Virus record (IMG/VR): IMGVR_UViG_3300044796_000657
Location: 62,001-126,000 of that record
Length of the DNA stretch: 64,000 bases
From: a virus
Strand: one strand, 5' to 3'
Shown here: one piece after another, positions 1 to 64,000 of the stretch
How the letters are laid out: every line of letters starts with the position of its first letter
Numbering within the stretch: position 1 is the stretch's first letter
Program-made: the position numbers and the translations under genes
The notes under the pieces: generated by a model
The model's input: the letters and a program-made list of their open reading frames with translations, nothing else
Told to the model about the DNA's origin: nothing
Database searches by the model: none

Positions 1-297
1 TGTTTTGAAAGTGGCGTAAAATGTGCTTTTGAATGGGTCTTGCTCGTATGCTGCTTTGTATTGTTCGTTTGGTGTGCCTGATACACTCAACGTTAACAGC
101 GGAGCAATTTCAATGGGCTTGACTGCTTTGACTTGCGGCTTAGTTGAAAGGAGATCGTAATTGCAGAAATCACAGATGATCGTGCCTTCAGGGATGCGAT
201 TGAGGCATCCGGGGCATTCGTCCATTGTGAAATCGTAACCACATTGGCATACTTCGCCTTGCGGTCGTGCTTTACATTGTGGACAAGTAGTAATCAT
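1..297 (-). CDS. Double zinc-ribbon protein, C-terminus cut by window edge
   Basis: The first 45 residues hold two zinc ribbons: CPQC at 5-8 with CQC at 17-19, then CPGC at 26-29 with CDFC at 41-44. It is clearly related to the proteins at 27276-27767 and 27771-28397, which share the CECGYDF-type segment. The frame is open to base 1, so the protein continues outside the window. The ATG lies only 8 nt after a copy of the conserved leader element and has no clear Shine-Dalgarno (SD) sequence. Metal binding is well supported; the function is unknown. Confidence 0.8.
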   Translation of the reverse strand, partial: MITTCPQCKARPQGEVCQCGYDFTMDECPGCLNRIPEGTIICDFCNYDLLSTKPQVKAVKPIEIAPLLTLSVSGTPNEQYKAAYEQDPFKSTFYATFKT

Positions 298-305
298 ACC
301 AATAG

Positions 306-319
306 GGATGTATGGTCAC
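306..319 (-). promoter_or_regulatory. Conserved leader element, copy 1
   Basis: The minus strand reads GTGACCATACATCC, one base off the consensus GTGACCATACACCC. It lies 8 nt before the start at 297, and its TGA is the stop codon of the gene at 316-681. Confidence 0.8.
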
Positions 320-681
320 AGACCGCCCGACTTCTTGAGAACACGCCCGTTAACGGCATTGCCAATTTTTTGCTGTGAAACTTTGATTTTAGGCAGTTTG
401 CGTTTACCAGCCCACTTCAGCATTGTAGGCGTCAAGATAATCGTTGCGTTTGGATCTTTTGAACCAATCGTAATGATACTAGCGTAGAAGCTCACCCTTG
501 CCTCAGTGTTGGCCAATCGCATGATCTTCTCAATGATTGCTGTGGTTTCGGCTTCATTGAGTTTGGGGAATGTATCACCACGCTGAAATGCCGGAATCAA
601 ATCAATGATTCCTTGTCTTGTCGCAACAGCTTGAGCAGCCCTAGCAGGATCGCTCAAGTCGTTTAGTTCTGGGAATGGCAT
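316..681 (-). CDS. Uncharacterised 121-aa protein
   Basis: I chose the ATG at 681 because GGAGAGTTAAC stands directly before it. A longer reading back to 807 would overlap the upstream gene. The product is a soluble mixed alpha/beta-looking protein with a basic C-terminus. The stop TGA is part of conserved element copy 1. No domain was recognised. Confidence 0.75.
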   Translation of the reverse strand: MPFPELNDLSDPARAAQAVATRQGIIDLIPAFQRGDTFPKLNEAETTAIIEKIMRLANTEARVSFYASIITIGSKDPNATIILTPTMLKWAGKRKLPKIKVSQQKIGNAVNGRVLKKSGGL

Positions 682-682
682 G

Positions 683-913
683 TTAACTCTCCTTTTGAAC
701 ATTCTCAAACAAAGTACGGAGAACCATAGAGACTTCGCTGTTTTCGCAATCGTTAGCAATGTCGTCAAATCCAAGTTGTAGATCAGGCTCATCGTATTGG
801 TATGCAAAATTGAGAATTCGCATAACAGTACCGAGAGCCAACAACTAGCTTTTCAGGCGTTCATGATCAACGGTAGCAAATAACTGTTTAAGAGGCTTGC
901 GTGTACTTGTCAT
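683..913 (-). pseudogene. Small gene with an in-frame amber codon
   Basis: Starting at the ATG at 913, two bases after the stop of the gene upstream, 22 codons run to a TAG at 845-847. The same frame then stays open for 53 further codons to TAA at 683-685, just before the next gene's SD. The part after the TAG looks protein-like: acidic, and containing the segment AYQYDEPDLQLGFDD. It could be an amber mutant, a readthrough gene, or two tiny genes, because an ATG lies 8 codons after the TAG without a good SD. Confidence 0.5.
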
Positions 914-915
914 GA

Positions 916-1128
916 TTATCTCATACATTGGAAGGGAACGGCAGTGACGTTGATGCTGATGTCATCTGATTTGATGGGGCAAATGACATCACTTGCGATT
1001 TTTTTGGCATGGTCTGCATTCTGAATGCCTTGGACGCCAGAGTTAAGGTAAAACGTAGGCACTTGATGCGTCAAATCGCCTTTTGCTGTGTGATGAACAA
1101 CAGTGGCATCAATGGCATATAGTAGCAT
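916..1128 (-). CDS. Uncharacterised 70-aa protein
   Basis: The start at 1128 is set by AAGGGAGAACGTC before the ATG. The first gene after conserved element copy 2, it encodes a small soluble protein with no recognisable motif. The next reading frame starts 2 nt after its TAA stop. Confidence 0.7.
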   Translation of the reverse strand: MLLYAIDATVVHHTAKGDLTHQVPTFYLNSGVQGIQNADHAKKIASDVICPIKSDDISINVTAVPFQCMR

Positions 1129-1151
1129 GACGTTCTCCCTTATAACCATGT

Positions 1152-1165
1152 GGGTGTATGGTCAC
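1152..1165 (-). promoter_or_regulatory. Conserved leader element, copy 2
   Basis: An exact GTGACCATACACCC on the minus strand, 23 nt before the start at 1128 and right behind the HNH gene stop. Confidence 0.85.
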
Positions 1166-1513
1166 TCATATCATGGGATCAAAGGCAAGGAAAGTGTTAA
1201 ACTTAGGCCATTGTAAATGAGTTGCTAAGTCTTTGTTTTTATTGGCCCACTTGGTATTACAAGCGTAACAAGCCATAACAGTGTTAGGTCGTTCTATAAA
1301 AAGTTCTATATCATCAAATAGAACCCAAACACCATCAAGTGCCCCACCCTTACTAACAGGTCGTATATGTTCAACTGTTGCCATATAATCAGGAAATTGT
1401 ATCCCTTGAGGCTGCGGTTGCGGCAACTCCGTTAAACCAAAACACCAGAAGCATGTTCCCATTTGCTTGAAGAACAAATTATCCAATACCTCTCGCTTTC
1501 TCTTGCTTCCCAC
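1166..1513 (-). CDS. HNH endonuclease
   Basis: This 115-residue protein has the HNH core: CFWC near residue 21, TVEHIRPVSKGG near 46-57, and a closing CYAC-N pattern near 83-88. The cysteine pairs bind structural zinc; the EH and N residues form the beta-beta-alpha-metal site. Such small free-standing HNH nucleases are common in large phages as homing or packaging-associated nucleases. It begins with GTG, preceded by TAGGAAACTGTC, whose TAG is the stop of the lipoprotein gene. Its target is unknown. Confidence 0.85.
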   Translation of the reverse strand: MGSKRKREVLDNLFFKQMGTCFWCFGLTELPQPQPQGIQFPDYMATVEHIRPVSKGGALDGVWVLFDDIELFIERPNTVMACYACNTKWANKNKDLATHLQWPKFNTFLAFDPMI

Positions 1514-1522
1514 GACAGTTTC

Positions 1523-1645
1523 CTATTTTAATTCAACATCAATTTTACATGATGTTAAGGTTACCACGGAATGGTATTCGGCTTTGACTCGTATTTGCTT
1601 GTGCTGACATCCTGCAAGCAACAAGATAAGCATCCATGCTTTCAT
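1523..1645 (-). CDS. Small lipoprotein, 40 aa
   Basis: A hydrophobic stretch MLILLLAGC gives a textbook lipobox (LAGC), so the mature protein would start at Cys13 and carry a lipid anchor. AAGG lies 5 nt before the ATG. The TAG stop doubles as part of the SD of the HNH gene. Tiny lipoproteins of this size include outer-membrane spanin subunits, but the mature part lacks the usual proline richness and no inner-membrane spanin gene is adjacent, so that role is only a possibility. Confidence 0.7.
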   Translation of the reverse strand: MKAWMLILLLAGCQHKQIRVKAEYHSVVTLTSCKIDVELK

Positions 1646-1657
1646 TTGAACCTTTCG

Positions 1658-1927
1658 TTAGTTGATGCCAAGTGCGTGATAATTGGCCCGCACATCGGCC
1701 ATATGGTTTCGGTAAATGTTTGTGTGATTCGGCAACACGCTGACCAGATCATTACGGTGAACTTGAAACAGTTGGGGATACTGCCGAGGGTTGATACCGT
1801 ATTTCACCTTAACCTCTTCAACAGTGAGGTATCCCGGCGATGGCATCCAAGCAGTCTTGCAAACAACCTCCAGAATGATCGCTTCACGACTTCCGGGTTC
1901 AGGAATTTGGCTGAATGCTGCTGCCAT
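1658..1927 (-). CDS. Uncharacterised 89-aa protein
   Basis: This is the first gene after conserved element copy 3, with ACGAGGGGCTTTATC before its ATG. The middle (TVEEVKVKYGI) resembles a helix-turn-helix segment, but not strongly enough to call one. The lipoprotein and HNH genes follow in the same operon. Confidence 0.7.
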   Translation of the reverse strand: MAAAFSQIPEPGSREAIILEVVCKTAWMPSPGYLTVEEVKVKYGINPRQYPQLFQVHRNDLVSVLPNHTNIYRNHMADVRANYHALGIN

Positions 1928-1954
1928 GATAAAGCCCCTCGTTGTTAACCATAA

Positions 1955-1968
1955 GGGTGTATGGTCAC
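1955..1968 (-). promoter_or_regulatory. Conserved leader element, copy 3
   Basis: An exact consensus copy 27 nt before the start at 1927. It is followed by GGTTAAC, a second feature often seen after the element. Confidence 0.85.
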
Positions 1969-1969
1969 G

Positions 1970-2446
1970 TTATAGTTCAGGGGAAAATTCACAGATGTTG
2001 AAGTTGGGTGTATCCACAATGTAGGGCTTAGGCCACTGCATCCAAAAGTATTCACGACGGAGCTTGTGGAAGAGATCGCTTTGAAGTTTGGTTGCGATGC
2101 CAATGGTGTAATTGTCGTTTTCAATCTCTTGCGTGAATGCTTCGTTGAACATCATTGCTAAACGAGAGTAAAGGTTAACACGGAAAAATGTTTTGTCTGA
2201 TGTTTCGATGTGTAAGAATTCGCCACGCATCCGACTGCTGCAAATTCTGGATAGGTGAATTTGGGCATTGGCATCGTAAACGCCAATCCAAATGTATACA
2301 GGCTTTTCGAGTAACTTGCTACTGCAAATTGGCGTATACAATTTCACCAAAATGATTTTGGCAAATTTCTTGGGGGCTTCAATTGCTTTGCCATAAGCGG
2401 GCAACGCAAGAGCAGCGGAAATGCCTAAGAAGGTTCTGCGGTTCAT
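1970..2446 (-). CDS. Exported protein with a Tat-like signal
   Basis: The N-terminus MNRRTFLGISAALALP carries a twin-arginine pair followed by FLG and a hydrophobic core ending at an AYG-KA cleavage region. This fits the twin-arginine translocation signal. The mature 130 residues show no motif I recognise. The ATG sits just after the stop of the upstream gene. An exported folded or cofactor-bearing protein is unusual for a phage. Confidence 0.65.
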   Translation of the reverse strand: MNRRTFLGISAALALPAYGKAIEAPKKFAKIILVKLYTPICSSKLLEKPVYIWIGVYDANAQIHLSRICSSRMRGEFLHIETSDKTFFRVNLYSRLAMMFNEAFTQEIENDNYTIGIATKLQSDLFHKLRREYFWMQWPKPYIVDTPNFNICEFSPEL

Positions 2447-2447
2447 A

Positions 2448-2759
2448 TCAAAGTCCCCTTGACCTTTTTCGTGTTTTTTCGATCATATCAGCACGCAATT
2501 TTTTGATGACGTATGCCAAAGCGTCTTGCAGTGCGATTTCGGTGGCAGGTATCGCTGTTCGTTGGGCAGTTAACACGCCAATCAAATTAATGATTTCCTT
2601 GGTGGTGACCATCTCTTCCAAAATCAACACGATAGGCGTGGCGGAATGCTGCGTTTCTTTTTTGAGTTTGGCAACACCATCTTCCCACGAACCGGGAAAA
2701 CTTTTAACCGAGGGCACTGAAGCCCCGGAAGTTGACCGATAATAGAAGTAGATGTTCAT
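2448..2759 (-). CDS. Uncharacterised 103-aa protein
   Basis: The ATG lies 8 nt downstream of conserved element copy 4, without an SD. The product is soluble with a basic tail. It ends one base before the Tat-signal protein begins, so the two are probably translated from one message. Confidence 0.7.
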   Translation of the reverse strand: MNIYFYYRSTSGASVPSVKSFPGSWEDGVAKLKKETQHSATPIVLILEEMVTTKEIINLIGVLTAQRTAIPATEIALQDALAYVIKKLRADMIEKTRKRSRGL

Positions 2760-2767
2760 ACCAATGA

Positions 2768-2781
2768 GGGTGTATGGTCAC
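2768..2781 (-). promoter_or_regulatory. Conserved leader element, copy 4
   Basis: An exact copy 8 nt before the start at 2759. Its TGA ends the small gene at 2778-2939. Confidence 0.85.
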
Positions 2782-2939
2782 CAATTATCGGGCGGCCCAT
2801 GACATGACGGGCAAAGCGTTCGGCGTGACCACTGGCCAGCAACGCACTTGTATTCATTGCCAACATACCCACATTCATGTGTGAATTTGTTGAAAACGAA
2901 ACCGTTTTGGGTCAAGATTGCTGCTTTGAGAGCGTTCAT
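2778..2939 (-). CDS. Small zinc-binding protein, 53 aa
   Basis: Read directly from the minus strand after a GAGGTTAAC SD. Cys23, Cys32, and CPSC at 43-46 make a four-cysteine zinc site typical of tiny phage zinc-finger proteins. It lies downstream of the tRNA in the same transcript and ends with TGA inside conserved element copy 4. Confidence 0.65.
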   Translation of the reverse strand: MNALKAAILTQNGFVFNKFTHECGYVGNEYKCVAGQWSRRTLCPSCHGPPDNW

Positions 2940-2952
2940 GTTAACCTCAGAG

Positions 2953-3024
2953 TGGGCCGACCCGGATTCGAACCGAGAACCAAGACATTATGAGTATCCT
3001 GCTCTACCGTTGAGCTATCGGCCC
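2953..3024 (-). tRNA. tRNA with CAU anticodon (Met or Ile2)
   Basis: The 72-nt cloverleaf is complete: a 7-bp acceptor stem (GGGCCGA/TCGGCCC), a 4-bp D stem with GG in its loop, a 5-bp anticodon stem with two G-U pairs around CTCATAA, a 5-nt variable loop, and a T arm with TTCGAAT. The G1-C72 pair argues against an initiator tRNA. The CTCATAA loop and following TTGGT resemble bacterial tRNA-Ile2, which needs lysidine made by TilS; elongator Met is the alternative. No CCA end is encoded, so it depends on a CCA-adding enzyme such as the one at 9531-10226. Confidence 0.93.
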
Positions 3025-3031
3025 ATTGAAT

Positions 3032-3190
3032 TCATTTCTCGCAGTAGCAGTGATTGGTCAAGTCCATCAACAATTCCCCGTTGACGTACTTTTCCCGTGC
3101 CTGCTTCACGGGCAGAAAATAATCCCTTGAGGCATCCCGTGAATCACGGATTATCCGAACCGTTTCCACTTTGATCTGTTTCCGTTTCAC
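3032..3190 (-). CDS. Uncharacterised 52-aa basic protein, GTG start
   Basis: AAGGAGTTCATT lies directly before a GTG codon, and the frame is open for 52 codons. The protein is basic with a CYC pair near its end. It is the first gene after the promoter at 3220-3248 and lies directly upstream of the tRNA. Confidence 0.65.
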   Translation of the reverse strand: MKRKQIKVETVRIIRDSRDASRDYFLPVKQAREKYVNGELLMDLTNHCYCEK

Positions 3191-3219
3191 AATGAACTCC
3201 TTGGGATAGGGGCACGAAC

Positions 3220-3248
3220 ACTATAACCAATTATACCACTCTTGTCAA
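3220..3248 (-). promoter_or_regulatory. Sigma-70-type promoter
   Basis: TTGACA, a 17-bp spacer and TATAGT. It drives the 52-aa gene, the tRNA and the 53-aa zinc protein. The -35 box overlaps the end of the upstream gene. Confidence 0.85.
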
Positions 3249-3415
3249 TCATAAATTTTGATTTTTGTGATATGTCCGCATTTACAGACATACACTGCAT
3301 GTCTTCCGCTCCACATCTCCTTGAATGGTGAGGGTTTATTGCATTCAGAACACTTCACCTTTTCAGTTAAGAAGTTGATGATTGTATTTTTCAAACGAGT
3401 GAGAAATCTTAACAT
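3245..3415 (-). CDS. Zinc-ribbon protein, 56 aa
   Basis: A basic N-terminal helix is followed by CSEC and CKCG pairs, making one zinc ribbon. The ATG at 3415 overlaps the upstream TAA with the SD GGTGAGTAAT; an earlier start in this frame lies inside the upstream gene. The function is unknown. Confidence 0.7.
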   Translation of the reverse strand: MLRFLTRLKNTIINFLTEKVKCSECNKPSPFKEMWSGRHAVYVCKCGHITKIKIYD

Positions 3416-3416
3416 A

Positions 3417-3872
3417 TTACTCACCTTTTGGGATAAGAGACAAGATAGCATGATCCCTTGACGGATGCGTTGGTGTGTCGCTAGAAAGCCATACTACGCC
3501 ATGTGACCAAACTCCTGTTGCAATCGCATAGTTGATCATCTTCTGACCAGACAATACATTGTCCGGATTTTTACAACGCAATCCCAAATGAGTAGTAATC
3601 GGATGAAGCGTTGGCTCTTGACAAGTAGGGCAAACAAGCCTTGCCATGAATGCTTCAACGTCGGCAAGAGGAATAGCGACCCATCGATTGCCGCCTACTT
3701 TCAACAAACAACCAACATGTATTCCATCCCAAAACATATCCTTGCCATTGATCTTTAACCGTCCTGTCCAACGCAATTTATACCCGTCTGGCAAGGAATT
3801 ACGTGCGCCAGCATCGAGACGTTGGTCGCCAGTGAAGCCGAATTTTTGGAAGTAGTGCCTCTTGCCAGCCAC
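3417..3872 (-). CDS. Uncharacterised 151-aa protein with CxxC pair, GTG start
   Basis: It starts at GTG after AAAGGAGTAGGTC. CPTC near residue 81 and a Cys near 99 may form part of a metal site. The TAG stop of the gene before it is embedded in this SD region. No family was recognised. Confidence 0.7.
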   Translation of the reverse strand: MAGKRHYFQKFGFTGDQRLDAGARNSLPDGYKLRWTGRLKINGKDMFWDGIHVGCLLKVGGNRWVAIPLADVEAFMARLVCPTCQEPTLHPITTHLGLRCKNPDNVLSGQKMINYAIATGVWSHGVVWLSSDTPTHPSRDHAILSLIPKGE

Positions 3873-3875
3873 GAC

Positions 3876-4055
3876 CTACTCCTTTGTTGAATTGATTTCA
3901 CCATCCGGGTGAATAGTGTAAGTAATGGTGCCGGGGCCATACCAAACGCTTTTGGTGGTGCCGGGCTTCCAAGCGGTATCAATTTTTTCCAAAACGATCT
4001 TGTGGGTAATCGTCTTGCTTTGAGGAGCCGGAAGATCGTTGTCGGTGTAATTCAT
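3876..4055 (-). CDS. Uncharacterised 59-aa protein
   Basis: This is the short real frame inside a longer open stretch. The ATG at 4055 follows the stop of the previous gene by 4 nt. The sequence is rich in Thr and beta-prone. It ends with TAG just before the GTG start of the next gene. Confidence 0.6.
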   Translation of the reverse strand: MNYTDNDLPAPQSKTITHKIVLEKIDTAWKPGTTKSVWYGPGTITYTIHPDGEINSTKE

Positions 4056-4059
4056 ACGA

Positions 4060-4269
4060 TTAACTTTCGTAATGATTGTCGTGACCGGATTCATCGTAGA
4101 TTGGCTCCCCATACGGCAATTCATCATTGCAGTAGGCTTCGTGGGCCATGATGCCATCACGAAAACCTTCGGCAAAATCGGTATTACCACGCTTGCTTTC
4201 AGGAAGCACGGTTTCACCACCTCGCCCCAGATTCCAACCTTCCCAATACTGAGTTTCCTTGATCGTCAT
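4060..4269 (-). CDS. Uncharacterised 69-aa acidic protein
   Basis: This is the first gene after conserved element copy 5, with ACGAGGGTCAGCA before the ATG. It is acidic, rich in Gly, His and Glu, and its FAEGFRDG segment resembles small phage proteins of unknown role. Confidence 0.7.
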   Translation of the reverse strand: MTIKETQYWEGWNLGRGGETVLPESKRGNTDFAEGFRDGIMAHEAYCNDELPYGEPIYDESGHDNHYES

Positions 4270-4281
4270 TGCTGACCCTCG

Positions 4282-4488
4282 TTAACCATTTGGACAACAA
4301 TAGGGGTGTATGGTCACTGGTTGTTTGGCTTTCTGTCTCTTATGATCTTTAACAGCATCTTTATCGTTGAGACGCCTAATTGTTCGACTGACATTACAAC
4401 CACGAATGCCAACCAAACAAACGCCCAAATTGGCAGCGTAACGAATAGTATAAGTACCATCGCTTTCTTTTGTCGCTTTGTAAGACAT
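4282..4488 (-). CDS. Uncharacterised 68-aa protein reading through the leader element
   Basis: The body is a small basic protein. Its last codons pass through conserved element copy 5 (encoding VTIHP) and stop at a TAA inside GTTAAC. This shows the element can be coding sequence and need not contain the upstream stop. Confidence 0.65.
   Translation of the reverse strand: MSYKATKESDGTYTIRYAANLGVCLVGIRGCNVSRTIRRLNDKDAVKDHKRQKAKQPVTIHPYCCPNG
4304..4317 (-). promoter_or_regulatory. Conserved leader element, copy 5
   Basis: An exact copy 34 nt before the start at 4269. It overlaps the 3' coding end of the gene upstream. Confidence 0.85.
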
Positions 4489-4793
4489 TAGATTTTACCT
4501 ATTCTGTCTCGGTTGTAGGAGGCAGTCATGTCCTCTTGATCGGTGGTCGTGACGACATTGCTGCCTTCAAACGCCACGATGGTATACACTTCCCCTACCG
4601 TCAAAGGAGCATATTTACCAGTGTAGCCTGTTGGCTTCTGAAGCAATCGTACCGACTCCCCCACTTTGAAGGTAGGATGTTTGATGGTCTTGCCGTGGGC
4701 CGGGCAAAAACCAACTTGATCGCACTTACAGACGACACCGGGACAAACAGCTTTGCCATTGTCGCCAAGGATATAATCGAGCATCTTAAGCAT
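4488..4793 (-). CDS. Cys-rich plus SH3-like barrel protein, 101 aa
   Basis: The N-terminal half has a Cys/His cluster: C17, CKC near 22-24 and CPAH. The C-terminal half (KVGESVRLL through VGEVYTIVAFEG) looks like a KOW/SH3-type beta barrel. The ATG at 4793 overlaps the upstream TAA and has GGAG at the right distance. A nucleic-acid-binding role is possible but not shown. Confidence 0.65.
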   Translation of the reverse strand: MLKMLDYILGDNGKAVCPGVVCKCDQVGFCPAHGKTIKHPTFKVGESVRLLQKPTGYTGKYAPLTVGEVYTIVAFEGSNVVTTTDQEDMTASYNRDRIGKI

Positions 4794-5073
4794 GTGCTGA
4801 CTCCGGTTTGTTGGTATCAATCATTGCCACGATTTTGCGAAGCCTTGTGATGTCCTGCGTTTCAAGCCAGTTCATCGGCAAGGATGAAATTAACAGTAAC
4901 CCCAAATTGAAGGCTTCATCACAAGTCAGAACGAGTTCCAATTCCCGATCCTTGATTGCCGCTGGCCCTGCTGTCACCTTTTGTTTGACATAAAGGCGAG
5001 TTACACCGTCAGTAATGGCGTTGCGGCGTGATGAAATCGGGTTCGTAACCAGTTGTGATGTTGTATCTTTCAT
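4786..5073 (-). CDS. Uncharacterised 95-aa protein
   Basis: This is the first gene of a three-gene operon after conserved element copy 6, with AAGAGGCTGTC before the ATG. A beta-rich middle is followed by helices. No family was recognised. Confidence 0.7.
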   Translation of the reverse strand: MKDTTSQLVTNPISSRRNAITDGVTRLYVKQKVTAGPAAIKDRELELVLTCDEAFNLGLLLISSLPMNWLETQDITRLRKIVAMIDTNKPESAHA

Positions 5074-5095
5074 GACAGCCTCTTGTTAACGTGAG

Positions 5096-5109
5096 GGGTG
5101 TATGGTCAC
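5096..5109 (-). promoter_or_regulatory. Conserved leader element, copy 6
   Basis: An exact copy 22 nt before the start at 5073. Its TGA is the stop of the 211-aa gene. Confidence 0.85.
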
Positions 5110-5741
5110 TCAGGGATGGTAGCCAATATCGTATCAATATCGGCCAATTGGCCTTTGGTTACATGGGCTTGTCGTTCAAACAGATTGCCGAGATGCGGCC
5201 ATACGTGATCAGGAGTGATGCCATTACGCCAAGCCCGCAAACGTTGAGCGGCACCTTGAACTTTTTTGTTAGGCAAGTGTAGTTGGGCACATACATTCCA
5301 AATTGTTCCAATATGATCTTCGTAATCTGGATCTGACTCTGTGAATTGTTGAGCCTGCGTTGTGATCAATGGCTTGTTGCGAACACATCGCCCAAGGATT
5401 GTTCGGCACTTTTTGGCCGTTTCTTCCAATCCATAGTTAACACGATATTTGGGATCGAGTTCGTTAGGGGACATCCACGTTGACGCACCAGTACGAGCAA
5501 CGCTGATTTCATCTTCTGCCATACAGTCAAAATTTCCGACAAACGGTGCTGTGTCCATTGGAACAATGAGATACATATCATCAATGATGTTAACTACCAA
5601 CCATGACAATCCAATTGGATCGGTAAGGTCGGGCAGTACAAACACATCACCGATAGCAGCCGGGCCGTCTTTGGGCGGCTTGGCATTGGTGAGCTTAGCT
5701 GCGGCATCAGCAACGGCGGCTTTGATTTTGGTGGTGTTCAT
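5106..5741 (-). CDS. Uncharacterised 211-aa protein
   Basis: A single-gene unit between conserved elements 6 and 7. The ATG follows GGAGAGTT. The product is soluble with an Ala/Lys-rich N-terminus and a helical C-terminal half. No motif was recognised. Confidence 0.75.
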   Translation of the reverse strand: MNTTKIKAAVADAAAKLTNAKPPKDGPAAIGDVFVLPDLTDPIGLSWLVVNIIDDMYLIVPMDTAPFVGNFDCMAEDEISVARTGASTWMSPNELDPKYRVNYGLEETAKKCRTILGRCVRNKPLITTQAQQFTESDPDYEDHIGTIWNVCAQLHLPNKKVQGAAQRLRAWRNGITPDHVWPHLGNLFERQAHVTKGQLADIDTILATIPE

Positions 5742-5749
5742 AACTCTCC

Positions 5750-5763
5750 GGGTGTATGGTCAC
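5750..5763 (-). promoter_or_regulatory. Conserved leader element, copy 7
   Basis: An exact copy 8 nt before the start at 5741. Its TGA ends the gene at 5760-6086. Confidence 0.85.
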
Positions 5764-6086
5764 AGTTGAGTTTTGCGGCCAGTGAGTACATTCACAACAA
5801 CTTCATTTTGTCCGAAAGCCGCACGCATTTCGTACATCTCTTCGGCGGTTGGTTCAACGCCTTCTTGCTGTTGACGATATTCTTTAACGAATGCTTGAAT
5901 CTCTTGTGATTGCGCCAATTTTTGGGCCGCACGATCTACCGGAATACCGTAAGATTCGCAGGAGTCCAATGGGCAGCAGCGATCCGTTTCCACCCATCGC
6001 CAAACCTTACCATCATCGGTATAGGCTTGACTGTCAAATGTCCAATTGCTATGACTTTTGGTGAAAGTTTCAGTGCGTCGTGCCAT
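5760..6086 (-). CDS. Uncharacterised 108-aa protein
   Basis: I chose the ATG at 6086 because earlier in-frame starts precede conserved element copy 8. A CCPLDSC segment near residue 30 may be a metal or disulphide site; the rest is helical and Glu/Gln rich. Confidence 0.7.
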   Translation of the reverse strand: MARRTETFTKSHSNWTFDSQAYTDDGKVWRWVETDRCCPLDSCESYGIPVDRAAQKLAQSQEIQAFVKEYRQQQEGVEPTAEEMYEMRAAFGQNEVVVNVLTGRKTQL

Positions 6087-6128
6087 TTGAATACTCGGTG
6101 AGAGAGGATGTAACCAAGTTAACAAGTA

Positions 6129-6142
6129 GGGTGTATGGTCAC
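6129..6142 (-). promoter_or_regulatory. Conserved leader element, copy 8
   Basis: An exact copy 42 nt before the start at 6086. The upstream gene ends with TAG directly followed by the in-frame TGA of the element. Confidence 0.85.
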
Positions 6143-6408
6143 TAAATGCCAATGCTTTTTATCATTTGTTTATACTTTGTGGATTTTGATTTCAATTGGA
6201 GGGCAGTGCGTATGACTACCTTGGCAGCAATACGTTTGAAGGCGAAGGATTTGTCCTTAAGTATTTCCGTGATTTGGAAAATGGTAAGAATTTCCTCCAA
6301 GAAAATCTCATCTTCTGGCTTCGATGCCCGCAAAACTGGAAGATTCTTCAATAGATCAAAGGCACGAACGAGTTGTTCATCGGTCACTGGGTTCTGGGGT
6401 ATTTTCAT
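6142..6408 (-). CDS. Uncharacterised 88-aa helical protein
   Basis: The start at 6408 overlaps the stop of the 38-aa gene as ATGA, so translation is coupled. The product is almost entirely helical with a basic C-terminus. It ends with TAG next to conserved element copy 8. Confidence 0.7.
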   Translation of the reverse strand: MKIPQNPVTDEQLVRAFDLLKNLPVLRASKPEDEIFLEEILTIFQITEILKDKSFAFKRIAAKVVIRTALQLKSKSTKYKQMIKSIGI

Positions 6409-6521
6409 GGCATCCACGCAATGAATTTACAAGTTAGGGTAAGTTCGATTCGTTGGATTTCATCTTCACGACAATACACAACGAACCGAATGCCGTGTTC
6501 AAACATCGCTTTGCGAAACAT
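6405..6521 (-). CDS. Uncharacterised 38-aa protein
   Basis: GAGGTGAATTCC precedes the ATG. The frame overlaps the upstream gene by 23 nt and couples to the next by ATGA. The short protein reads like one compact beta/alpha unit. Its place in a chain of overlapping genes is the main evidence that it is real. Confidence 0.6.
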   Translation of the reverse strand: MFRKAMFEHGIRFVVYCREDEIQRIELTLTCKFIAWMP

Positions 6522-6708
6522 TGGAATTCACCTCAGCCCGTGAAAGAACGTATCGGATGTCACCAAAGATTGTTAAGATCATATCATCGGCGTCTTTGAA
6601 ATCGCCATTACCAACATATCTGAGAATGAGACGTTGGCTCCTGTCGCTGTATGGAACACAAACATACTTCAATCCCATCACAAGGCTTCCAATTTCAAGA
6701 TAGCTCAT
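6499..6708 (-). CDS. Uncharacterised 69-aa protein
   Basis: GGTAGGATGCC stands before the ATG; the TAG inside it is the stop of the upstream gene. The product is beta-rich and small. No family was recognised. Confidence 0.7.
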   Translation of the reverse strand: MSYLEIGSLVMGLKYVCVPYSDRSQRLILRYVGNGDFKDADDMILTIFGDIRYVLSRAEVNSNVSQSDV

Positions 6709-6714
6709 GGCATC

Positions 6715-7071
6715 CTACCGGTAAAGGGGAACAATCATTTCTTCAACAGTAGTAGTTATGAAGACATCACCCTTATTAACAGTATTGCGGTTGCCTCGTT
6801 CGTAAGCGTATTCGCCAACAGCGATTTTGCGGTAAATGGCGTGGGGTTCGGGAATGAAGCAGAACAGATCGTTAACATTCAAGCCGCTGAATGGAATAGC
6901 CATGCCTTCATTGACAAAGCGGGAAATTGTTATCAGTCTGGGGTGTTCGGTATTGTTGCGATTGATCTTGATAGCACAAGACTCGCAATAGAGTCGATGA
7001 TCAAGTGAGTGATGGCAATTATCGTGGGGATTGGTACACCGAGTTACCGAACACTTAGGATTTTCTGGCAT
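6715..7071 (-). CDS. Zinc-finger-like 118-aa protein
   Basis: The first 35 residues hold a Cys/His cluster (C7, C12, C19, HH, CESC) likely to bind zinc. This is the first gene after conserved element copy 9. It ends with TAG, in frame with the next gene two codons before its ATG, so occasional readthrough would fuse the two proteins. Confidence 0.7.
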   Translation of the reverse strand: MPENPKCSVTRCTNPHDNCHHSLDHRLYCESCAIKINRNNTEHPRLITISRFVNEGMAIPFSGLNVNDLFCFIPEPHAIYRKIAVGEYAYERGNRNTVNKGDVFITTTVEEMIVPLYR

Positions 7072-7097
7072 TGTTTATTCCTCATTGGTACCTATTA

Positions 7098-7111
7098 GGG
7101 TGTATGGTCAC
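7098..7111 (-). promoter_or_regulatory. Conserved leader element, copy 9
   Basis: An exact copy 26 nt before the start at 7071. Its TGA ends the acetyltransferase gene. Confidence 0.85.
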
Positions 7112-7449
7112 TTCACCTTTCGCATCATGAAATAACCATCAACACGCTCATAAGTTTTGAATCCGAATTTGGTATAAAGTTTAATGGCAGGGTCATTTTT
7201 CTCACCAACAGCAATACGGAGACGCAGTCCCTTGGCGTATTTTTCAATCCATTGTAATACCTTTGTTCCGAAACCTTGACGGCGATAATTCTCATTTACA
7301 TGAAGATAACCAATGTAGATTTCGTCTTTTTTTTTGGTTGTGAGAATAACGTATGCAATGATAGGGCTATACTTGTCGCCGTCTTTGGCGACAAGTTGAA
7401 ATGACGGCCCTGCTACCCGCTCTAAATCGTATCTTTGCATGAGCAACAT
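7108..7449 (-). CDS. GNAT-family N-acetyltransferase
   Basis: This 113-residue protein shows the GNAT core: a beta strand IYIGYLHV, then the acetyl-CoA pyrophosphate loop RRQGFG near 56-61, an alpha helix, and the C-terminal AIKLYTKFGF motif. It would move an acetyl group from acetyl-CoA to an amine. Phage GNATs may modify host RNA polymerase, toxins or small molecules; the target cannot be told. AAGGATGATCG precedes the ATG. Confidence 0.88.
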   Translation of the reverse strand: MLLMQRYDLERVAGPSFQLVAKDGDKYSPIIAYVILTTKKKDEIYIGYLHVNENYRRQGFGTKVLQWIEKYAKGLRLRIAVGEKNDPAIKLYTKFGFKTYERVDGYFMMRKVK

Positions 7450-7458
7450 CGATCATCC

Positions 7459-7656
7459 TTATCGGGAAACGATACGCTTGAACGAGGGCAGGAAGAAATA
7501 GTTCTGCTTATCATTACTTGGCCAGAAGATTCGTACCAATCGTCCCCAACTCCATCCACAACCCTCATTGGACGGGAAGGAAATGTCGAAGTATTTACCG
7601 AAGATGGTAAATCCCCAACACTTAACATTCTTGTGATACCAATGAATCTTGAACAT
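7459..7656 (-). CDS. Uncharacterised 65-aa protein
   Basis: The ATG at 7656 is one base after the upstream TAA. The sequence is aromatic-rich (W, F, Y, K) and beta-like. It lies in an operon with the acetyltransferase. Confidence 0.65.
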   Translation of the reverse strand: MFKIHWYHKNVKCWGFTIFGKYFDISFPSNEGCGWSWGRLVRIFWPSNDKQNYFFLPSFKRIVSR

Positions 7657-7657
7657 G

Positions 7658-7885
7658 TTATCCCCAATAAATAGGTTTTTCAACGATGTACCACTTTTCA
7701 AGCAATCGCTTACAAACAAATAAATCAACGCTCCATTTGCCCGGACAAACCAATTGAGGTTCGCCAAAATGGAATGTATCTTTCAAGACAGGATCATTGA
7801 ATTGCTTCTTGATCCACTCCACTGCTTTTTCAAATGTTTCACAAGGCTGAATTTCAAGCGATGTATTAACAAAAAAGATCACCAT
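7658..7885 (-). CDS. Uncharacterised 75-aa protein
   Basis: This is the first gene after the promoter at 7913-7941. It has a helix (FEKAVEWIKKQF) between strands. No motif was recognised. Confidence 0.7.
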   Translation of the reverse strand: MVIFFVNTSLEIQPCETFEKAVEWIKKQFNDPVLKDTFHFGEPQLVCPGKWSVDLFVCKRLLEKWYIVEKPIYWG

Positions 7886-7912
7886 TGGCGTTCTCTCACA
7901 ATGCGAACATAC

Positions 7913-7941
7913 ACATTAGCCTACCATTTAGCTTTTGTCAA
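7913..7941 (-). promoter_or_regulatory. Sigma-70-type promoter
   Basis: TTGACA, 17 bp, TAATGT. It drives the gene at 7658-7885 and probably the two after it. Confidence 0.75.
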
Positions 7942-7947
7942 GCAAAA

Positions 7948-8157
7948 TTATCGGATTTTTTTAACGAGAACGTAAACATGATTACTGGAGGCACCAACGT
8001 CGTCTTGAACAACGCTGATGTTCCCTTTGAATTTATCTTTCCATTTTTCTGCTGCCGCAATGACTACATTCAAATCGCCATTTCCGAAAAAAGTTTCTGG
8101 GAAACAGCGAACCAATTGATTGTTGACAGTAAAAGTCAGCATAACGTGGTATCGCAT
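7948..8157 (-). CDS. Uncharacterised 69-aa protein
   Basis: A small alpha/beta protein ending just before the promoter at 7913-7941. It is probably co-transcribed with the gene at 8172-8546. Confidence 0.65.
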   Translation of the reverse strand: MRYHVMLTFTVNNQLVRCFPETFFGNGDLNVVIAAAEKWKDKFKGNISVVQDDVGASSNHVYVLVKKIR

Positions 8158-8171
8158 TTCAACCTCGCAAG

Positions 8172-8546
8172 TTAAGCCGCTTTACGGCATTGTTGAATGG
8201 CGGTTGCAACCTGAATGAGTTCATCGATGCTGCCGATTTCCTTTGCCGCTTTTTCCACAATGGAAATTTGGCCGATGGCACGATACAAACTACCATCGAG
8301 AATTTGCGGCGGCTTTACTTCCAAGCCAACCTTAATTCGCTCATCGGTAGAACGCAATTCACCCTTGCGAACCCGATTGCGAAGTTCGCTGAGGTAGTTC
8401 TTATTGTAGATCAACTTTAACTTCAACTTGATGTATGCCGCCAACTGAGTAGCACTTTTGATTGGCTTTTGTTTTTCGGTTTCAACAATCAAATCCACAA
8501 CGGATTGTTGTGTCGGACGATCAGTTTTTTTGGAAAGATTTTTCAT
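8172..8546 (-). CDS. Uncharacterised 124-aa basic helical protein
   Basis: The start at 8546 lies after the conserved element; an upstream in-frame start would read through it. The protein is basic and helical (SATQLAAYIKLKLKL), which would suit nucleic-acid binding, but no family was recognised. Confidence 0.7.
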   Translation of the reverse strand: MKNLSKKTDRPTQQSVVDLIVETEKQKPIKSATQLAAYIKLKLKLIYNKNYLSELRNRVRKGELRSTDERIKVGLEVKPPQILDGSLYRAIGQISIVEKAAKEIGSIDELIQVATAIQQCRKAA

Positions 8547-8585
8547 GACAAGCATCTCGTAAGGAAGTTGAGGGAACATCATGGA

Positions 8586-8599
8586 GGGTGTATGGTCAC
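8586..8599 (-). promoter_or_regulatory. Conserved leader element, copy 10
   Basis: An exact copy 39 nt before the start at 8546. Its TGA ends the gene at 8596-9222. Confidence 0.85.
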
Positions 8600-9222
8600 A
8601 ACACAATTTCCGACTCAGCAAATTCTTGATCCCTAATCGCCCATTGTTCCTCTCGGATACCCTCCCAAAAGGCGTTAGCGTTTAATTCATAAACCTTACT
8701 AATTGCCAGAGCAACTGCTCTAGCAATTTCTGGATTGTGGCCTTCCTCCACTTCATCCACAGACGGCGGTTCAGTGTTGGAATATGTCTGATGGTATGAC
8801 GTCACCATCCAAGAGGCAATTTCTTCGGCAATCTCGCCACCGATGGTTTTACGAACAACTTCCACAACGCCAGCACCAATAGACAAGTATTCGCCGGACA
8901 AATACACGATCTTTTCGTCCGCATCAACTTTAATTTGATTCCATTTGTCGGGGAGAAGTTGGGATGCTGCGTTTTTGATCATCACCACAAGGGAAGTGAA
9001 GCCCTCTTGCAACTTGACAATAGCCGCATCATGATCTTCGATGGGCTTGTATTTTCGGATCTCTTGTGGAGCGACGACGCAAGTTTGATTGCCGTTTTCA
9101 AAGTGAACGGCATGGTGGCCAATTCCAAAGCATTTCTGATAGGTCATTTTGGCCCATCGAGGTTTGCTTTGAACCCCCAACTTGACAAACGCCTTAACTA
9201 TTTCACCCTTTTTGAACTTCAT
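8596..9222 (-). CDS. Uncharacterised 208-aa protein
   Basis: The N-terminus (KKGEIVKAFVKLG) looks like a small beta barrel; the rest is helical and acidic. A single-gene unit between elements 10 and 11, with TGAGGATTTGTC before the ATG. Confidence 0.75.
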   Translation of the reverse strand: MKFKKGEIVKAFVKLGVQSKPRWAKMTYQKCFGIGHHAVHFENGNQTCVVAPQEIRKYKPIEDHDAAIVKLQEGFTSLVVMIKNAASQLLPDKWNQIKVDADEKIVYLSGEYLSIGAGVVEVVRKTIGGEIAEEIASWMVTSYHQTYSNTEPPSVDEVEEGHNPEIARAVALAISKVYELNANAFWEGIREEQWAIRDQEFAESEIVL

Positions 9223-9247
9223 GACAAATCCTCATTGGTACCAATGA

Positions 9248-9261
9248 GGGTGTATGGTCAC
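9248..9261 (-). promoter_or_regulatory. Conserved leader element, copy 11
   Basis: An exact copy 25 nt before the start at 9222. It is followed by the perfect 14-bp palindrome CATTGGTACCAATG. Confidence 0.85.
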
Positions 9262-9265
9262 TTGA

Positions 9266-9493
9266 TTATTCGGCTTCGGCTTCGGCTTCGGCTTCGTTGA
9301 TTTCAGAAGTGATTCTTTCGGCGGCTTTGTGTGCTTCAATGGCAGCGTCACAAACGGTTTCCGCTTCGCCTGATGCCTCTTGATTATTGGAATAGCGAGC
9401 CAAGACGCCAACACCACGCCAACGAACTTCCCATCCCCACGTACCGTTTTTGTTGTTCAAAATCAGATTCAAGCCACCGTCAATATTATTCAT
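9266..9493 (-). CDS. Uncharacterised 75-aa protein with an Ala-Glu repeat tail
   Basis: I chose the ATG at 9493 because AAGAGGATATGCC precedes it. The C-terminus is (AE)4, encoded by a hexanucleotide repeat at about 9271-9296. The N-terminal part is Trp/Gly-rich and beta-like. Confidence 0.7.
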   Translation of the reverse strand: MNNIDGGLNLILNNKNGTWGWEVRWRGVGVLARYSNNQEASGEAETVCDAAIEAHKAAERITSEINEAEAEAEAE

Positions 9494-9520
9494 GGCATAT
9501 CCTCTTGGGTATGCCATGAT

Positions 9521-9534
9521 GGGTGTATGGTCAC
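9521..9534 (-). promoter_or_regulatory. Conserved leader element, copy 12
   Basis: An exact copy 27 nt before the start at 9493. Its TGA ends the CCA-adding enzyme gene. Confidence 0.85.
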
Positions 9535-10226
9535 CTGCTTCTAAACGTTGGCATTAACCAAAAATTACTCTCACTGCGAAAGAGACAATCCACCATTTTG
9601 TACTGAGTGAGGTAATGAATGGTTTTCGCCGTGCTATGGGCAAAGCACTTGTAAAGCTCTTCACGAATCCGCTCTTCACTGATAGTGGTCGTCAATTTAT
9701 CAATTAACGACTTATCACTAAAAGCATCTTGGATTTGATCGCAAAGCGTCACATCTTTAACGATGGCAAATCGGATTGCTCTCAGAATGCGTAAAGCATC
9801 TTCGTGGAATCGTTCTTTGGCGCTGCCAACGCATCGCAGGAACTTTGCCTTAAGGTCTGCGATGCCGTTGTGAGGATCAATGTATTCGCCCTTATCCTCA
9901 TCGTAGGCAATCGCATTCATGGTGAAGTCACGGCGTGCCAGATCATCGTACAGTGTGCCTACGTTGACTGTATCGGGACGACGACCATCGCTGTATTGTC
10001 CATCACGACGACACAGTACGAAGTCGGCAGGCTGTTTGCCGGGCATATGCGCCCTCACCGTCCAATACTGCGGTTGTTCGAGAAATACTTTCCCGCCTTT
10101 GGATTTGATCCAAGCGAGCATGGTTGCGTAATCGGGGGCTTCAACAGCGTAATCGATATCCTTGCTAACAACGCCAAGAAGTTCATCACGCACCGAGCCA
10201 CCAACACGATAATACTTAACACTCAT
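9531..10226 (-). CDS. cca: CCA-adding enzyme / poly(A) polymerase family
   Basis: Class II nucleotidyltransferase of the CCA/poly(A) polymerase family. Visible motifs in order: GGSVRDELLG near residues 8-17, DIDYAVE (metal-binding Asp pair), RRDFTMNAIAYD, and HEDALRILRAIRF. It would add or repair CCA at tRNA 3' ends. At 231 residues it is shorter than cellular enzymes and stops soon after the neck region. The tRNA at 2953-3024 lacks an encoded CCA, which fits. The start at 10226 follows the conserved element. Confidence 0.9.
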   Translation of the reverse strand: MSVKYYRVGGSVRDELLGVVSKDIDYAVEAPDYATMLAWIKSKGGKVFLEQPQYWTVRAHMPGKQPADFVLCRRDGQYSDGRRPDTVNVGTLYDDLARRDFTMNAIAYDEDKGEYIDPHNGIADLKAKFLRCVGSAKERFHEDALRILRAIRFAIVKDVTLCDQIQDAFSDKSLIDKLTTTISEERIREELYKCFAHSTAKTIHYLTQYKMVDCLFRSESNFWLMPTFRSR

Positions 10227-10241
10227 GCCTTTTGTAACCAG

Positions 10242-10255
10242 GGATGTATGGTCAC
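10242..10255 (-). promoter_or_regulatory. Conserved leader element, copy 13
   Basis: GTGACCATACATCC, 15 nt before the start at 10226. It shares the C-to-T change of copy 1. Confidence 0.8.
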
Positions 10256-10534
10256 TCAAATTTCGCCACTCAGCACTGGCCGCTTTTCAATCAACTCAGC
10301 TTCAATTTCAACTTTGAATTTTTGCTTCAATAGAGACAACAGATACTTTTCAGCACGCTCCAAGGTTGGGCAACGCATATTAACGTCGCCCAAAATAGAA
10401 GAAACCGGTGAGCGATAAACACCTTTGGTTTCCGCTGATTCATTCGGATCAATGGAAACTGACCCAATGAATTTACTGTCAAGGTAATACGAGTAAAAGT
10501 CGTTTGTGACTTTTAGTTTAGTTAACTTTGGCAT
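10256..10534 (-). CDS. Uncharacterised 92-aa protein
   Basis: It starts inside the stop of the upstream gene (TAATG overlap). It shows an alternating beta pattern and a helix, with one CPT. It lies upstream of the CCA enzyme but is separated from it by element 13. Confidence 0.7.
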   Translation of the reverse strand: MPKLTKLKVTNDFYSYYLDSKFIGSVSIDPNESAETKGVYRSPVSSILGDVNMRCPTLERAEKYLLSLLKQKFKVEIEAELIEKRPVLSGEI

Positions 10535-10962
10535 TACTTCCCCCTGATAATTTCGGCCTTTTCAACGTCTTTGATTGTAGCAATTGACCAGAAGTAAGGA
10601 TACTTCAGTCTGGTTTGTGCGAGGGCATTATAAAGGTCTAATGCTTCCTGTTTTGTGGTAGCCGCAACAAAAGCAAGTGTGTTCTCAATGTGATCGGTGC
10701 AAAAGTATTCGTGCGAAACAGTGAAAACGGTTTTGCTTGTTGCTTCCAGTTTAGCACGTAAACTACTTGCCATTACCAGTTGATCAAACGTGAATTCACA
10801 TACGAAACAAGCAACACTCCCTCTGTATTGCTTCGGTTCGTATTTAGGATACTTTGAGGTATCGGTACCCCGGTCGTATATGACAAAGCCACCACTCTCT
10901 TTTTCTTGAATGATGTATCTTAATGATGACGCCAATTCTTGTTTATTGAAGCCGGGGATCAT
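10534..10962 (-). CDS. Uncharacterised 142-aa protein
   Basis: This is the first gene after the promoter at 10988-11015. It contains a possible Cys pair (CFVC near residue 52) and a C-terminal helical region. No family was recognised. Confidence 0.7.
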   Translation of the reverse strand: MIPGFNKQELASSLRYIIQEKESGGFVIYDRGTDTSKYPKYEPKQYRGSVACFVCEFTFDQLVMASSLRAKLEATSKTVFTVSHEYFCTDHIENTLAFVAATTKQEALDLYNALAQTRLKYPYFWSIATIKDVEKAEIIRGK

Positions 10963-10987
10963 GAGAGTGCCTCAAAGCGAATGATCT

Positions 10988-11015
10988 ATAATACAATATT
11001 CTATCGGAATGTCAA
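10988..11015 (-). promoter_or_regulatory. Sigma-70-type promoter
   Basis: TTGACA, 16 bp, TATTAT. It starts right behind the stop of the methylase gene and drives the genes at 10534 and 10256. Confidence 0.75.
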
Positions 11016-11017
11016 TA

Positions 11018-12352
11018 CTATTTTGGCATAATGAACAACTCGTCTGTTCCACGTGCTTCGCCATTTTGCCCCATTGATCGCTTTACATTTAACTTAATCA
11101 TTTTGTATTTAGAATAACGTTTTCGTGATTCGGGATGATTGTCATAAGACAACAGCCAATTATCTTTTATTTCTAACAATTCAACTAAATCGTCATGGTC
11201 TACCATATCAAACTTACATCCGTAATATGATGTGGTTTTTTCTAGGTCGCTGAAATAGGGCGGATCAAGATATATTTTCCCCTTTGCCAATGCTACCACT
11301 TCACGAAAATCCTGATTGGTAATACGAACACCTTGGAGTAGTCGTGAGGCGTTATTGAATTTTTCAATTTTCAAGCTATCACGACAATGGAATTTAGGGG
11401 CATAAACCTGACCTAATTGGCCAAAACTGTATACCATTTTGTAATAGAACTTCCACGCCAGTTCTTCGGTACTACCGGCCTTATCAGCACGGATTTGATT
11501 GCGATACTCTTTCCATCGTTCTTTATCTGGTTGATCCTTGGCGATTTGCGAAATAAGATAGTCTGGATTATCTCTGACAGTAGTATGAAATGCCCACAAT
11601 GGTTTATAACCATCGTTCATCCAAATTTTAAGATTTGGATACAAACTCTTGGCCCACAAAGTCACTACCCCACCACCAGTACAAGCATCGCAAAACTCTG
11701 ATGCTTCGTTAAGATTTAAGTGCTTCATGATCTCTTCCCCTAATCGCCGTTTGCTACCCGGCCATGAAAGGGGAACGTTTTTCGTACAACTGAATTTATT
11801 GTCTTTTGCTCGTGACTCAAAGGCGCAATTATTTTTTGCAAACCAACCTAACTCTCTGGTAATGGGTTTTATGTGATTGATACCCAACTCTTTCGATGCT
11901 TGTTTCCAAAGTGTAATAGCAGGAGCATTATCATTGAGATACTTGATGGTTTTTCTGAAATTTGAACGAGCGGTACGAAATTGTGCTAATTCTTTTATTG
12001 AGTAAGGTGCAGGTTTGCCACTATAAAGATAACAAGCCAAACCAATATCCTCATTGGGGGAATCAAACATTGTTTGCAAACTGATCCATCCTTGGGATTT
12101 GGTATCATGCCAGACTGTTTGAAGATAATCCTTCATCCGACTTTTTGTCAACCACTCTTCAAATGTTTTGTTGTTTTGCTGCAAAGCGATATGACGAATG
12201 AAGTGAAGTGAAATTCCCATTTCACGATAATAGCTACCGGCTGTGGGAATACGTTGTAAATTGAGGGCGTTAACTTGACGAGCAAGTTTGCTTGAATCAA
12301 AGGGTTGTCTTGTTTTGGCAACATTGCAAATAGCATCGTACATTGCTAACAT
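11018..12352 (-). CDS. dam: DNA adenine N6-methyltransferase (Dam/D12 class)
   Basis: This 444-residue protein has the D12-class order of motifs: LSWPGSKRRL near 195-204 (AdoMet and phosphate contacts), DACTGGG near 222-228 and the catalytic YLDPPYF near 361-367. It transfers methyl groups from AdoMet to adenine N6; GATC is the usual target of this class but is not proven here. About 190 N-terminal residues precede the methylase domain and have no family I recognise. AAGGAGTTGGAT before the ATG at 12352 and the promoter at 12387-12415 rule out the longer reading. It ends with TAG followed by TAT-TGA. Confidence 0.9.
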   Translation of the reverse strand: MLAMYDAICNVAKTRQPFDSSKLARQVNALNLQRIPTAGSYYREMGISLHFIRHIALQQNNKTFEEWLTKSRMKDYLQTVWHDTKSQGWISLQTMFDSPNEDIGLACYLYSGKPAPYSIKELAQFRTARSNFRKTIKYLNDNAPAITLWKQASKELGINHIKPITRELGWFAKNNCAFESRAKDNKFSCTKNVPLSWPGSKRRLGEEIMKHLNLNEASEFCDACTGGGVVTLWAKSLYPNLKIWMNDGYKPLWAFHTTVRDNPDYLISQIAKDQPDKERWKEYRNQIRADKAGSTEELAWKFYYKMVYSFGQLGQVYAPKFHCRDSLKIEKFNNASRLLQGVRITNQDFREVVALAKGKIYLDPPYFSDLEKTTSYYGCKFDMVDHDDLVELLEIKDNWLLSYDNHPESRKRYSKYKMIKLNVKRSMGQNGEARGTDELFIMPK

Positions 12353-12386
12353 ATCCAACTCCTTTAGTACTACGTAACGAAATACG

Positions 12387-12415
12387 ACTATATCAAATAC
12401 GATCAACAATGTCAA
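12387..12415 (-). promoter_or_regulatory. Sigma-70-type promoter of the methylase gene
   Basis: TTGACA, 17 bp, TATAGT. The -10 box lies 34 nt before the ATG. Confidence 0.85.
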
Positions 12416-12437
12416 CAATATTCTTGCCATTTAACGT

Positions 12438-12466
12438 AAAAAGCCCCGTCAATGACGGGGCTTTTT
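12438..12466 (-). terminator. Intrinsic terminator
   Basis: AAAAAGCCCCGTC and GACGGGGCTTTTT flank a 3-nt loop. The run of T follows on either strand, so it can work both ways; it ends the gene at 12480-12899. Confidence 0.92.
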
Positions 12467-12479
12467 GAATTCGTTGCGT

Positions 12480-12899
12480 TTAGGCGACGAGTTCGGCGTC
12501 GTATTGTGCCACCAGAGCTTCCCGGCTGAGCTCCTTGTTCGGGCGACCGGCCACCTTGACGGGGTAGCGGCTGTTGTGGTTGCTGATGCCACGGTTTTCG
12601 CAGAACAGTTGGCCCTTGCGGTGGAAGAACTTAACTCCCTTGGGGCCGAATTGTTTCAGGCGGTAGATCGTGGTGACCGTGGCGTGTTCGCCGTTGCCGT
12701 TGTCGGCGGTGAAGTCGCCGTTCTTGTAGAACACCAAGATGTCCGTTTCGTAGAGGCGAATGAAAATCTTGCCATTGGCCAAGCGAACGTTGACGTTCTT
12801 GGCGATGTCCTTGTTCTTCTCGCTGCCGAGGAACTTCAGGTATTGCCCGTAGGTGTGGCAAACAGCGGCGGCTTCGAGCACTTTCGTTTGAAAGGGCAT
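12480..12899 (-). CDS. Uncharacterised 139-aa protein with strong codon bias
   Basis: The gene uses mostly G/C-ending codons (AAG, AAC, GGC, ACC), unlike its neighbours, and is followed by a strong terminator. Both points suggest high expression. The protein is beta-rich and basic, with an SH3-like look in the middle and NKELSREALVAQYDAEL at the end. The start at 12899 is set by GAGGATTTGACC. No family was recognised. Confidence 0.75.
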   Translation of the reverse strand: MPFQTKVLEAAAVCHTYGQYLKFLGSEKNKDIAKNVNVRLANGKIFIRLYETDILVFYKNGDFTADNGNGEHATVTTIYRLKQFGPKGVKFFHRKGQLFCENRGISNHNSRYPVKVAGRPNKELSREALVAQYDAELVA

Positions 12900-12952
12900 G
12901 GTCAAATCCTCAAAAGGTTGGTGATGTTGAGGGAAACTACTTTGTTGCCCCC

Positions 12953-13603
12953 TTACACATAGCACGGTGTATGGTCACTCGTACGGTTTGAGGCGTCACC
13001 AATTAATCTTTCTGGATAAAGGAAATGGCATGCAATGGGGCATTTGACATCTTCATCGGCTTTTCCTGTGTAAAGAACTAAAGCACTCGTCGGAATTGTG
13101 GGAGGAACAATCTTCTTTTTGTCCATCTTCCTTGCTATTGACCACGCTTCAAAAGCAACCACTTCCGCATCGGGATTCCGTTTTTCTTTATCCCACCACG
13201 CCTTAAAGAAAAGGATATTTTGTGCGTGTGCGGTTAACGCATTAGAAGTATCATGACACCATCCATGCAAGCCACGATCTTTCTGTTGTGGCGCATACGC
13301 CGTGACATAACGACCTTTCATCAAGCTAATGATTTCTTTCTTTCGCAATGGCGTTGAAGGCTTGCTGTGTTTTTTGGGCATTTTTCCTTTGATACACTCA
13401 CGAATGCTCATAACATCCGTAACAACAGTGATCCATTTTTCATTGGTGCTTTTCAAGGCATTAATAACTGCCCAATATTCTGCTGCTACGGAATCATTAT
13501 TGATTTCAGAGAAATGCAAACCATAATCATAAGTGCCATTAGATGCGCACCATGCCCATCCATAGAAATCACGGGTTGCGCTTCCGTCTGCGTAGATAAT
13601 CAT
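12953..13603 (-). CDS. RNase H-fold protein
   Basis: The first strand IYADGSA carries the first catalytic Asp, AEYWAVINAL the Glu, VTDVMSI the second Asp, and HDTSNALTAHA near 100 a fourth acidic position. This is the RNase HI order. Such proteins cut the RNA strand of RNA-DNA hybrids, for example replication primers. The C-terminal half (about 90 residues) is extra and its end reads through conserved element copy 14. The ATG at 13603 lies just before the first strand. Confidence 0.82.
   Translation of the reverse strand: MIIYADGSATRDFYGWAWCASNGTYDYGLHFSEINNDSVAAEYWAVINALKSTNEKWITVVTDVMSIRECIKGKMPKKHSKPSTPLRKKEIISLMKGRYVTAYAPQQKDRGLHGWCHDTSNALTAHAQNILFFKAWWDKEKRNPDAEVVAFEAWSIARKMDKKKIVPPTIPTSALVLYTGKADEDVKCPIACHFLYPERLIGDASNRTSDHTPCYV
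12965..12978 (-). promoter_or_regulatory. Conserved leader element, copy 14
   Basis: GTGACCATACACCG, 65 nt before the start at 12899. It lies inside the 3' coding end of the RNase H-like gene. Confidence 0.75.
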
Positions 13604-13627
13604 AATGACACTCAATTAAGATGAACG

Positions 13628-13656
13628 ACAATACCAAAACCTGCCTTCTTTGTCAA
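13628..13656 (-). promoter_or_regulatory. Sigma-70-type promoter
   Basis: TTGACA, 17 bp, TATTGT. It drives the RNase H-like gene. Confidence 0.8.
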
Positions 13657-13658
13657 TA

Positions 13659-13859
13659 TCAATTTGTGAATTTTTTGGCCGAGATGGTGGCTAGATTTGA
13701 TGAGTTAACTCGCTTTGGATTTGTGGGGTCATGATCCCATACCACCGTGGCTACGACTACTCCGTTCACTGTTTGTGTATCGATGACAGTGCCACGCCAT
13801 CGGTGGAGATCACCCCCACCGATGGATTGAAGAAACTGAACAGAGTAGGCAACTCTCAT
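13659..13859 (-). CDS. Uncharacterised 66-aa protein
   Basis: A small beta-rich protein (GTVIDTQTVNGVVVATVVWD) that looks like an SH3/Tudor-type barrel. It is the last gene of the operon that begins after element 15. Confidence 0.65.
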   Translation of the reverse strand: MRVAYSVQFLQSIGGGDLHRWRGTVIDTQTVNGVVVATVVWDHDPTNPKRVNSSNLATISAKKFTN

Positions 13860-13862
13860 GAC

Positions 13863-14108
13863 TTAACCTTTGGGTTTGACGAGAGCCAAATGAACACCAA
13901 TCCAATTCCACGCCTCTTCGGTCGTATCGAAGTATGGTGTTCGACCTTCATACGTGTCCTGCACAAATTCACCAGTCTCGCTCTCGCTGTGCATATGCCA
14001 TGTCTCGACTTTGGCTTTCTTGCCTTCGAGAACGTGAAGGCGAAAATCCATACAACCACCAGCGAAGGTGACAATCGTCATGGATTCGGGTTCACTTGCT
14101 GCCGTCAT
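13863..14108 (-). CDS. Uncharacterised 81-aa protein
   Basis: AGGAGTTAACTC precedes the ATG. A beta-rich start is followed by a Trp-containing helix. First gene after conserved element copy 15. Confidence 0.7.
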   Translation of the reverse strand: MTAASEPESMTIVTFAGGCMDFRLHVLEGKKAKVETWHMHSESETGEFVQDTYEGRTPYFDTTEEAWNWIGVHLALVKPKG

Positions 14109-14136
14109 GAGTTAACTCCTGTGGGGGTTTGAACAC

Positions 14137-14691
14137 TTATGTGGGTGTATGGTCACGCTTGGGCATAATATCCCAATCCACACTCAACCATTCCCCCGCT
14201 TGAATGAACGTTTCTCCTCGTTCTTTAATAGTGCGATAGGTGTCTGCTAACGCAAGAGCCATGCGATCCGGACGACCAATTTCAGAAGTGGGAACTGCCC
14301 TGCTAATCGTTCCAGTCTTACTGCCAAAGGTAGTGACGATAGCACTCTCTGTATGTCGTGGAGCAACCTTGCTGTGGCCGTGGTTGGGAGTAGCAAGATA
14401 CGGACAAACCTTTGCCGCATATGTTGCACATTCAAGGTGCATTGGCCCATCAACGAAACGCCGATGCTTCATACACTTCGGCCCACCAATGAAGGCGAAC
14501 GGAGGCATCATTCTTTGACCGCAAAGATGGCAAAGGTTTTTATTTAACGCTTCTGTTCGGTGAGCTTGATGGACAACCTTGAAGTCTGGTATTTTGTCTT
14601 CCCCAACGAAGACTGTGTAGTGAACCACATATCCCCTGTAGAGAGGGAATTTTTTCATACGTTCGGGAATAGGAATGGCAGAAATTTCCAT
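14137..14691 (-). CDS. Zinc-binding conserved phage protein, 184 aa
   Basis: Residues 50-100 hold CHLCGQRM, then a Cys in a GGPKC segment, and MHLECATYAAKVCPYL. This order resembles a hypothetical zinc-binding protein seen in many actinobacterial phages, as far as I recall. The function is unknown. The last codons read through conserved element copy 15. Confidence 0.7.
   Translation of the reverse strand: MEISAIPIPERMKKFPLYRGYVVHYTVFVGEDKIPDFKVVHQAHRTEALNKNLCHLCGQRMMPPFAFIGGPKCMKHRRFVDGPMHLECATYAAKVCPYLATPNHGHSKVAPRHTESAIVTTFGSKTGTISRAVPTSEIGRPDRMALALADTYRTIKERGETFIQAGEWLSVDWDIMPKRDHTPT
14143..14156 (-). promoter_or_regulatory. Conserved leader element, copy 15
   Basis: An exact copy 34 nt before the start at 14108. 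It overlaps the end of the zinc-binding gene upstream. Confidence 0.85.
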
Positions 14692-14692
14692 G

Positions 14693-14938
14693 TTAACTAC
14701 TTTCTTTCTCGGAGGGACGTTGTGTTAGTTGATCGAAGGCGTCAAGGAGAGCAGGAATATCCCTCTCCAGCAGTATTGTGATTGCTTCCGTTTTGTTGTG
14801 AAAATCCGAACCGGGGCCGAAGCCACCAATCCGCCTCATCAACGTAGTTAACTTTTCCGGATCGGACAAAAAGATCGTATGAACAACTTGAAGCCGTTCA
14901 CGAACTTTATCACGATATTTCTTTTTCGGAATAATCAT
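14693..14938 (-). CDS. Uncharacterised 81-aa helical protein
   Basis: The ATG overlaps the upstream stop as ATGA. A basic start precedes long helices. No family was recognised. Confidence 0.65.
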   Translation of the reverse strand: MIIPKKKYRDKVRERLQVVHTIFLSDPEKLTTLMRRIGGFGPGSDFHNKTEAITILLERDIPALLDAFDQLTQRPSEKESS

Positions 14939-15126
14939 CTAGCACCTTTGTGCTGAAGGTACCGAAACATAACCACACCCATCACTATTAACAAAATGTA
15001 GAGTGCCACACCAATGAGAATGGATACCGTCATGGATTGAACGGGATTTTTGTAAACCATAATAACGGTTGCTGGTATGGTTACAAATAATCCCAACATC
15101 ATGTAAAGGAGTTCGCCGAGTTTCAT
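14935..15126 (-). CDS. Small membrane protein, 63 aa
   Basis: Two hydrophobic segments, LGLFVTIPATVIMVY and ILIGVALYILLIVMGVVMF, predict two transmembrane helices with a basic C-terminal tail. It is coupled by ATGA to genes on both sides. It may be a holin or another membrane helper; nothing decides this. Confidence 0.65.
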   Translation of the reverse strand: MKLGELLYMMLGLFVTIPATVIMVYKNPVQSMTVSILIGVALYILLIVMGVVMFRYLQHKGAR

Positions 15127-15608
15127 ATGTACCAACCTGTGTTGACGATGGAACCACAAGAAGTTAACTTACAATCAGCCAATTTGTATTTGGCAAATGA
15201 GGGATCGTACGTCTTTTCTGCTTTCTTGATACCAGTTTGTTTTTTCTTTGAAAGCATTTCTAATGCCTCTTGACGTTGAGGCCCACTCAACGTACCAACA
15301 TCATACTGTGAGTTAATGTTGGCAACTTCATTACCGAAGTTACTCTCCTCGTTTAATTCTCTTCTTTGAGTAGCAAGCCAATCAGTGAGCGTAGGCAATT
15401 CGCCGTAGAAAGGCTCCTCACCCAACAGGAAAGCCAAGTAACAGATTGTTTCACTGTCATCTTCACTGAGTTCACGGATTAGGCTATTAGCCATTTTGCC
15501 GTGACAGTTTGCGAAAAGCGATTTGTCGAATGCCGCCAACTCTTTTGTTGGAACTTGGTACAAGACAACCTTTGTGCCATCGTACCAAGCAATGAGGGTA
15601 TTTTTCAT
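15123..15608 (-). CDS. Uncharacterised 161-aa protein
   Basis: First gene of a four-gene operon after conserved element copy 16. A beta start is followed by a helical, Lys/Glu-rich second half. No family was recognised. Confidence 0.7.
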   Translation of the reverse strand: MKNTLIAWYDGTKVVLYQVPTKELAAFDKSLFANCHGKMANSLIRELSEDDSETICYLAFLLGEEPFYGELPTLTDWLATQRRELNEESNFGNEVANINSQYDVGTLSGPQRQEALEMLSKKKQTGIKKAEKTYDPSFAKYKLADCKLTSCGSIVNTGWYI

Positions 15609-15643
15609 CCTGTTTTCCCCTATTGGTTTCCGAACATCATAAC

Positions 15644-15657
15644 GGGTGTATGGTCAC
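15644..15657 (-). promoter_or_regulatory. Conserved leader element, copy 16
   Basis: An exact copy 35 nt before the start at 15608. Its TGA ends the membrane protein gene upstream. Confidence 0.85.
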
Positions 15658-15866
15658 TCGGATATTTGGAAAGGGGGATTATTATTGAAGTGACGAATTG
15701 TTGCGATGCCGACAATGGCAGCAATGATGTAGGCAATGATGCCGAAGACGATAAGGAACGTAGAAAGCCAGTAGGGCTTCGGGTAGATTTGGTCAATTTG
15801 GTACAGGACGATACCTGTCCAGACCAATGCAGGTAATAAGCCAATGAGGAAATACGGATACTTCAT
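15654..15866 (-). CDS. Small membrane protein, 70 aa
   Basis: Two transmembrane helices are predicted (LIGLLPALVWTGIVLY and FLIVFGIIAYIIAAIVGIA), joined by a short loop with Pro and Tyr. The role is unknown. Confidence 0.7.
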   Translation of the reverse strand: MKYPYFLIGLLPALVWTGIVLYQIDQIYPKPYWLSTFLIVFGIIAYIIAAIVGIATIRHFNNNPPFQISE

Positions 15867-15891
15867 TGCTATGTCTCCTTGGGGTTATTGT

Positions 15892-16443
15892 TTACAAGCT
15901 ACCTTCTGAAAACAAGGTTTCTTGGATAGCGGCATAATCATCGTAGGGCATCAACTGGATACCGATTTGAGCATCCCTGATGCATGCCCGCATCTCTTGA
16001 AACTTCATGATTTCTTGGCGAGGATCAAAATCCTTGAAAGTGGCATCGGATTTCAATTGCTCACAATACTTAATGTTGTCGTCAATTTCCTTGAAGCATT
16101 CTTCACGGTGTTCTTCGCTTCGGATTTTGCGACAAGATGTGAAGACCAGTAAAGCAAGCCCTTTATCTTTTTTGTCGCTACTCCAATCGGCAGCGTGGCT
16201 CAAAATGCGAGTGAGTTTAATTTCGTTGAACCGAATACACTTGGCAGGTTCGCCGTCTACAATCGGCACGATAGCCGAGAGCGATGAATTGAGGTTCGGA
16301 CACGCTGCGATGGCTGCAGTGAGGGTAGGAAATTGAGTGGCTTTTTCGTGACTGGAATGCCAATTGCCGGACCCCGGTTTGGGGCTGTGTTCGTAATATG
16401 ATCCGTTGCCGTTAATGTGATAAAGAGTGTAAACCTTCCCCAT
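15892..16443 (-). CDS. Uncharacterised 183-aa protein
   Basis: An aromatic beta-like N-terminus (TLYHINGNGSYYEH) precedes a helical acidic C-terminal half. AAAAGGAGTTGTGTC precedes the ATG, after conserved element copy 17. Confidence 0.7.
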   Translation of the reverse strand: MGKVYTLYHINGNGSYYEHSPKPGSGNWHSSHEKATQFPTLTAAIAACPNLNSSLSAIVPIVDGEPAKCIRFNEIKLTRILSHAADWSSDKKDKGLALLVFTSCRKIRSEEHREECFKEIDDNIKYCEQLKSDATFKDFDPRQEIMKFQEMRACIRDAQIGIQLMPYDDYAAIQETLFSEGSL

Positions 16444-16463
16444 GACACAACTCCTTTTAGTAT

Positions 16464-16724
16464 CTATTGGGGTGTATGGTCACAGCTTTCACAATTCACA
16501 CAACTATGTTTGTGTATGGCATGAGCAAACCAATAAACCAGAATGCCGGGCCAAAAAACAATTCCTCCAATCCACACATACACATGTCCCTCTTCCCACT
16601 CTTTGCTCCCTTTGTTTATAACATCCATGTGAAAAGACGATATACCAACACCAATACATGCCCAACAGGCAATAATTATCCAACCCCAATTCATGGACGA
16701 CCACGTAAGAATGTAATCCCACAT
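16464..16724 (-). CDS. Membrane protein, 86 aa
   Basis: Two hydrophobic segments (WGWIIIACWACIGVGI and IGGIVFWPGILVYWFA) predict two transmembrane helices; the tail is His/Cys-rich (HKHSCVNCESC). AGGAGAATTGAT sets the ATG at 16724. The tail reads through conserved element copy 17 and ends at TAG. Confidence 0.7.
   Translation of the reverse strand: MWDYILTWSSMNWGWIIIACWACIGVGISSFHMDVINKGSKEWEEGHVYVWIGGIVFWPGILVYWFAHAIHKHSCVNCESCDHTPQ
16470..16483 (-). promoter_or_regulatory. Conserved leader element, copy 17
   Basis: An exact copy 26 nt before the start at 16443, inside the 3' end of the membrane protein gene. Confidence 0.85.
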
Positions 16725-16737
16725 ATCAATTCTCCTG

Positions 16738-17019
16738 TTATTGAGGCAAAATGAATACGCTTTCGGCTGTACCATTGGCTTTGTTAATTGTAACTACATC
16801 GCCTTCCATCGCAGCGTCTAACAAAATCTCATATGTCTGCATTGACATATTGACAAGTTGTGTGTTGTTTTTAACTTTGGCCTGTTTCCGCATCTTCTTC
16901 ATCCTCGCTTCGGTACCCTTGGGAAGAATGATATATCTTTCCCCGGTACTCGGAATGCGAAAAATGAGAATGATAATCAAACCTGCGGCAATTAAGCCAA
17001 GCCATACAAAAGGGTTCAT
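16738..17019 (-). CDS. Membrane-anchored 93-aa protein
   Basis: One N-terminal transmembrane helix (VWLGLIAAGLIIILIF) is followed by a basic linker and a small soluble domain. First gene after the promoter at 17044-17072. Confidence 0.7.
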   Translation of the reverse strand: MNPFVWLGLIAAGLIIILIFRIPSTGERYIILPKGTEARMKKMRKQAKVKNNTQLVNMSMQTYEILLDAAMEGDVVTINKANGTAESVFILPQ

Positions 17020-17043
17020 GTTTGTTCTCGTAAGGTAGCCCGC

Positions 17044-17072
17044 ATACTACCATAATAACCCATCTTTGTCAA
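17044..17072 (-). promoter_or_regulatory. Sigma-70-type promoter
   Basis: TTGACA, 17 bp, TAGTAT. The -35 box overlaps the stop of the upstream gene. It drives the two membrane protein genes. Confidence 0.8.
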
Positions 17073-17323
17073 GCAGAAACTTCTGGCAAAAATCTGAATT
17101 CCTTAAAGAATTCTTTGTTTTGAAACATAATGTTTAACAGCTCGACTGCGTTCGGAACAGCCAACAACTCATCACACATCTCCAACGTGGCCTCAATCTT
17201 GAAGCCGTTAAATTGAAGTAAGTGCTTTGCTAACTGCCTCTCCAATTTTGTTTTTTCAATGAGTATCTCTAGGTTTTTGGTATTGGTAGTACAAATTTTT
17301 CGGGTGCGACTACTCATAGCCAT
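17069..17323 (-). CDS. Uncharacterised 84-aa helical protein
   Basis: GGAGTATGAT places the start at 17323, just behind the upstream TGA. Helical, with a basic first third. No family was recognised. Confidence 0.65.
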   Translation of the reverse strand: MAMSSRTRKICTTNTKNLEILIEKTKLERQLAKHLLQFNGFKIEATLEMCDELLAVPNAVELLNIMFQNKEFFKEFRFLPEVSA

Positions 17324-17324
17324 A

Positions 17325-17747
17325 TCATACTCCTTTGAATGTTGTAGAGCATTTCTCACACTTGTAAGCAATTCCTGCTGTGGTTTGTTCCCATAGAACA
17401 TTATCACTCTTGCATTTGGGACACTTAACATCAACAGTACGGAAGCATTTTTCACAATATGGCTCATTGCGACCGGGTAAGAAACTCGCATCATCCCGGT
17501 CGTCAATCCAGCAATAGCATTTTGTACAGTGTTCACAGACGCATTGCTTCAAATCCTTTGCCATTGAACTGCCGGGGCTTACATCGTCGGTATAGCCGTG
17601 GCAATTAGGGCAAATGAGAGCAGGTGAACATTCACAACACTTATAGCACTTTTCGCAATAGCGACAAGTTTTGTTGGCCTTGCCACATTCTTTGCAAGGA
17701 CAATCGGGACTAGCCGCAAGAAAATAGGGTGGTAGTTTACGGGACAT
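17325..17747 (-). CDS. Cysteine-rich multi-zinc-ribbon protein, 140 aa
   Basis: At least five CxxC pairs are spread over the whole length (CPCKEC, CRYC, CPNC, CEHC, CEKC, CPKC, CEKC), enough for four zinc sites. The CPKC-to-YKCEKCSTTF end is a classic zinc ribbon. It may be a nucleic-acid or protein adaptor; the role is unknown. Confidence 0.75.
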   Translation of the reverse strand: MSRKLPPYFLAASPDCPCKECGKANKTCRYCEKCYKCCECSPALICPNCHGYTDDVSPGSSMAKDLKQCVCEHCTKCYCWIDDRDDASFLPGRNEPYCEKCFRTVDVKCPKCKSDNVLWEQTTAGIAYKCEKCSTTFKGV

Positions 17748-17771
17748 TTCATTCTCTATGTGTCACGGCCA

Positions 17772-17794
17772 TTAGCCCGCCAATGGCGGGCTAA
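17772..17794 (-). terminator. GC-rich hairpin after the 17812-18105 gene
   Basis: TTAGCCCGCC and GGCGGGCTAA pair perfectly with a 3-nt loop. No T-run follows, so it is a stem that may act as a weak terminator or an RNA stabiliser. Confidence 0.6.
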
Positions 17795-17811
17795 ATGGGG
17801 GGATGATGACC

Positions 17812-18105
17812 TTACTCTTCGTCGCCTGTTTCAACGGCGGCAGGAACGTCCTTCTTGGCCTTGACGGTGATTTGCAAGGACTTGTACGTTTTTCCCTTCC
17901 ATTCCCGATCAACTTCCGAAAATTGCATCTGCGGGAAGCAACGGATGAGGTAGTTTTTCAGAGCGGCATTGGATTTGCAGCGGCCTCGAACATGCTTGGA
18001 ATACTTGACGAGGAACATGACTTGCGCCGGGGTCATGTCTTCGGATTTGATGCCAAACGCCGCTTCGAACTCTTCCTTAACTTGGGGATTTTCAAATCGC
18101 ATCAT
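17812..18105 (-). CDS. Uncharacterised 97-aa protein
   Basis: CAGGAGTCAATTGTC precedes two consecutive ATG codons. Codons lean to G/C-ending and a hairpin follows, which suggests good expression. The middle is helical and basic, the end acidic. Confidence 0.7.
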   Translation of the reverse strand: MMRFENPQVKEEFEAAFGIKSEDMTPAQVMFLVKYSKHVRGRCKSNAALKNYLIRCFPQMQFSEVDREWKGKTYKSLQITVKAKKDVPAAVETGDEE

Positions 18106-18146
18106 GACAATTGACTCCTGTGATGAATGGTTTGGAACACTGGATA

Positions 18147-18160
18147 GGGTGTATGGTCAC
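18147..18160 (-). promoter_or_regulatory. Conserved leader element, copy 18
   Basis: An exact copy 41 nt before the start at 18105. Its TGA ends the gene upstream. Confidence 0.85.
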
Positions 18161-18435
18161 TTGACAGATTTGTGTCCAATCCAGCCACCAATGAAACCAA
18201 TGGTAAGGGTTGCCATGTACTTCACAATGTCTTGGTTCAACACCCTACTCGTCATAACGACAATCGTTGGACCGTCGGCGGTTTCTTCAATGAAGTATTC
18301 AATACGAGAAACATTGAGATGATCGGCACGAACCAAAGTGCCCATGAATTGTGAATATTTATCCAAAAACTCTTTGACATTAACTTTACCATCAAGAACG
18401 GCGATCCGCTCTCTGGTCAATTTCTTTTCTGCCAC
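18157..18435 (-). CDS. Uncharacterised 92-aa protein with a C-terminal hydrophobic segment
   Basis: A soluble alpha/beta body ends in a hydrophobic, Gly-rich stretch (YMATLTIGFIGGWIG), possibly a tail anchor. It follows the gene at 18439 by 3 nt. Confidence 0.65.
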   Translation of the reverse strand: MAEKKLTRERIAVLDGKVNVKEFLDKYSQFMGTLVRADHLNVSRIEYFIEETADGPTIVVMTSRVLNQDIVKYMATLTIGFIGGWIGHKSVK

Positions 18436-18438
18436 AAA

Positions 18439-18690
18439 TCACCCCTCGATTGCTTGGCGTTTCAATTCAGCACGGCTAAGTTGCCGCACTGGCTTTTTTG
18501 GTCGCTCGTAAAGGTAATGAACAACATCACCGTTGTCAAGCGTGACGATGTCTTTCACAGAATATTTTTCGTTGTCGGCAAGAATTCGCAAAACCTGTAT
18601 TGACCCATCTTTTAATTTTTTCTTATTCCCTGTTTCATTTTGCGATTCTTCTGCCGTACAAGTGAAGCATATGAATGTCGTCGTTGTCAT
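18439..18690 (-). CDS. Uncharacterised 83-aa protein
   Basis: A CFTC pair near the N-terminus precedes a Lys/Glu-rich body. Middle gene of the operon after element 19. Confidence 0.65.
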   Translation of the reverse strand: MTTTTFICFTCTAEESQNETGNKKKLKDGSIQVLRILADNEKYSVKDIVTLDNGDVVHYLYERPKKPVRQLSRAELKRQAIEG

Positions 18691-18697
18691 TCAGTCC

Positions 18698-19267
18698 TCA
18701 AGTTTTGAGTTTGCGTTTCTTGGCGGGCTTGGCAGGCTTGAGCAAGTGAGCCGAAACCTTTTTGTCGTTAACATACTGGCGTGCTTCAGTCAGCACTTTC
18801 AGAACGTTCTCACGATCCTTGAGGGCATCGTAAGATAGCCAGATGGCTGTTTCATCAAACACTTCCATCTCAAACATGATGCTATCATCGTCAAGACGGG
18901 CACTCCAACGAATGAGGGTGTCATTGTCACCGATATGGTCGCCCTCCTTGCCGATAACAAGGGTGCGATCACTGTTCTGCAGTCGTTCCACCACTCCCGA
19001 ACCGGGGGCAATATCGCCGTCCCAAAGGTCGGAAATGACAGCCTCAACGGTTTCAATGAAAAACTCTCGGAGTTCGCAAACGTCTTCTGTGGTCACCGGA
19101 CGGGCCATGTTGCAGTGGGCGTTTGGATCGGCTTCATTACCGAACCAACAAGACATTAACCCATATGCCAACCACGACCGAAAATCTTCATAGATGGTGT
19201 AATTGGGCGTTGCCTGATTGGGCTGAATATGGAAGCCCATCGGATTACGAACGTGTTTCACTTTCAT
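18698..19267 (-). CDS. Uncharacterised 189-aa protein
   Basis: First gene after conserved element copy 19, with ACTGAGGGGATGTT before the ATG. An acidic alpha/beta protein with a strongly basic tail (KPAKPAKKRKLK). No family was recognised. Confidence 0.72.
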   Translation of the reverse strand: MKVKHVRNPMGFHIQPNQATPNYTIYEDFRSWLAYGLMSCWFGNEADPNAHCNMARPVTTEDVCELREFFIETVEAVISDLWDGDIAPGSGVVERLQNSDRTLVIGKEGDHIGDNDTLIRWSARLDDDSIMFEMEVFDETAIWLSYDALKDRENVLKVLTEARQYVNDKKVSAHLLKPAKPAKKRKLKT

Positions 19268-19291
19268 AACATCCCCTCAGTGTACCAATTT

Positions 19292-19305
19292 GGGTGTATG
19301 GTCAC
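19292..19305 (-). promoter_or_regulatory. Conserved leader element, copy 19
   Basis: An exact copy 24 nt before the start at 19267, followed by ATTGGTACACT. Confidence 0.85.
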
Positions 19306-19306
19306 A

Positions 19307-19789
19307 TCATTTACTTTGAACGAACTTCACAAGTGCTTCGAGTTCAATCAAAGCACTGTTTTTGAAATTGTGTTTGGTGAAATCTTCCAACTTGTCCAAC
19401 TGAACGGCAATGACGCCGTAGGTTTCGATGAGAAAATGCGGAGCAATAACGTAATTTTTCATTATCTGTCTAAACACCGCAGGAATAACTTCACAAGCAT
19501 AGGCGTGAATGTGACCACAAACCTCTTGCGTATCGCCATTGTGTCGTGCATGGCTACACAACCGAACGATTTTAGTGGTACCCGCAAGAAGATTGAAACC
19601 TATCTCTTCAATCGTTTCACGATAAAGCCCTTCGAGTAATTCTTCACCCGGTTCGATTCGTCCACCTGCCCAACCGATGAAACCATCTTGACGCATCACC
19701 ATCAATGCTAGATTGCCAGAGTAGATGGCAGCGAACACACGATCTTTTTGATTCGGATGCCGCAAGCCCTTCTTGATTTCTGTAAACAT
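19307..19789 (-). CDS. Nudix hydrolase
   Basis: The Nudix box is complete: G, five residues, E, seven residues, then RETIEEIGF, at about residues 43-65. The enzyme would split a nucleoside diphosphate linked to another group, such as NDP-sugars, NAD or modified dNTPs, using Mg held by the REUxEE glutamates. Phage Nudix enzymes can alter nucleotide pools or decap mRNA; the substrate is unknown. I prefer the second ATG, at 19789, because GAGGG is better spaced from it. Confidence 0.92.
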   Translation of the reverse strand: MFTEIKKGLRHPNQKDRVFAAIYSGNLALMVMRQDGFIGWAGGRIEPGEELLEGLYRETIEEIGFNLLAGTTKIVRLCSHARHNGDTQEVCGHIHAYACEVIPAVFRQIMKNYVIAPHFLIETYGVIAVQLDKLEDFTKHNFKNSALIELEALVKFVQSK

Positions 19790-19834
19790 TAACATTCCCT
19801 CGTTAAAGATCAGAATACTCTGGCAATCGATGGA

Positions 19835-20122
19835 CTACAATTGAATGAGAACTTGAGACGGAAGTTTCCAACTGGTGGCACCTTTGCCCTTTTTGCCCTC
19901 AACCGCTTTGGCTTCCACCTTTTCGGCCAAGCCCATTGCGTCTAGCAAACGGATCAGCGCCGTGGCATGTACATAGCCTTTGGTCTGTTCAGCTTCGGAA
20001 GTTCCATCCACGATCAAACCCAAACGGATCGCTAATTCCTTGGCGGTGCCCGTGACAGTTTGGTTGGGGCTAGACACGGCTTTGAAACCACAAGTATCGT
20101 CACTGATTTCGTCGTCGGGCAT
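19835..20122 (-). CDS. Uncharacterised 95-aa protein, winged-helix-like
   Basis: The start at 20122 follows CGGAGAACCGGTC. An earlier ATG at 20155 lies inside the -10 box and would not be transcribed. The product is helical with a basic Gly/Lys turn near the end (EGKKGKGATSWKL), which could be the wing of a winged-helix DNA-binding domain. Confidence 0.68.
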   Translation of the reverse strand: MPDDEISDDTCGFKAVSSPNQTVTGTAKELAIRLGLIVDGTSEAEQTKGYVHATALIRLLDAMGLAEKVEAKAVEGKKGKGATSWKLPSQVLIQL

Positions 20123-20153
20123 GACCGGTTCTCCGAGGGTTTGAGGAACTTCC

Positions 20154-20182
20154 ATTATACCAAACTGTACATCGCTTGTCAA
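20154..20182 (-). promoter_or_regulatory. Perfect-consensus sigma-70 promoter
   Basis: TTGACA, exactly 17 bp, TATAAT: both boxes match the bacterial consensus at every base. It lies between conserved element copy 20 and the gene at 19835-20122. Confidence 0.93.
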
Positions 20183-20192
20183 GCAAATAATC

Positions 20193-20206
20193 GGGTGTAT
20201 GGTCAC
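20193..20206 (-). promoter_or_regulatory. Conserved leader element, copy 20
   Basis: An exact copy whose TGA ends the gene at 20203. Here a separate consensus promoter lies 10 nt further downstream. Confidence 0.85.
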
Positions 20207-20451
20207 GCCGCATTGAGCATTGCCAATTCATCATCTGACAAGCACGCTATCGGTTCACCGGCATTCTTGCCGTAGTAAACCGAAATGTAGTTGTGGCCCG
20301 TGAAGCCTTTCGCCTGAATACCGTACTTCAAAATATCAAAGCGTTCATAAGGAGCATTGATGTTATTGTTCCGTAACTCGTCTTTGAGTTCGGCAATGCT
20401 TTTGAAGCCCTGATAATCCGCCGCATCACCGAGTCTTGCATACAACAACAT
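20203..20451 (-). CDS. Uncharacterised 82-aa protein
   Basis: A CGGGAGTTAAC SD precedes the ATG. The product is alpha/beta and ends with TGA in the conserved element. No family was recognised. Confidence 0.7.
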   Translation of the reverse strand: MLLYARLGDAADYQGFKSIAELKDELRNNNINAPYERFDILKYGIQAKGFTGHNYISVYYGKNAGEPIACLSDDELAMLNAA

Positions 20452-20452
20452 G

Positions 20453-20794
20453 TTAACTCCCGTGAATTTGATCGTGAATTATTGCCATCTGTTCATGTGT
20501 CAATCCAAGCAATTGAGCATAGGTAAACAAATGTTCTTGTGAAAGATGAAGATACAACGCACGATGACAAGAACCGCACCAATGCCGTGAGACAAAGGGA
20601 AGTTTAACCTTCGAGTTTGTATCCACATAATCCGGCAACTGCGGGCCTTTATATTGTCTCCAATTGTAAACCCCAAAGTGGCCACATCCGGGGCAAGTGT
20701 GGTACAAAGTCAAGTTCGGATCATCTTGCGAAAAACCAATGTGCGACCAAACGCATTGGCATCGGCTACATTGGTGTTTGTGTCGCATTTTCAT
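20453..20794 (-). CDS. Zinc-binding 113-aa protein
   Basis: It carries CSRC at 9-12 with CPGC near 34-37, and a second pair CGSC near 73 with later His residues. The ATG overlaps the upstream TGA (ATGA). Two zinc sites are likely; the function is unknown. Confidence 0.7.
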   Translation of the reverse strand: MKMRHKHQCSRCQCVWSHIGFSQDDPNLTLYHTCPGCGHFGVYNWRQYKGPQLPDYVDTNSKVKLPFVSRHWCGSCHRALYLHLSQEHLFTYAQLLGLTHEQMAIIHDQIHGS

Positions 20795-21243
20795 GAAGTC
20801 ATATAGTGTACGATTTTAGCCAGTAGCTGCGCTCTCACGGGCGATGGCAAGTCTCGGTAAACGCTCCGCAAATTGGCCAATACTTCCAAGTGGTACTTTT
20901 TGGCCCCCTCTTTCTGCATACTTTCTTTGGCTTGTCGGTCGGCTTCAAAGGCATCATGCCGTGCCCGCAGCTTTTGGAGATCACTTTCGTTATCCCACAT
21001 GCCGAGGTACTTGTTCCCACCCTTTTTGCTGAAAAACACCTTTTCGCCATCGTATTCAAAAGCGAAAATCTGACCGGGCCTAGCACTTTTTTCAACGGTG
21101 CCGTTAAGTGTTACCACATCGTCATTATCACTCAGCGGCGGCAATTCTTGACCTTCGTTGCCTATTTTGGTGATGTCCATCCAATAGAACTTATCATCCT
21201 TGCGGAAAAGAAACAGAAAATTGACACTTCGTTTTTCGGCCAT
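20791..21243 (-). CDS. Uncharacterised 150-aa protein
   Basis: A beta-rich first half is followed by a helical, coiled-coil-like second half. First gene of the operon after conserved element copy 21, with CAAGGGGAAATGTC before the ATG. Confidence 0.72.
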   Translation of the reverse strand: MAEKRSVNFLFLFRKDDKFYWMDITKIGNEGQELPPLSDNDDVVTLNGTVEKSARPGQIFAFEYDGEKVFFSKKGGNKYLGMWDNESDLQKLRARHDAFEADRQAKESMQKEGAKKYHLEVLANLRSVYRDLPSPVRAQLLAKIVHYMTS

Positions 21244-21268
21244 GACATTTCCCCTTGGTTAACCATAA

Positions 21269-21282
21269 TGGTGTATGGTCAC
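21269..21282 (-). promoter_or_regulatory. Conserved leader element, copy 21
   Basis: GTGACCATACACCA, 25 nt before the start at 21243, followed by TGGTTAACCA. Its TGA ends the gene upstream. Confidence 0.82.
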
Positions 21283-21662
21283 ACCTTGGCGACGGCGGTG
21301 GTGGCGATGTAAGCCGATTTGATAAGATCGTCCAATTCTTGGAAGAGGGGGTTGTCGCCGAAGATGGCACTTGAATGACTATCAACGGCTTCCGAGGCAT
21401 TCTTGAAATCCGAACGACTCACGCTGATACACTTGGAGTGTTCTGAGTGTTGAAGGATGTACGTTTTGCCGTCGTCGCCGTCCACGATGGCAGCAGGCCC
21501 GCCGTAGGTATGGTATTTCATTGCGCCGGTAGTTTGACGACTGACCCGGCTTCCCTTTTTGGGATTGTGTTCAACGATGAATTTGCATACCCCACGCTTG
21601 TTTCCACCCAAAGGCCAATCGGTGAATTCGGCTTGAAGGCGAGCGTTGCTGAACTTAACCAT
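21279..21662 (-). CDS. Uncharacterised 127-aa protein
   Basis: A single-gene unit between elements 21 and 22. Beta-rich with several Ser/His and a helical tail. No family was recognised. Confidence 0.72.
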   Translation of the reverse strand: MVKFSNARLQAEFTDWPLGGNKRGVCKFIVEHNPKKGSRVSRQTTGAMKYHTYGGPAAIVDGDDGKTYILQHSEHSKCISVSRSDFKNASEAVDSHSSAIFGDNPLFQELDDLIKSAYIATTAVAKV

Positions 21663-21698
21663 GATGAACTCTAAATGGGTTGTTTCTTATAACTGTGA

Positions 21699-21712
21699 GG
21701 GTGTATGGTCAC
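21699..21712 (-). promoter_or_regulatory. Conserved leader element, copy 22
   Basis: An exact copy 36 nt before the start at 21662. The gene upstream ends TAG directly followed by the in-frame TGA of the element. Confidence 0.85.
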
Positions 21713-21987
21713 TAGTAAAACGTTATTGTATGACAACGCCCACCCCACTCAGAAGAAAAACCTACCCAACGATAACATCGAGGGCATTGAGTACCCATTC
21801 TATGCAAGCCGTGTTTTATCGGGTAATGAACTTCACCTTTAATATATCGCCACAATCTCGCCAACCAATGATCGGAGATTGTTGTGGTTCCATACCTGAC
21901 TTCTTCAAAATGGAAAATTTGGTGACAACACCAGCATTCAATCCGCTTCATACGAGTAGTGAGAACGACCGAAGATGAGACTTCCAT
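21712..21987 (-). CDS. Zinc-binding 91-aa protein
   Basis: CWCC near residue 18 and CPRC near 68 form a likely zinc site. The ATG lies three codons after, and in frame with, the TAG of the gene before it, with TAGGA serving as SD. Confidence 0.65.
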   Translation of the reverse strand: MEVSSSVVLTTRMKRIECWCCHQIFHFEEVRYGTTTISDHWLARLWRYIKGEVHYPIKHGLHRMGTQCPRCYRWVGFSSEWGGRCHTITFY

Positions 21988-21996
21988 GATATGTTC

Positions 21997-22269
21997 CTAT
22001 GCGGGTACGGTTCCACTGACGGCATAAATGCTAACCCGTCCAAAATTACCATGCTCCAACGGAGTTCGAAGTGGGAAGCTGACGAGTTGATTTTCGTCAA
22101 CCAATTCTTGAAGTAAGATATTCAAATCAGGAATTTGAATTGACATTAACTGGTTCATAGCCAGCGAAATTTCTTCATCCGTCGTGACTCTTTTTTTTGT
22201 CACGAAAACACGAATCAACATCTTGAGTGCGTCTTTGATATTACCGTGCGGATCTGCTGCGAGATTCAA
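21997..22269 (-). CDS. Uncharacterised 90-aa protein, TTG start
   Basis: The best start is a TTG that overlaps the TGA of the upstream frame as TTGA, with GGGG a few bases before. An internal ATG could be used instead. Mostly helical. It ends with TAG. Confidence 0.58.
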   Translation of the reverse strand: MNLAADPHGNIKDALKMLIRVFVTKKRVTTDEEISLAMNQLMSIQIPDLNILLQELVDENQLVSFPLRTPLEHGNFGRVSIYAVSGTVPA

Positions 22270-22706
22270 TGTACACCCCAATCCTTTTTGTATTCGCCTG
22301 TCGTGAAGAAACGAATGACGCCATCATGTTGATAGCTAAATGTGGCGCTGCGTTTTTCGCTTTCAACTTCAATCCCCTACACTTTGTACCATCGCACTTT
22401 GTACCTCTTGCCTTCGAGGTTAAACTCAATGTGATGATAATCATTGCGAGCATCGTAGTAAAGCAAAAAGTCATCAGCCTTTGGCATCTTCAAAATGAAT
22501 TCAAAGAAGAAAGGCCAAGACTTATTCTCCCAAGCGTTTACTGTATACCAGTCAAATCGCCATTCATCAAAGCCACACGAAACCTTAACTTGCCCTCGTT
22601 TGAGCCAATCAGCAATCAGAGCATAACTGCTACAAAAAGGCGGCTGTTGATGGAGATAGCTACACAATTGTTCAACGGTTCGTAAAATCGGTTGAACTTT
22701 TGACAT
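22266..22706 (-). pseudogene. Gene with an in-frame amber codon at 22377-22379
   Basis: The first 109 codons, from ATG at 22706 (AAAGG before it), run to TAG at 22377-22379. The frame continues for 36 further codons with protein-like sequence (SATFSYQHDGVIRFF) and ends at TGA at 22266-22268, exactly overlapping the start of the next gene. No start codon exists between the TAG and this end, so the second part cannot be a separate gene. It is either an amber mutant or a readthrough gene. The protein family was not recognised. Confidence 0.6.
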
Positions 22707-22840
22707 AACAACCTTTGGATAAATTCAGGGGAAGCGACTTGGGTGTTTTTGGGGCCACCCTGCCCATTTGGTACCCGTTCGTAGATTTCTCTACAGCCAC
22801 TTGCTACCTAACACGGGTAAACATTAGGCTCCCATGATCG
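22707..22840 (-). ncRNA. Possible structured RNA with a pseudoknot
   Basis: This 134-nt gap holds no clean gene: each frame I read has an in-frame stop. On the minus strand CCTAA and TTAGG close a hairpin whose loop holds ACCCGT. After a second hairpin, GTAGA-GAAA-TCTAC, the sequence ACGGGT can pair with that loop over 6 bp. This would make a pseudoknot. A GGGC/GCCC stem follows. It may be an RNA element of the downstream operon. No known class matches by eye. Confidence 0.4.
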
Positions 22841-23425
22841 TTAAGCCGCTACCAGTGCAACGGCATCTTCATCGAGTTTTTGTTTTTTGTTCTTCCACGG
22901 CTTGGTAAGAAGGCGAGTCACTTCTTCCGCTGGCAATTCTGCCACGAACTTCGTTACCCCACCCATGCTCAGAATGCCTGCGATGATGTTAATACATGCC
23001 ATGATGACATACATGGTACCGACGATGTAATAGGCACTTGCCCACAACATAATCGTAGCAATCCAACCGAACACGAATTGCCGTATGACCGTGAAATATC
23101 GGACTGGAATTAACGTTGCTGTGGCACAAGCCTCTTGACCTTCTTTCTCTGACAGATTACCCTTGTAGGTCATGCCGTAAAAGATCACAATGGCCATCCA
23201 TGTCATCACACAGGAAAAGCCATAGGACAAACCCGATGCCCATGCGAGTGCAGGCAGCAAGTTCGTCACGATTTGCGGCAGATGATCCGTTTGTGTTGAC
23301 ACCAATACCGCTGCGGGTACGCCGTAAAAGGTTAAGAACCACATAAGACCCCCGAACCAACTGTAAAGCGACCGGCGGGCACGCATTGAGCTGATCAGCT
23401 TCTTTTGGTCTTTCGTGAGCGTCAT
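22841..23425 (-). CDS. Integral membrane protein, 194 aa
   Basis: About four hydrophobic segments are visible, for example LMWFLTFYGVPAAVLV, FVFGWIATIMLWASAYYIV and MACINIIAGILSMGGV. A basic C-terminal tail likely lies in the cytoplasm. The ATG overlaps the upstream TGA. The role is unknown. Confidence 0.75.
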   Translation of the reverse strand: MTLTKDQKKLISSMRARRSLYSWFGGLMWFLTFYGVPAAVLVSTQTDHLPQIVTNLLPALAWASGLSYGFSCVMTWMAIVIFYGMTYKGNLSEKEGQEACATATLIPVRYFTVIRQFVFGWIATIMLWASAYYIVGTMYVIMACINIIAGILSMGGVTKFVAELPAEEVTRLLTKPWKNKKQKLDEDAVALVAA

Positions 23426-23745
23426 AAATCCCCCATGAACTGCTTGAGAAGGTTAGAAGTGGCATTTGCCAAATCAGCCTGATCCTCACCGAGAGTACCG
23501 GCCAATTCTGTTAACTCATCTGCACGTTCTTGGCAAACCTCTTTCGTAGGTGCCGCCAACGCCAAATCACAGATAGTTAACTTTTCATGAGAGTGGCAAG
23601 CCGAATAACTCTCACAAAAAGATTCCGCTGTTTCTTCGGCCTCTTCGTATTTGAAGCCAAGAGCCAAAAGAACAGTCCCCGGATGTCCAGCTATGACTTG
23701 CGTGGGCTGTCCAAGTTTTTGATAAACGGTGACTTTCACGTTCAA
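23422..23745 (-). CDS. Uncharacterised 107-aa protein
   Basis: A short beta start is followed by acidic helices. Four Cys residues lie in the middle (FCESYSACHS and ICD, VCQ). It precedes the membrane protein with an ATGA overlap. Confidence 0.68.
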   Translation of the reverse strand: MNVKVTVYQKLGQPTQVIAGHPGTVLLALGFKYEEAEETAESFCESYSACHSHEKLTICDLALAAPTKEVCQERADELTELAGTLGEDQADLANATSNLLKQFMGDL

Positions 23746-23748
23746 GTC

Positions 23749-24330
23749 TCAGAGGGTGCAACGAGCGCCGGAGTGTTTCACGTGTAAAGATTCGCCGGGC
23801 CGGAGCAACCGTCCCGTTGTTTTTTCTTCATCCAAGTGGACTGCGAGGAAGAATTCGGCAGCGAAGGGGTTGACGTAAACCCCACCGTGCCAAATCACCC
23901 AATCGTACGACTTCGTGCTTCCATCACGCCACACCGCATTGACAATCTCAATGGCACCCATTTCCTTATTGGCGGTTCGCAGAGCGTTAACCAATACGCT
24001 CAATGGAACGCCTTCAGGAGTAGTGCCACCGTTCAACTGTTCGCCAACATAGCGAATGTGCAAAGTTTCTTCGGGTTGAAGAAGTCTTGCCCGTGAGCGG
24101 TTCAAATCGAAGTCGCCAGCGAAGAAATAATCGGCTTCAAAGGGGTTAACAAAAACCCCATCGTGCCAAACTACCCATCCCGGCTCCGTGATTGTGCCGT
24201 TATTCCAAACGGCTTCGCCAATGTACAGTGCGCCCATCGGTTGCTTAGCAACTACAAGCCTCTCAATTAAGGCCGCAATGGGTTCGTAATCAATCGGGTT
24301 GTGGCGATCAATCCATCCTTCGGGTTTCAT
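23749..24330 (-). CDS. Protein with two tandem repeats, 193 aa
   Basis: Residues about 18-98 and 110-190 are copies of the same roughly 80-residue module: both contain MGA, an AVW strand, a WHDG/WHGG turn, VNPF and a closing RLL-P-E-LH segment. The module is beta-rich and looks like a compact barrel. No family was recognised. The start at 24330 follows the promoter at 24354-24383. Confidence 0.75.
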   Translation of the reverse strand: MKPEGWIDRHNPIDYEPIAALIERLVVAKQPMGALYIGEAVWNNGTITEPGWVVWHDGVFVNPFEADYFFAGDFDLNRSRARLLQPEETLHIRYVGEQLNGGTTPEGVPLSVLVNALRTANKEMGAIEIVNAVWRDGSTKSYDWVIWHGGVYVNPFAAEFFLAVHLDEEKTTGRLLRPGESLHVKHSGARCTL

Positions 24331-24353
24331 AGCACTTCTCCAAATGAGGAAGT

Positions 24354-24383
24354 AGTATAACATATCTTCTATCGATATGTCAA
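24354..24383 (-). promoter_or_regulatory. Sigma-70-type promoter
   Basis: TTGACA, 18 bp, TATACT. It drives the tandem-repeat protein and the two genes after it. Confidence 0.82.
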
Positions 24384-24399
24384 GATAATTATTTCAAAT

Positions 24400-24663
24400 T
24401 TAAGCCCAAATTGATTTGCGTTTTGGTGGGCGATAATGCACCATTAAGTCATTGCGTGCTTTTTTGGCATTGTGCCAAAGATCATCAAATGCCTTGCGAA
24501 CGAGAATTCTCAAACCCTTGGGAAATGATCGTGGCTTGTCGTAAACAATGCGGCCACACTGTAAGCGTTGGGGCCGATCTTTGTCCTGACCACTATGTAC
24601 TTCAATAAAGCCATCGTCAGTTAATTGAACTGCACATAATGGTGAATGCTGCCATGTTCGCAT
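24400..24663 (-). CDS. Uncharacterised 87-aa basic protein
   Basis: The end is strongly basic (RPPKRKSIWA). No motif was recognised. It is the last gene of an operon of small zinc proteins. Confidence 0.68.
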   Translation of the reverse strand: MRTWQHSPLCAVQLTDDGFIEVHSGQDKDRPQRLQCGRIVYDKPRSFPKGLRILVRKAFDDLWHNAKKARNDLMVHYRPPKRKSIWA

Positions 24664-24664
24664 G

Positions 24665-24859
24665 TTAGCTTTCTTTGGGCTTCTTGGATTTAGTGGGAGT
24701 AAATTTACGCATGTAAGTTCCCTTGGCGGTTACGGTTCCTTTACAAATAGGAAACGTTACACATCCCCAAAATTCACCGAGATAACCGTTGCGAATTTGC
24801 ATGGGTGACAAACATCGTGGACACTGTCTAACCGGTGGTGGGGGTGAAGGCGTATCCAT
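24665..24859 (-). CDS. Topoisomerase-type zinc-finger protein, 64 aa
   Basis: CPRCLSPM at 14-21, then FWGCVTFPICKGTV, matches the C4 zinc finger found at the C-terminus of type IA topoisomerases. Here it stands alone with a Pro-rich start and a basic tail. It probably binds single-stranded nucleic acid. Confidence 0.75.
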   Translation of the reverse strand: MDTPSPPPPVRQCPRCLSPMQIRNGYLGEFWGCVTFPICKGTVTAKGTYMRKFTPTKSKKPKES

Positions 24860-25126
24860 TTATCTTCTCATTAACGCTTTGAAGAAATGATAGAGTCCAG
24901 CAGCGATCAGAATAAGGCCAAGCCACCAAATGGCAAAGTAAACCACAATGCCTATGAAAACAACCCAGAGATTACCGTATGCGTTATTGGGCGTAACAGA
25001 AATTGTGTCGTAGATGCCACCCGTATCCATAAGGGCAGGGATGTAAGGATTGTGATGGCAATACGGACACTGAACAGCGCCAGTATTAACTACGTTTTTA
25101 CAATTCGCACACTGGAATGTTGTCAT
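24860..25126 (-). CDS. Zinc ribbon with a membrane segment, 88 aa
   Basis: CANC at 6-9 and CPYC at 20-23 make one zinc ribbon. Two hydrophobic stretches follow (VVFIGIVVYFAIWWLGLILIA). Small zinc-ribbon membrane proteins are common in bacteria without a known role. The TAA overlaps the next ATG. Confidence 0.75.
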   Translation of the reverse strand: MTTFQCANCKNVVNTGAVQCPYCHHNPYIPALMDTGGIYDTISVTPNNAYGNLWVVFIGIVVYFAIWWLGLILIAAGLYHFFKALMRR

Positions 25127-25129
25127 ATG

Positions 25130-25354
25130 TCACCTAATGAAACGAGCAAACAAGAATGTTGTTTGTTCGTATACTTCTACGATGCAAGGCACCTTGAACA
25201 TCTGCACATAGTCCATAACGCACTCGACCACAGTTAGAAGGTCTTGTGTGTTGGTGGACAAAAAACAAATGGTCGCCAATTTTTGTCCATTTGAACTACT
25301 AATCACCATACTGCATGGTGATTTATGAACATCATCCATGTTAATGTCACTCAC
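25130..25354 (-). CDS. Uncharacterised 74-aa protein
   Basis: An alpha/beta protein with a few Cys residues. AGGTGACAT after its stop serves the next gene. No family was recognised. Confidence 0.65.
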   Translation of the reverse strand: MSDINMDDVHKSPCSMVISSSNGQKLATICFLSTNTQDLLTVVECVMDYVQMFKVPCIVEVYEQTTFLFARFIR

Positions 25355-25911
25355 GATTTCAGGTGGCAGTAATCGTAAATCGGCGTTGGTTGTTGCTCTC
25401 GATAGTAATTCGGCGTAATAACTAATCGATGTTCGCCGACGCCCAATTCTGCCTGCACACTGCTCGATATATCAACGACATCTTCAATCTCGGCATTGGT
25501 GTTATTAAACCTCAATTTGCCGAGCTGTGCCATAAGACGGTTGAAGTTTGGCATCACCTTGGGCATAGCAAACACGCTGCACCCTTGAACCTGTTGGCTT
25601 GTGCCAATCGGCTCTTTCATACGGGAAGAACATCGCAGCACTACCAAGTGTGTCCAATTTTCAGGCGGTTTTTCGTCAACGAAAACCACGATGCCTTTTC
25701 CGTTTGTAATCGTGGGTTCCCAACATGCGAGGTTTCCAATTAACGACAACCTCGTCATGTATTGATTGGAGCGGTCTGATTCCTTGAAATGCACTGGTTG
25801 ACTTTCAGCACATTCAGAAAGCCCAACGTCAAACATGTGAACAGGACGCCACAAAATGGTGCCCGGAATTAACATGGTGGCATAGTTGTCGGCAACCGTC
25901 AAAGTTTTCAT
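25351..25911 (-). CDS. Uncharacterised 186-aa protein
   Basis: First gene of the operon after conserved element copy 23, with CTGGAGCGGTT before the ATG. A beta-rich first half includes VVFVDEKPPENW. No family was recognised. Confidence 0.72.
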   Translation of the reverse strand: MKTLTVADNYATMLIPGTILWRPVHMFDVGLSECAESQPVHFKESDRSNQYMTRLSLIGNLACWEPTITNGKGIVVFVDEKPPENWTHLVVLRCSSRMKEPIGTSQQVQGCSVFAMPKVMPNFNRLMAQLGKLRFNNTNAEIEDVVDISSSVQAELGVGEHRLVITPNYYREQQPTPIYDYCHLKS

Positions 25912-25941
25912 AACCGCTCCAGTTTCATTTCACGCAATGGT

Positions 25942-25955
25942 GGGTGTATGGTCAC
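25942..25955 (-). promoter_or_regulatory. Conserved leader element, copy 23
   Basis: An exact copy 30 nt before the start at 25911. Its TGA ends the gene upstream. Confidence 0.85.
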
Positions 25956-26425
25956 TTGGCTTCGACAAGTGCTTCGACAAGTGCGGGCGGCGACATTTCA
26001 AGACGCTTGTAGAATTTGGCGATTTGTTCCTCACTATCTGGTCGCCAGCCGAACGCTTCGGTGGCAATTTGAGCAATCAGATCATGGGATTGCTTCATCA
26101 GCCAGTCTTTCATATCCAGTCGCACAACCTCATACCAAACCGGTTTGGATTTGGATTTATACGGGCCACGGAAGTGAATGAAGCGACCCTTGGGGGTGAA
26201 TGTCCAATCCGTGTCCGTAGCCAGCACGGAAAAATTGGTTTGGAAGTCCTTGAGCGTCATATGCTCATCGGCTTCGGGATTAACTGCCCGAAGTAGTTTC
26301 CGCACCTTTTTCTTCAACAATTTCACCCCATTGCCCAGAGCGAGGTGACATTCCGCCGTGATCGGGATCAGCCCTTTGAGTGGGCCATCCGTCGCCAGAA
26401 AGTCGGTTAAGTTGCGCCATGCCAT
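25952..26425 (-). CDS. Uncharacterised 157-aa protein
   Basis: Basic and helical at first, then beta-rich (WTFTPKGRFIHFRG). Codons lean to G/C-ending. No family was recognised. Confidence 0.72.
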   Translation of the reverse strand: MAWRNLTDFLATDGPLKGLIPITAECHLALGNGVKLLKKKVRKLLRAVNPEADEHMTLKDFQTNFSVLATDTDWTFTPKGRFIHFRGPYKSKSKPVWYEVVRLDMKDWLMKQSHDLIAQIATEAFGWRPDSEEQIAKFYKRLEMSPPALVEALVEAK

Positions 26426-26585
26426 TGTTTATTCCCGTAAGGACTAACAGAAGAAATACCAAACAGCCAAACATTACAAGTCGAGATCGACCTTGTAGCC
26501 ACGTTGCTAGATCGTATTGAACAACGTCCAGCATGAATTCAAATTCACAATTTTCGCACGTTTCATACATTACAATTTTTACCAT
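26280..26585 (-). CDS. Small membrane protein overlapping its neighbour
   Basis: CENCEFEF near the N-terminus precedes a hydrophobic helix (LVMFGCLVFLLLVLTGI). The frame stays open for another 145 nt inside the gene at 25952-26425. Either the overlap is real or the true product is shorter through an unseen error. The N-terminal part is convincing, the C-terminal part is not. Confidence 0.45.
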   Translation of the reverse strand: MVKIVMYETCENCEFEFMLDVVQYDLATWLQGRSRLVMFGCLVFLLLVLTGINNGMAQLNRLSGDGWPTQRADPDHGGMSPRSGQWGEIVEEKGAETTSGS

Positions 26586-26590
26586 TTTTT

Positions 26591-26854
26591 TCAAGACTTG
26601 TCAAGAAAAAAATCAACAATTTTATATTCCTTTGTATAGATTCTTTCTTGGCAAGCGAAACAACCTCGAAAGCACAAAAAACACAATGGTGGAGGCCAAA
26701 AATCTGAAACGAGTTTGTAATGATAATACTTATTATCTTTGCCTATCATCATAATGTGGGGAACAATTCGCCCTCGCCAAAGTATGATTGGCTTAAATTT
26801 TCGCAACCACAATGCGAGAACAATGGCTCCGATAAGACAATTACCGTATGGCAT
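26591..26854 (-). CDS. Uncharacterised 87-aa protein with hydrophobic start
   Basis: A hydrophobic N-terminus (GNCLIGAIVLALWL) suggests a membrane anchor. Several Cys residues follow (CFLCFRGCFAC). The role is unknown. Confidence 0.65.
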   Translation of the reverse strand: MPYGNCLIGAIVLALWLRKFKPIILWRGRIVPHIMMIGKDNKYYHYKLVSDFWPPPLCFLCFRGCFACQERIYTKEYKIVDFFLDKS

Positions 26855-26855
26855 G

Positions 26856-27242
26856 TTAATTTACCTTTCGATAAACAATCCAAAACCTTTTTCCGCTCGG
26901 TTCTGACACCAGACAACTTTTGTCCCCACCAAACCTCATGAGATTAACAGCATCGGCTTTGTGTTTACAAAAAGAAAGAGTATAATTTTTGGCTGCTGCC
27001 ATTAACGCAGCAATCGCATGATAGCAAATACTTGAACGAAGTCCCTTGCAGTGACCTTTATCTGAACAGCACGATTTGACAATGAGTAGATTGGCTTCAC
27101 CCAAACCATCAACACGATCAAATTCAACACTGTACAATTCGCTGTCATGGCCGGGCACTGTCGCATGGACAATACGACCCCTCTCATCGAAAGCACAAAG
27201 CCGCACGAATTCGGCGGCTTTCTTGGCACTTTCTATATTCAT
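26856..27242 (-). CDS. SWIM-type zinc-finger protein, 128 aa
   Basis: The middle has paired cysteines (SCCSDKGHC) and then ICYHAIAALMAA, resembling the SWIM zinc finger (CxC, spacer, CxH) with its following helix. Such fingers bind DNA or partner proteins. The second ATG (27242) has the better SD spacing from AGGGG. Confidence 0.65.
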   Translation of the reverse strand: MNIESAKKAAEFVRLCAFDERGRIVHATVPGHDSELYSVEFDRVDGLGEANLLIVKSCCSDKGHCKGLRSSICYHAIAALMAAAKNYTLSFCKHKADAVNLMRFGGDKSCLVSEPSGKRFWIVYRKVN

Positions 27243-27265
27243 TGTCATTCCCCTATTGTCAATTA

Positions 27266-27279
27266 GGGTGTATGGTCAC
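27266..27279 (-). promoter_or_regulatory. Conserved leader element, copy 24
   Basis: An exact copy 23 nt before the start at 27242. Its TGA ends the zinc-ribbon gene upstream. Confidence 0.85.
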
Positions 27280-27767
27280 ACCATCTTGTAATCATCGCCA
27301 CCCAATAGGGCAACCAATTTATCGTAATTTTTACGCAAGTCTTTGTTGGGATGATGTTCGGCCAAGTAGCCGAGAGCGTGATTTGTGTACTTGTCGCCCA
27401 AACGTGCGGCCACTTGTCGCAATTGTATAGCCCATTCCACCATCGTCATATCGTTAACTGGTTTCTTGAATTCGTATTCCGGCCACTTGGATACGGTATC
27501 GGCAGCGGGAACATAAATCTTAACGGTTCGCACTACCCGAATGGTGGGTGTAATGAAAGCCGGGTCTTTGGATTTCTTTTCTCGCTTTGGTTTGGGCGTT
27601 TCAGCCATGCCAGTTAAATCATAACGGCAAAACGAACACTCCAAACTGAATTCGGGAATGCGTTTGTTGCATGACGGACACACATCATCGCTGAAGTTGT
27701 AGCCGCATGTACAAATAATTTCTTCGGTATCTAATACCGCTTCACAATCAGGACAATCCTTAGTCAT
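27276..27767 (-). CDS. Double zinc-ribbon protein, paralog
   Basis: CPDC and CTC form the first ribbon, CPSC and CSFC the second, all within the first 50 residues. A Lys-rich linker and a 90-residue helical domain ending in LLGGDDY follow. It is the tandem paralog of 27771-28397, which ends in LLGGEDY, and a relative of the gene at 1-297. Confidence 0.78.
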   Translation of the reverse strand: MTKDCPDCEAVLDTEEIICTCGYNFSDDVCPSCNKRIPEFSLECSFCRYDLTGMAETPKPKREKKSKDPAFITPTIRVVRTVKIYVPAADTVSKWPEYEFKKPVNDMTMVEWAIQLRQVAARLGDKYTNHALGYLAEHHPNKDLRKNYDKLVALLGGDDYKMV

Positions 27768-27770
27768 TTT

Positions 27771-28397
27771 TCACCAATTGCGGAAGGTATAATCTTCACC
27801 GCCGAGAAGTCGAAGAATCCTGTCGGCATTGGCCAACAAAACATCATTGCGACCATCTTTGCCGTGTCGCTTGGCGTGCCAAACGGCTTCTTGAGCACAC
27901 CAATTTGCGATGGCGTGATTACTCAAATAAACGCTACTACGGCAAGAAACCTGTGTTCGGTATTCTTCTCGGAAGTTAACCGCCCACTCTCGAAGGTTGT
28001 CGTCAGTGATTTCCTGATCCTTGGGCCAGAACAATGCCGAATAAGAAATGTCAGGCGTGCCGTAGTTGCCCAAAGCAACGGAATGGCTCAACCTCATACC
28101 ACCCAATTTAGGTTGGTTTTGTGGGCGATCTTCATCCACGTATTCATCATACGTTTGTTCCGGTTCTGGAGCGACTGCTACCGCTACCGGAATGAGTTCT
28201 TTGGATTTTTTGGGCTTGGGTGCTGCCTTAACTTTCGCTGGCGTGCCACTCAGAATGTCGTAATTGCAGTGAGGGCAAGTCGGCGATCCTTCTTCGATAC
28301 GAGCCTTGCAGCCCGGACAATCGTCCATCGAAAAATCGTAGCCACACTCACAGACAATGCCTGCAACATTGGCTTTACATTCGGGGCAAGGTTTCAT
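27771..28397 (-). CDS. Double zinc-ribbon protein, paralog
   Basis: CPEC/CECG and CPGC/CPHC make two ribbons. A Pro/Lys linker and a C-terminal domain with AVWHAKRHGK and LLGGEDY follow. The start at 28397 (GAGGTGCTCG before it) fits better than one four codons upstream. Together with 27276-27767 it looks like a tandem gene duplication. Confidence 0.78.
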   Translation of the reverse strand: MKPCPECKANVAGIVCECGYDFSMDDCPGCKARIEEGSPTCPHCNYDILSGTPAKVKAAPKPKKSKELIPVAVAVAPEPEQTYDEYVDEDRPQNQPKLGGMRLSHSVALGNYGTPDISYSALFWPKDQEITDDNLREWAVNFREEYRTQVSCRSSVYLSNHAIANWCAQEAVWHAKRHGKDGRNDVLLANADRILRLLGGEDYTFRNW

Positions 28398-28429
28398 CGA
28401 GCACCTCATCGTAATGATTACGACATGTA

Positions 28430-28443
28430 GGGTGTATGGTCAC
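28430..28443 (-). promoter_or_regulatory. Conserved leader element, copy 25
   Basis: An exact copy 32 nt before the start at 28397. It starts one base after the -10 box of the promoter at 28445-28473, so it would sit at the transcription start. Confidence 0.85.
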
Positions 28444-28444
28444 C

Positions 28445-28473
28445 AGCCTACCATAAGTTAAAGTGAAAGTCAA
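28445..28473 (-). promoter_or_regulatory. Promoter directly upstream of a leader element
   Basis: TTGACT, 17 bp, TAGGCT. The -10 box is imperfect. The conserved element follows at once. Confidence 0.6.
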
Positions 28474-29261
28474 GACTTATCTTTTAAGAATTCACGGAAA
28501 GATTCCCCATATTTGAACGCATAAGGATCAAAGGCTTGCCACTTTTGACGTTGTGTTAAACGTGAAGGTTTGTTAGATGGCTTAGATCCTCCCTTACAAC
28601 CAAATGCTTTTAGACTGTTCAATTCGGGATAGCGATCCATATCACCATGACACAAAACGCTACGAGCTTGACCTTTTTGACGATAAGTTCCACTGTGTAA
28701 AAGAAGTCTCAATTCCTTCAACTGATCAAAGGTGTACTTTTGTCCATCTATGAAATAGGTTCCATCATGTTTTGCCACTTTTATAGGTTTAGGCTCAGCA
28801 ACCGCACGATGAGCAGATTTGGGGTGTATGGCTTGTGCTTTTTTGTCTGCTCCTACCAACACAACTTCCATCTTAGATAACATAGGAAAGACTTGTTGTA
28901 ATTTTTTGACACACTTTGACGTATTGGGATTAGTTAACGGCGTCCACAAAGCAATAACCATTTCCTTATAAAGAATACCAAATCGTCCAAGTAAAGCAGG
29001 TGTATTGGCCAAAGCAGCCTTACGAGTCCTAAATGGCTTTTTATAACTTGCACTCAACTTAGCCTTATCAGGAAAAACCATATCAAAAACCATATCGTCA
29101 TCATCTTCAACGTCACGTTGCAACATTTCTTCGTGCGTTTTATGGCCATCATCATCATATAGTAATTCGTTAGACCACGGCAAAAAGAAAAACGTCTTCT
29201 TGCTATCGCTATTGTGATAAATTGTGTCAGGATCGATGTGATCGTAAAGAGTAATATCCAT
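28470..29261 (-). CDS. Uncharacterised 263-aa protein
   Basis: An acidic patch (EDDDDMVFD) near residue 55 is followed by a basic half. No family was recognised. A stretch of its coding DNA near 28820 resembles part of the leader element by chance. Confidence 0.72.
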   Translation of the reverse strand: MDITLYDHIDPDTIYHNSDSKKTFFFLPWSNELLYDDDGHKTHEEMLQRDVEDDDDMVFDMVFPDKAKLSASYKKPFRTRKAALANTPALLGRFGILYKEMVIALWTPLTNPNTSKCVKKLQQVFPMLSKMEVVLVGADKKAQAIHPKSAHRAVAEPKPIKVAKHDGTYFIDGQKYTFDQLKELRLLLHSGTYRQKGQARSVLCHGDMDRYPELNSLKAFGCKGGSKPSNKPSRLTQRQKWQAFDPYAFKYGESFREFLKDKS

Positions 29262-29268
29262 ATCTTAT

Positions 29269-29628
29269 TTACGCATAGGATACAATGTTAATGGCCCGGT
29301 GTGGATAAAAGGACACTTTTCTTAAATCTTGCCCCTTTTTCACAGCCACCGCAATCGCATAAACATCAACAAGCATACCCTTCTTTTTAGCCGCTTTACC
29401 CAATCTACTAAAATGTTTGCCTGTTGCGCCAGACATTGTCATAGCCGACTGAAGACCATACCAAGAAGCAGTAAGACCAAATGGAGCTAACGCTTCCGCC
29501 AAAACCGTTTCCCGCTGCTTAATAGGATAGCGCTGAATGTTCTTCAAAAGAACCTTCAAAAATCGCCGCATCCGCATTGGGGCGACCTTTTTTGAAGGTT
29601 CTTTTTTGTATTTGATGAATTTGCTCAT
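29269..29628 (-). CDS. Uncharacterised 119-aa basic protein
   Basis: Very basic N-terminal half (KKVAPMRMRRFLKVLLKN), then helices. It could bind nucleic acid. It couples to the phosphoesterase gene by a 4-nt overlap. Confidence 0.7.
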   Translation of the reverse strand: MSKFIKYKKEPSKKVAPMRMRRFLKVLLKNIQRYPIKQRETVLAEALAPFGLTASWYGLQSAMTMSGATGKHFSRLGKAAKKKGMLVDVYAIAVAVKKGQDLRKVSFYPHRAINIVSYA

Positions 29629-30404
29629 TTGCCATGATGGGGAAAATAGGTTCTAGCAGCTTCTGTTTGATTATGAGCTGGCATCAAGGTTTCAAGAATT
29701 TCCACAATGTTGATAGGTCGATACCAAACATCCCAACCACAATCAAACGCACAAAAGATGCCGGGCAACTCACCGTGACTGTGACCATACAAGTTAATGC
29801 TGCGTGGTGGCTTCCCGCCTTCGATTGCTTGTCGATTGTGCTGTGACTTATTCCAAACCCTCATACTGTAATGAGTACACGTTAAGAGACTGCCTTTATA
29901 GACGATAGGGATTTTATGCTGATCGCAGAGCTTCCCTGACAACTGCAACTCAAATCCCATAGGGTGAATACCTTCAATGTATTCAGTCTCGCTCACCTCA
30001 TGGCACCGAGGGCATTTCTTTTCAAATGCCTCATTCTTATCAACGTGAAGGCAATTCAAGCATTGTTTTTGCCAGCGAAACAATTTCCAAACCGGTTGAT
30101 TACGAACTAATACGCCATCTCTTTTAACGAATATCCTATCGTGATTGCCACCAACCCAAATGATGTGTTTACAGTTAATGTTGTTCAAGTATTCTTGGAC
30201 TTTGGCAACATAAGCGAATTCATCATCCAATTCACCGGGCAAACCCAAATCGCCATTGTAGATGAACAAATCATCCGGTTTGACGTATTCGTTTGTGACT
30301 TCATAGATGTGTTTATTCATTGCGGCAGCATCGACATAAGGGCGTTTGCTGTACCGGATAACGTTGTTGTGATCAAGATGATAATCAGAACTATGCCAAA
30401 TCAT
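29625..30404 (-). CDS. Calcineurin-like phosphoesterase with a zinc-ribbon insert
   Basis: Metallophosphoesterase motifs in order: DYHLDH near residue 7, GDLG near 50, GGNHD near 85, a His (THYS) and GHSHG near 220. These bind two metal ions and cut phosphodiesters or phosphomonoesters. Between GNHD and the third motif an insert with CLNC and CPRC adds a zinc ribbon, which I have not seen as standard in this family. The start at 30404 follows the structured leader RNA at 30422-30489. Confidence 0.88.
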   Translation of the reverse strand: MIWHSSDYHLDHNNVIRYSKRPYVDAAAMNKHIYEVTNEYVKPDDLFIYNGDLGLPGELDDEFAYVAKVQEYLNNINCKHIIWVGGNHDRIFVKRDGVLVRNQPVWKLFRWQKQCLNCLHVDKNEAFEKKCPRCHEVSETEYIEGIHPMGFELQLSGKLCDQHKIPIVYKGSLLTCTHYSMRVWNKSQHNRQAIEGGKPPRSINLYGHSHGELPGIFCAFDCGWDVWYRPINIVEILETLMPAHNQTEAARTYFPHHGK

Positions 30405-30421
30405 ATTAAGCCTCGCCAACC

Positions 30422-30489
30422 CGCAGGGGATGGCATCGCACTGCAATGCCTTCCGCTGTTGTCAACGGAATCTGCCGGAATCCCCTGCG
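30422..30489 (-). ncRNA. Three-way-junction leader RNA
   Basis: On the minus strand a 10-bp closing stem (30489-30480 with 30431-30422) encloses a 9-nt single-stranded joint, an 8-bp hairpin with ACAA loop (30470-30451) and an 8-bp hairpin with AGU loop (30450-30432). Each hairpin has one U-G pair, and the two hairpins and the closing stem abut without gaps. It lies about 12 nt after the -10 box of the promoter at 30502-30530 and 18 nt before the phosphoesterase ATG. This layout fits a cis-acting leader such as a riboswitch. Confidence 0.65.
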
Positions 30490-30501
30490 AGCTTCCCAAA
30501 G

Positions 30502-30530
30502 ATGATAACATATCACACGCTGTTTGTCAA
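30502..30530 (-). promoter_or_regulatory. Sigma-70-type promoter
   Basis: TTGACA, 17 bp, TATCAT. Transcripts would start just before the three-way-junction RNA. Confidence 0.82.
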
Positions 30531-30558
30531 GTACTTTTTTGTGTATTACTGTACGGGA

Positions 30559-31176
30559 TTATTCCCAGTACTTCACCCATTCTTCACCAAATCTCTTCCT
30601 AAGTTCAGCCAAGTAAGCATTTGTTTTGATCTTGCACATCCACAATTCGTGCCGCTCACCACCCTTGCACATAACACCTTCACCAAAACTAAGCGGTGAT
30701 GAACGAATTGATTTAAAGAAATCTTCATCCAAAGCACCACAATAAAAGACTTCTGCTGATGGCACTATGTTAGAAAAGATTTTGACAAAAGAATCTGGTG
30801 AGATAATACCTTTTTTGTGAATGTTAACATCAATCAAGACGAGCTGCATTGGATCGCCTTGCACATGATGGCCAGCAAACGAATTAGGCCCGAACCATTC
30901 GCAATACGCAATCGCATTTTCACACTTCAAAACCTTTTCAAATGTGTGAGTTAAAGATGGGGCGAATTGTTTGAGAAACAATGGAATGGCAGCACCAAAA
31001 TCGGTGTCCTGATTATCGAATAGACGGGTTCGAGTACCAAATTTATACCATCCAGTTTTTCTATTCCACTCAAATCTCAAATTGGAACCATCGTATTTTT
31101 TAAATGCAATACATTTCAATGCCGGAGTTTGGTTGAGGAATTTATGTGCGTGCGGAATGGACGGATAGGGCTTCAT
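30559..31176 (-). CDS. RNA ligase (Rnl2-like nucleotidyltransferase)
   Basis: Covalent nucleotidyltransferase motifs are visible: motif I FKKYDGSN near 26-33 with the AMP-accepting Lys, motif IV EGVMCKG near 177-183, and motif V CKIKTNAY near 191-198. The length, 205 residues, covers only the catalytic domain. It would seal nicked or broken RNA, for example tRNA cut by host anticodon nucleases. The kinase-like gene at 50815 could supply the end-healing step. Confidence 0.85.
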   Translation of the reverse strand: MKPYPSIPHAHKFLNQTPALKCIAFKKYDGSNLRFEWNRKTGWYKFGTRTRLFDNQDTDFGAAIPLFLKQFAPSLTHTFEKVLKCENAIAYCEWFGPNSFAGHHVQGDPMQLVLIDVNIHKKGIISPDSFVKIFSNIVPSAEVFYCGALDEDFFKSIRSSPLSFGEGVMCKGGERHELWMCKIKTNAYLAELRKRFGEEWVKYWE

Positions 31177-31372
31177 AGGATTCCAATAGATCCATTGCTG
31201 GATTCACGAATTTAACATCCATGCCAAGTAATTCAATGGCTTTGCCGATCCTCATTTCTGGCAAGGTGAGGAACATCAACAAGTTAAGTAAACTAAATTT
31301 TGTCGTCATTCCGTTTACTGTTGCCTCGTAAAGCCAATCTTTAGTTGCACACTTACGTTCGTGGCTAGACAT
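31142..31372 (-). CDS. Uncharacterised 76-aa protein
   Basis: The ATG start at 31372 lies in a frame open further upstream; a TTG at 31405 is the alternative. The helical hydrophobic centre (TKFSLLNLLMFLTL) may be a core helix. It overlaps the start of the ligase gene by 35 nt. Confidence 0.6.
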   Translation of the reverse strand: MSSHERKCATKDWLYEATVNGMTTKFSLLNLLMFLTLPEMRIGKAIELLGMDVKFVNPAMDLLESYEALSVHSART

Positions 31373-31397
31373 AAAGATCGGCTTATCCAGATCGTAC

Positions 31398-31772
31398 TCA
31401 ATCAAGGTCTTCGAAGTCAGTAGCCGCTTCTGCTTCGATCTTTGCGTTCGTCCATCTGGCTTCGACCTCTGATGGATCTTCTTTTGCATGAAGGGGTACA
31501 TGTGGTGTCCATTCTTCAACAGGTATGTATGGTGGGCCAAGTACGTCAAGAATCCAAGGCCCGGCCTCGTTAAGTTCCATCAAATTCATTTCTGCTTCGA
31601 TGGTTTCTTTGATTTTCTTATCTTCCGTGCAGCAGATTTTAGCCAATGCGATTTGTCCCATTCCTTTCAAAACATCAGCGGCGTCATCAATCGCTACTGG
31701 CTCTTCGATTTCCTTCAAAGTTAACACATGGATGAAGAACAATCTGCACACATCAGATATGGGATTATTCAA
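31398..31772 (-). CDS. Uncharacterised 124-aa acidic protein
   Basis: Helical first half, then a Pro-rich and acidic end (AEAATDFEDLD). It overlaps the previous gene's end by 8 nt. No family was recognised. Confidence 0.68.
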   Translation of the reverse strand: MNNPISDVCRLFFIHVLTLKEIEEPVAIDDAADVLKGMGQIALAKICCTEDKKIKETIEAEMNLMELNEAGPWILDVLGPPYIPVEEWTPHVPLHAKEDPSEVEARWTNAKIEAEAATDFEDLD

Positions 31773-32199
31773 AACTCACCTCCTTGAGAACGGAAGAAAA
31801 CCAACCTAACCCGGCATATTTCTTGCCGAGAACCTTGCCGTTTTTGCCATACCTACTTTGTGTAGCACCCGGCAAAAAATGATTTACTAGTGCATCGTAG
31901 AGATACCAAAATGTTAGAAGGATTTCTTTTTCTTCACAGGGAAATTCATTCGCTAATGGTCTTAAGTCTGGCACATCAATGGCGAATGGTTCCTGCACAA
32001 CCTCAGACGTTAAATCACGAGCGCTGATTTTCAACAATAATTCTTCGGCCTGTTCGTGGCTGAACAAAAGCATGTCGTGAGTTTTACGATCTTCAATGTA
32101 TGGCAAGAATAGCCGAGCGTCAGGAAGTATGACAGAATACATGGGGAGAGTGATCTCCTGCACACTTCCCCGTTTGATGAGTATGGTTTCACTTAACAT
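31765..32199 (-). CDS. Uncharacterised 144-aa protein
   Basis: A beta-rich N-terminus is followed by helices. Overlaps on both sides place it in the operon with the SprT-like gene. No family was recognised. Confidence 0.7.
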   Translation of the reverse strand: MLSETILIKRGSVQEITLPMYSVILPDARLFLPYIEDRKTHDMLLFSHEQAEELLLKISARDLTSEVVQEPFAIDVPDLRPLANEFPCEEKEILLTFWYLYDALVNHFLPGATQSRYGKNGKVLGKKYAGLGWFSSVLKEVSFE

Positions 32200-32641
32200 G
32201 AGCAGTTTCCACTTCTCGGTATGTTAAGCGTGCTTCATTACAGCCAGCCTTTGAACAACCAAAAGTACCTAGCGGTCTCTTGTTCTGCCCGTAAAGCCGC
32301 TTGCAATTCGGACAAACCGCTTGGAACTTCTTTGGCGGCAACAAGTGGCCGTCACCGCAAGTTACCTTATCAGAACATCCGAGTTTTCTTGCCATTGCCT
32401 TCCAAATGGCATTGTGCTTTTCACCCGGCGTTAGAGCGTGGGCCACTTCATGTAAGAAGGTGTCCATCACATGCTCTTCTGGCCCAACCAGAGCGTAGTA
32501 TCGGTTAATGTAAACCTTCTTCAGGCGATAGCAACACTCACCGAAACTTCTGTTGCCATCTTTGTATTCCAAAGCCCATCCCAAGAGCTTTTGTTCTTGA
32601 AAAATTTGTTTTGCTTTGGCTTCAAGTGTTTCGATGTCCAT
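32189..32641 (-). CDS. SprT-like zinc metalloprotease
   Basis: The active-site motif HEVAHALTPGEKH (HExxH plus a later His) lies near residues 64-76. A C-terminal zinc ribbon with CPNC and CSKAGC follows. This is the SprT/Spartan layout; the human relative cuts proteins crosslinked to DNA. A DNA-protein crosslink role is therefore possible. The start at 32641 (AAGGGGATCGGCA) follows conserved element copy 26. Confidence 0.88.
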   Translation of the reverse strand: MDIETLEAKAKQIFQEQKLLGWALEYKDGNRSFGECCYRLKKVYINRYYALVGPEEHVMDTFLHEVAHALTPGEKHNAIWKAMARKLGCSDKVTCGDGHLLPPKKFQAVCPNCKRLYGQNKRPLGTFGCSKAGCNEARLTYREVETAHVK

Positions 32642-32665
32642 TGCCGATCCCCTTTCTAGCCATTG

Positions 32666-32679
32666 GGGTGTATGGTCAC
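32666..32679 (-). promoter_or_regulatory. Conserved leader element, copy 26
   Basis: An exact copy 24 nt before the start at 32641. It directly follows the -10 box of the promoter at 32680-32708. Confidence 0.85.
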
Positions 32680-32708
32680 AGTGTATCAGCAATCAAAACA
32701 AAAATCAA
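32680..32708 (-). promoter_or_regulatory. Promoter directly upstream of a leader element
   Basis: TTGATT, 17 bp, TACACT, then the conserved element without a gap. With copy 25 this puts the element at the expected transcription start. Confidence 0.65.
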
Positions 32709-32709
32709 G

Positions 32710-32946
32710 TCAATTTTCTCTCCGATTTTTCCTGTACGTAATACGCCCTTTGGTTAAATCGTAAGGGGATATTTCCACTGTCACATAATCGCCGGGAATG
32801 ATCTTAATGTAATTTCGACGCATCTTCCCGGCAATGTGAGCAATGATTTCAGCATTGTCAACATCTAATAGCTGAACACGAAAATTAGTGTTAGCCAATG
32901 CCTCAATCACTCGACCTTCCAATTCAATTGCTTCTTCTTTTGCCAT
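32710..32946 (-). CDS. infA: Translation initiation factor IF-1
   Basis: The full 78-residue length matches bacterial IF-1, which is about 72 residues. It opens with [11 protein letters not shown], and [17 protein letters not shown] and [13 protein letters not shown] match the most conserved part of the OB fold. IF-1 binds the ribosomal A site and helps start translation. A short insert (LLDVDNAE) lies in the loop before AHI, and the C-terminus has six extra basic residues. TAATG couples it to the gene upstream. Host DNA is an alternative explanation, but all neighbours look like phage genes. Confidence 0.93.
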
Positions 32947-33590
32947 TATTTACCTTCATTGAATCGCCAATAAGGAATTGAAGGCGGAATTTCGCCCGTT
33001 TCCCAATAGCTTATACCTTCTGCGTTTTTGTAATTTAGCATTGCCGTCTTGAATTTCAGCAATGCCGTCCGTCTCACAGTGATGTAATAAAACTCACAAC
33101 GTGCATCCCGCATAGCATCCCAATGCTTATAGCATTCGTCTGTTTCTATGACGACAGCATTAATGATATTGACTCTGTCTTGTTCTAATTGTGATCTTTC
33201 AAGTATCGTTTTACGATACGCACGATTGAACATTACATATTCGTTAACTAATTTTCTATCGGGGAAACGAACTGCTGCTTCCTCAACAAATGGTGCGTCT
33301 TTTAAGTCGCACCGGCGTCTTCGAATTAGACGCAAATCGCTTTCTGCGTCGGACTCTTTGGCCATGATGTAGCTGGTTTCCCGCCGATCCAAGAGCTGCA
33401 TAATGATTGCTTGCTCTTGGATTGCCTTGCGGAGATAGACGTTCTTCAATTGGTCGTATACCGGATCTTCGAGAGAGGATTGAATCATCAAGATCGCTGT
33501 GAGAGTTTCACAATTGATCTTGTATTCTTCGGACTGCTTTGCTTGCTCTTGAGTCGCAAGTGCCAACATAACCATAATGGCAGCAAACAT
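32946..33590 (-). CDS. Exported or membrane-linked coiled-coil protein, 214 aa
   Basis: A short hydrophobic start ([12 protein letters not shown]) looks like a signal or anchor. The rest is helical and charged, with runs such as RLIRRRRC. No family was recognised. Confidence 0.68.
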
Positions 33591-33607
33591 ACGAGCCTCC
33601 TTGAGGA

Positions 33608-34345
33608 TTAATCCTCACACCATCCCGGTTCACACCACCTCGGTATGATTTCATTGGGTAATTGATGAGTATACCCTTGCTTATTCTTTGGATCGAGGTA
33701 CTTGCGTCCTCCAAATACACCAACTCCCCATGCGTGAATATATGTGTTATTTGGTGGCCAATTAACTTTTATGTCTTCACCAAAAATCTTTTTATCTCCA
33801 TGTTTGAGGATTTTTTTAATTCCTTCAATTCCTCCACTTTTCAATATCACATCATCAGTTGCACTCAGTGATTTGGTCGTAAAAATCGAATCAATGTCCG
33901 AAACTGTGTAGCCGAGTCGAATGAGGAGAGTATACAAAGAAAGCATTGGTGGCGCAATCATCCAACGCAATGAGCCACAGAAAATGTAACCATATTCAAA
34001 GCTGGTGCTGTAAATTAGCGAATGTGGTATCTCTAATCGATCTTCGAATTGATGAACAAGCTTTTCGGAATTAACTACGTGTTTTGGCTTGCCTGAAAAA
34101 TAGACCAATACTTGTTGTAACGATGGAGGTGGGGGGGCTTCTTGACCTCCATATATGATCATTTGCGGCTTTTCATTTACAGCGAGAGAATGGTGATCTA
34201 AAACAAATTCTTTGCAAGCGGTTGGAATAGATACCAAAGTTCCATTTTCTGATACTGTGGTGAATTCTTTGAAACCGCTCCCAACAACATTCTTAATGTA
34301 CGGGCTATTGGGCTTCGTAAGATTCATTGGGTATGCTGAAAACAT
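33608..34345 (-). CDS. Uncharacterised 245-aa protein
   Basis: A mixed alpha/beta protein with a PPPP stretch near residue 72. Start options are 34345 or an ATG six codons later; both overlap the gene upstream. No family was recognised. Confidence 0.7.
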   Translation of the reverse strand: MFSAYPMNLTKPNSPYIKNVVGSGFKEFTTVSENGTLVSIPTACKEFVLDHHSLAVNEKPQMIIYGGQEAPPPPSLQQVLVYFSGKPKHVVNSEKLVHQFEDRLEIPHSLIYSTSFEYGYIFCGSLRWMIAPPMLSLYTLLIRLGYTVSDIDSIFTTKSLSATDDVILKSGGIEGIKKILKHGDKKIFGEDIKVNWPPNNTYIHAWGVGVFGGRKYLDPKNKQGYTHQLPNEIIPRWCEPGWCED

Positions 34346-34601
34346 GCTGTTGTTCCGCTACAGAGTTCGTGCGATCCTGATTAAGATCTTCCCAAAAAGC
34401 GATTAGTAAATCAATATCACTTGTTCGCTGGCCGGTGGGGGTTGTGTACGAACCGAATTCTTGGTACTCAATCCTCATACGCTCGAATTGATGCGCATGA
34501 TCGATTTCACAATGATGTACATTCATCCGGAGAGTTTTGCGAAGAAATTGGATGAGCCAAAAGAAGATGGCGGCGCAAAGAAGAAGTGCTAAAATGATCA
34601 T
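34305..34601 (-). CDS. Membrane-anchored 98-aa protein
   Basis: One N-terminal transmembrane helix (IILALLLCAAIFFWLIQFL), then a soluble acidic tail of about 70 residues. It ends with TAG inside the next gene. Confidence 0.7.
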   Translation of the reverse strand: MIILALLLCAAIFFWLIQFLRKTLRMNVHHCEIDHAHQFERMRIEYQEFGSYTTPTGQRTSDIDLLIAFWEDLNQDRTNSVAEQQHVFSIPNESYEAQ

Positions 34602-34614
34602 AGAAGTGATTCCA

Positions 34615-34643
34615 TCTGCCGCCCGGTTAAACCGGGCGGCAGA
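34615..34643 (-). terminator. GC-rich hairpin
   Basis: A perfect 13-bp stem (TCTGCCGCCCGGT with its complement) with a 3-nt loop, directly behind the stop of 34650-34952. No T-run follows, so termination may be partial. Confidence 0.7.
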
Positions 34644-34649
34644 TTAAGG

Positions 34650-34952
34650 TCAAGCGGCTTGCATAGATTCGTATTCGAGTTCGGCAAAATACCACTCGTT
34701 GCCTTCGAAGGCGAAATTCCCGAAGTAGTGATCATCGTACGCAAATCGCCTGAGAACTGTCAGGATCACCAAATCGAGAGCCTTCTTTGTCAGCCCCGTC
34801 TTCAGGAACTTACCGGTCAATGGCCTGACGCTGCCTCGCATCAGTTTCATTTGCCGATCCAAAAGTATCACTCCACAATTTTTGCCATTACAGCTCAATT
34901 TGATTGTGGAGCCAAGCACTTGAGGCTTAACTATTGGCAACACATCGGGCAT
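34650..34952 (-). CDS. Uncharacterised 100-aa protein
   Basis: AGGAGGAAACAGA before the ATG is one of the strongest SD sites here. Promoter, SD and following hairpin make a single-gene unit. Compact alpha/beta protein; no family was recognised. Confidence 0.73.
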   Translation of the reverse strand: MPDVLPIVKPQVLGSTIKLSCNGKNCGVILLDRQMKLMRGSVRPLTGKFLKTGLTKKALDLVILTVLRRFAYDDHYFGNFAFEGNEWYFAELEYESMQAA

Positions 34953-35014
34953 TCTGTTTCCTCCTGTAATGAATCCCTCAACCCACAACGTCCTGTGCTA
35001 CGGATCGAGAAGAC

Positions 35015-35043
35015 AGTGTAACATATTTGAAATAAGAAGTCAA
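35015..35043 (-). promoter_or_regulatory. Sigma-70-type promoter
   Basis: TTGACT, 17 bp, TACACT. It drives the gene at 34650-34952. Confidence 0.78.
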
Positions 35044-35050
35044 CACAATT

Positions 35051-35527
35051 TTATGAAATTATTTTATAATGACCCTCCTGAATTTGAAGTTTGAGAATTT
35101 GAATTCGTGTAGAGGCAGGCGAGAAAAACCACAAGTGGCCGGGTGGCATTTGAATGAGATGAGATTGCTTGAACAATTTCAACTCGCACAATGTTTCACT
35201 GAGAACGTTAAGATCGTTAGACATGACAAATTGATTGGTTGCCTTGCGAATATCAGCAAAATAGACTTTTTCATCGCATCGCCGAACTAGCAAAGAATTT
35301 TCATCGGCTTCAAAGTGGGTTTTCCAATGGTGTTGAGGCCAAGGGCGAATTTTAGCATTCCGATCAGCAATTAAGTGCTTGGCACTTATGAGTAAATTGT
35401 TTGTTTGAGCAACCCCAACTGCCGCAATACAATCGGAAGCAATGGTAGGAACGGTATGGTTAGTGAGCAAATTGCGGATACGTTGCGACAAGTTCGGGTT
35501 TGTAGAATATCCTATGATTGCAAACAT
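35051..35527 (-). CDS. Possible class II glutamine amidotransferase-like protein lacking Cys1
   Basis: The N-terminus MFAIIGYS parallels the MCGIIGY start of class II amidotransferases, and MPPGHLWFFS near residue 131 parallels the PPGH segment of asparagine synthetases. The catalytic Cys after Met1 is replaced by Phe, so it should not hydrolyse glutamine. The resemblance is weak and by eye only. TAGGAGGCGAA precedes the ATG. Confidence 0.45.
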   Translation of the reverse strand: MFAIIGYSTNPNLSQRIRNLLTNHTVPTIASDCIAAVGVAQTNNLLISAKHLIADRNAKIRPWPQHHWKTHFEADENSLLVRRCDEKVYFADIRKATNQFVMSNDLNVLSETLCELKLFKQSHLIQMPPGHLWFFSPASTRIQILKLQIQEGHYKIIS

Positions 35528-35563
35528 TTCGCCTCCTAATAAGCATTCCTAATCTGTCGCCCG

Positions 35564-35591
35564 ATTATGTCGTATAATTCGGCTGTGTCAA
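35564..35591 (-). promoter_or_regulatory. Sigma-70-type promoter
   Basis: TTGACA, 16 bp, CATAAT, upstream of the gene at 35051-35527. Conserved element copy 27 lies 19 nt further upstream. Confidence 0.72.
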
Positions 35592-35610
35592 GTCTAATTT
35601 ACAATCATTG

Positions 35611-35624
35611 GGGTGTATGGTCAC
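35611..35624 (-). promoter_or_regulatory. Conserved leader element, copy 27
   Basis: An exact copy in the divergent gap, 83 nt from the leftward start at 35527. On the plus strand it contains the likely ATG of the rightward gene at 35617. Confidence 0.8.
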
Positions 35625-35967
35625 AATTCAAAACGGTTACTATTATTACCACATAATGAATAATGATGCTGGCTACTATTGCGTACTTCACACAACAACC
35701 AATAATCACTTGTGTTTGTATTTCAACACATATCCCGATGCACAATTTGCCGTTACATCCGGGCCTTATTTAACAAAAAACTCTTGCGATGATATTTGTG
35801 TTAGTGTGCCATGCGTCGTTGAAGAACCATGTGCCTCTATCATTGATGAAGTGTATGATGACACACAAGATATTCATAAGACCAAACACGAAAAAGAATT
35901 AGCCAGAGCACGCTTTAATAGACTACTCCAAAACAAGAGAGAAAAATATGGAAAACCCACCAATTGA
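35617..35967 (+). CDS. Uncharacterised rightward 116-aa protein
   Basis: The first ATG lies inside the conserved element (TGGGGTGT before it could act as SD); a later ATG at residue 15 is the alternative. Tyr-rich N-terminal half, Cys residues in the middle, and a basic tail (KTKHEKELARARFNRLLQNKR) shared in style with the next gene. Confidence 0.65.
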   Translation: MVTIQNGYYYYHIMNNDAGYYCVLHTTTNNHLCLYFNTYPDAQFAVTSGPYLTKNSCDDICVSVPCVVEEPCASIIDEVYDDTQDIHKTKHEKELARARFNRLLQNKREKYGKPTN

Positions 35968-36184
35968 TTTGATAGAGAAAAAACCAGAATTGAATGATGA
36001 AATCACCAATGAACAATTAGACCAAATGGCGGAAAAAGATAAACATGGTAAGAGTATAAAAATGTCAAAACATGAACGTGAGTTGCTAAAAGCACGTTTG
36101 AAAAGAATGAGTCAACAAGGTGTCAAACTTAACGAAATGCTCAAAAGCAATGTCAGAAACAAATCCTGTAACTGCGGAAAATAA
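35948..36184 (+). CDS. Uncharacterised 78-aa charged protein
   Basis: Strongly charged and helical; its MSKHERELLKARLKRM segment resembles the tail of the gene before it, so the two may share a repeat. It overlaps both neighbours. It ends in CNCGK. Confidence 0.65.
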   Translation: MENPPIDLIEKKPELNDEITNEQLDQMAEKDKHGKSIKMSKHERELLKARLKRMSQQGVKLNEMLKSNVRNKSCNCGK

Positions 36185-37112
36185 AAATCTACTGCTAAAG
36201 CATATGCTCTCACCCGGCGACGTATTGGTTCTCACCGCTGCCGTTGAAAGTCTTATGAAACAATACCCGAATCAATATCGGGTATTAGTTGAAACGACAT
36301 GTTCTGAAATCTGGCAAAACAATCCGCACATTGGCAATTGTCAGAAAAAGGACTGTCAGACTATTCAAATGCATTACCCAAATATTCACAAGTCGCACAT
36401 GATTGGCACTGGCCACTTCATGAAAGCCTTTTGTGATTATTTGGGTGAACAACTCAAAATACCACTTATCCTTCAAGTCAATAAACCTCACCTATATCTG
36501 TCAGCAGAAGAACAAAAAGACAGACTGATTTCTTGCGATTACATTGTTGTGAATGCAGGAGTCAAAATGGACTACACTTGTAAAGGATGGGGACATAACA
36601 ACTATCAAGAAGTTGTAGATTTACTTCGTGACAAAAAATTTAACATCGTTCAAATAGGCGAAAAACACCATAGACACAAACCTCTGCGTGGCGTAATTAA
36701 CCTATTAGGAAAAACAAAGCCCCGTGAATTATTTAGTCTGTGCTATCATTCACAAGGCGGTATAGGTGGCGTTACATTCCTACAACACATTATGGCATCG
36801 CTTGAAAAGCCTTATGTTTGTTTGTTGGGCGGCAGAGAACCGGCAACGTGGATTTGGTACCCTTCTCAAACTATATTATCCACACAGGGTCAATTGCCAT
36901 GTTGTAAGCCCAACGCTTGTTGGAAAAGTAGAGTTGTTCCACTCAAAGATGGCGATAGCAAAGATCAGTCGTTATGTAAAATGCCAGTTAATAAAAATGG
37001 CGAAATGATACCAAAGTGTATGGAAATGATTTCGCCGTATGAAGTAGTAAACGCCTTATTGAAATACGTTGAAGGTGGTATTATACCGCTTTCTTTGCCC
37101 ATGTCGTCATAA
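36147..37112 (+). CDS. GT9-like glycosyltransferase
   Basis: The start LSPGDVLVLTAAVESL and the later VQIGEKHHRHKPLRGVINLLGKT, then GGVTFLQHIMASLEKPYVCLLGG, match the two-domain GT-B layout of family 9 (ADP-heptose transferase type). The last part carries several Cys. It would transfer a sugar, perhaps to a virion protein, host glycan or DNA base. It ends overlapping the leftward GT34-like gene by 32 nt. Confidence 0.72.
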   Translation, partial: AMSETNPVTAENKNLLLKHMLSPGDVLVLTAAVESLMKQYPNQYRVLVETTCSEIWQNNPHIGNCQKKDCQTIQMHYPNIHKSHMIGTGHFMKAFCDYLGEQLKIPLILQVNKPHLYLSAEEQKDRLISCDYIVVNAGVKMDYTCKGWGHNNYQEVVDLLRDKKFNIVQIGEKHHRHKPLRGVINLLGKTKPRELFSLCYHSQGGIGGVTFLQHIMASLEKPYVCLLGGREPATWIWYPSQTILSTQGQLPCCKPNACWKSRVVPLKDGDSKDQSLCKMPVNKNGEMIPKCMEMISPYEVVNALLKYVEGGIIPLSLPMSS

Positions 37113-37659
37113 GGTCTTTTTTGCCACCTTGTCCGGCAAAGTGAATCATGAAATCACCTTCATGATAAGTTCCATTGTGCTTATAAGAATTAAACAATCT
37201 TTGACTTACAACTTCAAAGCGTGCCCAATCTTTAGGACAATCTTCAAACAACTGCATAATTGAACCATTGTCGCCATCAAACCAACCATTTCTACAACAA
37301 TAAGCCCGAATCAAAAAGTCATAACTCCACGGACAATTTCTAATCCAAAATTGGCCCGCATTTAGTGTCCAACGATCATAAGAAATGATCATGTCTTTTG
37401 TAGTTTCAGGAGGTACCGGTAAAATTTCAGAATTCATAATTAATGAATCGGCGTCTGTCCAAAAAATCCAATCATAGTTTGGTAAATGTCTGACAAGTAC
37501 TAAAAGTTTTCCCCACATCGCACCATCTGGCGGAAATATACTGGTTTCACAAATGAATGGAATGTTGTGCTTGTCGCAATATGCCTGTTTGTTTTTGGCA
37601 CCAATAATGGCATATTCTTCTATTTTTTTATCGTAAGATGTAAGCATGGCAATTTTCAT
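37081..37659 (-). CDS. GT34-like glycosyltransferase
   Basis: MLTSYDKKI at the start, GKLLVLVRHLPNYDWIFWTDADSLIMN with the DxD metal motif near residues 65-69, and LNAGQFWIRNCPW near 102-114 match the galactosyltransferase family GT34. It would use a UDP-sugar with Mn. A related gene sits at 59567-60187. The start at 37659 is the last of three close in-frame ATG codons. Confidence 0.78.
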   Translation of the reverse strand: MKIAMLTSYDKKIEEYAIIGAKNKQAYCDKHNIPFICETSIFPPDGAMWGKLLVLVRHLPNYDWIFWTDADSLIMNSEILPVPPETTKDMIISYDRWTLNAGQFWIRNCPWSYDFLIRAYCCRNGWFDGDNGSIMQLFEDCPKDWARFEVVSQRLFNSYKHNGTYHEGDFMIHFAGQGGKKDLMTTWAKKAV

Positions 37660-37881
37660 GTCATAGATAGACATAAAACCATAAATTATAATCAAGCACT
37701 CACTCTATTACATCAAGTGAGTCGTGTTGCCAATCGCTAAAAAGACAGTAATATGCAACTTTTTTATTTTACAACTAACTCATCAAAATATCAAAAACGC
37801 CTAGTTTTTAAGGGTTTAAACATTAAAAACCCATAACGACTATTTGATTTATACATATATTCCTTTTTTTGAAAGTGTTTC
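37660..37881. other. AT-rich spacer between divergent genes
   Basis: This 222-nt gap has no convincing gene; a 27-codon rightward frame near 37754 is probably chance. GGGTTT and AAAACCC near 37808-37828 can pair. It should hold promoters in both directions; on the minus strand TATAAT near 37685-37690 is a possible -10 box. Confidence 0.5.
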
Positions 37882-38850
37882 ATGGCTACAATTTCTACAC
37901 GAGTTTTATCGGCTGATCGTCTCAATGATTTTCTCACTTTGTCAGTAGATCCAGTTGATCTGCTTCCCGGCTACGGTGCGGGTTTTGACGGAGGCTTTAA
38001 CTCTTTGGGTAATCTCAGAGGTAAAACCGGTTTCTATAAAGTGGTAATCAATTCTATCACTTGGGAAGGTACTGGTGTTGATACTGGCAAAATGTTAACT
38101 TTGGACGTTCGTGTTCCTCAGTTCAACGAACAAAACGACGTTGCCATCATTGATAACCTGACTTTGGATTCGAGTGACTTGGCAGCAACTTTTAGCATCG
38201 ATACGATTGTCGCCGCTGTTAACCAAGGTATTCCTGGCCCAAGCATTTATACCCAAGGTGACGGTACGTGGGATCTCTTGAACATCAAGACTTCTCTTCC
38301 AGCCTCAACTGATATTACTGATTTTGTTTTGACGGTGGACTACACCTTAACCTTCACCGAAGTTGGTAGCACCCAATTTGACGCCTTGACTGCCGGTAGT
38401 GTTGATCTTTCAGTTGATGATGACAAAAATGCCGATGCTATCAATATTAATATCACCCCTGCCACCGGCGCCGGTGTTTATATCTTCTTGCCTGTTTCTT
38501 TGGAAACTTTAGTTGATGATCAAGTCGTTACGGGCGACTCGGTTCCTGCGTTTACTCTCACCAGCTACGCTTCAATTGGCGGTTACGGATACAGTCGTTC
38601 GCTTATATCACACGCAATTTCCAAGTCCTCATCACATACCAAAAACTATGTGGACGACACGGCTTACGTAATTGCTGTAAATGACGGAAATGCTGATGGT
38701 AACGCTGCTTTGACGCACGTATTTGATAGCGGTTCAACCGTTGCTAAGCATCTATTGTGTAGCGCTTCGTTGTACCGTGTTGATGCATGGCCGACCGACG
38801 ATAAGGTTGATGCAACCCTTAACTTCAAGATGGGCTTTATCTCTGCTTAA
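37882..38850 (+). CDS. Beta-rich protein, possible virion component, 322 aa
   Basis: Rich in Thr, Ser, Asp and Gly with alternating beta patterns, no Met-rich or enzyme motif, and no signal peptide. Its size, composition and strong terminator suit an abundant structural protein of a capsid, decoration or fibre type. This is an inference from composition, since no family was recognised. Confidence 0.7.
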   Translation: MATISTRVLSADRLNDFLTLSVDPVDLLPGYGAGFDGGFNSLGNLRGKTGFYKVVINSITWEGTGVDTGKMLTLDVRVPQFNEQNDVAIIDNLTLDSSDLAATFSIDTIVAAVNQGIPGPSIYTQGDGTWDLLNIKTSLPASTDITDFVLTVDYTLTFTEVGSTQFDALTAGSVDLSVDDDKNADAININITPATGAGVYIFLPVSLETLVDDQVVTGDSVPAFTLTSYASIGGYGYSRSLISHAISKSSSHTKNYVDDTAYVIAVNDGNADGNAALTHVFDSGSTVAKHLLCSASLYRVDAWPTDDKVDATLNFKMGFISA

Positions 38851-38874
38851 TTAGTATTTGATTTATCAACAACG

Positions 38875-38908
38875 AATAATGCCAACAAGAAATCTTGTTG
38901 GCATTATT
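38875..38908 (+). terminator. Intrinsic terminator-like hairpin
   Basis: A perfect 15-bp stem (AATAATGCCAACAAG with its complement) and an AAAT loop behind the gene at 37882-38850. A T-rich tail follows. Confidence 0.88.
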
Positions 38909-38948
38909 CATAACTCTTTATTATTCTCGTTCTAATTGAAGGTAAAAT

Positions 38949-40763
38949 ATGGCATCACCTCCACCACCACCACCACCTGTACCACCTGTGGCACCAAGGA
39001 TGCCTGGCGCCGGTCCACCTAGTCCACCTAGTCCACCACCACCTGTGGCACCCTCTTTTGTACCTGGAGAAAATAATAGTACTATTCAAACACTTACAAA
39101 TGGACAAACAGTAACACATCCAGCAGGTGCGCCTGTACAGACTGGACCACCAGCACCAACGCCATTCTCACCGCCACCCCCACCGCCACTCCCGGAACCG
39201 ATGGTTTTACGACCTGGAGAAAATAACACTGTTATTCAAACACTTCCAAACGGTCAAGAAAGAATATATCCAGCAGGTGGACCACCATCTAATCCGCCAC
39301 CTCCTGCTACTGTACCGCCGCCCGGATCACCACCGACACCACCACTGCCACGACGACCGGGTGCAGGTATGACAACACGACCGGTCGTTCCTCCGACGAC
39401 TGTTCCGCCACCTACACCTACTGTTCCGCCACCTACACCTACTGTTCCGCCACCTACACCTACTGTTCCGCCTGCGACTACTGCTCCACCACCTAGTTCA
39501 ACAACACCGGGCAGTGCATGGATTCCTTCTACGACATCACCACCACCATCATATATTCCACCCGGCCCAACCACTGCACAAATACCGCCAGCTCCTGCCG
39601 GTACAGTGGCGGGGCGAAATGGTTGGATTTCACCGCCGCCGGTCGTCGTGGCTCCACCGCCTCCGCCGCCTCCGGTTGTGGTTCCGCCCCCGCCGCCGGT
39701 CGTTCAAAAGCCGCCCGTAGTCGTTCCGCCGCCGCCCGTATCAACCGGAACGCCTCCCGGCACAGGGCCATCAACAGCAGGTAAGGTTGTTACTGTTCTG
39801 ACTGTGGCTGCATTGGCATCAATAATTGCCGATGCGGTTGAATCGTCAGCAGAAGCATCGTTTAAAGATTGCTTTACTGGCTTAATGGTAGCATGTGGTT
39901 ATACAACGTTCCAACCATTGAATATGTTAGCTAATGAAAATCATCCACAAGGATTCAATATCCCCAACGAAATTGATTTGTTATATAAGAAGCTGAAAGA
40001 CATTCTTTCACGAGCAGTTGCACCTGGACCGTTGTCAATACTACTGCCCGGTGGTGGATCAAGACGTTTTGAAGACTCGGCTGATTTTCAAAAATTCATT
40101 GACGACGTAGCAGCAGATGCGTGTCGTAGGAATAAAGACATAGCTAAACCGGGATTTGATTTATCACTATTCCAAGGCAATCAAGGTTGTTGGGAATTAG
40201 CCAGAGCAATTAACGCCAAAGCAGTAAAGTGTTGGTGTGCCAAGCAACCCAATATCGATCCTGCAGCATGTGTAAAATTAAAAAACTTTACCCAAGTTAA
40301 ACTCAATTGGCTTGTCGCTCTAGATAATAGTTATTTCGGACAAGCATTAACAATAGCGCACCAAAGAATCGAAGGCGGCGGAATCCAAGTTATCGTTATC
40401 AAAAACCAAATGTATCAATTGGTAGATTATGCTCAAGGCCTCATTGATACTTATTGTCCCATTTCATTTAATGGCGAATGTTGCAAAGCAGGAAGAGCCA
40501 TATTACAACAAGTTCAAAAATTCATCAAGGAAAGAGAAACTCTTATCAAGATCATTCTTTCTGCGATTGCTCAATTGAACGCTTTAGAGTGCCCAACAAC
40601 CACATGCGATTATAACGATGTAATGGCAAAGATAACCGAATTGTACGGTAGAGCAATAAACCTCAATAAATCACTTGATCAACTCAACAAAGATTGGAAA
40701 CTATATCTTGCCAATCTAGTTAAACCAACTTGTACAAGTAGCTCTAGTTCTAGTGGCCCTTGA
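38949..40763 (+). CDS. Proline-rich 604-aa protein
   Basis: Residues 1-275 are mostly Pro with Thr, Val and Ala, including runs of seven Pro and three VPPPTPT repeats. Two copies of a 22-residue PGENN module (about 39-60 and 88-109) punctuate it. Residues 280-600 form a helical, Cys-containing domain, ending in a Ser run. The Pro region should be a stiff extended stalk. A fibre, spike or surface-exposed role is likely but unproven. A strong terminator follows. Confidence 0.8.
   Translation: MASPPPPPPPVPPVAPRMPGAGPPSPPSPPPPVAPSFVPGENNSTIQTLTNGQTVTHPAGAPVQTGPPAPTPFSPPPPPPLPEPMVLRPGENNTVIQTLPNGQERIYPAGGPPSNPPPPATVPPPGSPPTPPLPRRPGAGMTTRPVVPPTTVPPPTPTVPPPTPTVPPPTPTVPPATTAPPPSSTTPGSAWIPSTTSPPPSYIPPGPTTAQIPPAPAGTVAGRNGWISPPPVVVAPPPPPPPVVVPPPPPVVQKPPVVVPPPPVSTGTPPGTGPSTAGKVVTVLTVAALASIIADAVESSAEASFKDCFTGLMVACGYTTFQPLNMLANENHPQGFNIPNEIDLLYKKLKDILSRAVAPGPLSILLPGGGSRRFEDSADFQKFIDDVAADACRRNKDIAKPGFDLSLFQGNQGCWELARAINAKAVKCWCAKQPNIDPAACVKLKNFTQVKLNWLVALDNSYFGQALTIAHQRIEGGGIQVIVIKNQMYQLVDYAQGLIDTYCPISFNGECCKAGRAILQQVQKFIKERETLIKIILSAIAQLNALECPTTTCDYNDVMAKITELYGRAINLNKSLDQLNKDWKLYLANLVKPTCTSSSSSSGP
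39399..39471 (+). repeat. 21-bp tandem repeat in the proline-rich gene
   Basis: Three identical 21-bp units (ACTGTTCCGCCACCTACACC plus T) and part of a fourth encode VPPPTPT repeats. The region just after, 39640-39760, is far richer in G and C than its surroundings. Confidence 0.88.
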
Positions 40764-40773
40764 AGTTAACTCA

Positions 40774-40808
40774 AATAACGCCAACATTAGTTGGCGTTAT
40801 TTTTTTTT
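40774..40808 (+). terminator. Intrinsic terminator
   Basis: AATAACGCCAAC and its complement with an ATTA loop, then eight or more T. It ends the proline-rich gene. The stop of the leftward gene at 40797 lies in the stem. Confidence 0.93.
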
Positions 40809-41009
40809 AACACACAATCTTTCCGTCTTGACCATTATCCAAAAACCACACAATCCGTGCCAACCCTGTTTCATCTTTGGCCCATTTTCTGAAATGTTTT
40901 CCCATTGTGTGAATAGATGAATAAATTCTCTATTTATTGCCCAATCATACAGATGTTCGTATTCGGCATGAGCAGGAATAATCATCTTATTGTGAAAATC
41001 TTGAAACAT
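40797..41009 (-). CDS. Uncharacterised 70-aa protein
   Basis: Trp- and His-rich helical protein with a Lys tail. AAGGTATAAGAGT precedes the ATG. It starts 13 nt from the rightward methyltransferase gene. Confidence 0.6.
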   Translation of the reverse strand: MFQDFHNKMIIPAHAEYEHLYDWAINREFIHLFTQWENISENGPKMKQGWHGLCGFWIMVKTERLCVKKK

Positions 41010-41022
41010 ACTCTTATACCTT

Positions 41023-41661
41023 ATGAGTCAACAAAAACAATATCGCCGCCTAATACAGCTCATTAATCAATTGGAAGTTCAAATCTATGAACCTCTCTAT
41101 GACAGTGAATACACGAATGCTGGACATTGGGATTACGTTGTCTATGACCACGCTAAATTCTTCGACCATTTACACGAATCCCATTACATTCTAGGCCAGA
41201 AAAAAGGTTTAAAATTCATTGATGTTGGTTGCGGTCTGGGAACAAAAGTCAGTTTGGCCAAAGCATACTTTGACTCTTATGGCTTGGAACTCAATGAGAA
41301 GTACGCCCAAGTTGCCAACAAGATCAATCGACCCAAAAAGTTTAATACTTACGGACGTTATAAAAGATTGAAAAACGATAAACAAAGAATTAAGTGTATG
41401 GATGCCTTGAAAGAAGATTACAGCAATTATGATGTCATCTATTTTTTCCGACCCATCAGTCACATGCCAACACAGAAGAAATTAGAAAAACTAATTTTTA
41501 GCACGGCGAAAGAAGGAGCAATCATTCTGCCCATCTATGCCCAAAGTAAATTTCCTAACTATATCAAAAAACTCCCCACACCAAGCGGAGAGTTATATGT
41601 TAAGTGTGAAAATCCTAGCACCTTCAAAAACTACTCAGCGTTATGCCGAGAAATTTCATAA
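41023..41661 (+). CDS. Class I SAM-dependent methyltransferase
   Basis: The AdoMet motif FIDVGCGLGTKV lies near residues 64-75 and is followed by a strand with acidic end (SYGLELNEKYAQ) as in class I enzymes. VIYFFRPISH fits motif IV/post-IV. The acceptor is unknown. The gene converges on dihydroorotase and overlaps its end by 31 nt. Confidence 0.82.
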   Translation: MSQQKQYRRLIQLINQLEVQIYEPLYDSEYTNAGHWDYVVYDHAKFFDHLHESHYILGQKKGLKFIDVGCGLGTKVSLAKAYFDSYGLELNEKYAQVANKINRPKKFNTYGRYKRLKNDKQRIKCMDALKEDYSNYDVIYFFRPISHMPTQKKLEKLIFSTAKEGAIILPIYAQSKFPNYIKKLPTPSGELYVKCENPSTFKNYSALCREIS

Positions 41662-42656
41662 TCAATTGTTGTCTTGTAAGCGTAAGGAAGATACCCGTCA
41701 AAAGGATCGCCAATTAACTCATCAATCTTACGCTTTTTCTCTTCTACTTCCAACATCCAAGTCGGTTCTGGCAGTCTGTACCACCTTCTAGCGAACAAAG
41801 ATGTGAAGTTTGCTATACGTTCCGCATTGCCGCCGCCTAACCGTACAAACAATCCTACGAGGTTTTCTGGTAGGTGAGGAGCAGTGAAAACACCTGCACA
41901 TCCATGATCGCACTCCTTCTTGCCAATCAAATGCGGTGCACTGTCACTACCGAGAAAAAACCCCGGCTCACCAGACAACGCCATGCGAACTAATCTATTC
42001 CGATCTTGTGGACGCTTGGGGATTGGCTTACAAAAATAATGTGGTCTCAATTTATCCCCAACAACATCATCCAATGTTAATTCAAGATGATGAAGTGTAA
42101 TTGTGGCTGCACATCGTGGATAAAATGCCTTAACAAAACTTACGGATTCCATTGTCGTGATATGTTCCAACACGATCCGCAACTTGGGAAATTTCATTAT
42201 CATGTCGGCGAGAATTTCCAAAAACCGATCCTCACGATCCATACAGAATTCGCCGGGCATTTCGCCGTGAACACAAAGCGGAATGTCATTCATTGACATA
42301 ACATCAAGACACTCTGCCAAGTGTCCATCAATGTTTTCGAGTTCTTTTCTTCCGAAACCATTTTCTGAGTTGGTTGTCACACCATCAGGGTAAAGCTTGA
42401 CAGCGGTGATATTATTGAGTTGTTGGGGATCTGTTTTGGGTGTTAACTTGAGAGTCATCAATGGCGTCATTTGTTTGCAATGAGCCATGATTTGCTGCTT
42501 GTAAATTTCAGATTCTTTGAGGGTTGAAATGGGTGGGTCGGTATTTGGCATTACCAGAGCGAATTCGCAGTAACGATCCGATTGAGGGACAATCGTTGCT
42601 AGTGCATCCCCTTGACGGAAATGCACGTGAGCATCAACGAATGCTGGTAAACGCAT
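41631..42656 (-). CDS. pyrC: Dihydroorotase
   Basis: The metal-binding set of the PyrC type is complete: DAHVHFRQG near 8-16, the carboxylated Lys in VKLYPDGVTTN near 86, His in CVHGE, His in VLEHITT and the catalytic Asp in GSDSAPH. At 341 residues it matches the compact bacterial class. It closes carbamoyl aspartate to dihydroorotate, the third step of pyrimidine synthesis. As phage cargo it would raise UMP/CTP supply during infection. It heads a leftward cluster. Confidence 0.92.
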   Translation of the reverse strand: MRLPAFVDAHVHFRQGDALATIVPQSDRYCEFALVMPNTDPPISTLKESEIYKQQIMAHCKQMTPLMTLKLTPKTDPQQLNNITAVKLYPDGVTTNSENGFGRKELENIDGHLAECLDVMSMNDIPLCVHGEMPGEFCMDREDRFLEILADMIMKFPKLRIVLEHITTMESVSFVKAFYPRCAATITLHHLELTLDDVVGDKLRPHYFCKPIPKRPQDRNRLVRMALSGEPGFFLGSDSAPHLIGKKECDHGCAGVFTAPHLPENLVGLFVRLGGGNAERIANFTSLFARRWYRLPEPTWMLEVEEKKRKIDELIGDPFDGYLPYAYKTTIDYEISRHNAE

Positions 42657-42657
42657 A

Positions 42658-43002
42658 TCACACCTTTACGGAAGATAAAATCACATCCCAATGTTCAGCG
42701 GATTTTGCTTGTTCCGTTAACCAAGGCATCGGCCCGGTGTAATAATACCGAGCAACTAATTGCCGAGTTTGACGAAGAAAATGCGTTTCCATAAAAACGA
42801 CATTCGCCATATCAATACTCATCAACTCGCTATTTTTGCTCTTTTTGAGCGTTAATTGCCCATTACCAAAGGATTTGAAAGTCGCTTTGAAGTTGATGTT
42901 ATTGGGGTAGTGAATATCAAGAGCGGCGTTATTACACAAATACATCAAAAGTGTAGTTGCGTCGTAAGGCCGCACAAGTGTTTTGAAGTTCGTCAAGAGC
43001 AT
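42658..43002 (-). CDS. Uncharacterised 114-aa protein
   Basis: Alpha/beta protein with an aromatic segment (RYYYTGPMPWL). It lies directly upstream of pyrC with one base between them. No family was recognised. Confidence 0.7.
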   Translation of the reverse strand: MLLTNFKTLVRPYDATTLLMYLCNNAALDIHYPNNINFKATFKSFGNGQLTLKKSKNSELMSIDMANVVFMETHFLRQTRQLVARYYYTGPMPWLTEQAKSAEHWDVILSSVKV

Positions 43003-43004
43003 GA

Positions 43005-43226
43005 TTACTCAACGATGGGCGTGATGGTGACTTCGGAAGTAGTAAGTTCACATTCAGCAGCCAGCCAGAATTCGACACCGTCGCTTTGAGGACGACCAGC
43101 AACTTCCCACTTGTGGTATGCCAGTTTCTCAATCTTGGTGCGACCGTGACAAGCCTTTTTGCTGCACGTTTTCTTTAACGTGGTGGTGGTTGCGGTTTCG
43201 GGGGGTGTTGCGGTAATAGTTGCCAT
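43005..43226 (-). CDS. Uncharacterised 73-aa protein
   Basis: Thr-rich start, CSKKACHG in the middle and a beta-rich end. G/C-ending codons suggest good expression. The start at 43226 lies after the promoter at 43264-43292. Confidence 0.68.
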   Translation of the reverse strand: MATITATPPETATTTTLKKTCSKKACHGRTKIEKLAYHKWEVAGRPQSDGVEFWLAAECELTTSEVTITPIVE

Positions 43227-43263
43227 AAATCTTTCTCTATTAGACCATAATTGGTGTGAGGTA

Positions 43264-43292
43264 ATTAAAACATAATGATCGGTCGTTGTCAA
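43264..43292 (-). promoter_or_regulatory. Sigma-70-type promoter
   Basis: TTGACA, 17 bp, TTTAAT. It drives the cluster that ends with pyrC. Confidence 0.68.
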
Positions 43293-43297
43293 GTGGA

Positions 43298-43897
43298 TTA
43301 TCCAAATAAAGTCAATTTTAATTCTCTGAACAATGAAGTTGTAGAAAGTAGTGAGTCTAGTTTCTTTTTCTTATGTAACAAGTAGCGAGTATCAAATTGT
43401 TGATACCATCCCTTTTCTGATCCTGTGTAATAACAATGACGAGACAGAAAATAATCTATCGCCTCTTTGGTATTAGATGCTTGACCATCAGCCATAATCA
43501 TCTTGTCCAAATCGCCTTCATAATGTTGGGCGGCTCTCAACAAGATGGTAAACAACGAAAGACGAATTGGTTGGGCACGCCAAAATCGTGCAGGCTTAAT
43601 CCATACAACATCTTTAACATCACATTTGCGTATTTTGCTTTTGAATGTTAATCCTAATTCATTTTCCACTTCCCCAATCACATCTCTGACTGTTTCATAG
43701 GGACATGCATAGAAAAATTGCTTGTACCAACTCTGATCGAAATTGTAATGAAATGAATCACGACAGTTATACCATTCCATAAAGATTGCTCTTGGCCAAT
43801 CTCTGTAAAAGTAACGACTGCCATATCGAATCATCCCAAATTGTCCCATTTTAATAATGGGATTCTGAACCTTATCAAATTCAGGAATTTTTTTCAT
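43298..43897 (-). CDS. Uncharacterised 199-aa protein
   Basis: Aromatic-rich (many Tyr, Trp, Phe) with basic patches. No family was recognised. It overlaps the gene before it by 4 nt. Confidence 0.7.
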   Translation of the reverse strand: MKKIPEFDKVQNPIIKMGQFGMIRYGSRYFYRDWPRAIFMEWYNCRDSFHYNFDQSWYKQFFYACPYETVRDVIGEVENELGLTFKSKIRKCDVKDVVWIKPARFWRAQPIRLSLFTILLRAAQHYEGDLDKMIMADGQASNTKEAIDYFLSRHCYYTGSEKGWYQQFDTRYLLHKKKKLDSLLSTTSLFRELKLTLFG

Positions 43898-44235
43898 AAG
43901 CTGGCCTGAAGATGAAAATTATCTACTTCGCTGAATATTTGTGTCCAACGATAAGCAGACAATTGATGAGGTTCTACATAATAATATTCACAACAGAATT
44001 TGTCCAATATGCGAATGAAGCGATTTGAAGTATATTGAATGGCAGCACTTGGCCCAATACAAAATGTGTAAGTCTTATCTTTCTCGCCCATATTAAGGCG
44101 GATCATTTGATTGATTATTGATTCGCAAGTCACCAACCGGCCTGAATGCCCATTGACAAGTGACCACAAACAGGGTCTCATTTTCAAATAGGATGCCAAA
44201 GATTGGTAATCAGTAGGCATATCAGAGGTTGCCAT
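43894..44235 (-). CDS. Uncharacterised 113-aa protein
   Basis: GAGGATATTTCAG supports the ATG at 44235; another ATG five codons later is possible. Helical with several Cys and Tyr. No family was recognised. Confidence 0.65.
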   Translation of the reverse strand: MATSDMPTDYQSLASYLKMRPCLWSLVNGHSGRLVTCESIINQMIRLNMGEKDKTYTFCIGPSAAIQYTSNRFIRILDKFCCEYYYVEPHQLSAYRWTQIFSEVDNFHLQASL

Positions 44236-44422
44236 CTGAAATATCCTCAATAACAATATTGGTTCTTTTGATCTTTTTCTTTCTCTTCGGCTTCAACTTC
44301 AACTTCTTAGATTTGATTTTTTTTGCGGGACGGGATGACAAAGAATTGGTTATGCCATCCAACGAATCGGCTAACCAAAATCTCAAATCCAGCAATCGTC
44401 CAAAGTTAGGGGACTTTTTCAT
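44222..44422 (-). CDS. Uncharacterised 66-aa very basic protein
   Basis: A dense Lys/Arg stretch in the middle (KKIKSKKLKLKPKRKKKIKR) suggests binding to nucleic acid. It overlaps genes on both sides. Confidence 0.65.
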   Translation of the reverse strand: MKKSPNFGRLLDLRFWLADSLDGITNSLSSRPAKKIKSKKLKLKPKRKKKIKRTNIVIEDISDGNL

Positions 44423-44625
44423 TACGGCACCTGAAGCCTATTATTGATTTTATGCCAGCACTTCATTTGAATTGCTGCTTCACCAGCTTGTTGTTTGTAA
44501 TAGAAACTGATAGCGGTGCCCTCAAGGGTCACCTCCATCAACTCTACATTAACTTTGACACTAAGGTGTCGCAAGCCAAATATCTTTTTCAAAGCACAAT
44601 GAAGAGCATCCAATTCTGCGTCCAT
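44422..44625 (-). CDS. Uncharacterised 67-aa protein
   Basis: Alpha/beta fold with a central strand pair. First gene after the promoter at 44649-44676. TAATG couples it to the basic protein. Confidence 0.68.
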   Translation of the reverse strand: MDAELDALHCALKKIFGLRHLSVKVNVELMEVTLEGTAISFYYKQQAGEAAIQMKCWHKINNRLQVP

Positions 44626-44648
44626 TTACATTCCCCTAATTTGTAAGA

Positions 44649-44676
44649 AGTATATCACTTCTGTGGGGAATGTCAA
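44649..44676 (-). promoter_or_regulatory. Sigma-70-type promoter
   Basis: TTGACA, 16 bp, TATACT. It drives the four-gene cluster from 44625 down to 43298. Confidence 0.8.
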
Positions 44677-44686
44677 GAAAATTACG

Positions 44687-44977
44687 CTAATTTATTTTAT
44701 ATGATGCCTTTAATGTTGTAATAACTTCATGTTCACTTTGGCCTCTAAATGCTTTGATTTCATTGGCGGTACTTAACAAAACATACCCACCTGCCAAAGC
44801 AGGGGTTTCTGAATAAGCTTTTTTTTGAAAATCATAAACAGTAAAAGTTCTAGGTGCGTGCATGCCTACGAATTCATGAATTCCCAAGATACAATAATCG
44901 GTCAAATCGGAAACTTTACGCACTCTGAACTTTTGTGCTTTAACCATTTCAAATAAAGCAATAAGTTCATAAGTCAT
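44687..44977 (-). CDS. Tandem paralog A, 96 aa
   Basis: It shares a pattern with the gene before it: AxKxRVR, then LxDYxxL, HAP/HAI, a Gly-Tyr and an LSxxxEI segment. The pair looks like an old tandem duplication. Possibly a small beta barrel with a helix; function unknown. Confidence 0.7.
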   Translation of the reverse strand: MTYELIALFEMVKAQKFRVRKVSDLTDYCILGIHEFVGMHAPRTFTVYDFQKKAYSETPALAGGYVLLSTANEIKAFRGQSEHEVITTLKASYKIN

Positions 44978-45282
44978 TGGACACCTTCATCAATACTCAA
45001 TGCTGTTATTTGTTGTATCAAGTCGCTTTTAGAAGCCATAAGCACTTTTGCCAAATCTTCTAGCGGTATAAGGCCCAGATTTTCAATCTCTTCTTCGGAA
45101 GATAGTCTGGCATACTCAGACACCAAAAGCATTAAATGTGCTGCATAACCACTTTGTAAATCGATGGCATGTAACCACGAATTGTTCAATCGTGATAGGC
45201 ACAGATAATCTTGCAACGTGTAAGTATTGCGAACACGCAATCTCACAGTCTTGGCGTTGTGCAAAATCTCCGCTAGTGTCAT
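44974..45282 (-). CDS. Tandem paralog B, 102 aa
   Basis: Related to the gene at 44687 as described there, with an extra helical tail. The start at 45282 overlaps the upstream TGA as ATGA. Confidence 0.7.
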   Translation of the reverse strand: MTLAEILHNAKTVRLRVRNTYTLQDYLCLSRLNNSWLHAIDLQSGYAAHLMLLVSEYARLSSEEEIENLGLIPLEDLAKVLMASKSDLIQQITALSIDEGVQ

Positions 45283-45746
45283 TGGCTTTTGCGACACTTT
45301 TGTTCAACCTGATCCATGAGGCCACAGAGCGTAGGTGCAACCAAAATTTGGCCACATGCCCACTTCCAATCCCATGCCGTGAAAGTCGCCCGACCTTTTA
45401 CCATTCGCCACTCACCATCAAAATCATTATTGGCCTTAACTATATCCGTCACTATGCCTTCAACCAACTTCATTTCATCTTGATTCCAAGGCCCATGATA
45501 AACACACATCCAGCATTGCGGAAAATGGCCCAACGACTTTTTGCTGCCAACTATGATTGGCGCAGCAGTTTTGACTAATTCCTGAATCTTAATATCATCA
45601 CAACCCGAAGTTGTTAAGATACCACACTTTTGACAAGTGATTTCGATTTGTTTTTTGAAGTAAGAACATAGCACGTTTTGGCTTGAACATTTTGCGCACC
45701 ATATTGGTGTTTTGGGCTTAATTTTAACTATCACCTTATGCCTCAC
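45279..45746 (-). CDS. Zinc-ribbon-containing 155-aa protein
   Basis: CAKC at 17-20 and CQKC near 38-41 form one zinc ribbon at the N-terminus. The rest is alpha/beta with CWMC in the middle. The function is unknown. Confidence 0.7.
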   Translation of the reverse strand: MRHKVIVKIKPKTPIWCAKCSSQNVLCSYFKKQIEITCQKCGILTTSGCDDIKIQELVKTAAPIIVGSKKSLGHFPQCWMCVYHGPWNQDEMKLVEGIVTDIVKANNDFDGEWRMVKGRATFTAWDWKWACGQILVAPTLCGLMDQVEQKCRKSQ

Positions 45747-46732
45747 AAGTCGTGGGTGCTATTTGATATATCCTCAATATCAACCTTAGATCGCTTACCA
45801 AAATCTTTCGGCCAATAAACCTCGTCTTCATATTCCATTACGTAACTTCTTCGCCGAGTCGAGTGGCCAGATTTATTCGCCGCCTTACAAGCCGTAATCG
45901 CTTCCTTGTCATAATCGTGCCACATCGAAAGAGATTTCGTATCAACCCAACGCATCCCTTGGATTTTATGCATTATACCTTCCCGCTCATTGGGATACAA
46001 CGCACAAAATGTTTTGATCCTAGACTTGAGTAAACTTAAAATAAACGATTCGTGTTCAAGCTTTTCCCTAAAGAATAAAGCAACACTCATTCTTGCTGGC
46101 CACTGGTAGTAGGTCAGCATTTCCTTCATGCCAATGGTGTGACCGTTTAGTAAATGATTTGTAGCAGTGTGTACAAAGTTATTAGCTTCGTGCGGCCCTT
46201 CACCATTGGATTGCCAGCCAAGGGTAGGCCAAGGACTGCTAGGATAAAGAGCGGTTCCCGACGATCCCAATGCGGCGTGTTTTGAAAATGGTGTTGGTCC
46301 ATTCCCAACACTTAAGTCTTCATAAAACTGACTCATCCATTTTGTTGAAGTATAAGGGGAAATTAACCCAGTACAGAACCCACAAAGATCGGCAGCATAT
46401 ACATCAGTAACAGGAAGATTGGTATCTATTACAAATGCGTGAGTAGGATCACCAAACTTCATGTTTTCACATTGGCGATTTCTTTCCCTAACATACATCA
46501 CTCTTAAATTGGCATCTACCTTGTACACCTCCATGTCATGCGGCCCTATTACTGGCAACAGGTGAAGGGAATTCGTGGGGATAAAAGCATAATTCCAAAA
46601 CTGTTGGTATGGAATTCTCTTGTTCTTAAGAATGTAAGGATTCTCGATTTGAAACGACAAACAAGAGACATTCAAGAAATCGCATATCTGCGTATCCTTA
46701 CCAACAAAATCAGGAAATGGATAGTGTGGCAC
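45743..46732 (-). CDS. Uncharacterised 329-aa protein
   Basis: The longest protein in this cluster without a recognised family. Trp- and Pro-rich, no transmembrane segment, with a basic C-terminal region. Its ADLCG segment recurs in the protein at 57702, which may be chance. Confidence 0.72.
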   Translation of the reverse strand: MPHYPFPDFVGKDTQICDFLNVSCLSFQIENPYILKNKRIPYQQFWNYAFIPTNSLHLLPVIGPHDMEVYKVDANLRVMYVRERNRQCENMKFGDPTHAFVIDTNLPVTDVYAADLCGFCTGLISPYTSTKWMSQFYEDLSVGNGPTPFSKHAALGSSGTALYPSSPWPTLGWQSNGEGPHEANNFVHTATNHLLNGHTIGMKEMLTYYQWPARMSVALFFREKLEHESFILSLLKSRIKTFCALYPNEREGIMHKIQGMRWVDTKSLSMWHDYDKEAITACKAANKSGHSTRRRSYVMEYEDEVYWPKDFGKRSKVDIEDISNSTHDL

Positions 46733-46741
46733 GGTTCGCCC

Positions 46742-47089
46742 TTAAGAATTAAGTTCATTGGTTCGTAAAACAATCTTGCTCAACATTGAACGCAATTCAT
46801 CAAGATCGCCTACTCTCGCAGCAACCAACTGAACCAACAAAGGCGACATCCTCTTATAGTCTTCACCGTAATCAGAACGAATAGTGGTCGCTACTCTGTT
46901 AAGTTCCTTATCGGTCAATGGGTGTCCGAATTCGTGACAAAACCATATCCGATCTAAACTATCGGTGACCACAAAGATATTCTTTTCCCAAGGAATGGGA
47001 CTGTTTGCGTCATAGCACAAAAAGTGACCATCCTTGTTGTCTGCCGGACGATGTTCCGGAACAGCAATTTGTATCGATACTTTTAACAT
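46742..47089 (-). CDS. Uncharacterised 115-aa protein
   Basis: Beta-rich first half with a FCHEFGHP segment that looks like, but is not, a full HExxH protease motif. Helical second half. Confidence 0.68.
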   Translation of the reverse strand: MLKVSIQIAVPEHRPADNKDGHFLCYDANSPIPWEKNIFVVTDSLDRIWFCHEFGHPLTDKELNRVATTIRSDYGEDYKRMSPLLVQLVAARVGDLDELRSMLSKIVLRTNELNS

Positions 47090-47097
47090 TCAAAACC

Positions 47098-47316
47098 TCA
47101 ATATTTTAAAACCTGTGCCGTTCTTATAAATGTCAGACCCATGCTCTCTAACTCTTGACGAGCTTCGGGTGTTTTGTCTAACCACAACAAAAAGTCTACC
47201 ACGGGTGTAGTATCTTTTTGTGGCTCAGAAACACGGCACGCCATTTTCGCTGCCGAAAACTTGTGTCGTCTAACGAGTCTTTCGCCCAACTCAATTAACG
47301 TACTTTTCATATCCAT
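47098..47316 (-). CDS. Uncharacterised 72-aa helical protein
   Basis: TAGGAGATTTGCT sets the start at 47316; the TAG in it is the stop of the gene before. Helical and basic. Confidence 0.68.
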   Translation of the reverse strand: MDMKSTLIELGERLVRRHKFSAAKMACRVSEPQKDTTPVVDFLLWLDKTPEARQELESMGLTFIRTAQVLKY

Positions 47317-47326
47317 AGCAAATCTC

Positions 47327-47605
47327 CTAATAGGGTGGCGGTTTGCCTTTTTTCCACCAATCGGGATCGTCGCCTTCTTTTTCTTTCTCTTCTTCTTCTT
47401 TGAGTTTGCTTGCTGCGTGTCCAACAATTTTATAGGCTGCGAAAAAAGTAATCGCAACTCCCAAAAGTACGCCTATCAACAGCGTAAGTAAAATCGTAGC
47501 AAATTCTCCTTGAACACCAACACAATAACCCCAAGTTAACAATACGCCCATAAAAAAGGAAGCAATACCGACACTAACTTTGTTATCGAAAATAAGACCT
47601 AACAT
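47327..47605 (-). CDS. Membrane protein, 92 aa
   Basis: Two transmembrane helices (ASFFMGVLLTWGYCV and ILLTLLIGVLLGVAITFFAAY), then an acidic-basic tail with a Trp pair and Pro run. It could be a holin-like or scaffold protein; no evidence decides. Confidence 0.7.
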   Translation of the reverse strand: MLGLIFDNKVSVGIASFFMGVLLTWGYCVGVQGEFATILLTLLIGVLLGVAITFFAAYKIVGHAASKLKEEEEKEKEGDDPDWWKKGKPPPY

Positions 47606-48348
47606 ACAGTAAGTACCTCAAATCCTTGTGGTGTTACTACGACCGTGTGTTCGTATTGAGCAGACAATTTTCCATCCGCTGTTGTTGCCGTCCAACCATC
47701 CTGCTCATTAATGATTGCATCAGCAACACCTTCATTGATCATCGGCTCAATTGTAAACACCATCCCCGGCCTCATCCTCAACCCAACACTCTTCGGTGCA
47801 ACAAAAGGAATTTGTGGCTCCTCATGAAAACCTAATCCTACACCATGACCGCAAAATTGATAAACTGTACCACAACCATGTGAAGTGGCTATCCGATTGA
47901 TTTCATATCCAATGTTGCTGAAATAGTTGCCCGGCCTCACCTCATGAATACCAGCATCCAAACAATCCTTAGCAACCTTCACCAAGTCACTCGCTGTCTT
48001 AGAAACCTCGCCAACAAGATACATGGTACTTGTATCACCGTAAAACCCATTCAAAATTGTTGTCACATCTACGTTAACAATATCGCCATTCTTCAATTCG
48101 TAATTACCGGGAATTCCATGACAAACTACCTCATTCACCGATATACAACAAGATGCCGGGTAGCCATGATAACCAAGAGTCGCCGCAACTGCTTTGTTCT
48201 TCTTGATAAACTCTTCAACACGAACATTGATTTCGGCAGTAGTTGAACCAGCCTTAACGTATTGCGAAATATGCTCCAAGCAACTCGCCGCAACACGCCC
48301 ACTGTCTCTAATACCAGCAATTTGTCTCTTATTCTTAATACGAATCAT
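47599..48348 (-). CDS. map: Methionine aminopeptidase, type I
   Basis: The metal ligands and catalytic residues are all visible: YHGYP near 60, VNVDVTT near 92, GDTS near 104, CGHGVG near 167, TIEPM near 200 and QYEHT near 231. At 249 residues it is a normal type I enzyme. It removes the first Met from new proteins. The ATG is only 6 nt behind the -10 box of the promoter at 48355-48383, so the message may be leaderless. Confidence 0.95.
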   Translation of the reverse strand: MIRIKNKRQIAGIRDSGRVAASCLEHISQYVKAGSTTAEINVRVEEFIKKNKAVAATLGYHGYPASCCISVNEVVCHGIPGNYELKNGDIVNVDVTTILNGFYGDTSTMYLVGEVSKTASDLVKVAKDCLDAGIHEVRPGNYFSNIGYEINRIATSHGCGTVYQFCGHGVGLGFHEEPQIPFVAPKSVGLRMRPGMVFTIEPMINEGVADAIINEQDGWTATTADGKLSAQYEHTVVVTPQGFEVLTVC

Positions 48349-48354
48349 GTCGTT

Positions 48355-48383
48355 AATATACCCTATAAATAACCAATTTTCAA
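48355..48383 (-). promoter_or_regulatory. Sigma-70-type promoter of map
   Basis: TTGAAA, 17 bp, TATATT. Transcription would start at or next to the ATG of the aminopeptidase gene. Confidence 0.75.
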
Positions 48384-48387
48384 TTAC

Positions 48388-49116
48388 TTAACTTTTCCAA
48401 GAAGTAAGATCACGACCGGTAAAATTTTCCAATCGCTCAATCATTGGTAAATAAAACTCTAATGCCATCTTGCGATCTACTTCCTTCATAACGGGATTGT
48501 AACCGGAATGATTTTCATTGTACTTCTTGTCGTACTTCTCTGGAACGAAAGACGCATCCACCTCAACCCACTCGTATAGTTCTCGCAACACATTCAAAGG
48601 ATCACTCACCAAATCATCGTACCAAAACAATTTGATTTGCTTTTCAGGAAAGAAAGAGTACCAACGTTTGAGATACTTTAAGTAATTGCCTTTTTCCTGA
48701 AGTGAATTCCAAAATGGCCCCGGCCACGGATGACCAAAATTAAACGCATCAGAAAAAGAAGTTCCCGGTGGTATCTTATGCTCTGCCCACACACCAACTT
48801 TCCAATGACTGAAGGCCCGCTCAACCGGGTTTCTCAGAAAGGCAAAAATCTTAACTTTGGGACAATAAGTCTTAACCAAAGCAGGTGCATGAGGAACATT
48901 AATATAAGCCGGTGTGATTTCGCCGGTTCTATAAACGTTCGGTATTCTACTAAACTTGGCAAGATACTGTTCTGGCGTTATTTCCAGTTTGTCAAAGTAA
49001 TGAAGCTCTTTAAGATATGGCATCCTAATTTCGGGATGATCTTTCAATTGATGCCACGCCCATGTTGTAGCACCTTTCATTACGCCAATACCAATGTAAT
49101 CCGGTTTTCTTTGCAT
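48388..49116 (-). CDS. PAPS-dependent sulfotransferase
   Basis: The 5'-phosphosulfate loop GVMKGATTWAWHQL lies near residues 11-24 and the 3'-phosphate site RNPVERAFSHWK near 96-107. Both are in the layout of glycan (heparan-type) sulfotransferases of about 240 residues. It would move sulfate from PAPS to a sugar or a protein Tyr. In a phage it might sulfate surface glycans of the virion or host; the acceptor is unknown. Confidence 0.88.
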   Translation of the reverse strand: MQRKPDYIGIGVMKGATTWAWHQLKDHPEIRMPYLKELHYFDKLEITPEQYLAKFSRIPNVYRTGEITPAYINVPHAPALVKTYCPKVKIFAFLRNPVERAFSHWKVGVWAEHKIPPGTSFSDAFNFGHPWPGPFWNSLQEKGNYLKYLKRWYSFFPEKQIKLFWYDDLVSDPLNVLRELYEWVEVDASFVPEKYDKKYNENHSGYNPVMKEVDRKMALEFYLPMIERLENFTGRDLTSWKS

Positions 49117-49131
49117 ATCTTATCAAAGTAA

Positions 49132-50220
49132 TCAAACTTCTTTTAGATTGATCAAAAAGATGGGAATGTGTAACAAAAATACAATTACCAAACACATCAA
49201 AATCACATGCGGATTTGTAGCATTGAAAATCATTAACATCAAAAACACTTTTGGCAAAGTGAATATCATCTTGCGTGCCGTACCAGATCCAGATTGTGTT
49301 GGAACAAACAATCCTAGAAACAGTGTAGTACACACCGCTATGGCATACTGATTATCAACCAAAGCAAAGAGTGCTATCAGAAAACCGATAATCATCAACG
49401 CAGCGCCAATGCTGCCAAAAACGGTTTGAACATCATTTGGCATTGATGAATTTTTACCCTCTACAACACCTGTATCAAAACACATCACAATGGTTAATAT
49501 CTTGAGAGCCGCAAACACAAAGCATGTACAAGCCAACCAGTGCCACTTGGTTAAATGTCCCACATGGCCGTAAATCACTTGTTCAAAATTAAATGCCGGA
49601 CTAAGTTCTCTCAAAGCGATATAGCTTCCCAAAAGTGGGATTGCGCAATAACCCAAAATGTAATAATCCCGCCATTCCGGCAATTCAATTTTTTGTGCTG
49701 CTAATATTATTGATTGAGCCAGTAAGTGAATGATAATCGTTGGCCACAAACCCAACTTCAAAAATATGTACACATACACCGCACCACATACAAAATGAGG
49801 TACGATATTGAACACTCTGACTTTAAATATTAAGCCATAAAAAAGCCACCAGCTAACAAGAGAAACACCAACTAGTAACCAAAAAGTGAATTGACTATCA
49901 ACCAATTGTGTCGAAAAAATATGCAAGAATAACCAGCGATAAATCTCTTCTAATGGCACCAAAAACAAAAGAAACCAATGGTTGTCATTAATATAATCCA
50001 TGCAAACTTCGTCATAATCTTGTGGCTTAGAAAAGTAAGCCAATCCCATGATGAGGGAAGTTGCACAATATATGACTGCTTGTAGGGTCACATAAGAACA
50101 AATGCTGCCCCATATGCCGTTTAGTAAATAAGCACCCACACCAAAAAAGGCCAGTAAGACCCATGAAGTTAAGGCACCAGACGCATAAGATTTAACCACT
50201 TGGATCTCCCTTTTTTCCAA
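49132..50220 (-). CDS. Polytopic membrane protein, CPBP-protease-like
   Basis: About ten hydrophobic segments. PLEEIYRWLFL near residue 90 fits the EExxxR motif of CPBP/CAAX intramembrane proteases, and a later VPHF and IIHLLAQ could give the two His motifs. The final Asn of the usual motif is Gln here. In bacteria such proteins process prenylated peptides or give phage immunity. The assignment is tentative. Confidence 0.6.
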   Translation of the reverse strand: MEKREIQVVKSYASGALTSWVLLAFFGVGAYLLNGIWGSICSYVTLQAVIYCATSLIMGLAYFSKPQDYDEVCMDYINDNHWFLLFLVPLEEIYRWLFLHIFSTQLVDSQFTFWLLVGVSLVSWWLFYGLIFKVRVFNIVPHFVCGAVYVYIFLKLGLWPTIIIHLLAQSIILAAQKIELPEWRDYYILGYCAIPLLGSYIALRELSPAFNFEQVIYGHVGHLTKWHWLACTCFVFAALKILTIVMCFDTGVVEGKNSSMPNDVQTVFGSIGAALMIIGFLIALFALVDNQYAIAVCTTLFLGLFVPTQSGSGTARKMIFTLPKVFLMLMIFNATNPHVILMCLVIVFLLHIPIFLINLKEV

Positions 50221-50250
50221 TAGATGCCTACATAGGCTGAGGGGGCAAGT

Positions 50251-50433
50251 ATGAATCCAAACGACAAAGATTTTTTAGACGACGAATCATCTTACAATAA
50301 TTCGTCAGAAGATGGAAGCTCAGAAGTTGCAGAAGACGACGATGAAGACGTCTTCGGCTACGGAGACTCTAGCGACGAAGAAATTGAAGATACTCATGAT
50401 TTTGATGATGATGACGATTATGAAGACGACTAA
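50251..50433 (+). CDS. Small, extremely acidic protein, 60 aa
   Basis: GAGGGGGCAAGT stands before the ATG. More than half the residues are Asp, Glu or Ser. Such acidic phage proteins can mimic DNA or block DNA-binding host proteins, but nothing proves that here. It is alone on the plus strand between leftward operons. Its stop overlaps the end of the leftward gene by 4 nt. Confidence 0.65.
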   Translation: MNPNDKDFLDDESSYNNSSEDGSSEVAEDDDEDVFGYGDSSDEEIEDTHDFDDDDDYEDD

Positions 50434-50804
50434 CAACCGCCGTAATTATAATTATCGCCATCATCTTCATAGATCTCGATCTCAATCTCGCCAAGTCTCT
50501 TTCCGCAGCTAGAGAAATTGGTCATTGTTCGACAATTTGGCTTGGGGGGTGGCGATGTTAACGAAACAGTATTTACATTTTGACTCAAATTGTCATTGCA
50601 CTCAATCTCATCAATGGCAACTTGCACTCTTATAGGTCTTGGATCGAAATTTAGAGGATTTGGATCGAAATAGCGAAAATGGACGTTATTTACATCCGCA
50701 TCGTCGTAGTAACCAATATAATGGTCAAGACACGACGGACATATCCAACGCCCATAAAATTGGCCGAGACGATAAGCAGGTTCGTTGCATAAATCGCAAT
50801 TCAC
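50430..50804 (-). CDS. Zinc-finger 124-aa protein
   Basis: CDLC at 3-6 with CPSC near 22-25 is a clean zinc site at the N-terminus. The rest is Asn- and Asp-rich with an acidic tail. The function is unknown. Confidence 0.72.
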   Translation of the reverse strand: MNCDLCNEPAYRLGQFYGRWICPSCLDHYIGYYDDADVNNVHFRYFDPNPLNFDPRPIRVQVAIDEIECNDNLSQNVNTVSLTSPPPKPNCRTMTNFSSCGKRLGEIEIEIYEDDGDNYNYGGC

Positions 50805-50814
50805 GACTACTCCT

Positions 50815-51477
50815 TTATGAAGTCCAATTAACAGACTTCCAATACTCTTTCCGCCACGATTTCAACTTCTTGTCAATACTTTCAATAGTATCTTCGGCCC
50901 CGGCAGGCGGAAAACCACCCAAAGTACGCCAATCCTGAAAATCTATCACGCACTCATCAGCAATGAAAGGCTCATTAGACTCCATTGCTAATTGTGCCGC
51001 TTGAACACATTCCACAGGATCAAAAGAAAACTCTAATTTCATCAAAGCATTAAATACATGAATCGGGATTGAGTTATAAACCTCTTTCATATCCCGTATC
51101 GTTTGCAATTTAACACCATGCGAATTCTTCCTAGCACATTCAGATGGATTCAATGCCCAAGATGTAGAAGGATGAATAACGATGTATTCGTATTCATACC
51201 GCTTCGCCATTCTAATGTACGGACTCGCTAAATACGGCTTCAAATTACACGCATCCACAACAACAACCGGCACAGACTCACGTAAGGCATCACGTACAGC
51301 ACTCTGGTTAGAGAAGTGTGCCATCATGGAGTCATCAGCACTCCACTTGAAGTATTCATCCTTACCCATGTAATCATCATGAGAAAAGACGGCACCACCA
51401 AGCCTCTCCGCAATGTTGTTGGCCAAATGGGTTTTGCCCGACCCCGGAAGCCCCCGCATTAAAAACATTCTTTTCAC
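50815..51477 (-). CDS. P-loop kinase, polynucleotide-kinase-like
   Basis: The Walker A motif RGLPGSGKTHLA lies at residues 8-19, followed by FSHDDYM and VVVVDACNLK, as in the AAA_33 / N4BP2-like branch of P-loop kinases related to the T4 polynucleotide kinase domain. It may phosphorylate RNA or DNA 5' ends and could act with the RNA ligase at 30559. The C-terminal 70 residues are extra. Confidence 0.78.
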   Translation of the reverse strand: MKRMFLMRGLPGSGKTHLANNIAERLGGAVFSHDDYMGKDEYFKWSADDSMMAHFSNQSAVRDALRESVPVVVVDACNLKPYLASPYIRMAKRYEYEYIVIHPSTSWALNPSECARKNSHGVKLQTIRDMKEVYNSIPIHVFNALMKLEFSFDPVECVQAAQLAMESNEPFIADECVIDFQDWRTLGGFPPAGAEDTIESIDKKLKSWRKEYWKSVNWTS

Positions 51478-51478
51478 G

Positions 51479-52255
51479 TTAATTCCCCGTCTCTCTCAAC
51501 AAGGCCCATTCCTGTGGATCTGATTGTGGAATACGAACAATGTTGCCGTCTTTATAAGACACAATTCTGATTTTTGTGTCTTCATAATCGGCAAGAACAA
51601 TACGACCAAATCCGTGTTTGGGATGTTCAATTTCTACGCCAACAGGTTTTTTGGCAAGTTCCTGAATGCTAAATGGTCGCCAACCAAAAATAGCATCACA
51701 AGCTGATATAACTTGTCTTGCTACATCAGGATCGCCATCTCCTACATAATCGAGCAATTGTTTACTTTCATCAATGTAGAGCTTCTTGAAATCCGTAGGT
51801 GCGTTAACCATATCAATAAGGTTGTCTTGGCGATCAAACATCTTCTTGATTTTGGATTTCTGAGTTACCTTGGCCAGTCGCTCCCAATCCATTCGCTTGC
51901 GGTCACGGCGGGGGACACCCTTCAAAACCTTCGTTTGATTGGTTAGTTCGTTAACGCTGAACAAAACGTACTCACTTGTCGCTTCCAAAATTTCTTCATC
52001 AGTGATACTCGTATCTTCCTTTGTGTCGTGAAGATACCCACTGGCTATGTCTTCCATATCCATCAGAGGATGCGTGCCAATCGCCCCCGCAACACGTATC
52101 GTATGTACGGTGAAAGGATCGCCTGAATATTTTCGCTTTTGTCCGTCGTGATGTTTTAGCATCAATGCAATTGCATTGGTTAACTGCTGACGTTGCATGG
52201 GTTCTACCCAATACGGCCAGCGGCGATATGAAATGTTGCTAGGCGTGGTTTTCAT
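51479..52255 (-). CDS. SpoT/MESH1-like HD hydrolase with C-terminal barrel
   Basis: The HD-domain signature is present: KYSGDPFTVHTIRVAG near 42-57, GYLHDTKED near 87-95 and FDRQDNLID near 143-151. This is the order of the ppGpp 3'-pyrophosphohydrolase domain of RelA/SpoT. Residues 205-250 (HPKHGFGRIVLADYEDTKIRIV) look like an SH3/KOW-type barrel. No synthetase domain is present. It could remove ppGpp in the infected cell; another nucleotide substrate is possible. Confidence 0.8.
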   Translation of the reverse strand: MKTTPSNISYRRWPYWVEPMQRQQLTNAIALMLKHHDGQKRKYSGDPFTVHTIRVAGAIGTHPLMDMEDIASGYLHDTKEDTSITDEEILEATSEYVLFSVNELTNQTKVLKGVPRRDRKRMDWERLAKVTQKSKIKKMFDRQDNLIDMVNAPTDFKKLYIDESKQLLDYVGDGDPDVARQVISACDAIFGWRPFSIQELAKKPVGVEIEHPKHGFGRIVLADYEDTKIRIVSYKDGNIVRIPQSDPQEWALLRETGN

Positions 52256-52776
52256 AGACCTTTTTCGTTTGGTAAAGCCTTGCGAGCCAATTCTTTTTCA
52301 AGCAGTCGCTTCAAGATCGGTTCGGGAACCAGTTTCTTCAAGCACCTTATTTCTAAATCACTTACATCTTTGGTCAAATCCCTTACCAAAGATGAACTGA
52401 AATCGCTTATCTTGTCCGGTGAAACAATGTAGACCGTAGTTAACTCCGGCCACTTGTCTTGATTGTAATTCTGTAACGCTTTTTCGCCACTGAAGTCATT
52501 GGCAGAACGCATTCCTCGTATCAAAACAGGAATATTCATCTTCTTGGCAAATTCCCACAAATACATCTTGGGATAACCGACAACTTCCACGTTCGGCAAA
52601 TCAATTGCCGACTTAACCATTTCCACCCGCTCTTCATTCGTGAAAGCGTAATTCTTATCTTCGTTGTCGCCAATGCCAACAACGAGCTTGTCGGTTAACT
52701 TGGCAGCGGTTTCAATCAGCCAAAAATGGCCGTAATGAGGGGGATTTGCTGACAATGGAAAGATGGCACTTTTCAT
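52252..52776 (-). CDS. coaD: Phosphopantetheine adenylyltransferase
   Basis: The nucleotidyltransferase signature PLSANPPHYGHFWLI near 7-21 holds the HxGH-type site in the form HYGH. NEERVEMV, then LIRGMRSANDFSGEKALQNYN and the C-terminal SSSLVRDL match CoaD. It joins 4'-phosphopantetheine to AMP in coenzyme A synthesis. At 174 residues it is full length. It overlaps the HD hydrolase gene by 4 nt, so the two are likely made together. Confidence 0.9.
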   Translation of the reverse strand: MKSAIFPLSANPPHYGHFWLIETAAKLTDKLVVGIGDNEDKNYAFTNEERVEMVKSAIDLPNVEVVGYPKMYLWEFAKKMNIPVLIRGMRSANDFSGEKALQNYNQDKWPELTTVYIVSPDKISDFSSSLVRDLTKDVSDLEIRCLKKLVPEPILKRLLEKELARKALPNEKGL

Positions 52777-52786
52777 GACATTCTCC

Positions 52787-53194
52787 TTAGTACCTGCTAC
52801 GGTATTTGTTTTCAGGAGGCTTGGCGTTGCCTCGTTTCATTGGCGTGATGACGGGCTTGTAGTTGGGGATTTTGGTGTTACGACAATGAGGACATTCAAC
52901 CGTCACGTAATGAGGTTCAATATCCTTGAAGCATTTGGCGCAAACCAAACCACCACCGACCGAAGCGAATGATTGATGCGACTCATTAACAAATTCCAAT
53001 GGTGTTCGCACCAAAGCATAAGGATGAGTCGTAGATGGTTGAAATCTTCCGATTTTCAACACATTGCAAAGTTGTTCGTGTCGATCATCAAGTGCGCCGG
53101 GAAATCGGCGATTAATGATTTCATTCACAGCGACTTCGTCGTTATCATTACAGATGGCATTGTATTGGCCACCGTTAACTTTGATGTGAATCAT
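52787..53194 (-). CDS. Zinc-ribbon 135-aa protein
   Basis: CAKC near residue 84 and CPHC near 98 form a zinc ribbon in the C-terminal half. The N-terminal half is alpha/beta. It is coupled by an overlap to the gene upstream. Confidence 0.7.
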   Translation of the reverse strand: MIHIKVNGGQYNAICNDNDEVAVNEIINRRFPGALDDRHEQLCNVLKIGRFQPSTTHPYALVRTPLEFVNESHQSFASVGGGLVCAKCFKDIEPHYVTVECPHCRNTKIPNYKPVITPMKRGNAKPPENKYRSRY

Positions 53195-53583
53195 GACACT
53201 CCTCTTTTCGCTCGTTCGAGTCTGGTTTTTGCGGATTCCATATCCCGCTGCGCCCGTTCAAGTTGATATTTGGCTTCACGAAGTTTTTGCTGCTCTTTAG
53301 CTGTTGCTTTTCTTAGCAACGCTTTGGCAACACGTTCCGACTCGTCAATCACTTCCACAACACCAACACCCAACTTGAGGATTGTTGGAATGGGATAAGC
53401 GGGATTACTGGAGAAGTATGTTACCGCCGCCCTTGCCGGGCCGAGCTTAACATAAATCCTTGCCGTCTTAATGTCGTCAACCCATGAACTTCCGTATCCG
53501 TAATGTCCTTTACGTCGAAAGAACTGACCTGTGCTGTTCTGGACAACGTAAAAGAACAATTCGCTCAAGTCGGGGGCACTCAT
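53191..53583 (-). CDS. Uncharacterised 130-aa protein with C-terminal coiled coil
   Basis: A beta-rich first half precedes a long charged helix (KLREAKYQLERAQRDMES) predicted as a coiled coil. No family was recognised. Confidence 0.7.
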   Translation of the reverse strand: MSAPDLSELFFYVVQNSTGQFFRRKGHYGYGSSWVDDIKTARIYVKLGPARAAVTYFSSNPAYPIPTILKLGVGVVEVIDESERVAKALLRKATAKEQQKLREAKYQLERAQRDMESAKTRLERAKRGVS

Positions 53584-54086
53584 GCCTTTGCCTTTTTGTA
53601 GAGCATATGCCCACGATGATCAAGTTTCTCAAACGACTTGGGCCAATATCGTTTGAACAAGTTGAGTGACCATTTACAGGCACCAACTTCCCCATGTCCA
53701 AGAGTATGTGCAAATTCATGCAAAAATACAACTACAGAATATTCGCCATCAGCATTTGGCTCAATAAGAATGACGGCGGGTTTACTTCGTAAACAACATG
53801 GCCCACAAGGAATTTTGTCTACGAACACCAATTTGGGTTCTGGGATTTCGTACACCTTGGCAAGTGCGGTATTGAGCGTCCGATACTTAACTTGGATTTC
53901 TTCAGGGGTGCCACGATATGGATTCATGGCCCGGAAGGCTTCAATAGCCTTACCGGTGCCACTGCGGTACTTCATTTCGTCGTCTAAGCACTCAACGACG
54001 GTTTTGGGATATGGATTCTTGGAAGGTTCATCAACCCGAACCAGTTCACCAAATAATTTGTTTAACTTGCCAAACAGTTTGCTCAT
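53580..54086 (-). CDS. Zinc metallopeptidase-like protein (HExxH)
   Basis: LHEFAHTLGHGE near residues 125-136 gives the HExxH zinc site with a downstream His. CGPCCLRS before it may be structural. It resembles phage proteins of the SprT or ImmA/IrrE type in size, 168 residues. Substrate unknown. It is the second HExxH protein in the window. Confidence 0.75.
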   Translation of the reverse strand: MSKLFGKLNKLFGELVRVDEPSKNPYPKTVVECLDDEMKYRSGTGKAIEAFRAMNPYRGTPEEIQVKYRTLNTALAKVYEIPEPKLVFVDKIPCGPCCLRSKPAVILIEPNADGEYSVVVFLHEFAHTLGHGEVGACKWSLNLFKRYWPKSFEKLDHRGHMLYKKAKA

Positions 54087-54451
54087 AAAAGCCCCATAGT
54101 GCGGGCCTCCGCTCGTATGGAGTCCCTCAGTGATTTCTTGGACTTTAGTATAAACAAACTGTCGGCAATACTCAAGGTCACAACATTGACCGTCGCAACA
54201 CCATCTGCGACCGCTCGACTAACAGTATGGTTGCCGTCAATTAAGTAATGACACACAACCTTATCAATTGGCAAAGACGCAAAGATTACGACTTTTAGCA
54301 AATCGGCGTGCAGCACGTGTACGGGATCGATATAGATCAAAGGTAACAGCCAATCCAAAGACGGAGCTTTTTTCTCCGGTTCGTATTTAGCAGCCTTTTT
54401 CTTCGCCTCCGTGATATTAAACTTCAAATGTAGGAAAGTAAAAAATTCCAT
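54083..54451 (-). CDS. ParB-like fold protein, 122 aa
   Basis: IDPVHVL, then LIDGNHTVSRAVADG near residues 69-83, matches the ParB/Srx nuclease-fold core in which DGNHR-type motifs bind nucleotide. A CTP- or ATP-dependent switch or a nuclease is possible. The start at 54451 (CGGAGGTGTCT) follows conserved element copy 28. Confidence 0.72.
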   Translation of the reverse strand: MEFFTFLHLKFNITEAKKKAAKYEPEKKAPSLDWLLPLIYIDPVHVLHADLLKVVIFASLPIDKVVCHYLIDGNHTVSRAVADGVATVNVVTLSIADSLFILKSKKSLRDSIRAEARTMGLL

Positions 54452-54470
54452 AGACACCTCCGATTTACGA

Positions 54471-54484
54471 GGGTGTATGGTCAC
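54471..54484 (-). promoter_or_regulatory. Conserved leader element, copy 28
   Basis: An exact copy 19 nt before the start at 54451. It is the first one after an 18.8-kb gap without copies. Confidence 0.85.
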
Positions 54485-54512
54485 ACGATTGACAGAATGA
54501 TTTTTCACTTTA

Positions 54513-54791
54513 TCACTCGGCCTTTTTAGACTTAAGATTAGTAGGCACACGATCTCCAAAAATGCCTACCGAATCTTCAATGGATTGCCCCTCCTTGAAA
54601 CGATCCCATATGATTTTTGCCGATGCTTCATCAGTCAAAATTTCTTGGTATTGAACCCCATCTTCCAACTTAAGTTTGATACGCTCGCCCACCAACCAGC
54701 GAATACGACGAGTCCAAGTGCGACCATTCGTACAATCAGCACGCTTGGCGGTTTTGCGGTTATCCCAAGATTTAATTAGTGAGAAGCTCAT
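54513..54791 (-). CDS. Uncharacterised 92-aa basic protein
   Basis: Basic N-terminal half with one CTNG, then acidic helices. The ATG lies 8 nt behind conserved element copy 29. Confidence 0.68.
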   Translation of the reverse strand: MSFSLIKSWDNRKTAKRADCTNGRTWTRRIRWLVGERIKLKLEDGVQYQEILTDEASAKIIWDRFKEGQSIEDSVGIFGDRVPTNLKSKKAE

Positions 54792-55513
54792 GCCTGAGAG
54801 GGTGTATGGTCACTCAATGCTTGAAGCCAATGGATAAGCCTTTTGGCACCATGTAGGTCTTTTGAATTGTGTTTAACTAATACTGCCGACATATCAAAAT
54901 GACAGTTGCGATGAAAAAGTCGGCCATCTACAACATAGAAGCGGTCACGGGCGAAATTTGGATCACGCCACTTGCTAAGTTTTTCGCCCTCTTGATGTTG
55001 GCCGAATAAGCCAAACCGCTCATCCACTCGCTCTTCAACTCGTTGCCAAAAATAAGTTCTAAAACCATCAGGCATTGGCATTTCAACACATTGATTGATG
55101 TTAACACTTCGCTCTTTATTGTAATCTGGTTTCGCACTGTCAATTGTCTTACAAAGCAATAAAAACTTGGAAACAGCAGGCTCTACCAATTCCATACGAA
55201 GTCGCTGCTTTTCATCTTCTTTCATCCCAATATATTTACGAAGACTAACATCAGGCCGTGTTTCCTTAATGACTGATGCCTTGCCAAAAAAACCACCGCC
55301 ACCCTTAACGATACTACGTCCAGCTTGTGGCTTATCCCACTCGTCCACAATGGGCCTAAACTCTTTGTGAAACTTCTCAAACGAAACTTTACGAATTTTG
55401 CCATTTTCATCAACCAAATCCAATTTTTTTGCTTTCAATCCATGTTCGGAGCCAATGTAAAGCCACAAAGAGTTGTCAGTTGTGCGATGCATGGTCTGAG
55501 GAACGTAAAGCAT
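54788..55513 (-). CDS. Uncharacterised 241-aa protein
   Basis: GGAGGCTTTT sets the start at 55513. Soluble, with a Gly-rich turn (VKGGGGFFGKA) near residue 70 and a His/Cys cluster near the end. No family was recognised. Confidence 0.7.
   Translation of the reverse strand: MLYVPQTMHRTTDNSLWLYIGSEHGLKAKKLDLVDENGKIRKVSFEKFHKEFRPIVDEWDKPQAGRSIVKGGGGFFGKASVIKETRPDVSLRKYIGMKEDEKQRLRMELVEPAVSKFLLLCKTIDSAKPDYNKERSVNINQCVEMPMPDGFRTYFWQRVEERVDERFGLFGQHQEGEKLSKWRDPNFARDRFYVVDGRLFHRNCHFDMSAVLVKHNSKDLHGAKRLIHWLQALSDHTPSQA
54800..54813 (-). promoter_or_regulatory. Conserved leader element, copy 29
   Basis: An exact copy 8 nt before the start at 54791, inside the last codons of the upstream gene. Confidence 0.83.
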
Positions 55514-55533
55514 AAAAGCCTCCATTTTCCATC

Positions 55534-55562
55534 AGTATAACATTTTATCGCACTAAAGTCAA
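55534..55562 (-). promoter_or_regulatory. Sigma-70-type promoter
   Basis: TTGACT, 17 bp, TATACT. It drives the gene at 54788-55513. Confidence 0.82.
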
Positions 55563-55572
55563 GTAAAAAGCG

Positions 55573-55959
55573 TCAATCAACACGATAAACCTTGTTCCGC
55601 CTACTCAAACTGGCCAAGACCTGAAATTTGTCTTCGTAAAGAATAGAGTTAACTTCTTCTGCTTCAAACAAAGCGGTGCCATTAATGGCATTCATCAATT
55701 CTTTGCCTTTTGCGATACTCTCTATTGCCGTATCTTTGAACCAGTAGTAATGGTTATCGGTATTTGTGCTGCGATAAAACTTCGTACTTGGAGCAGGCAA
55801 ATAAGAGTTATACCATCGCATAACTTCGTTGATTTTATTCAAGTTGAATTTAAGATTTTTCAATCCTTTGCTATTAGGATATTGTTGAATACCCCAAGCA
55901 AAAGTCAACAAACCTTCACTCTCATAACGACCACCATAAACGAATCTATAATAACTCAT
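55573..55959 (-). CDS. Uncharacterised 128-aa protein
   Basis: Tyr- and Asn-rich start, helical end. The ATG overlaps the end of the zinc-finger gene by 14 nt. No family was recognised. Confidence 0.7.
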   Translation of the reverse strand: MSYYRFVYGGRYESEGLLTFAWGIQQYPNSKGLKNLKFNLNKINEVMRWYNSYLPAPSTKFYRSTNTDNHYYWFKDTAIESIAKGKELMNAINGTALFEAEEVNSILYEDKFQVLASLSRRNKVYRVD

Positions 55960-56167
55960 TTGAACGCAATCCTTTCACCAAAGGGCGTTGATGCCGCCGC
56001 TTGAATTCTTCGATGCCAATCGTTTTGAGATACAACCCACTGCGTTCGCTGTGAATTTTAAAGATTCTTCGTTTTTTTGGAGTTTGACACGGTTCTCCGG
56101 GCTTCGCCTGACACCGGGAACATATCGTTGAGTTTTTAGCATCAGTGCTTGCCCATCCAGTTATCAT
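55946..56167 (-). CDS. Small phage zinc-finger protein, 73 aa
   Basis: CSRCQAKPGEPC near residues 16-27, then a basic helix with HSERSG, matches a small zinc-finger type often found in phages. It probably binds nucleic acid. It ends with TAG. Confidence 0.75.
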   Translation of the reverse strand: MITGWASTDAKNSTICSRCQAKPGEPCQTPKKRRIFKIHSERSGLYLKTIGIEEFKRRHQRPLVKGLRSNELL

Positions 56168-57114
56168 TTAGCGGCTATCCTTTTTTCGTCCAAGTAAAGA
56201 TGTTCTGGTCTAACACATAGATCGTTATCACAGGTGTGTAATACTCGCTTACCTTCCGGAATATCACCATAAGCCAATCCGTACGCTACTCTGTGCGCCA
56301 ACTTTGGCGAATGATCTACACTGAAATGGCCGAACCCATTATGATTGTACGCCGTCCATTCCCAACACTCGCCGCTCTTGTCAACCTTCTTCCAGAATCT
56401 CTCATCAATCGATTCCTTCGAACGATTCGGTAATCTCTCAATCTTTTCTGGTGGATGATATTCGGCATCATACCAACTGTGATTGTAAACCACCGCATGG
56501 ATCGTCTGGCGGCTTGTATTGTATTGCTTTGCCATTTCACCAATGTTAACAGGCCCGGCTACAACCGCTGCTCTAATAGCATCAACATCCGGCTTTGTTA
56601 ACTTCGCATTCACCAAACCTAAGTCGGCACGTTCCAAAGCAATAAGGTGTTCTGGATTGTGGCATTCTTCATTCTTGCAACTTCTCGTCACTTCTTGCGA
56701 TTTTCTGAGAGGGGATTTGAAGAGTTCATAAATTCCACGAACCAACAATCTCATACCTGTTGGCAGAGATAGAGACTTCGGCTTTTCCCCTTGCCAAACC
56801 CAACAATCATCTACGACCTTGACACAGGATTGAATCCGTGCTTTCAGGTCTTCAACAGGAACAGTTGATTTGAGTGAGTTGGCCAAACGGAGGTGTTCGG
56901 ATTTAATACAAAGGGGATTTTGACAGGTGCGTGTGATGTGGGCACCCTTTGGAATATTTCCGTGTGTTAATTCATAAGCGACACGATGGGCAATGAGTCT
57001 CCCACCCGCCATTTGGAAAACGCCGTATAATGGCTTGGGGTTAAGTGTCCCTTTCCAAATCAAACAATCGCCTTCTACTGCTGCATTAGCCCAAAATTCT
57101 TCTTGGTTTATCAT
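56164..57114 (-). CDS. Triple HNH-type endonuclease with internal HTH
   Basis: Three HNH-like units stand in a row: HITRTCQNPLCIKSEHL near 58-74, VTRSCKNEECHNPEHL near 142-157 and VLHTCDNDLCVRPEHL near 291-306. Two units carry an AHRVAYEL/AHRVAYGL segment. A helix-turn-helix (GEMAKQYNTSRQTIHAVV) lies between the second and third. Three copies in one chain is unusual. It is likely a homing-type nuclease. It has its own promoter at 57145-57172. Confidence 0.85.
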   Translation of the reverse strand: MINQEEFWANAAVEGDCLIWKGTLNPKPLYGVFQMAGGRLIAHRVAYELTHGNIPKGAHITRTCQNPLCIKSEHLRLANSLKSTVPVEDLKARIQSCVKVVDDCWVWQGEKPKSLSLPTGMRLLVRGIYELFKSPLRKSQEVTRSCKNEECHNPEHLIALERADLGLVNAKLTKPDVDAIRAAVVAGPVNIGEMAKQYNTSRQTIHAVVYNHSWYDAEYHPPEKIERLPNRSKESIDERFWKKVDKSGECWEWTAYNHNGFGHFSVDHSPKLAHRVAYGLAYGDIPEGKRVLHTCDNDLCVRPEHLYLDEKRIAAK

Positions 57115-57144
57115 AGGATTTTCTTAAGTAAAAAATGTTTCATC

Positions 57145-57172
57145 AGTATAATGTTCTTTTTTGTATATTCAA
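57145..57172 (-). promoter_or_regulatory. Sigma-70-type promoter
   Basis: TTGAAT, 16 bp, TATACT. It drives the triple HNH gene and the two after it. Confidence 0.78.
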
Positions 57173-57179
57173 GTACAGG

Positions 57180-57326
57180 TTATCGAGTTTGCGATTTCAA
57201 AGTCGCCATTGCAACCTGATACAATTCTTTGCCCAATCTTCGTTCTAGGCTTTGACGAATATCTTGTGGCAGTTTAGGATTACGAAGTTGTTCTAAGATC
57301 AAATCCAAGCGATCATTTTTTAACAT
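57180..57326 (-). CDS. Uncharacterised 48-aa helical protein
   Basis: GGGGATTAAC precedes the ATG, and the frame codes for a charged amphipathic helical protein. It sits between a terminator and a promoter. Too small for family assignment. Confidence 0.62.
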   Translation of the reverse strand: MLKNDRLDLILEQLRNPKLPQDIRQSLERRLGKELYQVAMATLKSQTR

Positions 57327-57346
57327 GTTAATCCCCAATAAACAAA

Positions 57347-57364
57347 ACCGGCCCGAAGGCCGGT
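57347..57364 (-). terminator. Intrinsic terminator with TTCG loop
   Basis: ACCGGCC-TTCG-GGCCGGT, then TTTGTTTATT on the minus strand. It ends the gene at 57371-57718. Some read-through to the 48-aa gene is likely. Confidence 0.85.
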
Positions 57365-57370
57365 CTTAAC

Positions 57371-57718
57371 TCACGAAAGTGTAGCAAGGATTTCTTTGAC
57401 TGTCTGCTCACCGTATTTTTCTGTCCACTGTTTATACTGCTTGACCATATTGACAATTTCAATTGCCACTTCCGCAGTATTAACCACTGGCGGCTTTTCT
57501 GCACGCCCAAGGTATTGCCGATTTTTGAATGGTCTGGTTGTTCCTATGATCTTAGCACGGCCTGAAGATATGTAATTTTTAGGAACAGAGTGCCCGAATT
57601 GGTCTTGAATGTACCTCTGAATGTCTTCGGTACTTCTAAGTCCGGTATTACAAGCGGCCTTAATAGACGCAAATGTATTGAACTTCTTGACCGTTTCAAC
57701 TTTAACTTCTTCCATCAT
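57371..57718 (-). CDS. Uncharacterised 115-aa protein
   Basis: GGAGGAATGTC precedes two ATG codons. The segment TEDIQRYIQDQFGHSVPKNYISSGRAKI looks like a helix-turn-helix with a recognition helix, suggesting DNA binding. Confidence 0.68.
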   Translation of the reverse strand: MMEEVKVETVKKFNTFASIKAACNTGLRSTEDIQRYIQDQFGHSVPKNYISSGRAKIIGTTRPFKNRQYLGRAEKPPVVNTAEVAIEIVNMVKQYKQWTEKYGEQTVKEILATLS

Positions 57719-58421
57719 GACATTCCTCCTCCAGAGTAGTGTTATTAGAACCAACGCCCAATTTGCCTGCTCGAAATTTCCATGCCATCATTTTAGATGT
57801 ATCTTGATAAATTTTTGGCAATCCAATTTTGGCATCAGGAAACATCATTTGAAACATGGTTTTGTAAGTAGCAATTAACTCGTTTTTCGCCATCCTCAAA
57901 TTTCGACTATATGTTTTTGGATATGAGGATTCCATCCAAGATTTAAGGTTTGAATAATCAGCGAATCCACGGGGGATACAATAAAACGTGAAACTCAAAA
58001 AGGCATTTTCAGCTAATCGGGGCCGTAAATGTCCAAAAAGCCAAGAGAAAAGATCGCCGTTAATGTTGCCGCATAGATCGGCATTGAGCAAATCTACCGG
58101 TGGCTCTTCATCCGTCAAAACGACAGAACTCAATTCGCCATAGATACACTTAACCAAATCTTTATTGATACACTTTTGACGCACTAGACTATTTTTGACT
58201 TTAATCATTTTGTCAAAATTTGGCCCGTTTCGTTCAACAAATTTCAAAAGAGTTTGATTGCCAATCACCAACTTTTCCAACGCTTTCTTTACACACACAC
58301 CATCGCTACTTGGTAAAAAAATAGCATGTTTGGCTTCTTGCTTAATGTTGAAAGTCCAATTTCTTATTTCGTCTTTTGCCGGTCTTTTTTGAGCACACCA
58401 AGGATTATTAATACCCTTCAT
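57702..58421 (-). CDS. Uncharacterised 239-aa protein
   Basis: Basic helical N-terminal half; VDLLNADLCGNIN near residue 112 looks like a strand-turn of an alpha/beta domain with an acidic end, vaguely as in methyltransferases. No family was assigned. It has its own promoter. Confidence 0.7.
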   Translation of the reverse strand: MKGINNPWCAQKRPAKDEIRNWTFNIKQEAKHAIFLPSSDGVCVKKALEKLVIGNQTLLKFVERNGPNFDKMIKVKNSLVRQKCINKDLVKCIYGELSSVVLTDEEPPVDLLNADLCGNINGDLFSWLFGHLRPRLAENAFLSFTFYCIPRGFADYSNLKSWMESSYPKTYSRNLRMAKNELIATYKTMFQMMFPDAKIGLPKIYQDTSKMMAWKFRAGKLGVGSNNTTLEEECHDGRS

Positions 58422-58452
58422 TTCTCAGCCTCGAAGTAAAATTCATTTACTG

Positions 58453-58480
58453 ATTATACTTCCAGTCAAGCGATTATCAA
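58453..58480 (-). promoter_or_regulatory. Sigma-70-type promoter
   Basis: TTGATA, 16 bp, TATAAT. It drives the gene at 57702-58421. Confidence 0.78.
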
Positions 58481-58496
58481 GGTTTTATAAAATGAG

Positions 58497-58688
58497 TCAT
58501 TTTGAAACTAAAAATACGTCAATGGGATCGAAAGTCCTAGTCAGCCAAAAATTCATCCACGCTATTGCACGTTTGTCCCCACCGAAAATTAATATGGGTA
58601 TCCAAGCCAATAACACGAACATGCCAATCGTAGCAAGCCACAAAAGAACCAACACAATTCCAAAACAATACCTAAGCCATTTTTTCAT
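58497..58688 (-). CDS. Small membrane protein, 63 aa (array member 3)
   Basis: One or two transmembrane helices (IVLVLLWLATIGMFVLLAWIP) and a soluble tail with IAWMNFWLTRTF. The ATG directly follows the TAG of the gene before it, in frame, so readthrough would make a fusion. Confidence 0.7.
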   Translation of the reverse strand: MKKWLRYCFGIVLVLLWLATIGMFVLLAWIPILIFGGDKRAIAWMNFWLTRTFDPIDVFLVSK

Positions 58689-58904
58689 CTATGGTACACC
58701 CATTACTTTCTTTTGAACACACATACAAAACCTAGAAACACATAATGCCCATCTATCAACGTAAGGCTCACCTGTAATTAATTGCATTATCCAACACGGC
58801 CCTAAGACCATTATAGCAACCAAAATAGTCACTATGGCCAAATGGAACAAAAACAAGCATACCAATGCATATCTGATACTTTGCCACACTTTACTGATTT
58901 TCAT
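58689..58904 (-). CDS. Small membrane protein, 71 aa (array member 2)
   Basis: Long hydrophobic stretch (YALVCLFLFHLAIVTILVAIMVLG), then a Trp/Cys-containing tail (DRWALCVSRFCMCV) like its two neighbours. It ends with TAG. Confidence 0.7.
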   Translation of the reverse strand: MKISKVWQSIRYALVCLFLFHLAIVTILVAIMVLGPCWIMQLITGEPYVDRWALCVSRFCMCVQKKVMGVP

Positions 58905-59091
58905 CTGGTTCTTCTCCAAGTGATTGTAGGAAGCACTCCCACCCATGAGACCATTTTCTATCTCTTGCATGTCCGAAAAATTTTTCTATAACGATTAGAA
59001 AAAACCACGGTGGCAACCATAACAACAAAATAACCAAAGCGACAGGAAACATCACTACATGTCGCATCGCAGTCCAAATCTTAATGTTCAT
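58891..59091 (-). CDS. Small membrane protein, 66 aa (array member 1)
   Basis: Hydrophobic helix (FPVALVILLLWLPPWFFLIVI), then RDRKWSHGWECFLQSL. The three proteins share the plan of a long helix and a Trp-containing tail and may be diverged duplicates. Membrane stress, holin or exclusion roles are all possible. Confidence 0.7.
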   Translation of the reverse strand: MNIKIWTAMRHVVMFPVALVILLLWLPPWFFLIVIEKFFGHARDRKWSHGWECFLQSLGEEPDENQ

Positions 59092-59498
59092 TTCTTTGGC
59101 TCAATCTCCAACTTTGTATACAAAAAGTTATTGGTGTTATCCGCACTGAGATAAGTGCATTGGATAATGAAGGGCTGTTTGACTTTCATCCAAATTTCCA
59201 CACTATCTCCATAAGTGCTGCCGAAACGACTGCTACTCTTAACAACTTTCACTTCTAATATCGTGACGAGTTCATAATCATCGCACGTTTTGAAATCCCA
59301 TTTTTGGCCCCACTTGGCATTCAATTTCAGACAAGTAATACCATCAGGCTTTAATTTGACGATTTGTTTATGATTTTTCTCTGTCACTAAATTGGTAATT
59401 AACTCTTTGTCGTTTTGGTTTTGAACACAACTGTAGACGCCGCAAGTAAGAGAGAACATAAGGATAAGAGAGAACAGAACCCACAAAATGGTTTTCAT
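59088..59498 (-). CDS. Exported or anchored 136-aa protein
   Basis: Signal-like start MKTILWVLFSLILMFSLTCGVYSC with two possible lipobox Cys residues, then a beta-rich soluble domain. It probably faces the periplasm or cell surface. It overlaps the first small membrane protein gene by 4 nt. Confidence 0.7.
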   Translation of the reverse strand: MKTILWVLFSLILMFSLTCGVYSCVQNQNDKELITNLVTEKNHKQIVKLKPDGITCLKLNAKWGQKWDFKTCDDYELVTILEVKVVKSSSRFGSTYGDSVEIWMKVKQPFIIQCTYLSADNTNNFLYTKLEIEPKK

Positions 59499-59566
59499 GA
59501 CATTTTTCCTGTATTGTTTAGTAATTGTACAACAACAAACAACACAGATCAATACTAATTAATTAT

Positions 59567-60187
59567 ATGAAAATAGGCATCGTTTCGTGTTGGAATAAAA
59601 AGTACGAGGTGTTGGCAAATTTAGTATTGCCAAATCGTAGAATCTATTGCGAAAAACATGGTTACGAGAGTGTAGAAGTAGGTGGTTGGGACTCTGACAC
59701 GTGGGAAGGCCGGGCAGCTTGCTGGGGTCGGATGGACGTTTCAAGAAAAGTTTTGCACCGCTTTGATGCTATCTTTGTCATGGACATTGATGCTGTTATC
59801 ACCAACATGGATATTAAAATCGAAGATTTAGCTACTCACGACTTTGTCAGTACAGCCGATGTGAATGGCCTAAACGCCGGAATGATTTTAATTAAGCATA
59901 CGGATTGGTCGGCAGCATTTATGGATAAGTATTGGGAAACAGGAAAGCGTTATCAACACTTTCCCAATAGCGAACAAAGTTGTATGGCACATCTTTTGAT
60001 TTGTGAGCCACAAGAGAAGTGGTCAATCAAACCACAACGCACCATGAACAGTTTTCCATATCATCTGTACGAAGATTTCAAATTCCCTGAAGGGCAGTGG
60101 GAAAGTTTGGATTTTATTTTACACACTCCTGCCTTGGATATTCAGACAAGATTGAAGGTACTAGGTGAGGCAATTTTGGTCGATTAA
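59567..60187 (+). CDS. GT34-like glycosyltransferase
   Basis: Start MKIGIVSCWNKKY, DxD in FVMDIDAVITN near residues 70-74, and LNAGMILIKHTDW near 101-113 match the leftward enzyme at 37081-37659. The two are paralogs of the same family. Sugar and acceptor unknown. It lies alone on the plus strand and overlaps the end of the leftward gene at 60114 by 74 nt. Confidence 0.78.
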   Translation: MKIGIVSCWNKKYEVLANLVLPNRRIYCEKHGYESVEVGGWDSDTWEGRAACWGRMDVSRKVLHRFDAIFVMDIDAVITNMDIKIEDLATHDFVSTADVNGLNAGMILIKHTDWSAAFMDKYWETGKRYQHFPNSEQSCMAHLLICEPQEKWSIKPQRTMNSFPYHLYEDFKFPEGQWESLDFILHTPALDIQTRLKVLGEAILVD

Positions 60188-60776
60188 AATAAGATAATTT
60201 TTGATAATGTGTGAATCCAAAATATGTTAATATTTTATTATTGATGTCTCTAAGAATCAAAGTCAGAGTTGCTGACTTCTTTTCCTTCATGCGATCTGCT
60301 ATCCATCGTATCGGCAATAAATACTGATTCCATTTTATTTTTTGCATTTGAAAAAAAATGCCAATGCCACGACGAATAGGAATACTAAGTATCGTAAATT
60401 CGAGTAAATTTGATCTTACTTCCAAAGCAATATCAGCAGGTGAGATGTCCATTGGTTCCCAAGAAGTAATTACATATCTTATTATATCACCTTTTGCCAA
60501 AGAAGAGTTTTGGATATTTTGAAAGTGATTACTCATCCTTGAAAATTCCCGACTAAAAGTCGTTTTTTTATTTTTTATTTTTAACCACAAAGAAACATCG
60601 CTAAGTGTAATTCCCACATTTTGAATTATCACTTCTAAATACTCAGAAGAAATTATCGAAGAATAGCCTGTACTAAATTTCAACAATTTAACTTTTGGTT
60701 TATGACTCCTGATATAATTATTAATACTAATTGTTAATGCTATTAAACCTATTGAAATTGCAATTACATTTTCCAA
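60114..60776 (-). CDS. Membrane-anchored 220-aa protein
   Basis: One N-terminal transmembrane helix (AISIGLIALTISI), then a beta-rich domain (LEVIIQNVGITLSDVSLWLKI) resembling immunoglobulin-like cytosolic domains. The DNA is more AT-rich than its surroundings, so it may be recently acquired. The last 25 codons overlap the opposite gene. Confidence 0.65.
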   Translation of the reverse strand: MENVIAISIGLIALTISINNYIRSHKPKVKLLKFSTGYSSIISSEYLEVIIQNVGITLSDVSLWLKIKNKKTTFSREFSRMSNHFQNIQNSSLAKGDIIRYVITSWEPMDISPADIALEVRSNLLEFTILSIPIRRGIGIFFQMQKIKWNQYLLPIRWIADRMKEKKSATLTLILRDINNKILTYFGFTHYQKLSYFNRPKLPHLVPSILSEYPRQECVK

Positions 60777-60802
60777 ATCGTCACCTTATAAAAATAAAAA
60801 AA

Positions 60803-61099
60803 TTATTTCCTAATAAGAAAACCATCGGCAATAGTTGTTTCGGGTACGCAAATCCATGTCCGCAATTTAGGATTAATCGACATTCGATGTATAGCAATTG
60901 CGGCAATTAAATATGATTTCCCGCTACCAGTAGGAAGGTTATTGATTCGAAATGGCTTATCGTGTTGATGAAGCCACCCTTCCGTCTGTCCTTGTCGTAG
61001 AAGATCATAACCATTAGCTTTTTGATCGGGTAATGCTGACTTCAGGAGGTTCCAACCTAGTTTTGCAGCAGTGGAAATGTTAAAGTTTTTATTGTTCAT
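60803..61099 (-). pseudogene. Truncated P-loop helicase fragment, 98 aa
   Basis: FRINNLPTGSGKSYLIAAIAIHRM near residues 50-73 is a superfamily 2 helicase Walker A with motif Ia (ICVPETTIADGF) after it. The frame then stops at TAA. Motif II and the whole second domain are missing and are not found nearby. It is either a decayed helicase or a small P-loop protein with its own promoter still in place. Confidence 0.7.
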
Positions 61100-61106
61100 C
61101 TACAAA

Positions 61107-61133
61107 GTATAACAATTAATTTTATGAATTCAA
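61107..61133 (-). promoter_or_regulatory. Sigma-70-type promoter
   Basis: TTGAAT, about 16 bp, TATACT. It drives the truncated helicase gene. Confidence 0.7.
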
Positions 61134-61358
61134 TTTCGTTAACTTGGATTTTCTTTTCAAAACTCGCAGCGTTCTACCGCCTTCAATTGTTAATTTCCCA
61201 TTCGCTCTAATAAGACCGAACGAAACAAGCAGATCAAAATTAGGGCCACTCTTAACCCTCTTTTCGACAACCGACGAACCTGCCTTTTTGAGCAAGGCAA
61301 ATTGACCTGCCGTTAAAATCACTTCACCATTTCTTATTTTTTGACGAATGTTGCTCAT
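61122..61358 (-). CDS. Uncharacterised 78-aa basic protein
   Basis: AAAGGAGATCAA sets the start at 61358. Helical then beta-rich, with a basic tail (LRVLKRKSKLTK). It could be a small winged-helix protein. Confidence 0.68.
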   Translation of the reverse strand: MSNIRQKIRNGEVILTAGQFALLKKAGSSVVEKRVKSGPNFDLLVSFGLIRANGKLTIEGGRTLRVLKRKSKLTKLNS

Positions 61359-61918
61359 TTGATCTCCTTTGCCAAGACGTAATACCACCTGTCCGGTTCC
61401 ACATAATCCAACATCCACAAGTGCCCACCGATATTAACTGTGCGGTGTGGCCTTTCAACTATCTCGCCACTGCTCAATGCCCATCCACCTTCACAAACAG
61501 CCGCATAAATGACAATTTGGCTAATATCCCCCAATTTCATTGTAGGTGCTGACAGATTTCGTTCTATGGAAGCACGAATACAAGATAATCCCGTCTTGTA
61601 TTGGATGAGCGTGATTTCGCTTTTTGTAATACCGATGACAATGTAATACATGCGGTTGCGAGAACGGCTACTATAGCCCTTGCCATTGGTGAATTCATCT
61701 GCCGCCATTTCAATAGCGGTGTTAATTTTCAAGCCTTCCGGCAGAATATAGAACATTCCGGGCGTATTGGCTTGTGTCCAAAACTTGCGATCCATACCAC
61801 CGGCTGAATTTTGATTCGGGGTGATGGTTGCTACCCAATTGTTACCATTCTGGGTAAGCAAAGGTACCTTAGTCATCGCACCATCTTCAAGTGGTATCTT
61901 AACTATAGGGCGTTCCAT
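61355..61918 (-). CDS. Uncharacterised 187-aa protein
   Basis: Beta-rich throughout, with Trp and Gly turns. It couples to its neighbours by TAATG and ATGA-type overlaps. No family was recognised. Confidence 0.7.
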   Translation of the reverse strand: MERPIVKIPLEDGAMTKVPLLTQNGNNWVATITPNQNSAGGMDRKFWTQANTPGMFYILPEGLKINTAIEMAADEFTNGKGYSSRSRNRMYYIVIGITKSEITLIQYKTGLSCIRASIERNLSAPTMKLGDISQIVIYAAVCEGGWALSSGEIVERPHRTVNIGGHLWMLDYVEPDRWYYVLAKEIK

Positions 61919-62535
61919 TATTTACCTCTCAAATGGCTTAACTTATCAGCAATTTGATTACCGCCACGGGGAATCCATTTCACACGTTCACCAAACTTGG
62001 TAGAAGCAAACTGATTGTCAGTATAAATTTCATCATTGTATTCAGGCGAAGGATATTGATCCAATGCAAACTGAATACCCAATTCTTCCGCTTCTTGTGA
62101 ACTTTCGCACGCAACGTTTCGCACAAACACATCCATATCACCGTTTACCCATTTGTGAATTACGGCAATACGTGCTTTCCCCAATTTCCAACCCGCATCA
62201 ACAAAGATCCCTGCCGAAATAATAGTCTGTTTATCAGTTAAGAGTGGTTCAACCTCAACCGACAGATTTTCAATGGCACGAATGATTTTTGCCGCACCTT
62301 CATCGGTTTGTCTGTAGTTGTAACGAAGAAGTTCGTCAAGGAGAGTTCTTGTTGAAATTATCCTTGCTGACCGCCAGCCGGTGGGCATAAATTTGATTTC
62401 GCCATCTTTGTTAACCCAAACGTTATGCTTGCCACCGGCGTGCGGAATCTGCATGTGATACGAAGTATGTACTTCAACGCTATAACCATGAGCGGTAAGA
62501 AGGTCAACAACGTAATTGGCATTTATCCGGTTCAT
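61918..62535 (-). CDS. RNase H-fold protein with N-terminal extension
   Basis: The C-terminal part follows the RNase HI order: GIFVDAGWK (first Asp) near 110-118, SSQEAEELGIQFAL (Glu) near 147-160, EIYTDNQFA (Asp) near 171-179 and NQIADKLSH (Asp) near 196-204. The first 100 residues resemble a small alpha/beta hybrid-binding module but are not certain. It is a second RNase H-like gene besides 12953-13603. The ATG lies 8 nt after element 30 without an SD. Confidence 0.82.
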   Translation of the reverse strand: MNRINANYVVDLLTAHGYSVEVHTSYHMQIPHAGGKHNVWVNKDGEIKFMPTGWRSARIISTRTLLDELLRYNYRQTDEGAAKIIRAIENLSVEVEPLLTDKQTIISAGIFVDAGWKLGKARIAVIHKWVNGDMDVFVRNVACESSQEAEELGIQFALDQYPSPEYNDEIYTDNQFASTKFGERVKWIPRGGNQIADKLSHLRGK

Positions 62536-62543
62536 GTTATGTG

Positions 62544-62557
62544 GGGTGTATGGTCAC
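62544..62557 (-). promoter_or_regulatory. Conserved leader element, copy 30
   Basis: An exact copy 8 nt before the start at 62535. Confidence 0.85.
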
Positions 62558-62563
62558 AGTTCC

Positions 62564-62812
62564 CTACATTTCATCAGATTTGATAATCTTAATTTCATAC
62601 TGTCCTAGCTTATCTTCGTCCATGTATGATAAGGCTAAGTAGCAATCAGCACGGGTTTTGAAACATGCCAAAGGCATATCTTCTGCCGCTTTGCCACTGA
62701 CTATGTCATAACAGGGAATGACACCACTGCCCCAATTAATGTCCGTGTAGTAAGCACGATAGCCATCATCCTTTACAAGATCGGCATGACGAAGTTCAAT
62801 GGCATAACGCAT
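62564..62812 (-). CDS. Uncharacterised 82-aa protein
   Basis: TTAAGGAGCAAACTT precedes the ATG. Compact alpha/beta protein. It ends with TAG 6 nt before element 30. Confidence 0.7.
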   Translation of the reverse strand: MRYAIELRHADLVKDDGYRAYYTDINWGSGVIPCYDIVSGKAAEDMPLACFKTRADCYLALSYMDEDKLGQYEIKIIKSDEM

Positions 62813-62837
62813 AAGTTTGCTCCTTAATTAAACTTAT

Positions 62838-62851
62838 GGGTGTATGGTCAC
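62838..62851 (-). promoter_or_regulatory. Conserved leader element, copy 31
   Basis: An exact copy 25 nt before the start at 62812. Confidence 0.85.
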
Positions 62852-62871
62852 AGGTGAGGCTTCATGATATT

Positions 62872-63201
62872 CTATCCACAAGGATGTAAGATAATTGGAT
62901 TAGCCAAACGATAGGCAAAACTTGTGTGAGGAAATCCCGTTTTTCGCATGAGTTTTGGCAATTGAACTTTATGACGAACCAAAGTACCAACTCTGAACAT
63001 TTCAAATAACGCAGCATTGGCTAAGTTCGAAATGACATCATTGGTTTTTGTTGTTCTCATCGTTCCCTTAAATTTCAAATGAAACTCATAATGAAAAACT
63101 TTTGATGAATTGGCAATTTCACCATTTTCATGTAACCATTTTACAATCCAATCATGCATTTCTTGCTTTTTAGCTTTTGCATATGCAGTTAACATTTTCA
63201 T
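62872..63201 (-). CDS. Uncharacterised 109-aa basic protein
   Basis: Helical and basic, no motif recognised. Its ATG overlaps the stop of a 12-codon upstream frame. It ends with TAG; seven codons later an in-frame TGA lies inside element 31. Confidence 0.68.
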   Translation of the reverse strand: MKMLTAYAKAKKQEMHDWIVKWLHENGEIANSSKVFHYEFHLKFKGTMRTTKTNDVISNLANAALFEMFRVGTLVRHKVQLPKLMRKTGFPHTSFAYRLANPIILHPCG

Positions 63202-63236
63202 TCCTGTAAAGGTGTGAGACGAATGGGATCATCCAT
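63198..63236 (-). CDS. Possible 12-aa leader peptide
   Basis: AAGAGGTTAAC precedes ATG; the 12-codon frame (MDDPIRLTPLQE) ends with TGA that overlaps the next ATG as ATGA. It may couple translation of the following gene. Its short length leaves room for chance. Confidence 0.45.
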   Translation of the reverse strand: MDDPIRLTPLQE

Positions 63237-63256
63237 GTTAACCTCTTGTTGAAGTG

Positions 63257-63270
63257 AGGGGTATGGTCAC
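63257..63270 (-). promoter_or_regulatory. Conserved leader element, copy 32 (degenerate)
   Basis: GTGACCATACCCCT: the AC before CCC is missing. It lies 20 nt before the 12-aa frame and its TGA ends the gene upstream. Confidence 0.65.
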
Positions 63271-63488
63271 AAGTTCTTTATGATGTAGTCTTTGACGATC
63301 TGCGGGGTAACAGGATCACGAACTACTCCCCACGGCTCTAAGTTTTCGATACCAAGTTGTTGCATAGTGACGACGAAACTTTTGGTACAGGTTGGATTCC
63401 TGATTTTAACGTTGTCCTTTCCAACGAAGTAACTCCACTCTTTTTCATCAATATGAACTTTTCGGGAAAGGGGCTTGGAAGTTCGCAT
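63267..63488 (-). CDS. Uncharacterised 73-aa protein
   Basis: Basic start, then alpha/beta with CTKSF in the middle. Ends at TGA in element 32. No family was recognised. Confidence 0.68.
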   Translation of the reverse strand: MRTSKPLSRKVHIDEKEWSYFVGKDNVKIRNPTCTKSFVVTMQQLGIENLEPWGVVRDPVTPQIVKDYIIKNL

Positions 63489-63523
63489 CTTAGTCTATCC
63501 TTAAGGTTGAGGTTCTGTAACTT

Positions 63524-63949
63524 TTACTCTTCCCTTGTCTTCAACCATCGCAAATATTCACGACCTATGCGAGTACTAACAAATTGTTTCCACAATCCTC
63601 GCCCATACGCATACATGAAAACATCGTAGCGAGAATACCCATGCCTACGACCAAAAATGCCAGTGAAGAAACAGAACGGATCGCTAGGAGGTGGGCAAGT
63701 AGGTTCACGATCAAGAAGAAAATCAGAACCATTCCATCGCCAATACTTCCAACCGGATATTCCACAATTAAAGTTTGGCGATATTGGCAATGGACATACA
63801 GATTTTCTGGGCTTATGCCAACCACTTAGAAACTTCCACCAAAAACACGCATACCAAGAAGGGTACAATTCAGTACCCCACTTGTTCCGCATTTTCCAAT
63901 AGTTAACAGGTGGCCAGCCAACTATGAATTTGTAGAGTTTCCAAAACAA
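63524..63949 (-). CDS. Uncharacterised 141-aa Trp-rich protein
   Basis: Unusually rich in Trp, Tyr, Cys and Pro (more than ten Trp), with a helical basic end. No clear transmembrane segment and no known family. Confidence 0.65.
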   Translation of the reverse strand: MFWKLYKFIVGWPPVNYWKMRNKWGTELYPSWYACFWWKFLSGWHKPRKSVCPLPISPNFNCGISGWKYWRWNGSDFLLDREPTCPPPSDPFCFFTGIFGRRHGYSRYDVFMYAYGRGLWKQFVSTRIGREYLRWLKTREE

Positions 63950-64000
63950 GACATAATCCTCATTGGTTGACTTTGACTATATCATACGTCAAGACTCATG

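Follow-up and report, generated by a model that had tools for sequence, protein, structure and literature searches.

A three-way-junction fold in the predicted 5′ leader of a metallophosphoesterase mRNA of a huge phage

The whole stretch of DNA analysed here (the window) is 64,000 nucleotides long and covers positions 62001-126000 of a virus record of 430,229 bases, a huge phage. The computation confirmed a three-way-junction fold in the first ~80 nt of the predicted transcript of a metallophosphoesterase gene on the minus strand. The leader is non-coding, is placed between a promoter and a Shine-Dalgarno (SD) sequence, and folds more strongly on the transcribed strand than on the other one. 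An earlier note on this DNA had called it a folded cis-regulatory RNA. This reading stands in so far as the 5′ leader is driven by a promoter, does not code for protein and folds strongly, more so on the transcribed strand, while the evidence does not extend to any switch. The metal or nucleotide ligand suggested in the same note is not supported, since there is no Rfam family, no terminator, and only a costly SD-masking alternative. The three-way-junction shape by itself is insufficient to call a ligand-binding RNA. The leading reading, which I hold tentatively, is that of a cis-acting and mostly static folded leader of a phage mRNA, which may seal the 5′ end and keep the SD open.

Promoter, gene and neighbourhood

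The features of the locus are as follows, all on the minus strand.

30559-31176, minus strand: RNA ligase gene, the upstream neighbour, ending 28 nt before the promoter (phrog_548 RNA ligase, E 8.3e-11)
30525-30530, minus strand: -35 hexamer TTGACA (consensus scan, 11/12, with TG before the -10 hexamer)
30502-30507, minus strand: extended -10 hexamer TATCAT, preceded by TGT (consensus scan and record-wide pattern counts)
30495-30497, minus strand: predicted transcription start, a GGG run, with G30495 the likeliest (from the -10 spacing)
30480-30493, minus strand: 5′ strand of the closing stem P1, AGCUCGCAGGGGAU (fold; pairing probability mostly 0.97-1.0 at 37 C)
30471-30479, minus strand: 9-nt joint between P1 and P2, UCCGGCAGA (fold)
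30451-30470, minus strand: hairpin P2, 8 bp, loop ACAA (fold and pairing probabilities)
30432-30450, minus strand: hairpin P3, 8 bp, loop AGU (fold and pairing probabilities)
30418-30431, minus strand: 3′ strand of P1, AUCCCCUGCGGGUU (fold and pairing probabilities)
30411-30414, minus strand: SD sequence GAGG, 3 nt past P1 and 6 nt ahead of the ATG (sequence)
30401-30436, minus strand: upstream ORF of 11 codons, MPSPAGWRGLI, inside P3/P1, whose UGA overlaps the AUG of the gene
29625-30404, minus strand: metallophosphoesterase gene, 259 aa, with a four-cysteine insert (phrog_547 phosphoesterase, E 9.7e-25)

A good promoter had been claimed ahead of the leader, with no strand named. It was found on the minus strand as TTGACA-17-TATCAT with an extended -10 (30530-30502). 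It matches the pattern TTGACA-N17-TATNAT with no mismatch, and there are three such sites in the 430-kb record. Five copies of the pattern TTGACA-N14-TGNTANNAT are present in the record, always on the minus strand and between 46.9 and 92.5 kb, while the reversed control pattern does not occur at all. Thus, these sites form a real promoter class. The minus-strand sequence after the -10 hexamer through the start codon at 30404 is GGGAAGCUCGCAGGGGAUUCCGGCAGAUUCCGUUGACAACAGCGGAAGGCAUUGCAGUGCGAUGCCAUCCCCUGCGGGUUGGCGAGGCUUAAUAUG, with the ATG as its last three letters. The leaders of the other promoters in or near this class are mostly short and weakly folded, which indicates that the phosphoesterase leader is no by-product of composition. 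A perfect 5-3-5 dyad, TGATA-ACA-TATCA (30503-30515), overlaps the -10 hexamer of the leader promoter and is a possible operator. It is the sole perfect copy in the window, where chance alone would give about two copies with one mismatch.

The downstream gene is a metallophosphoesterase with an insert, as had been proposed. It belongs to the calcineurin-like proteins, and the insert carries four cysteines. The Pfam Metallophos match of the 259-aa product is slightly below the cut-off of that family. In alignments, the phage relatives share ~25-40% identity with it and lack the four-cysteine insert. The AlphaFold model has a mean pLDDT of 77, is low across the insert, and resembles only Aquifex 1xm7, a protein of unknown function. 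The homologous phosphoesterases start at the same methionine as the ATG at 30404. Thus, the leader is non-coding, and translation does not begin at the in-frame TTG codons further upstream.

Several related phages have the phosphoesterase or the RNA ligase gene among tRNA genes (L026, L049, L054 and L068; for the ligase, L003 and L007), and in a few of these phages a tRNA ends less than 50 nt from the start codon. Around 9 of the 60 phosphoesterase loci have tRNAs within ~1.5 kb. The tRNA-array setting hints at a role of the phosphoesterase and the ligase in tRNA repair or maturation. Past the phosphoesterase, close to where the next gene (29269-29628) begins, there is a 24-nt inverted repeat with 88% complementarity (29546-29605). 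It is perhaps an attenuator or an RNA processing site, or else the true start of that gene may be further in. Elsewhere in the window, a perfect 15-bp hairpin (34614-34644) and an equally perfect 14-bp hairpin (12438-12466) are intergenic and have 1-nt spacers; the latter has A and T tails and is a two-way terminator. Small proteins with paired zinc-ribbon motifs (CPxCx...CxCGYDF) are encoded at 1-297, at 27276-28409 and at other places, and the family has apparently expanded in this phage.

Architecture of the leader and its fold against chance

The elements that had been described for the leader were all found on the minus strand. The perfect 10-bp closing stem is CGCAGGGGAU/AUCCCCUGCG. Four further pairs, of which two are G.U, lengthen it to 14 bp (30493-30480 with 30431-30418). 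The two 8-bp hairpins with small loops are UUCCGUUG-ACAA-CAGCGGAA and GGCAUUGC-AGU-GCGAUGCC, each containing one G.U pair. P2 abuts P3 and P3 abuts P1 without any intervening base, and only the 9-nt joint from P1 to P2 carries bases. P1 starts ~2 nt after the predicted transcription start. Given that start, the structure is no more than ~4 nt away from the 5′ end, as is the case for 5′-terminal stabilising structures.

The fold is far from what base composition would give. The folding energy of the 92-nt leader is -46.4 kcal/mol, compared with -29.8 ± 3.3 for 5000 dinucleotide shuffles (z -5.0), only one of which was as low. For the plus strand of this sequence, z was -2.3. In a GC-corrected scan of both strands of the whole 64-kb window, the leader fold ranked third. 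A closing stem of at least 14 bp was seen in one of 3000 shuffled leaders. A descriptor of the three-way junction (a closing stem and two adjacent hairpins) gave the leader a score of 30; among 200 shuffled windows, one strand each, two scored at least 28 and the best reached 30. Of the 30 pairs, four are not Watson-Crick; each is G.U when read on the transcribed strand, and the opposite strand would have A.C at these places. This fits an RNA rather than a DNA palindrome, although with only four pairs it is weak evidence. Two other strong folds had at first been taken for three-way junctions; the one at 12411-12505 is a terminator-like hairpin, and the one at 13756-13850 is probable coding sequence.

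Relatives of the leader RNA were sought in several collections. In Rfam 15, the whole window at the gathering score contained no riboswitch, and the element at E up to 10 matched no family, two weak matches being meaningless. No second copy was found in the phage record by blastn or by a single-sequence covariance model. Three exact or gapped DNA patterns of the joint and the stems gave, in IMG/VR, either no match or matches in coding sequences that do not fit the model. The covariance model also found no match over the loci of relatives, although a model built on one sequence would miss diverged relatives. No genuine match was obtained by blastn in phage and plasmid collections. One scan of GTDB genomes gave 12 matches, near the chance number estimated for the pattern, and none of the 12 forms the fold. 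The leaders of 77 phosphoesterase relatives on viral contigs and of four others contain some hairpins, none with this junction, and nothing similar was found in the regions downstream of RNA ligase relatives. The nearest relatives by terminase are distant (26% in IMG/VR and 42% for LR756511.1). The absence of relatives for the leader RNA neither supports nor refutes it.

The ribosome site and the possible roles of the leader

The GAGG sequence lies outside P1, at a normal distance from the ATG, and is accessible. At 37 C, its first three bases are unpaired with a probability of 0.72-0.82, whereas weak pairing with downstream bases lowers the value to 0.18 for the last G. Between 15 and 55 C, P1 and the two hairpins form almost completely, and three of the four bases of the SD stay mostly open. 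Only one SD-masking alternative was found, formed by pairing of AAGCUCGC, the 5′ strand, with GCGAGGCUU. Its energy is -40.1 kcal/mol compared with -48.9 kcal/mol for the open fold. The masked state is 8.8 kcal/mol worse, so that the leader remains open unless a factor intervenes. The masking helix itself consists of eight pairs and one bulge (-10.8 kcal/mol), and it is equalled by 1.9% of shuffled 5′ heads.

Several candidates were discarded. An RNA thermometer is ruled out, as P1 remains paired even at 55 C and the SD is accessible at every temperature. An intrinsic terminator or attenuator is rejected because there is no U run, the domain being followed by GGCGAGGCUUAAUAUG, and no terminator was called on the minus strand. 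An inhibitory initiation structure of the T4 gene e type does not fit, since the SD and the AUG are both 3′ of P1 and not inside a helix. ARAGORN and Rfam found only a tRNA at 2952-3024, which leaves no tRNA or tRNA-like element in the leader. A hammerhead ribozyme was rejected because the joint is UCCGGCAGA, the other junction strands are empty, and neither the CUGANGA/GAAA core nor an Rfam match is present. The AUG of the MPSPAGWRGLI ORF lies hidden in P3, and the ORF has neither an SD at a suitable distance nor an unusual run of codons. It is probably a chance ORF, while it could serve translational coupling.

The open SD, the lack of a terminator and the cost of masking the SD together fit a static sealing leader best. 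In this tentatively preferred scheme, the strong sigma-70-type promoter would produce an RNA whose first ~80 nt close within ~2 nt of the 5′ end. The three-way junction would form and leave the SD free right behind it. RppH and RNase E are known to require an unpaired 5′ end, and mRNA is stabilised by secondary structure at that end (PMC3997798). I infer a stability effect of the same direction here; the sealed 5′ end may confer resistance to 5′-end-dependent decay by these enzymes or their counterparts, and pairing of the ribosome site with other sequences may be prevented by the compact fold. The outcome would be strong and long-lasting expression of the phosphoesterase operon. A trans factor could also bind the junction, although the analysis gave no sign of one. 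Two points speak against the static role. A plain hairpin would protect equally well, and the 9-nt joint with the abutting helices exceeds what protection needs; furthermore, the searches above gave no homologue showing the structure to be under selection.

The strongest rival, although unlikely, is a protein-binding operator, in which the phosphoesterase, the RNA ligase or another phage protein would bind the junction, block the SD 3 nt away and thereby bring about autoregulation of the kind seen with T4 gp43 and gp32. P1 extends into the 30S footprint, the leader RNA is a single copy specific to the phosphoesterase operon, and T4 gp43 provides a precedent for an RNA operator near the ribosome site (PMC3014915). 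In opposition, the phosphoesterase has no identified RNA-binding domain, the motif has no second copy, and no leader is conserved among the relatives. It is improbable, more so than the operator, that the leader represents a new phage cis-regulatory RNA class, namely a junction aptamer whose joint would bind a metabolite, a metal ion or a phage protein and set the translation of the metallophosphoesterase operon in huge phages.

Ranked below these, and rather doubtful, is a chance or DNA-level origin, such as a GC-rich palindromic insertion (a mobile or recombination site) that happened to fall in the leader. The GC content of 59-61% in a window of 43% GC, the single copy and the lack of relatives would suit such an insertion, but it does not account for the difference between the z of -5.0 on the transcribed strand and -2.3 on the other, for wobbles that are G.U in the RNA sense in four of four cases, or for ends that closely fit the promoter and the SD. 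Lower again I place an orphan riboswitch. Here the 9-nt joint and the abutting hairpins would make a pocket, and a ligand would shift the balance between P1 and the AAGCUCGC/GCGAGGCUU helix that hides the SD. The junction architecture suits this idea, and so does the ability of the 5′ strand of P1 to pair either with its 3′ strand or with the SD region. However, the energy gap of the SD-masked state would leave nearly all of the RNA on without a ligand, and a ligand would merely reinforce this state. In addition, the leader occurs at a single gene with no Rfam match and no homologue in the collections searched, while conservation is a hallmark of most riboswitch classes.

Least probable of all is a stand-alone small RNA of ~80 nt, cut from the mRNA or ending near the SD and acting in trans, for although the domain is compact, closed and under its own promoter, and another extended -10 promoter of the phage drives an ORF-poor region with a similarly sealed 5′ end, no terminator lies past the domain, which is followed at once by a good SD and an ATG with a normal frame, and the promoter is the only one of the gene. 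That other promoter (locus L147, G000:C1:46908-46936, minus strand, outside the window) is followed by ~400 nt without a convincing ORF. The region has a 10-bp closing stem around one 7-bp hairpin, 2 nt past the predicted start. The fold of the whole 515 nt has a z of only -1.6, and there was no match in Rfam or in phage blastn. It is a candidate for a non-coding RNA or a long structured leader.

Comparison with known systems

A structured 5′ leader of a phage mRNA is a kind of element that is already known, and the form found here is unusually crisp. Structured leaders of huge phages are little charted, and the phosphoesterase leader is a compact case with a clear promoter and SD. If sensing were true, it would be a first example in this phage group; if not, it is another phage message with a sealed 5′ end.

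The purine riboswitch class has a three-way junction with P1 beside the expression platform and two hairpins with larger, kissing loops. The phosphoesterase leader likewise has a closing stem P1 and two hairpins. In contrast, it has no conserved core, its loops are 3-4 nt, two of the three junction strands are empty, and there is no Rfam match. The hammerhead ribozyme has three helices around a junction with the CUGANGA and GAAA core. The leader also has three helices, but it lacks the core and has bases in one junction strand only.

The T4 leaders (the gp43 and gp32 operators and the initiation regions of gene e, soc and gene 25; PMC3014915) are similar in being structured phage mRNA at or near the initiation site. 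The RNA operator bound by T4 gp43 contains, among its parts, a hairpin upstream of the start codon and a sequence overlapping the ribosome site (PMC3014915). In T4 gene e, soc, 49 and I-TevI, the SD or the AUG is within a helix (PMC3014915), whereas in the phosphoesterase leader it is outside. The gp43 and gp32 sites bind known proteins (PMC3014915), while the phosphoesterase leader has no known binder. The 5′ stem-loop stabilisers of ompA and papA (PMC3997798) are simple hairpins of host genes with measured effects on half-life, whereas the present case is a three-way junction in a phage leader known from sequence. They have in common with it a stable structure a few nt from the 5′ end, a non-coding nature and an open ribosome site.
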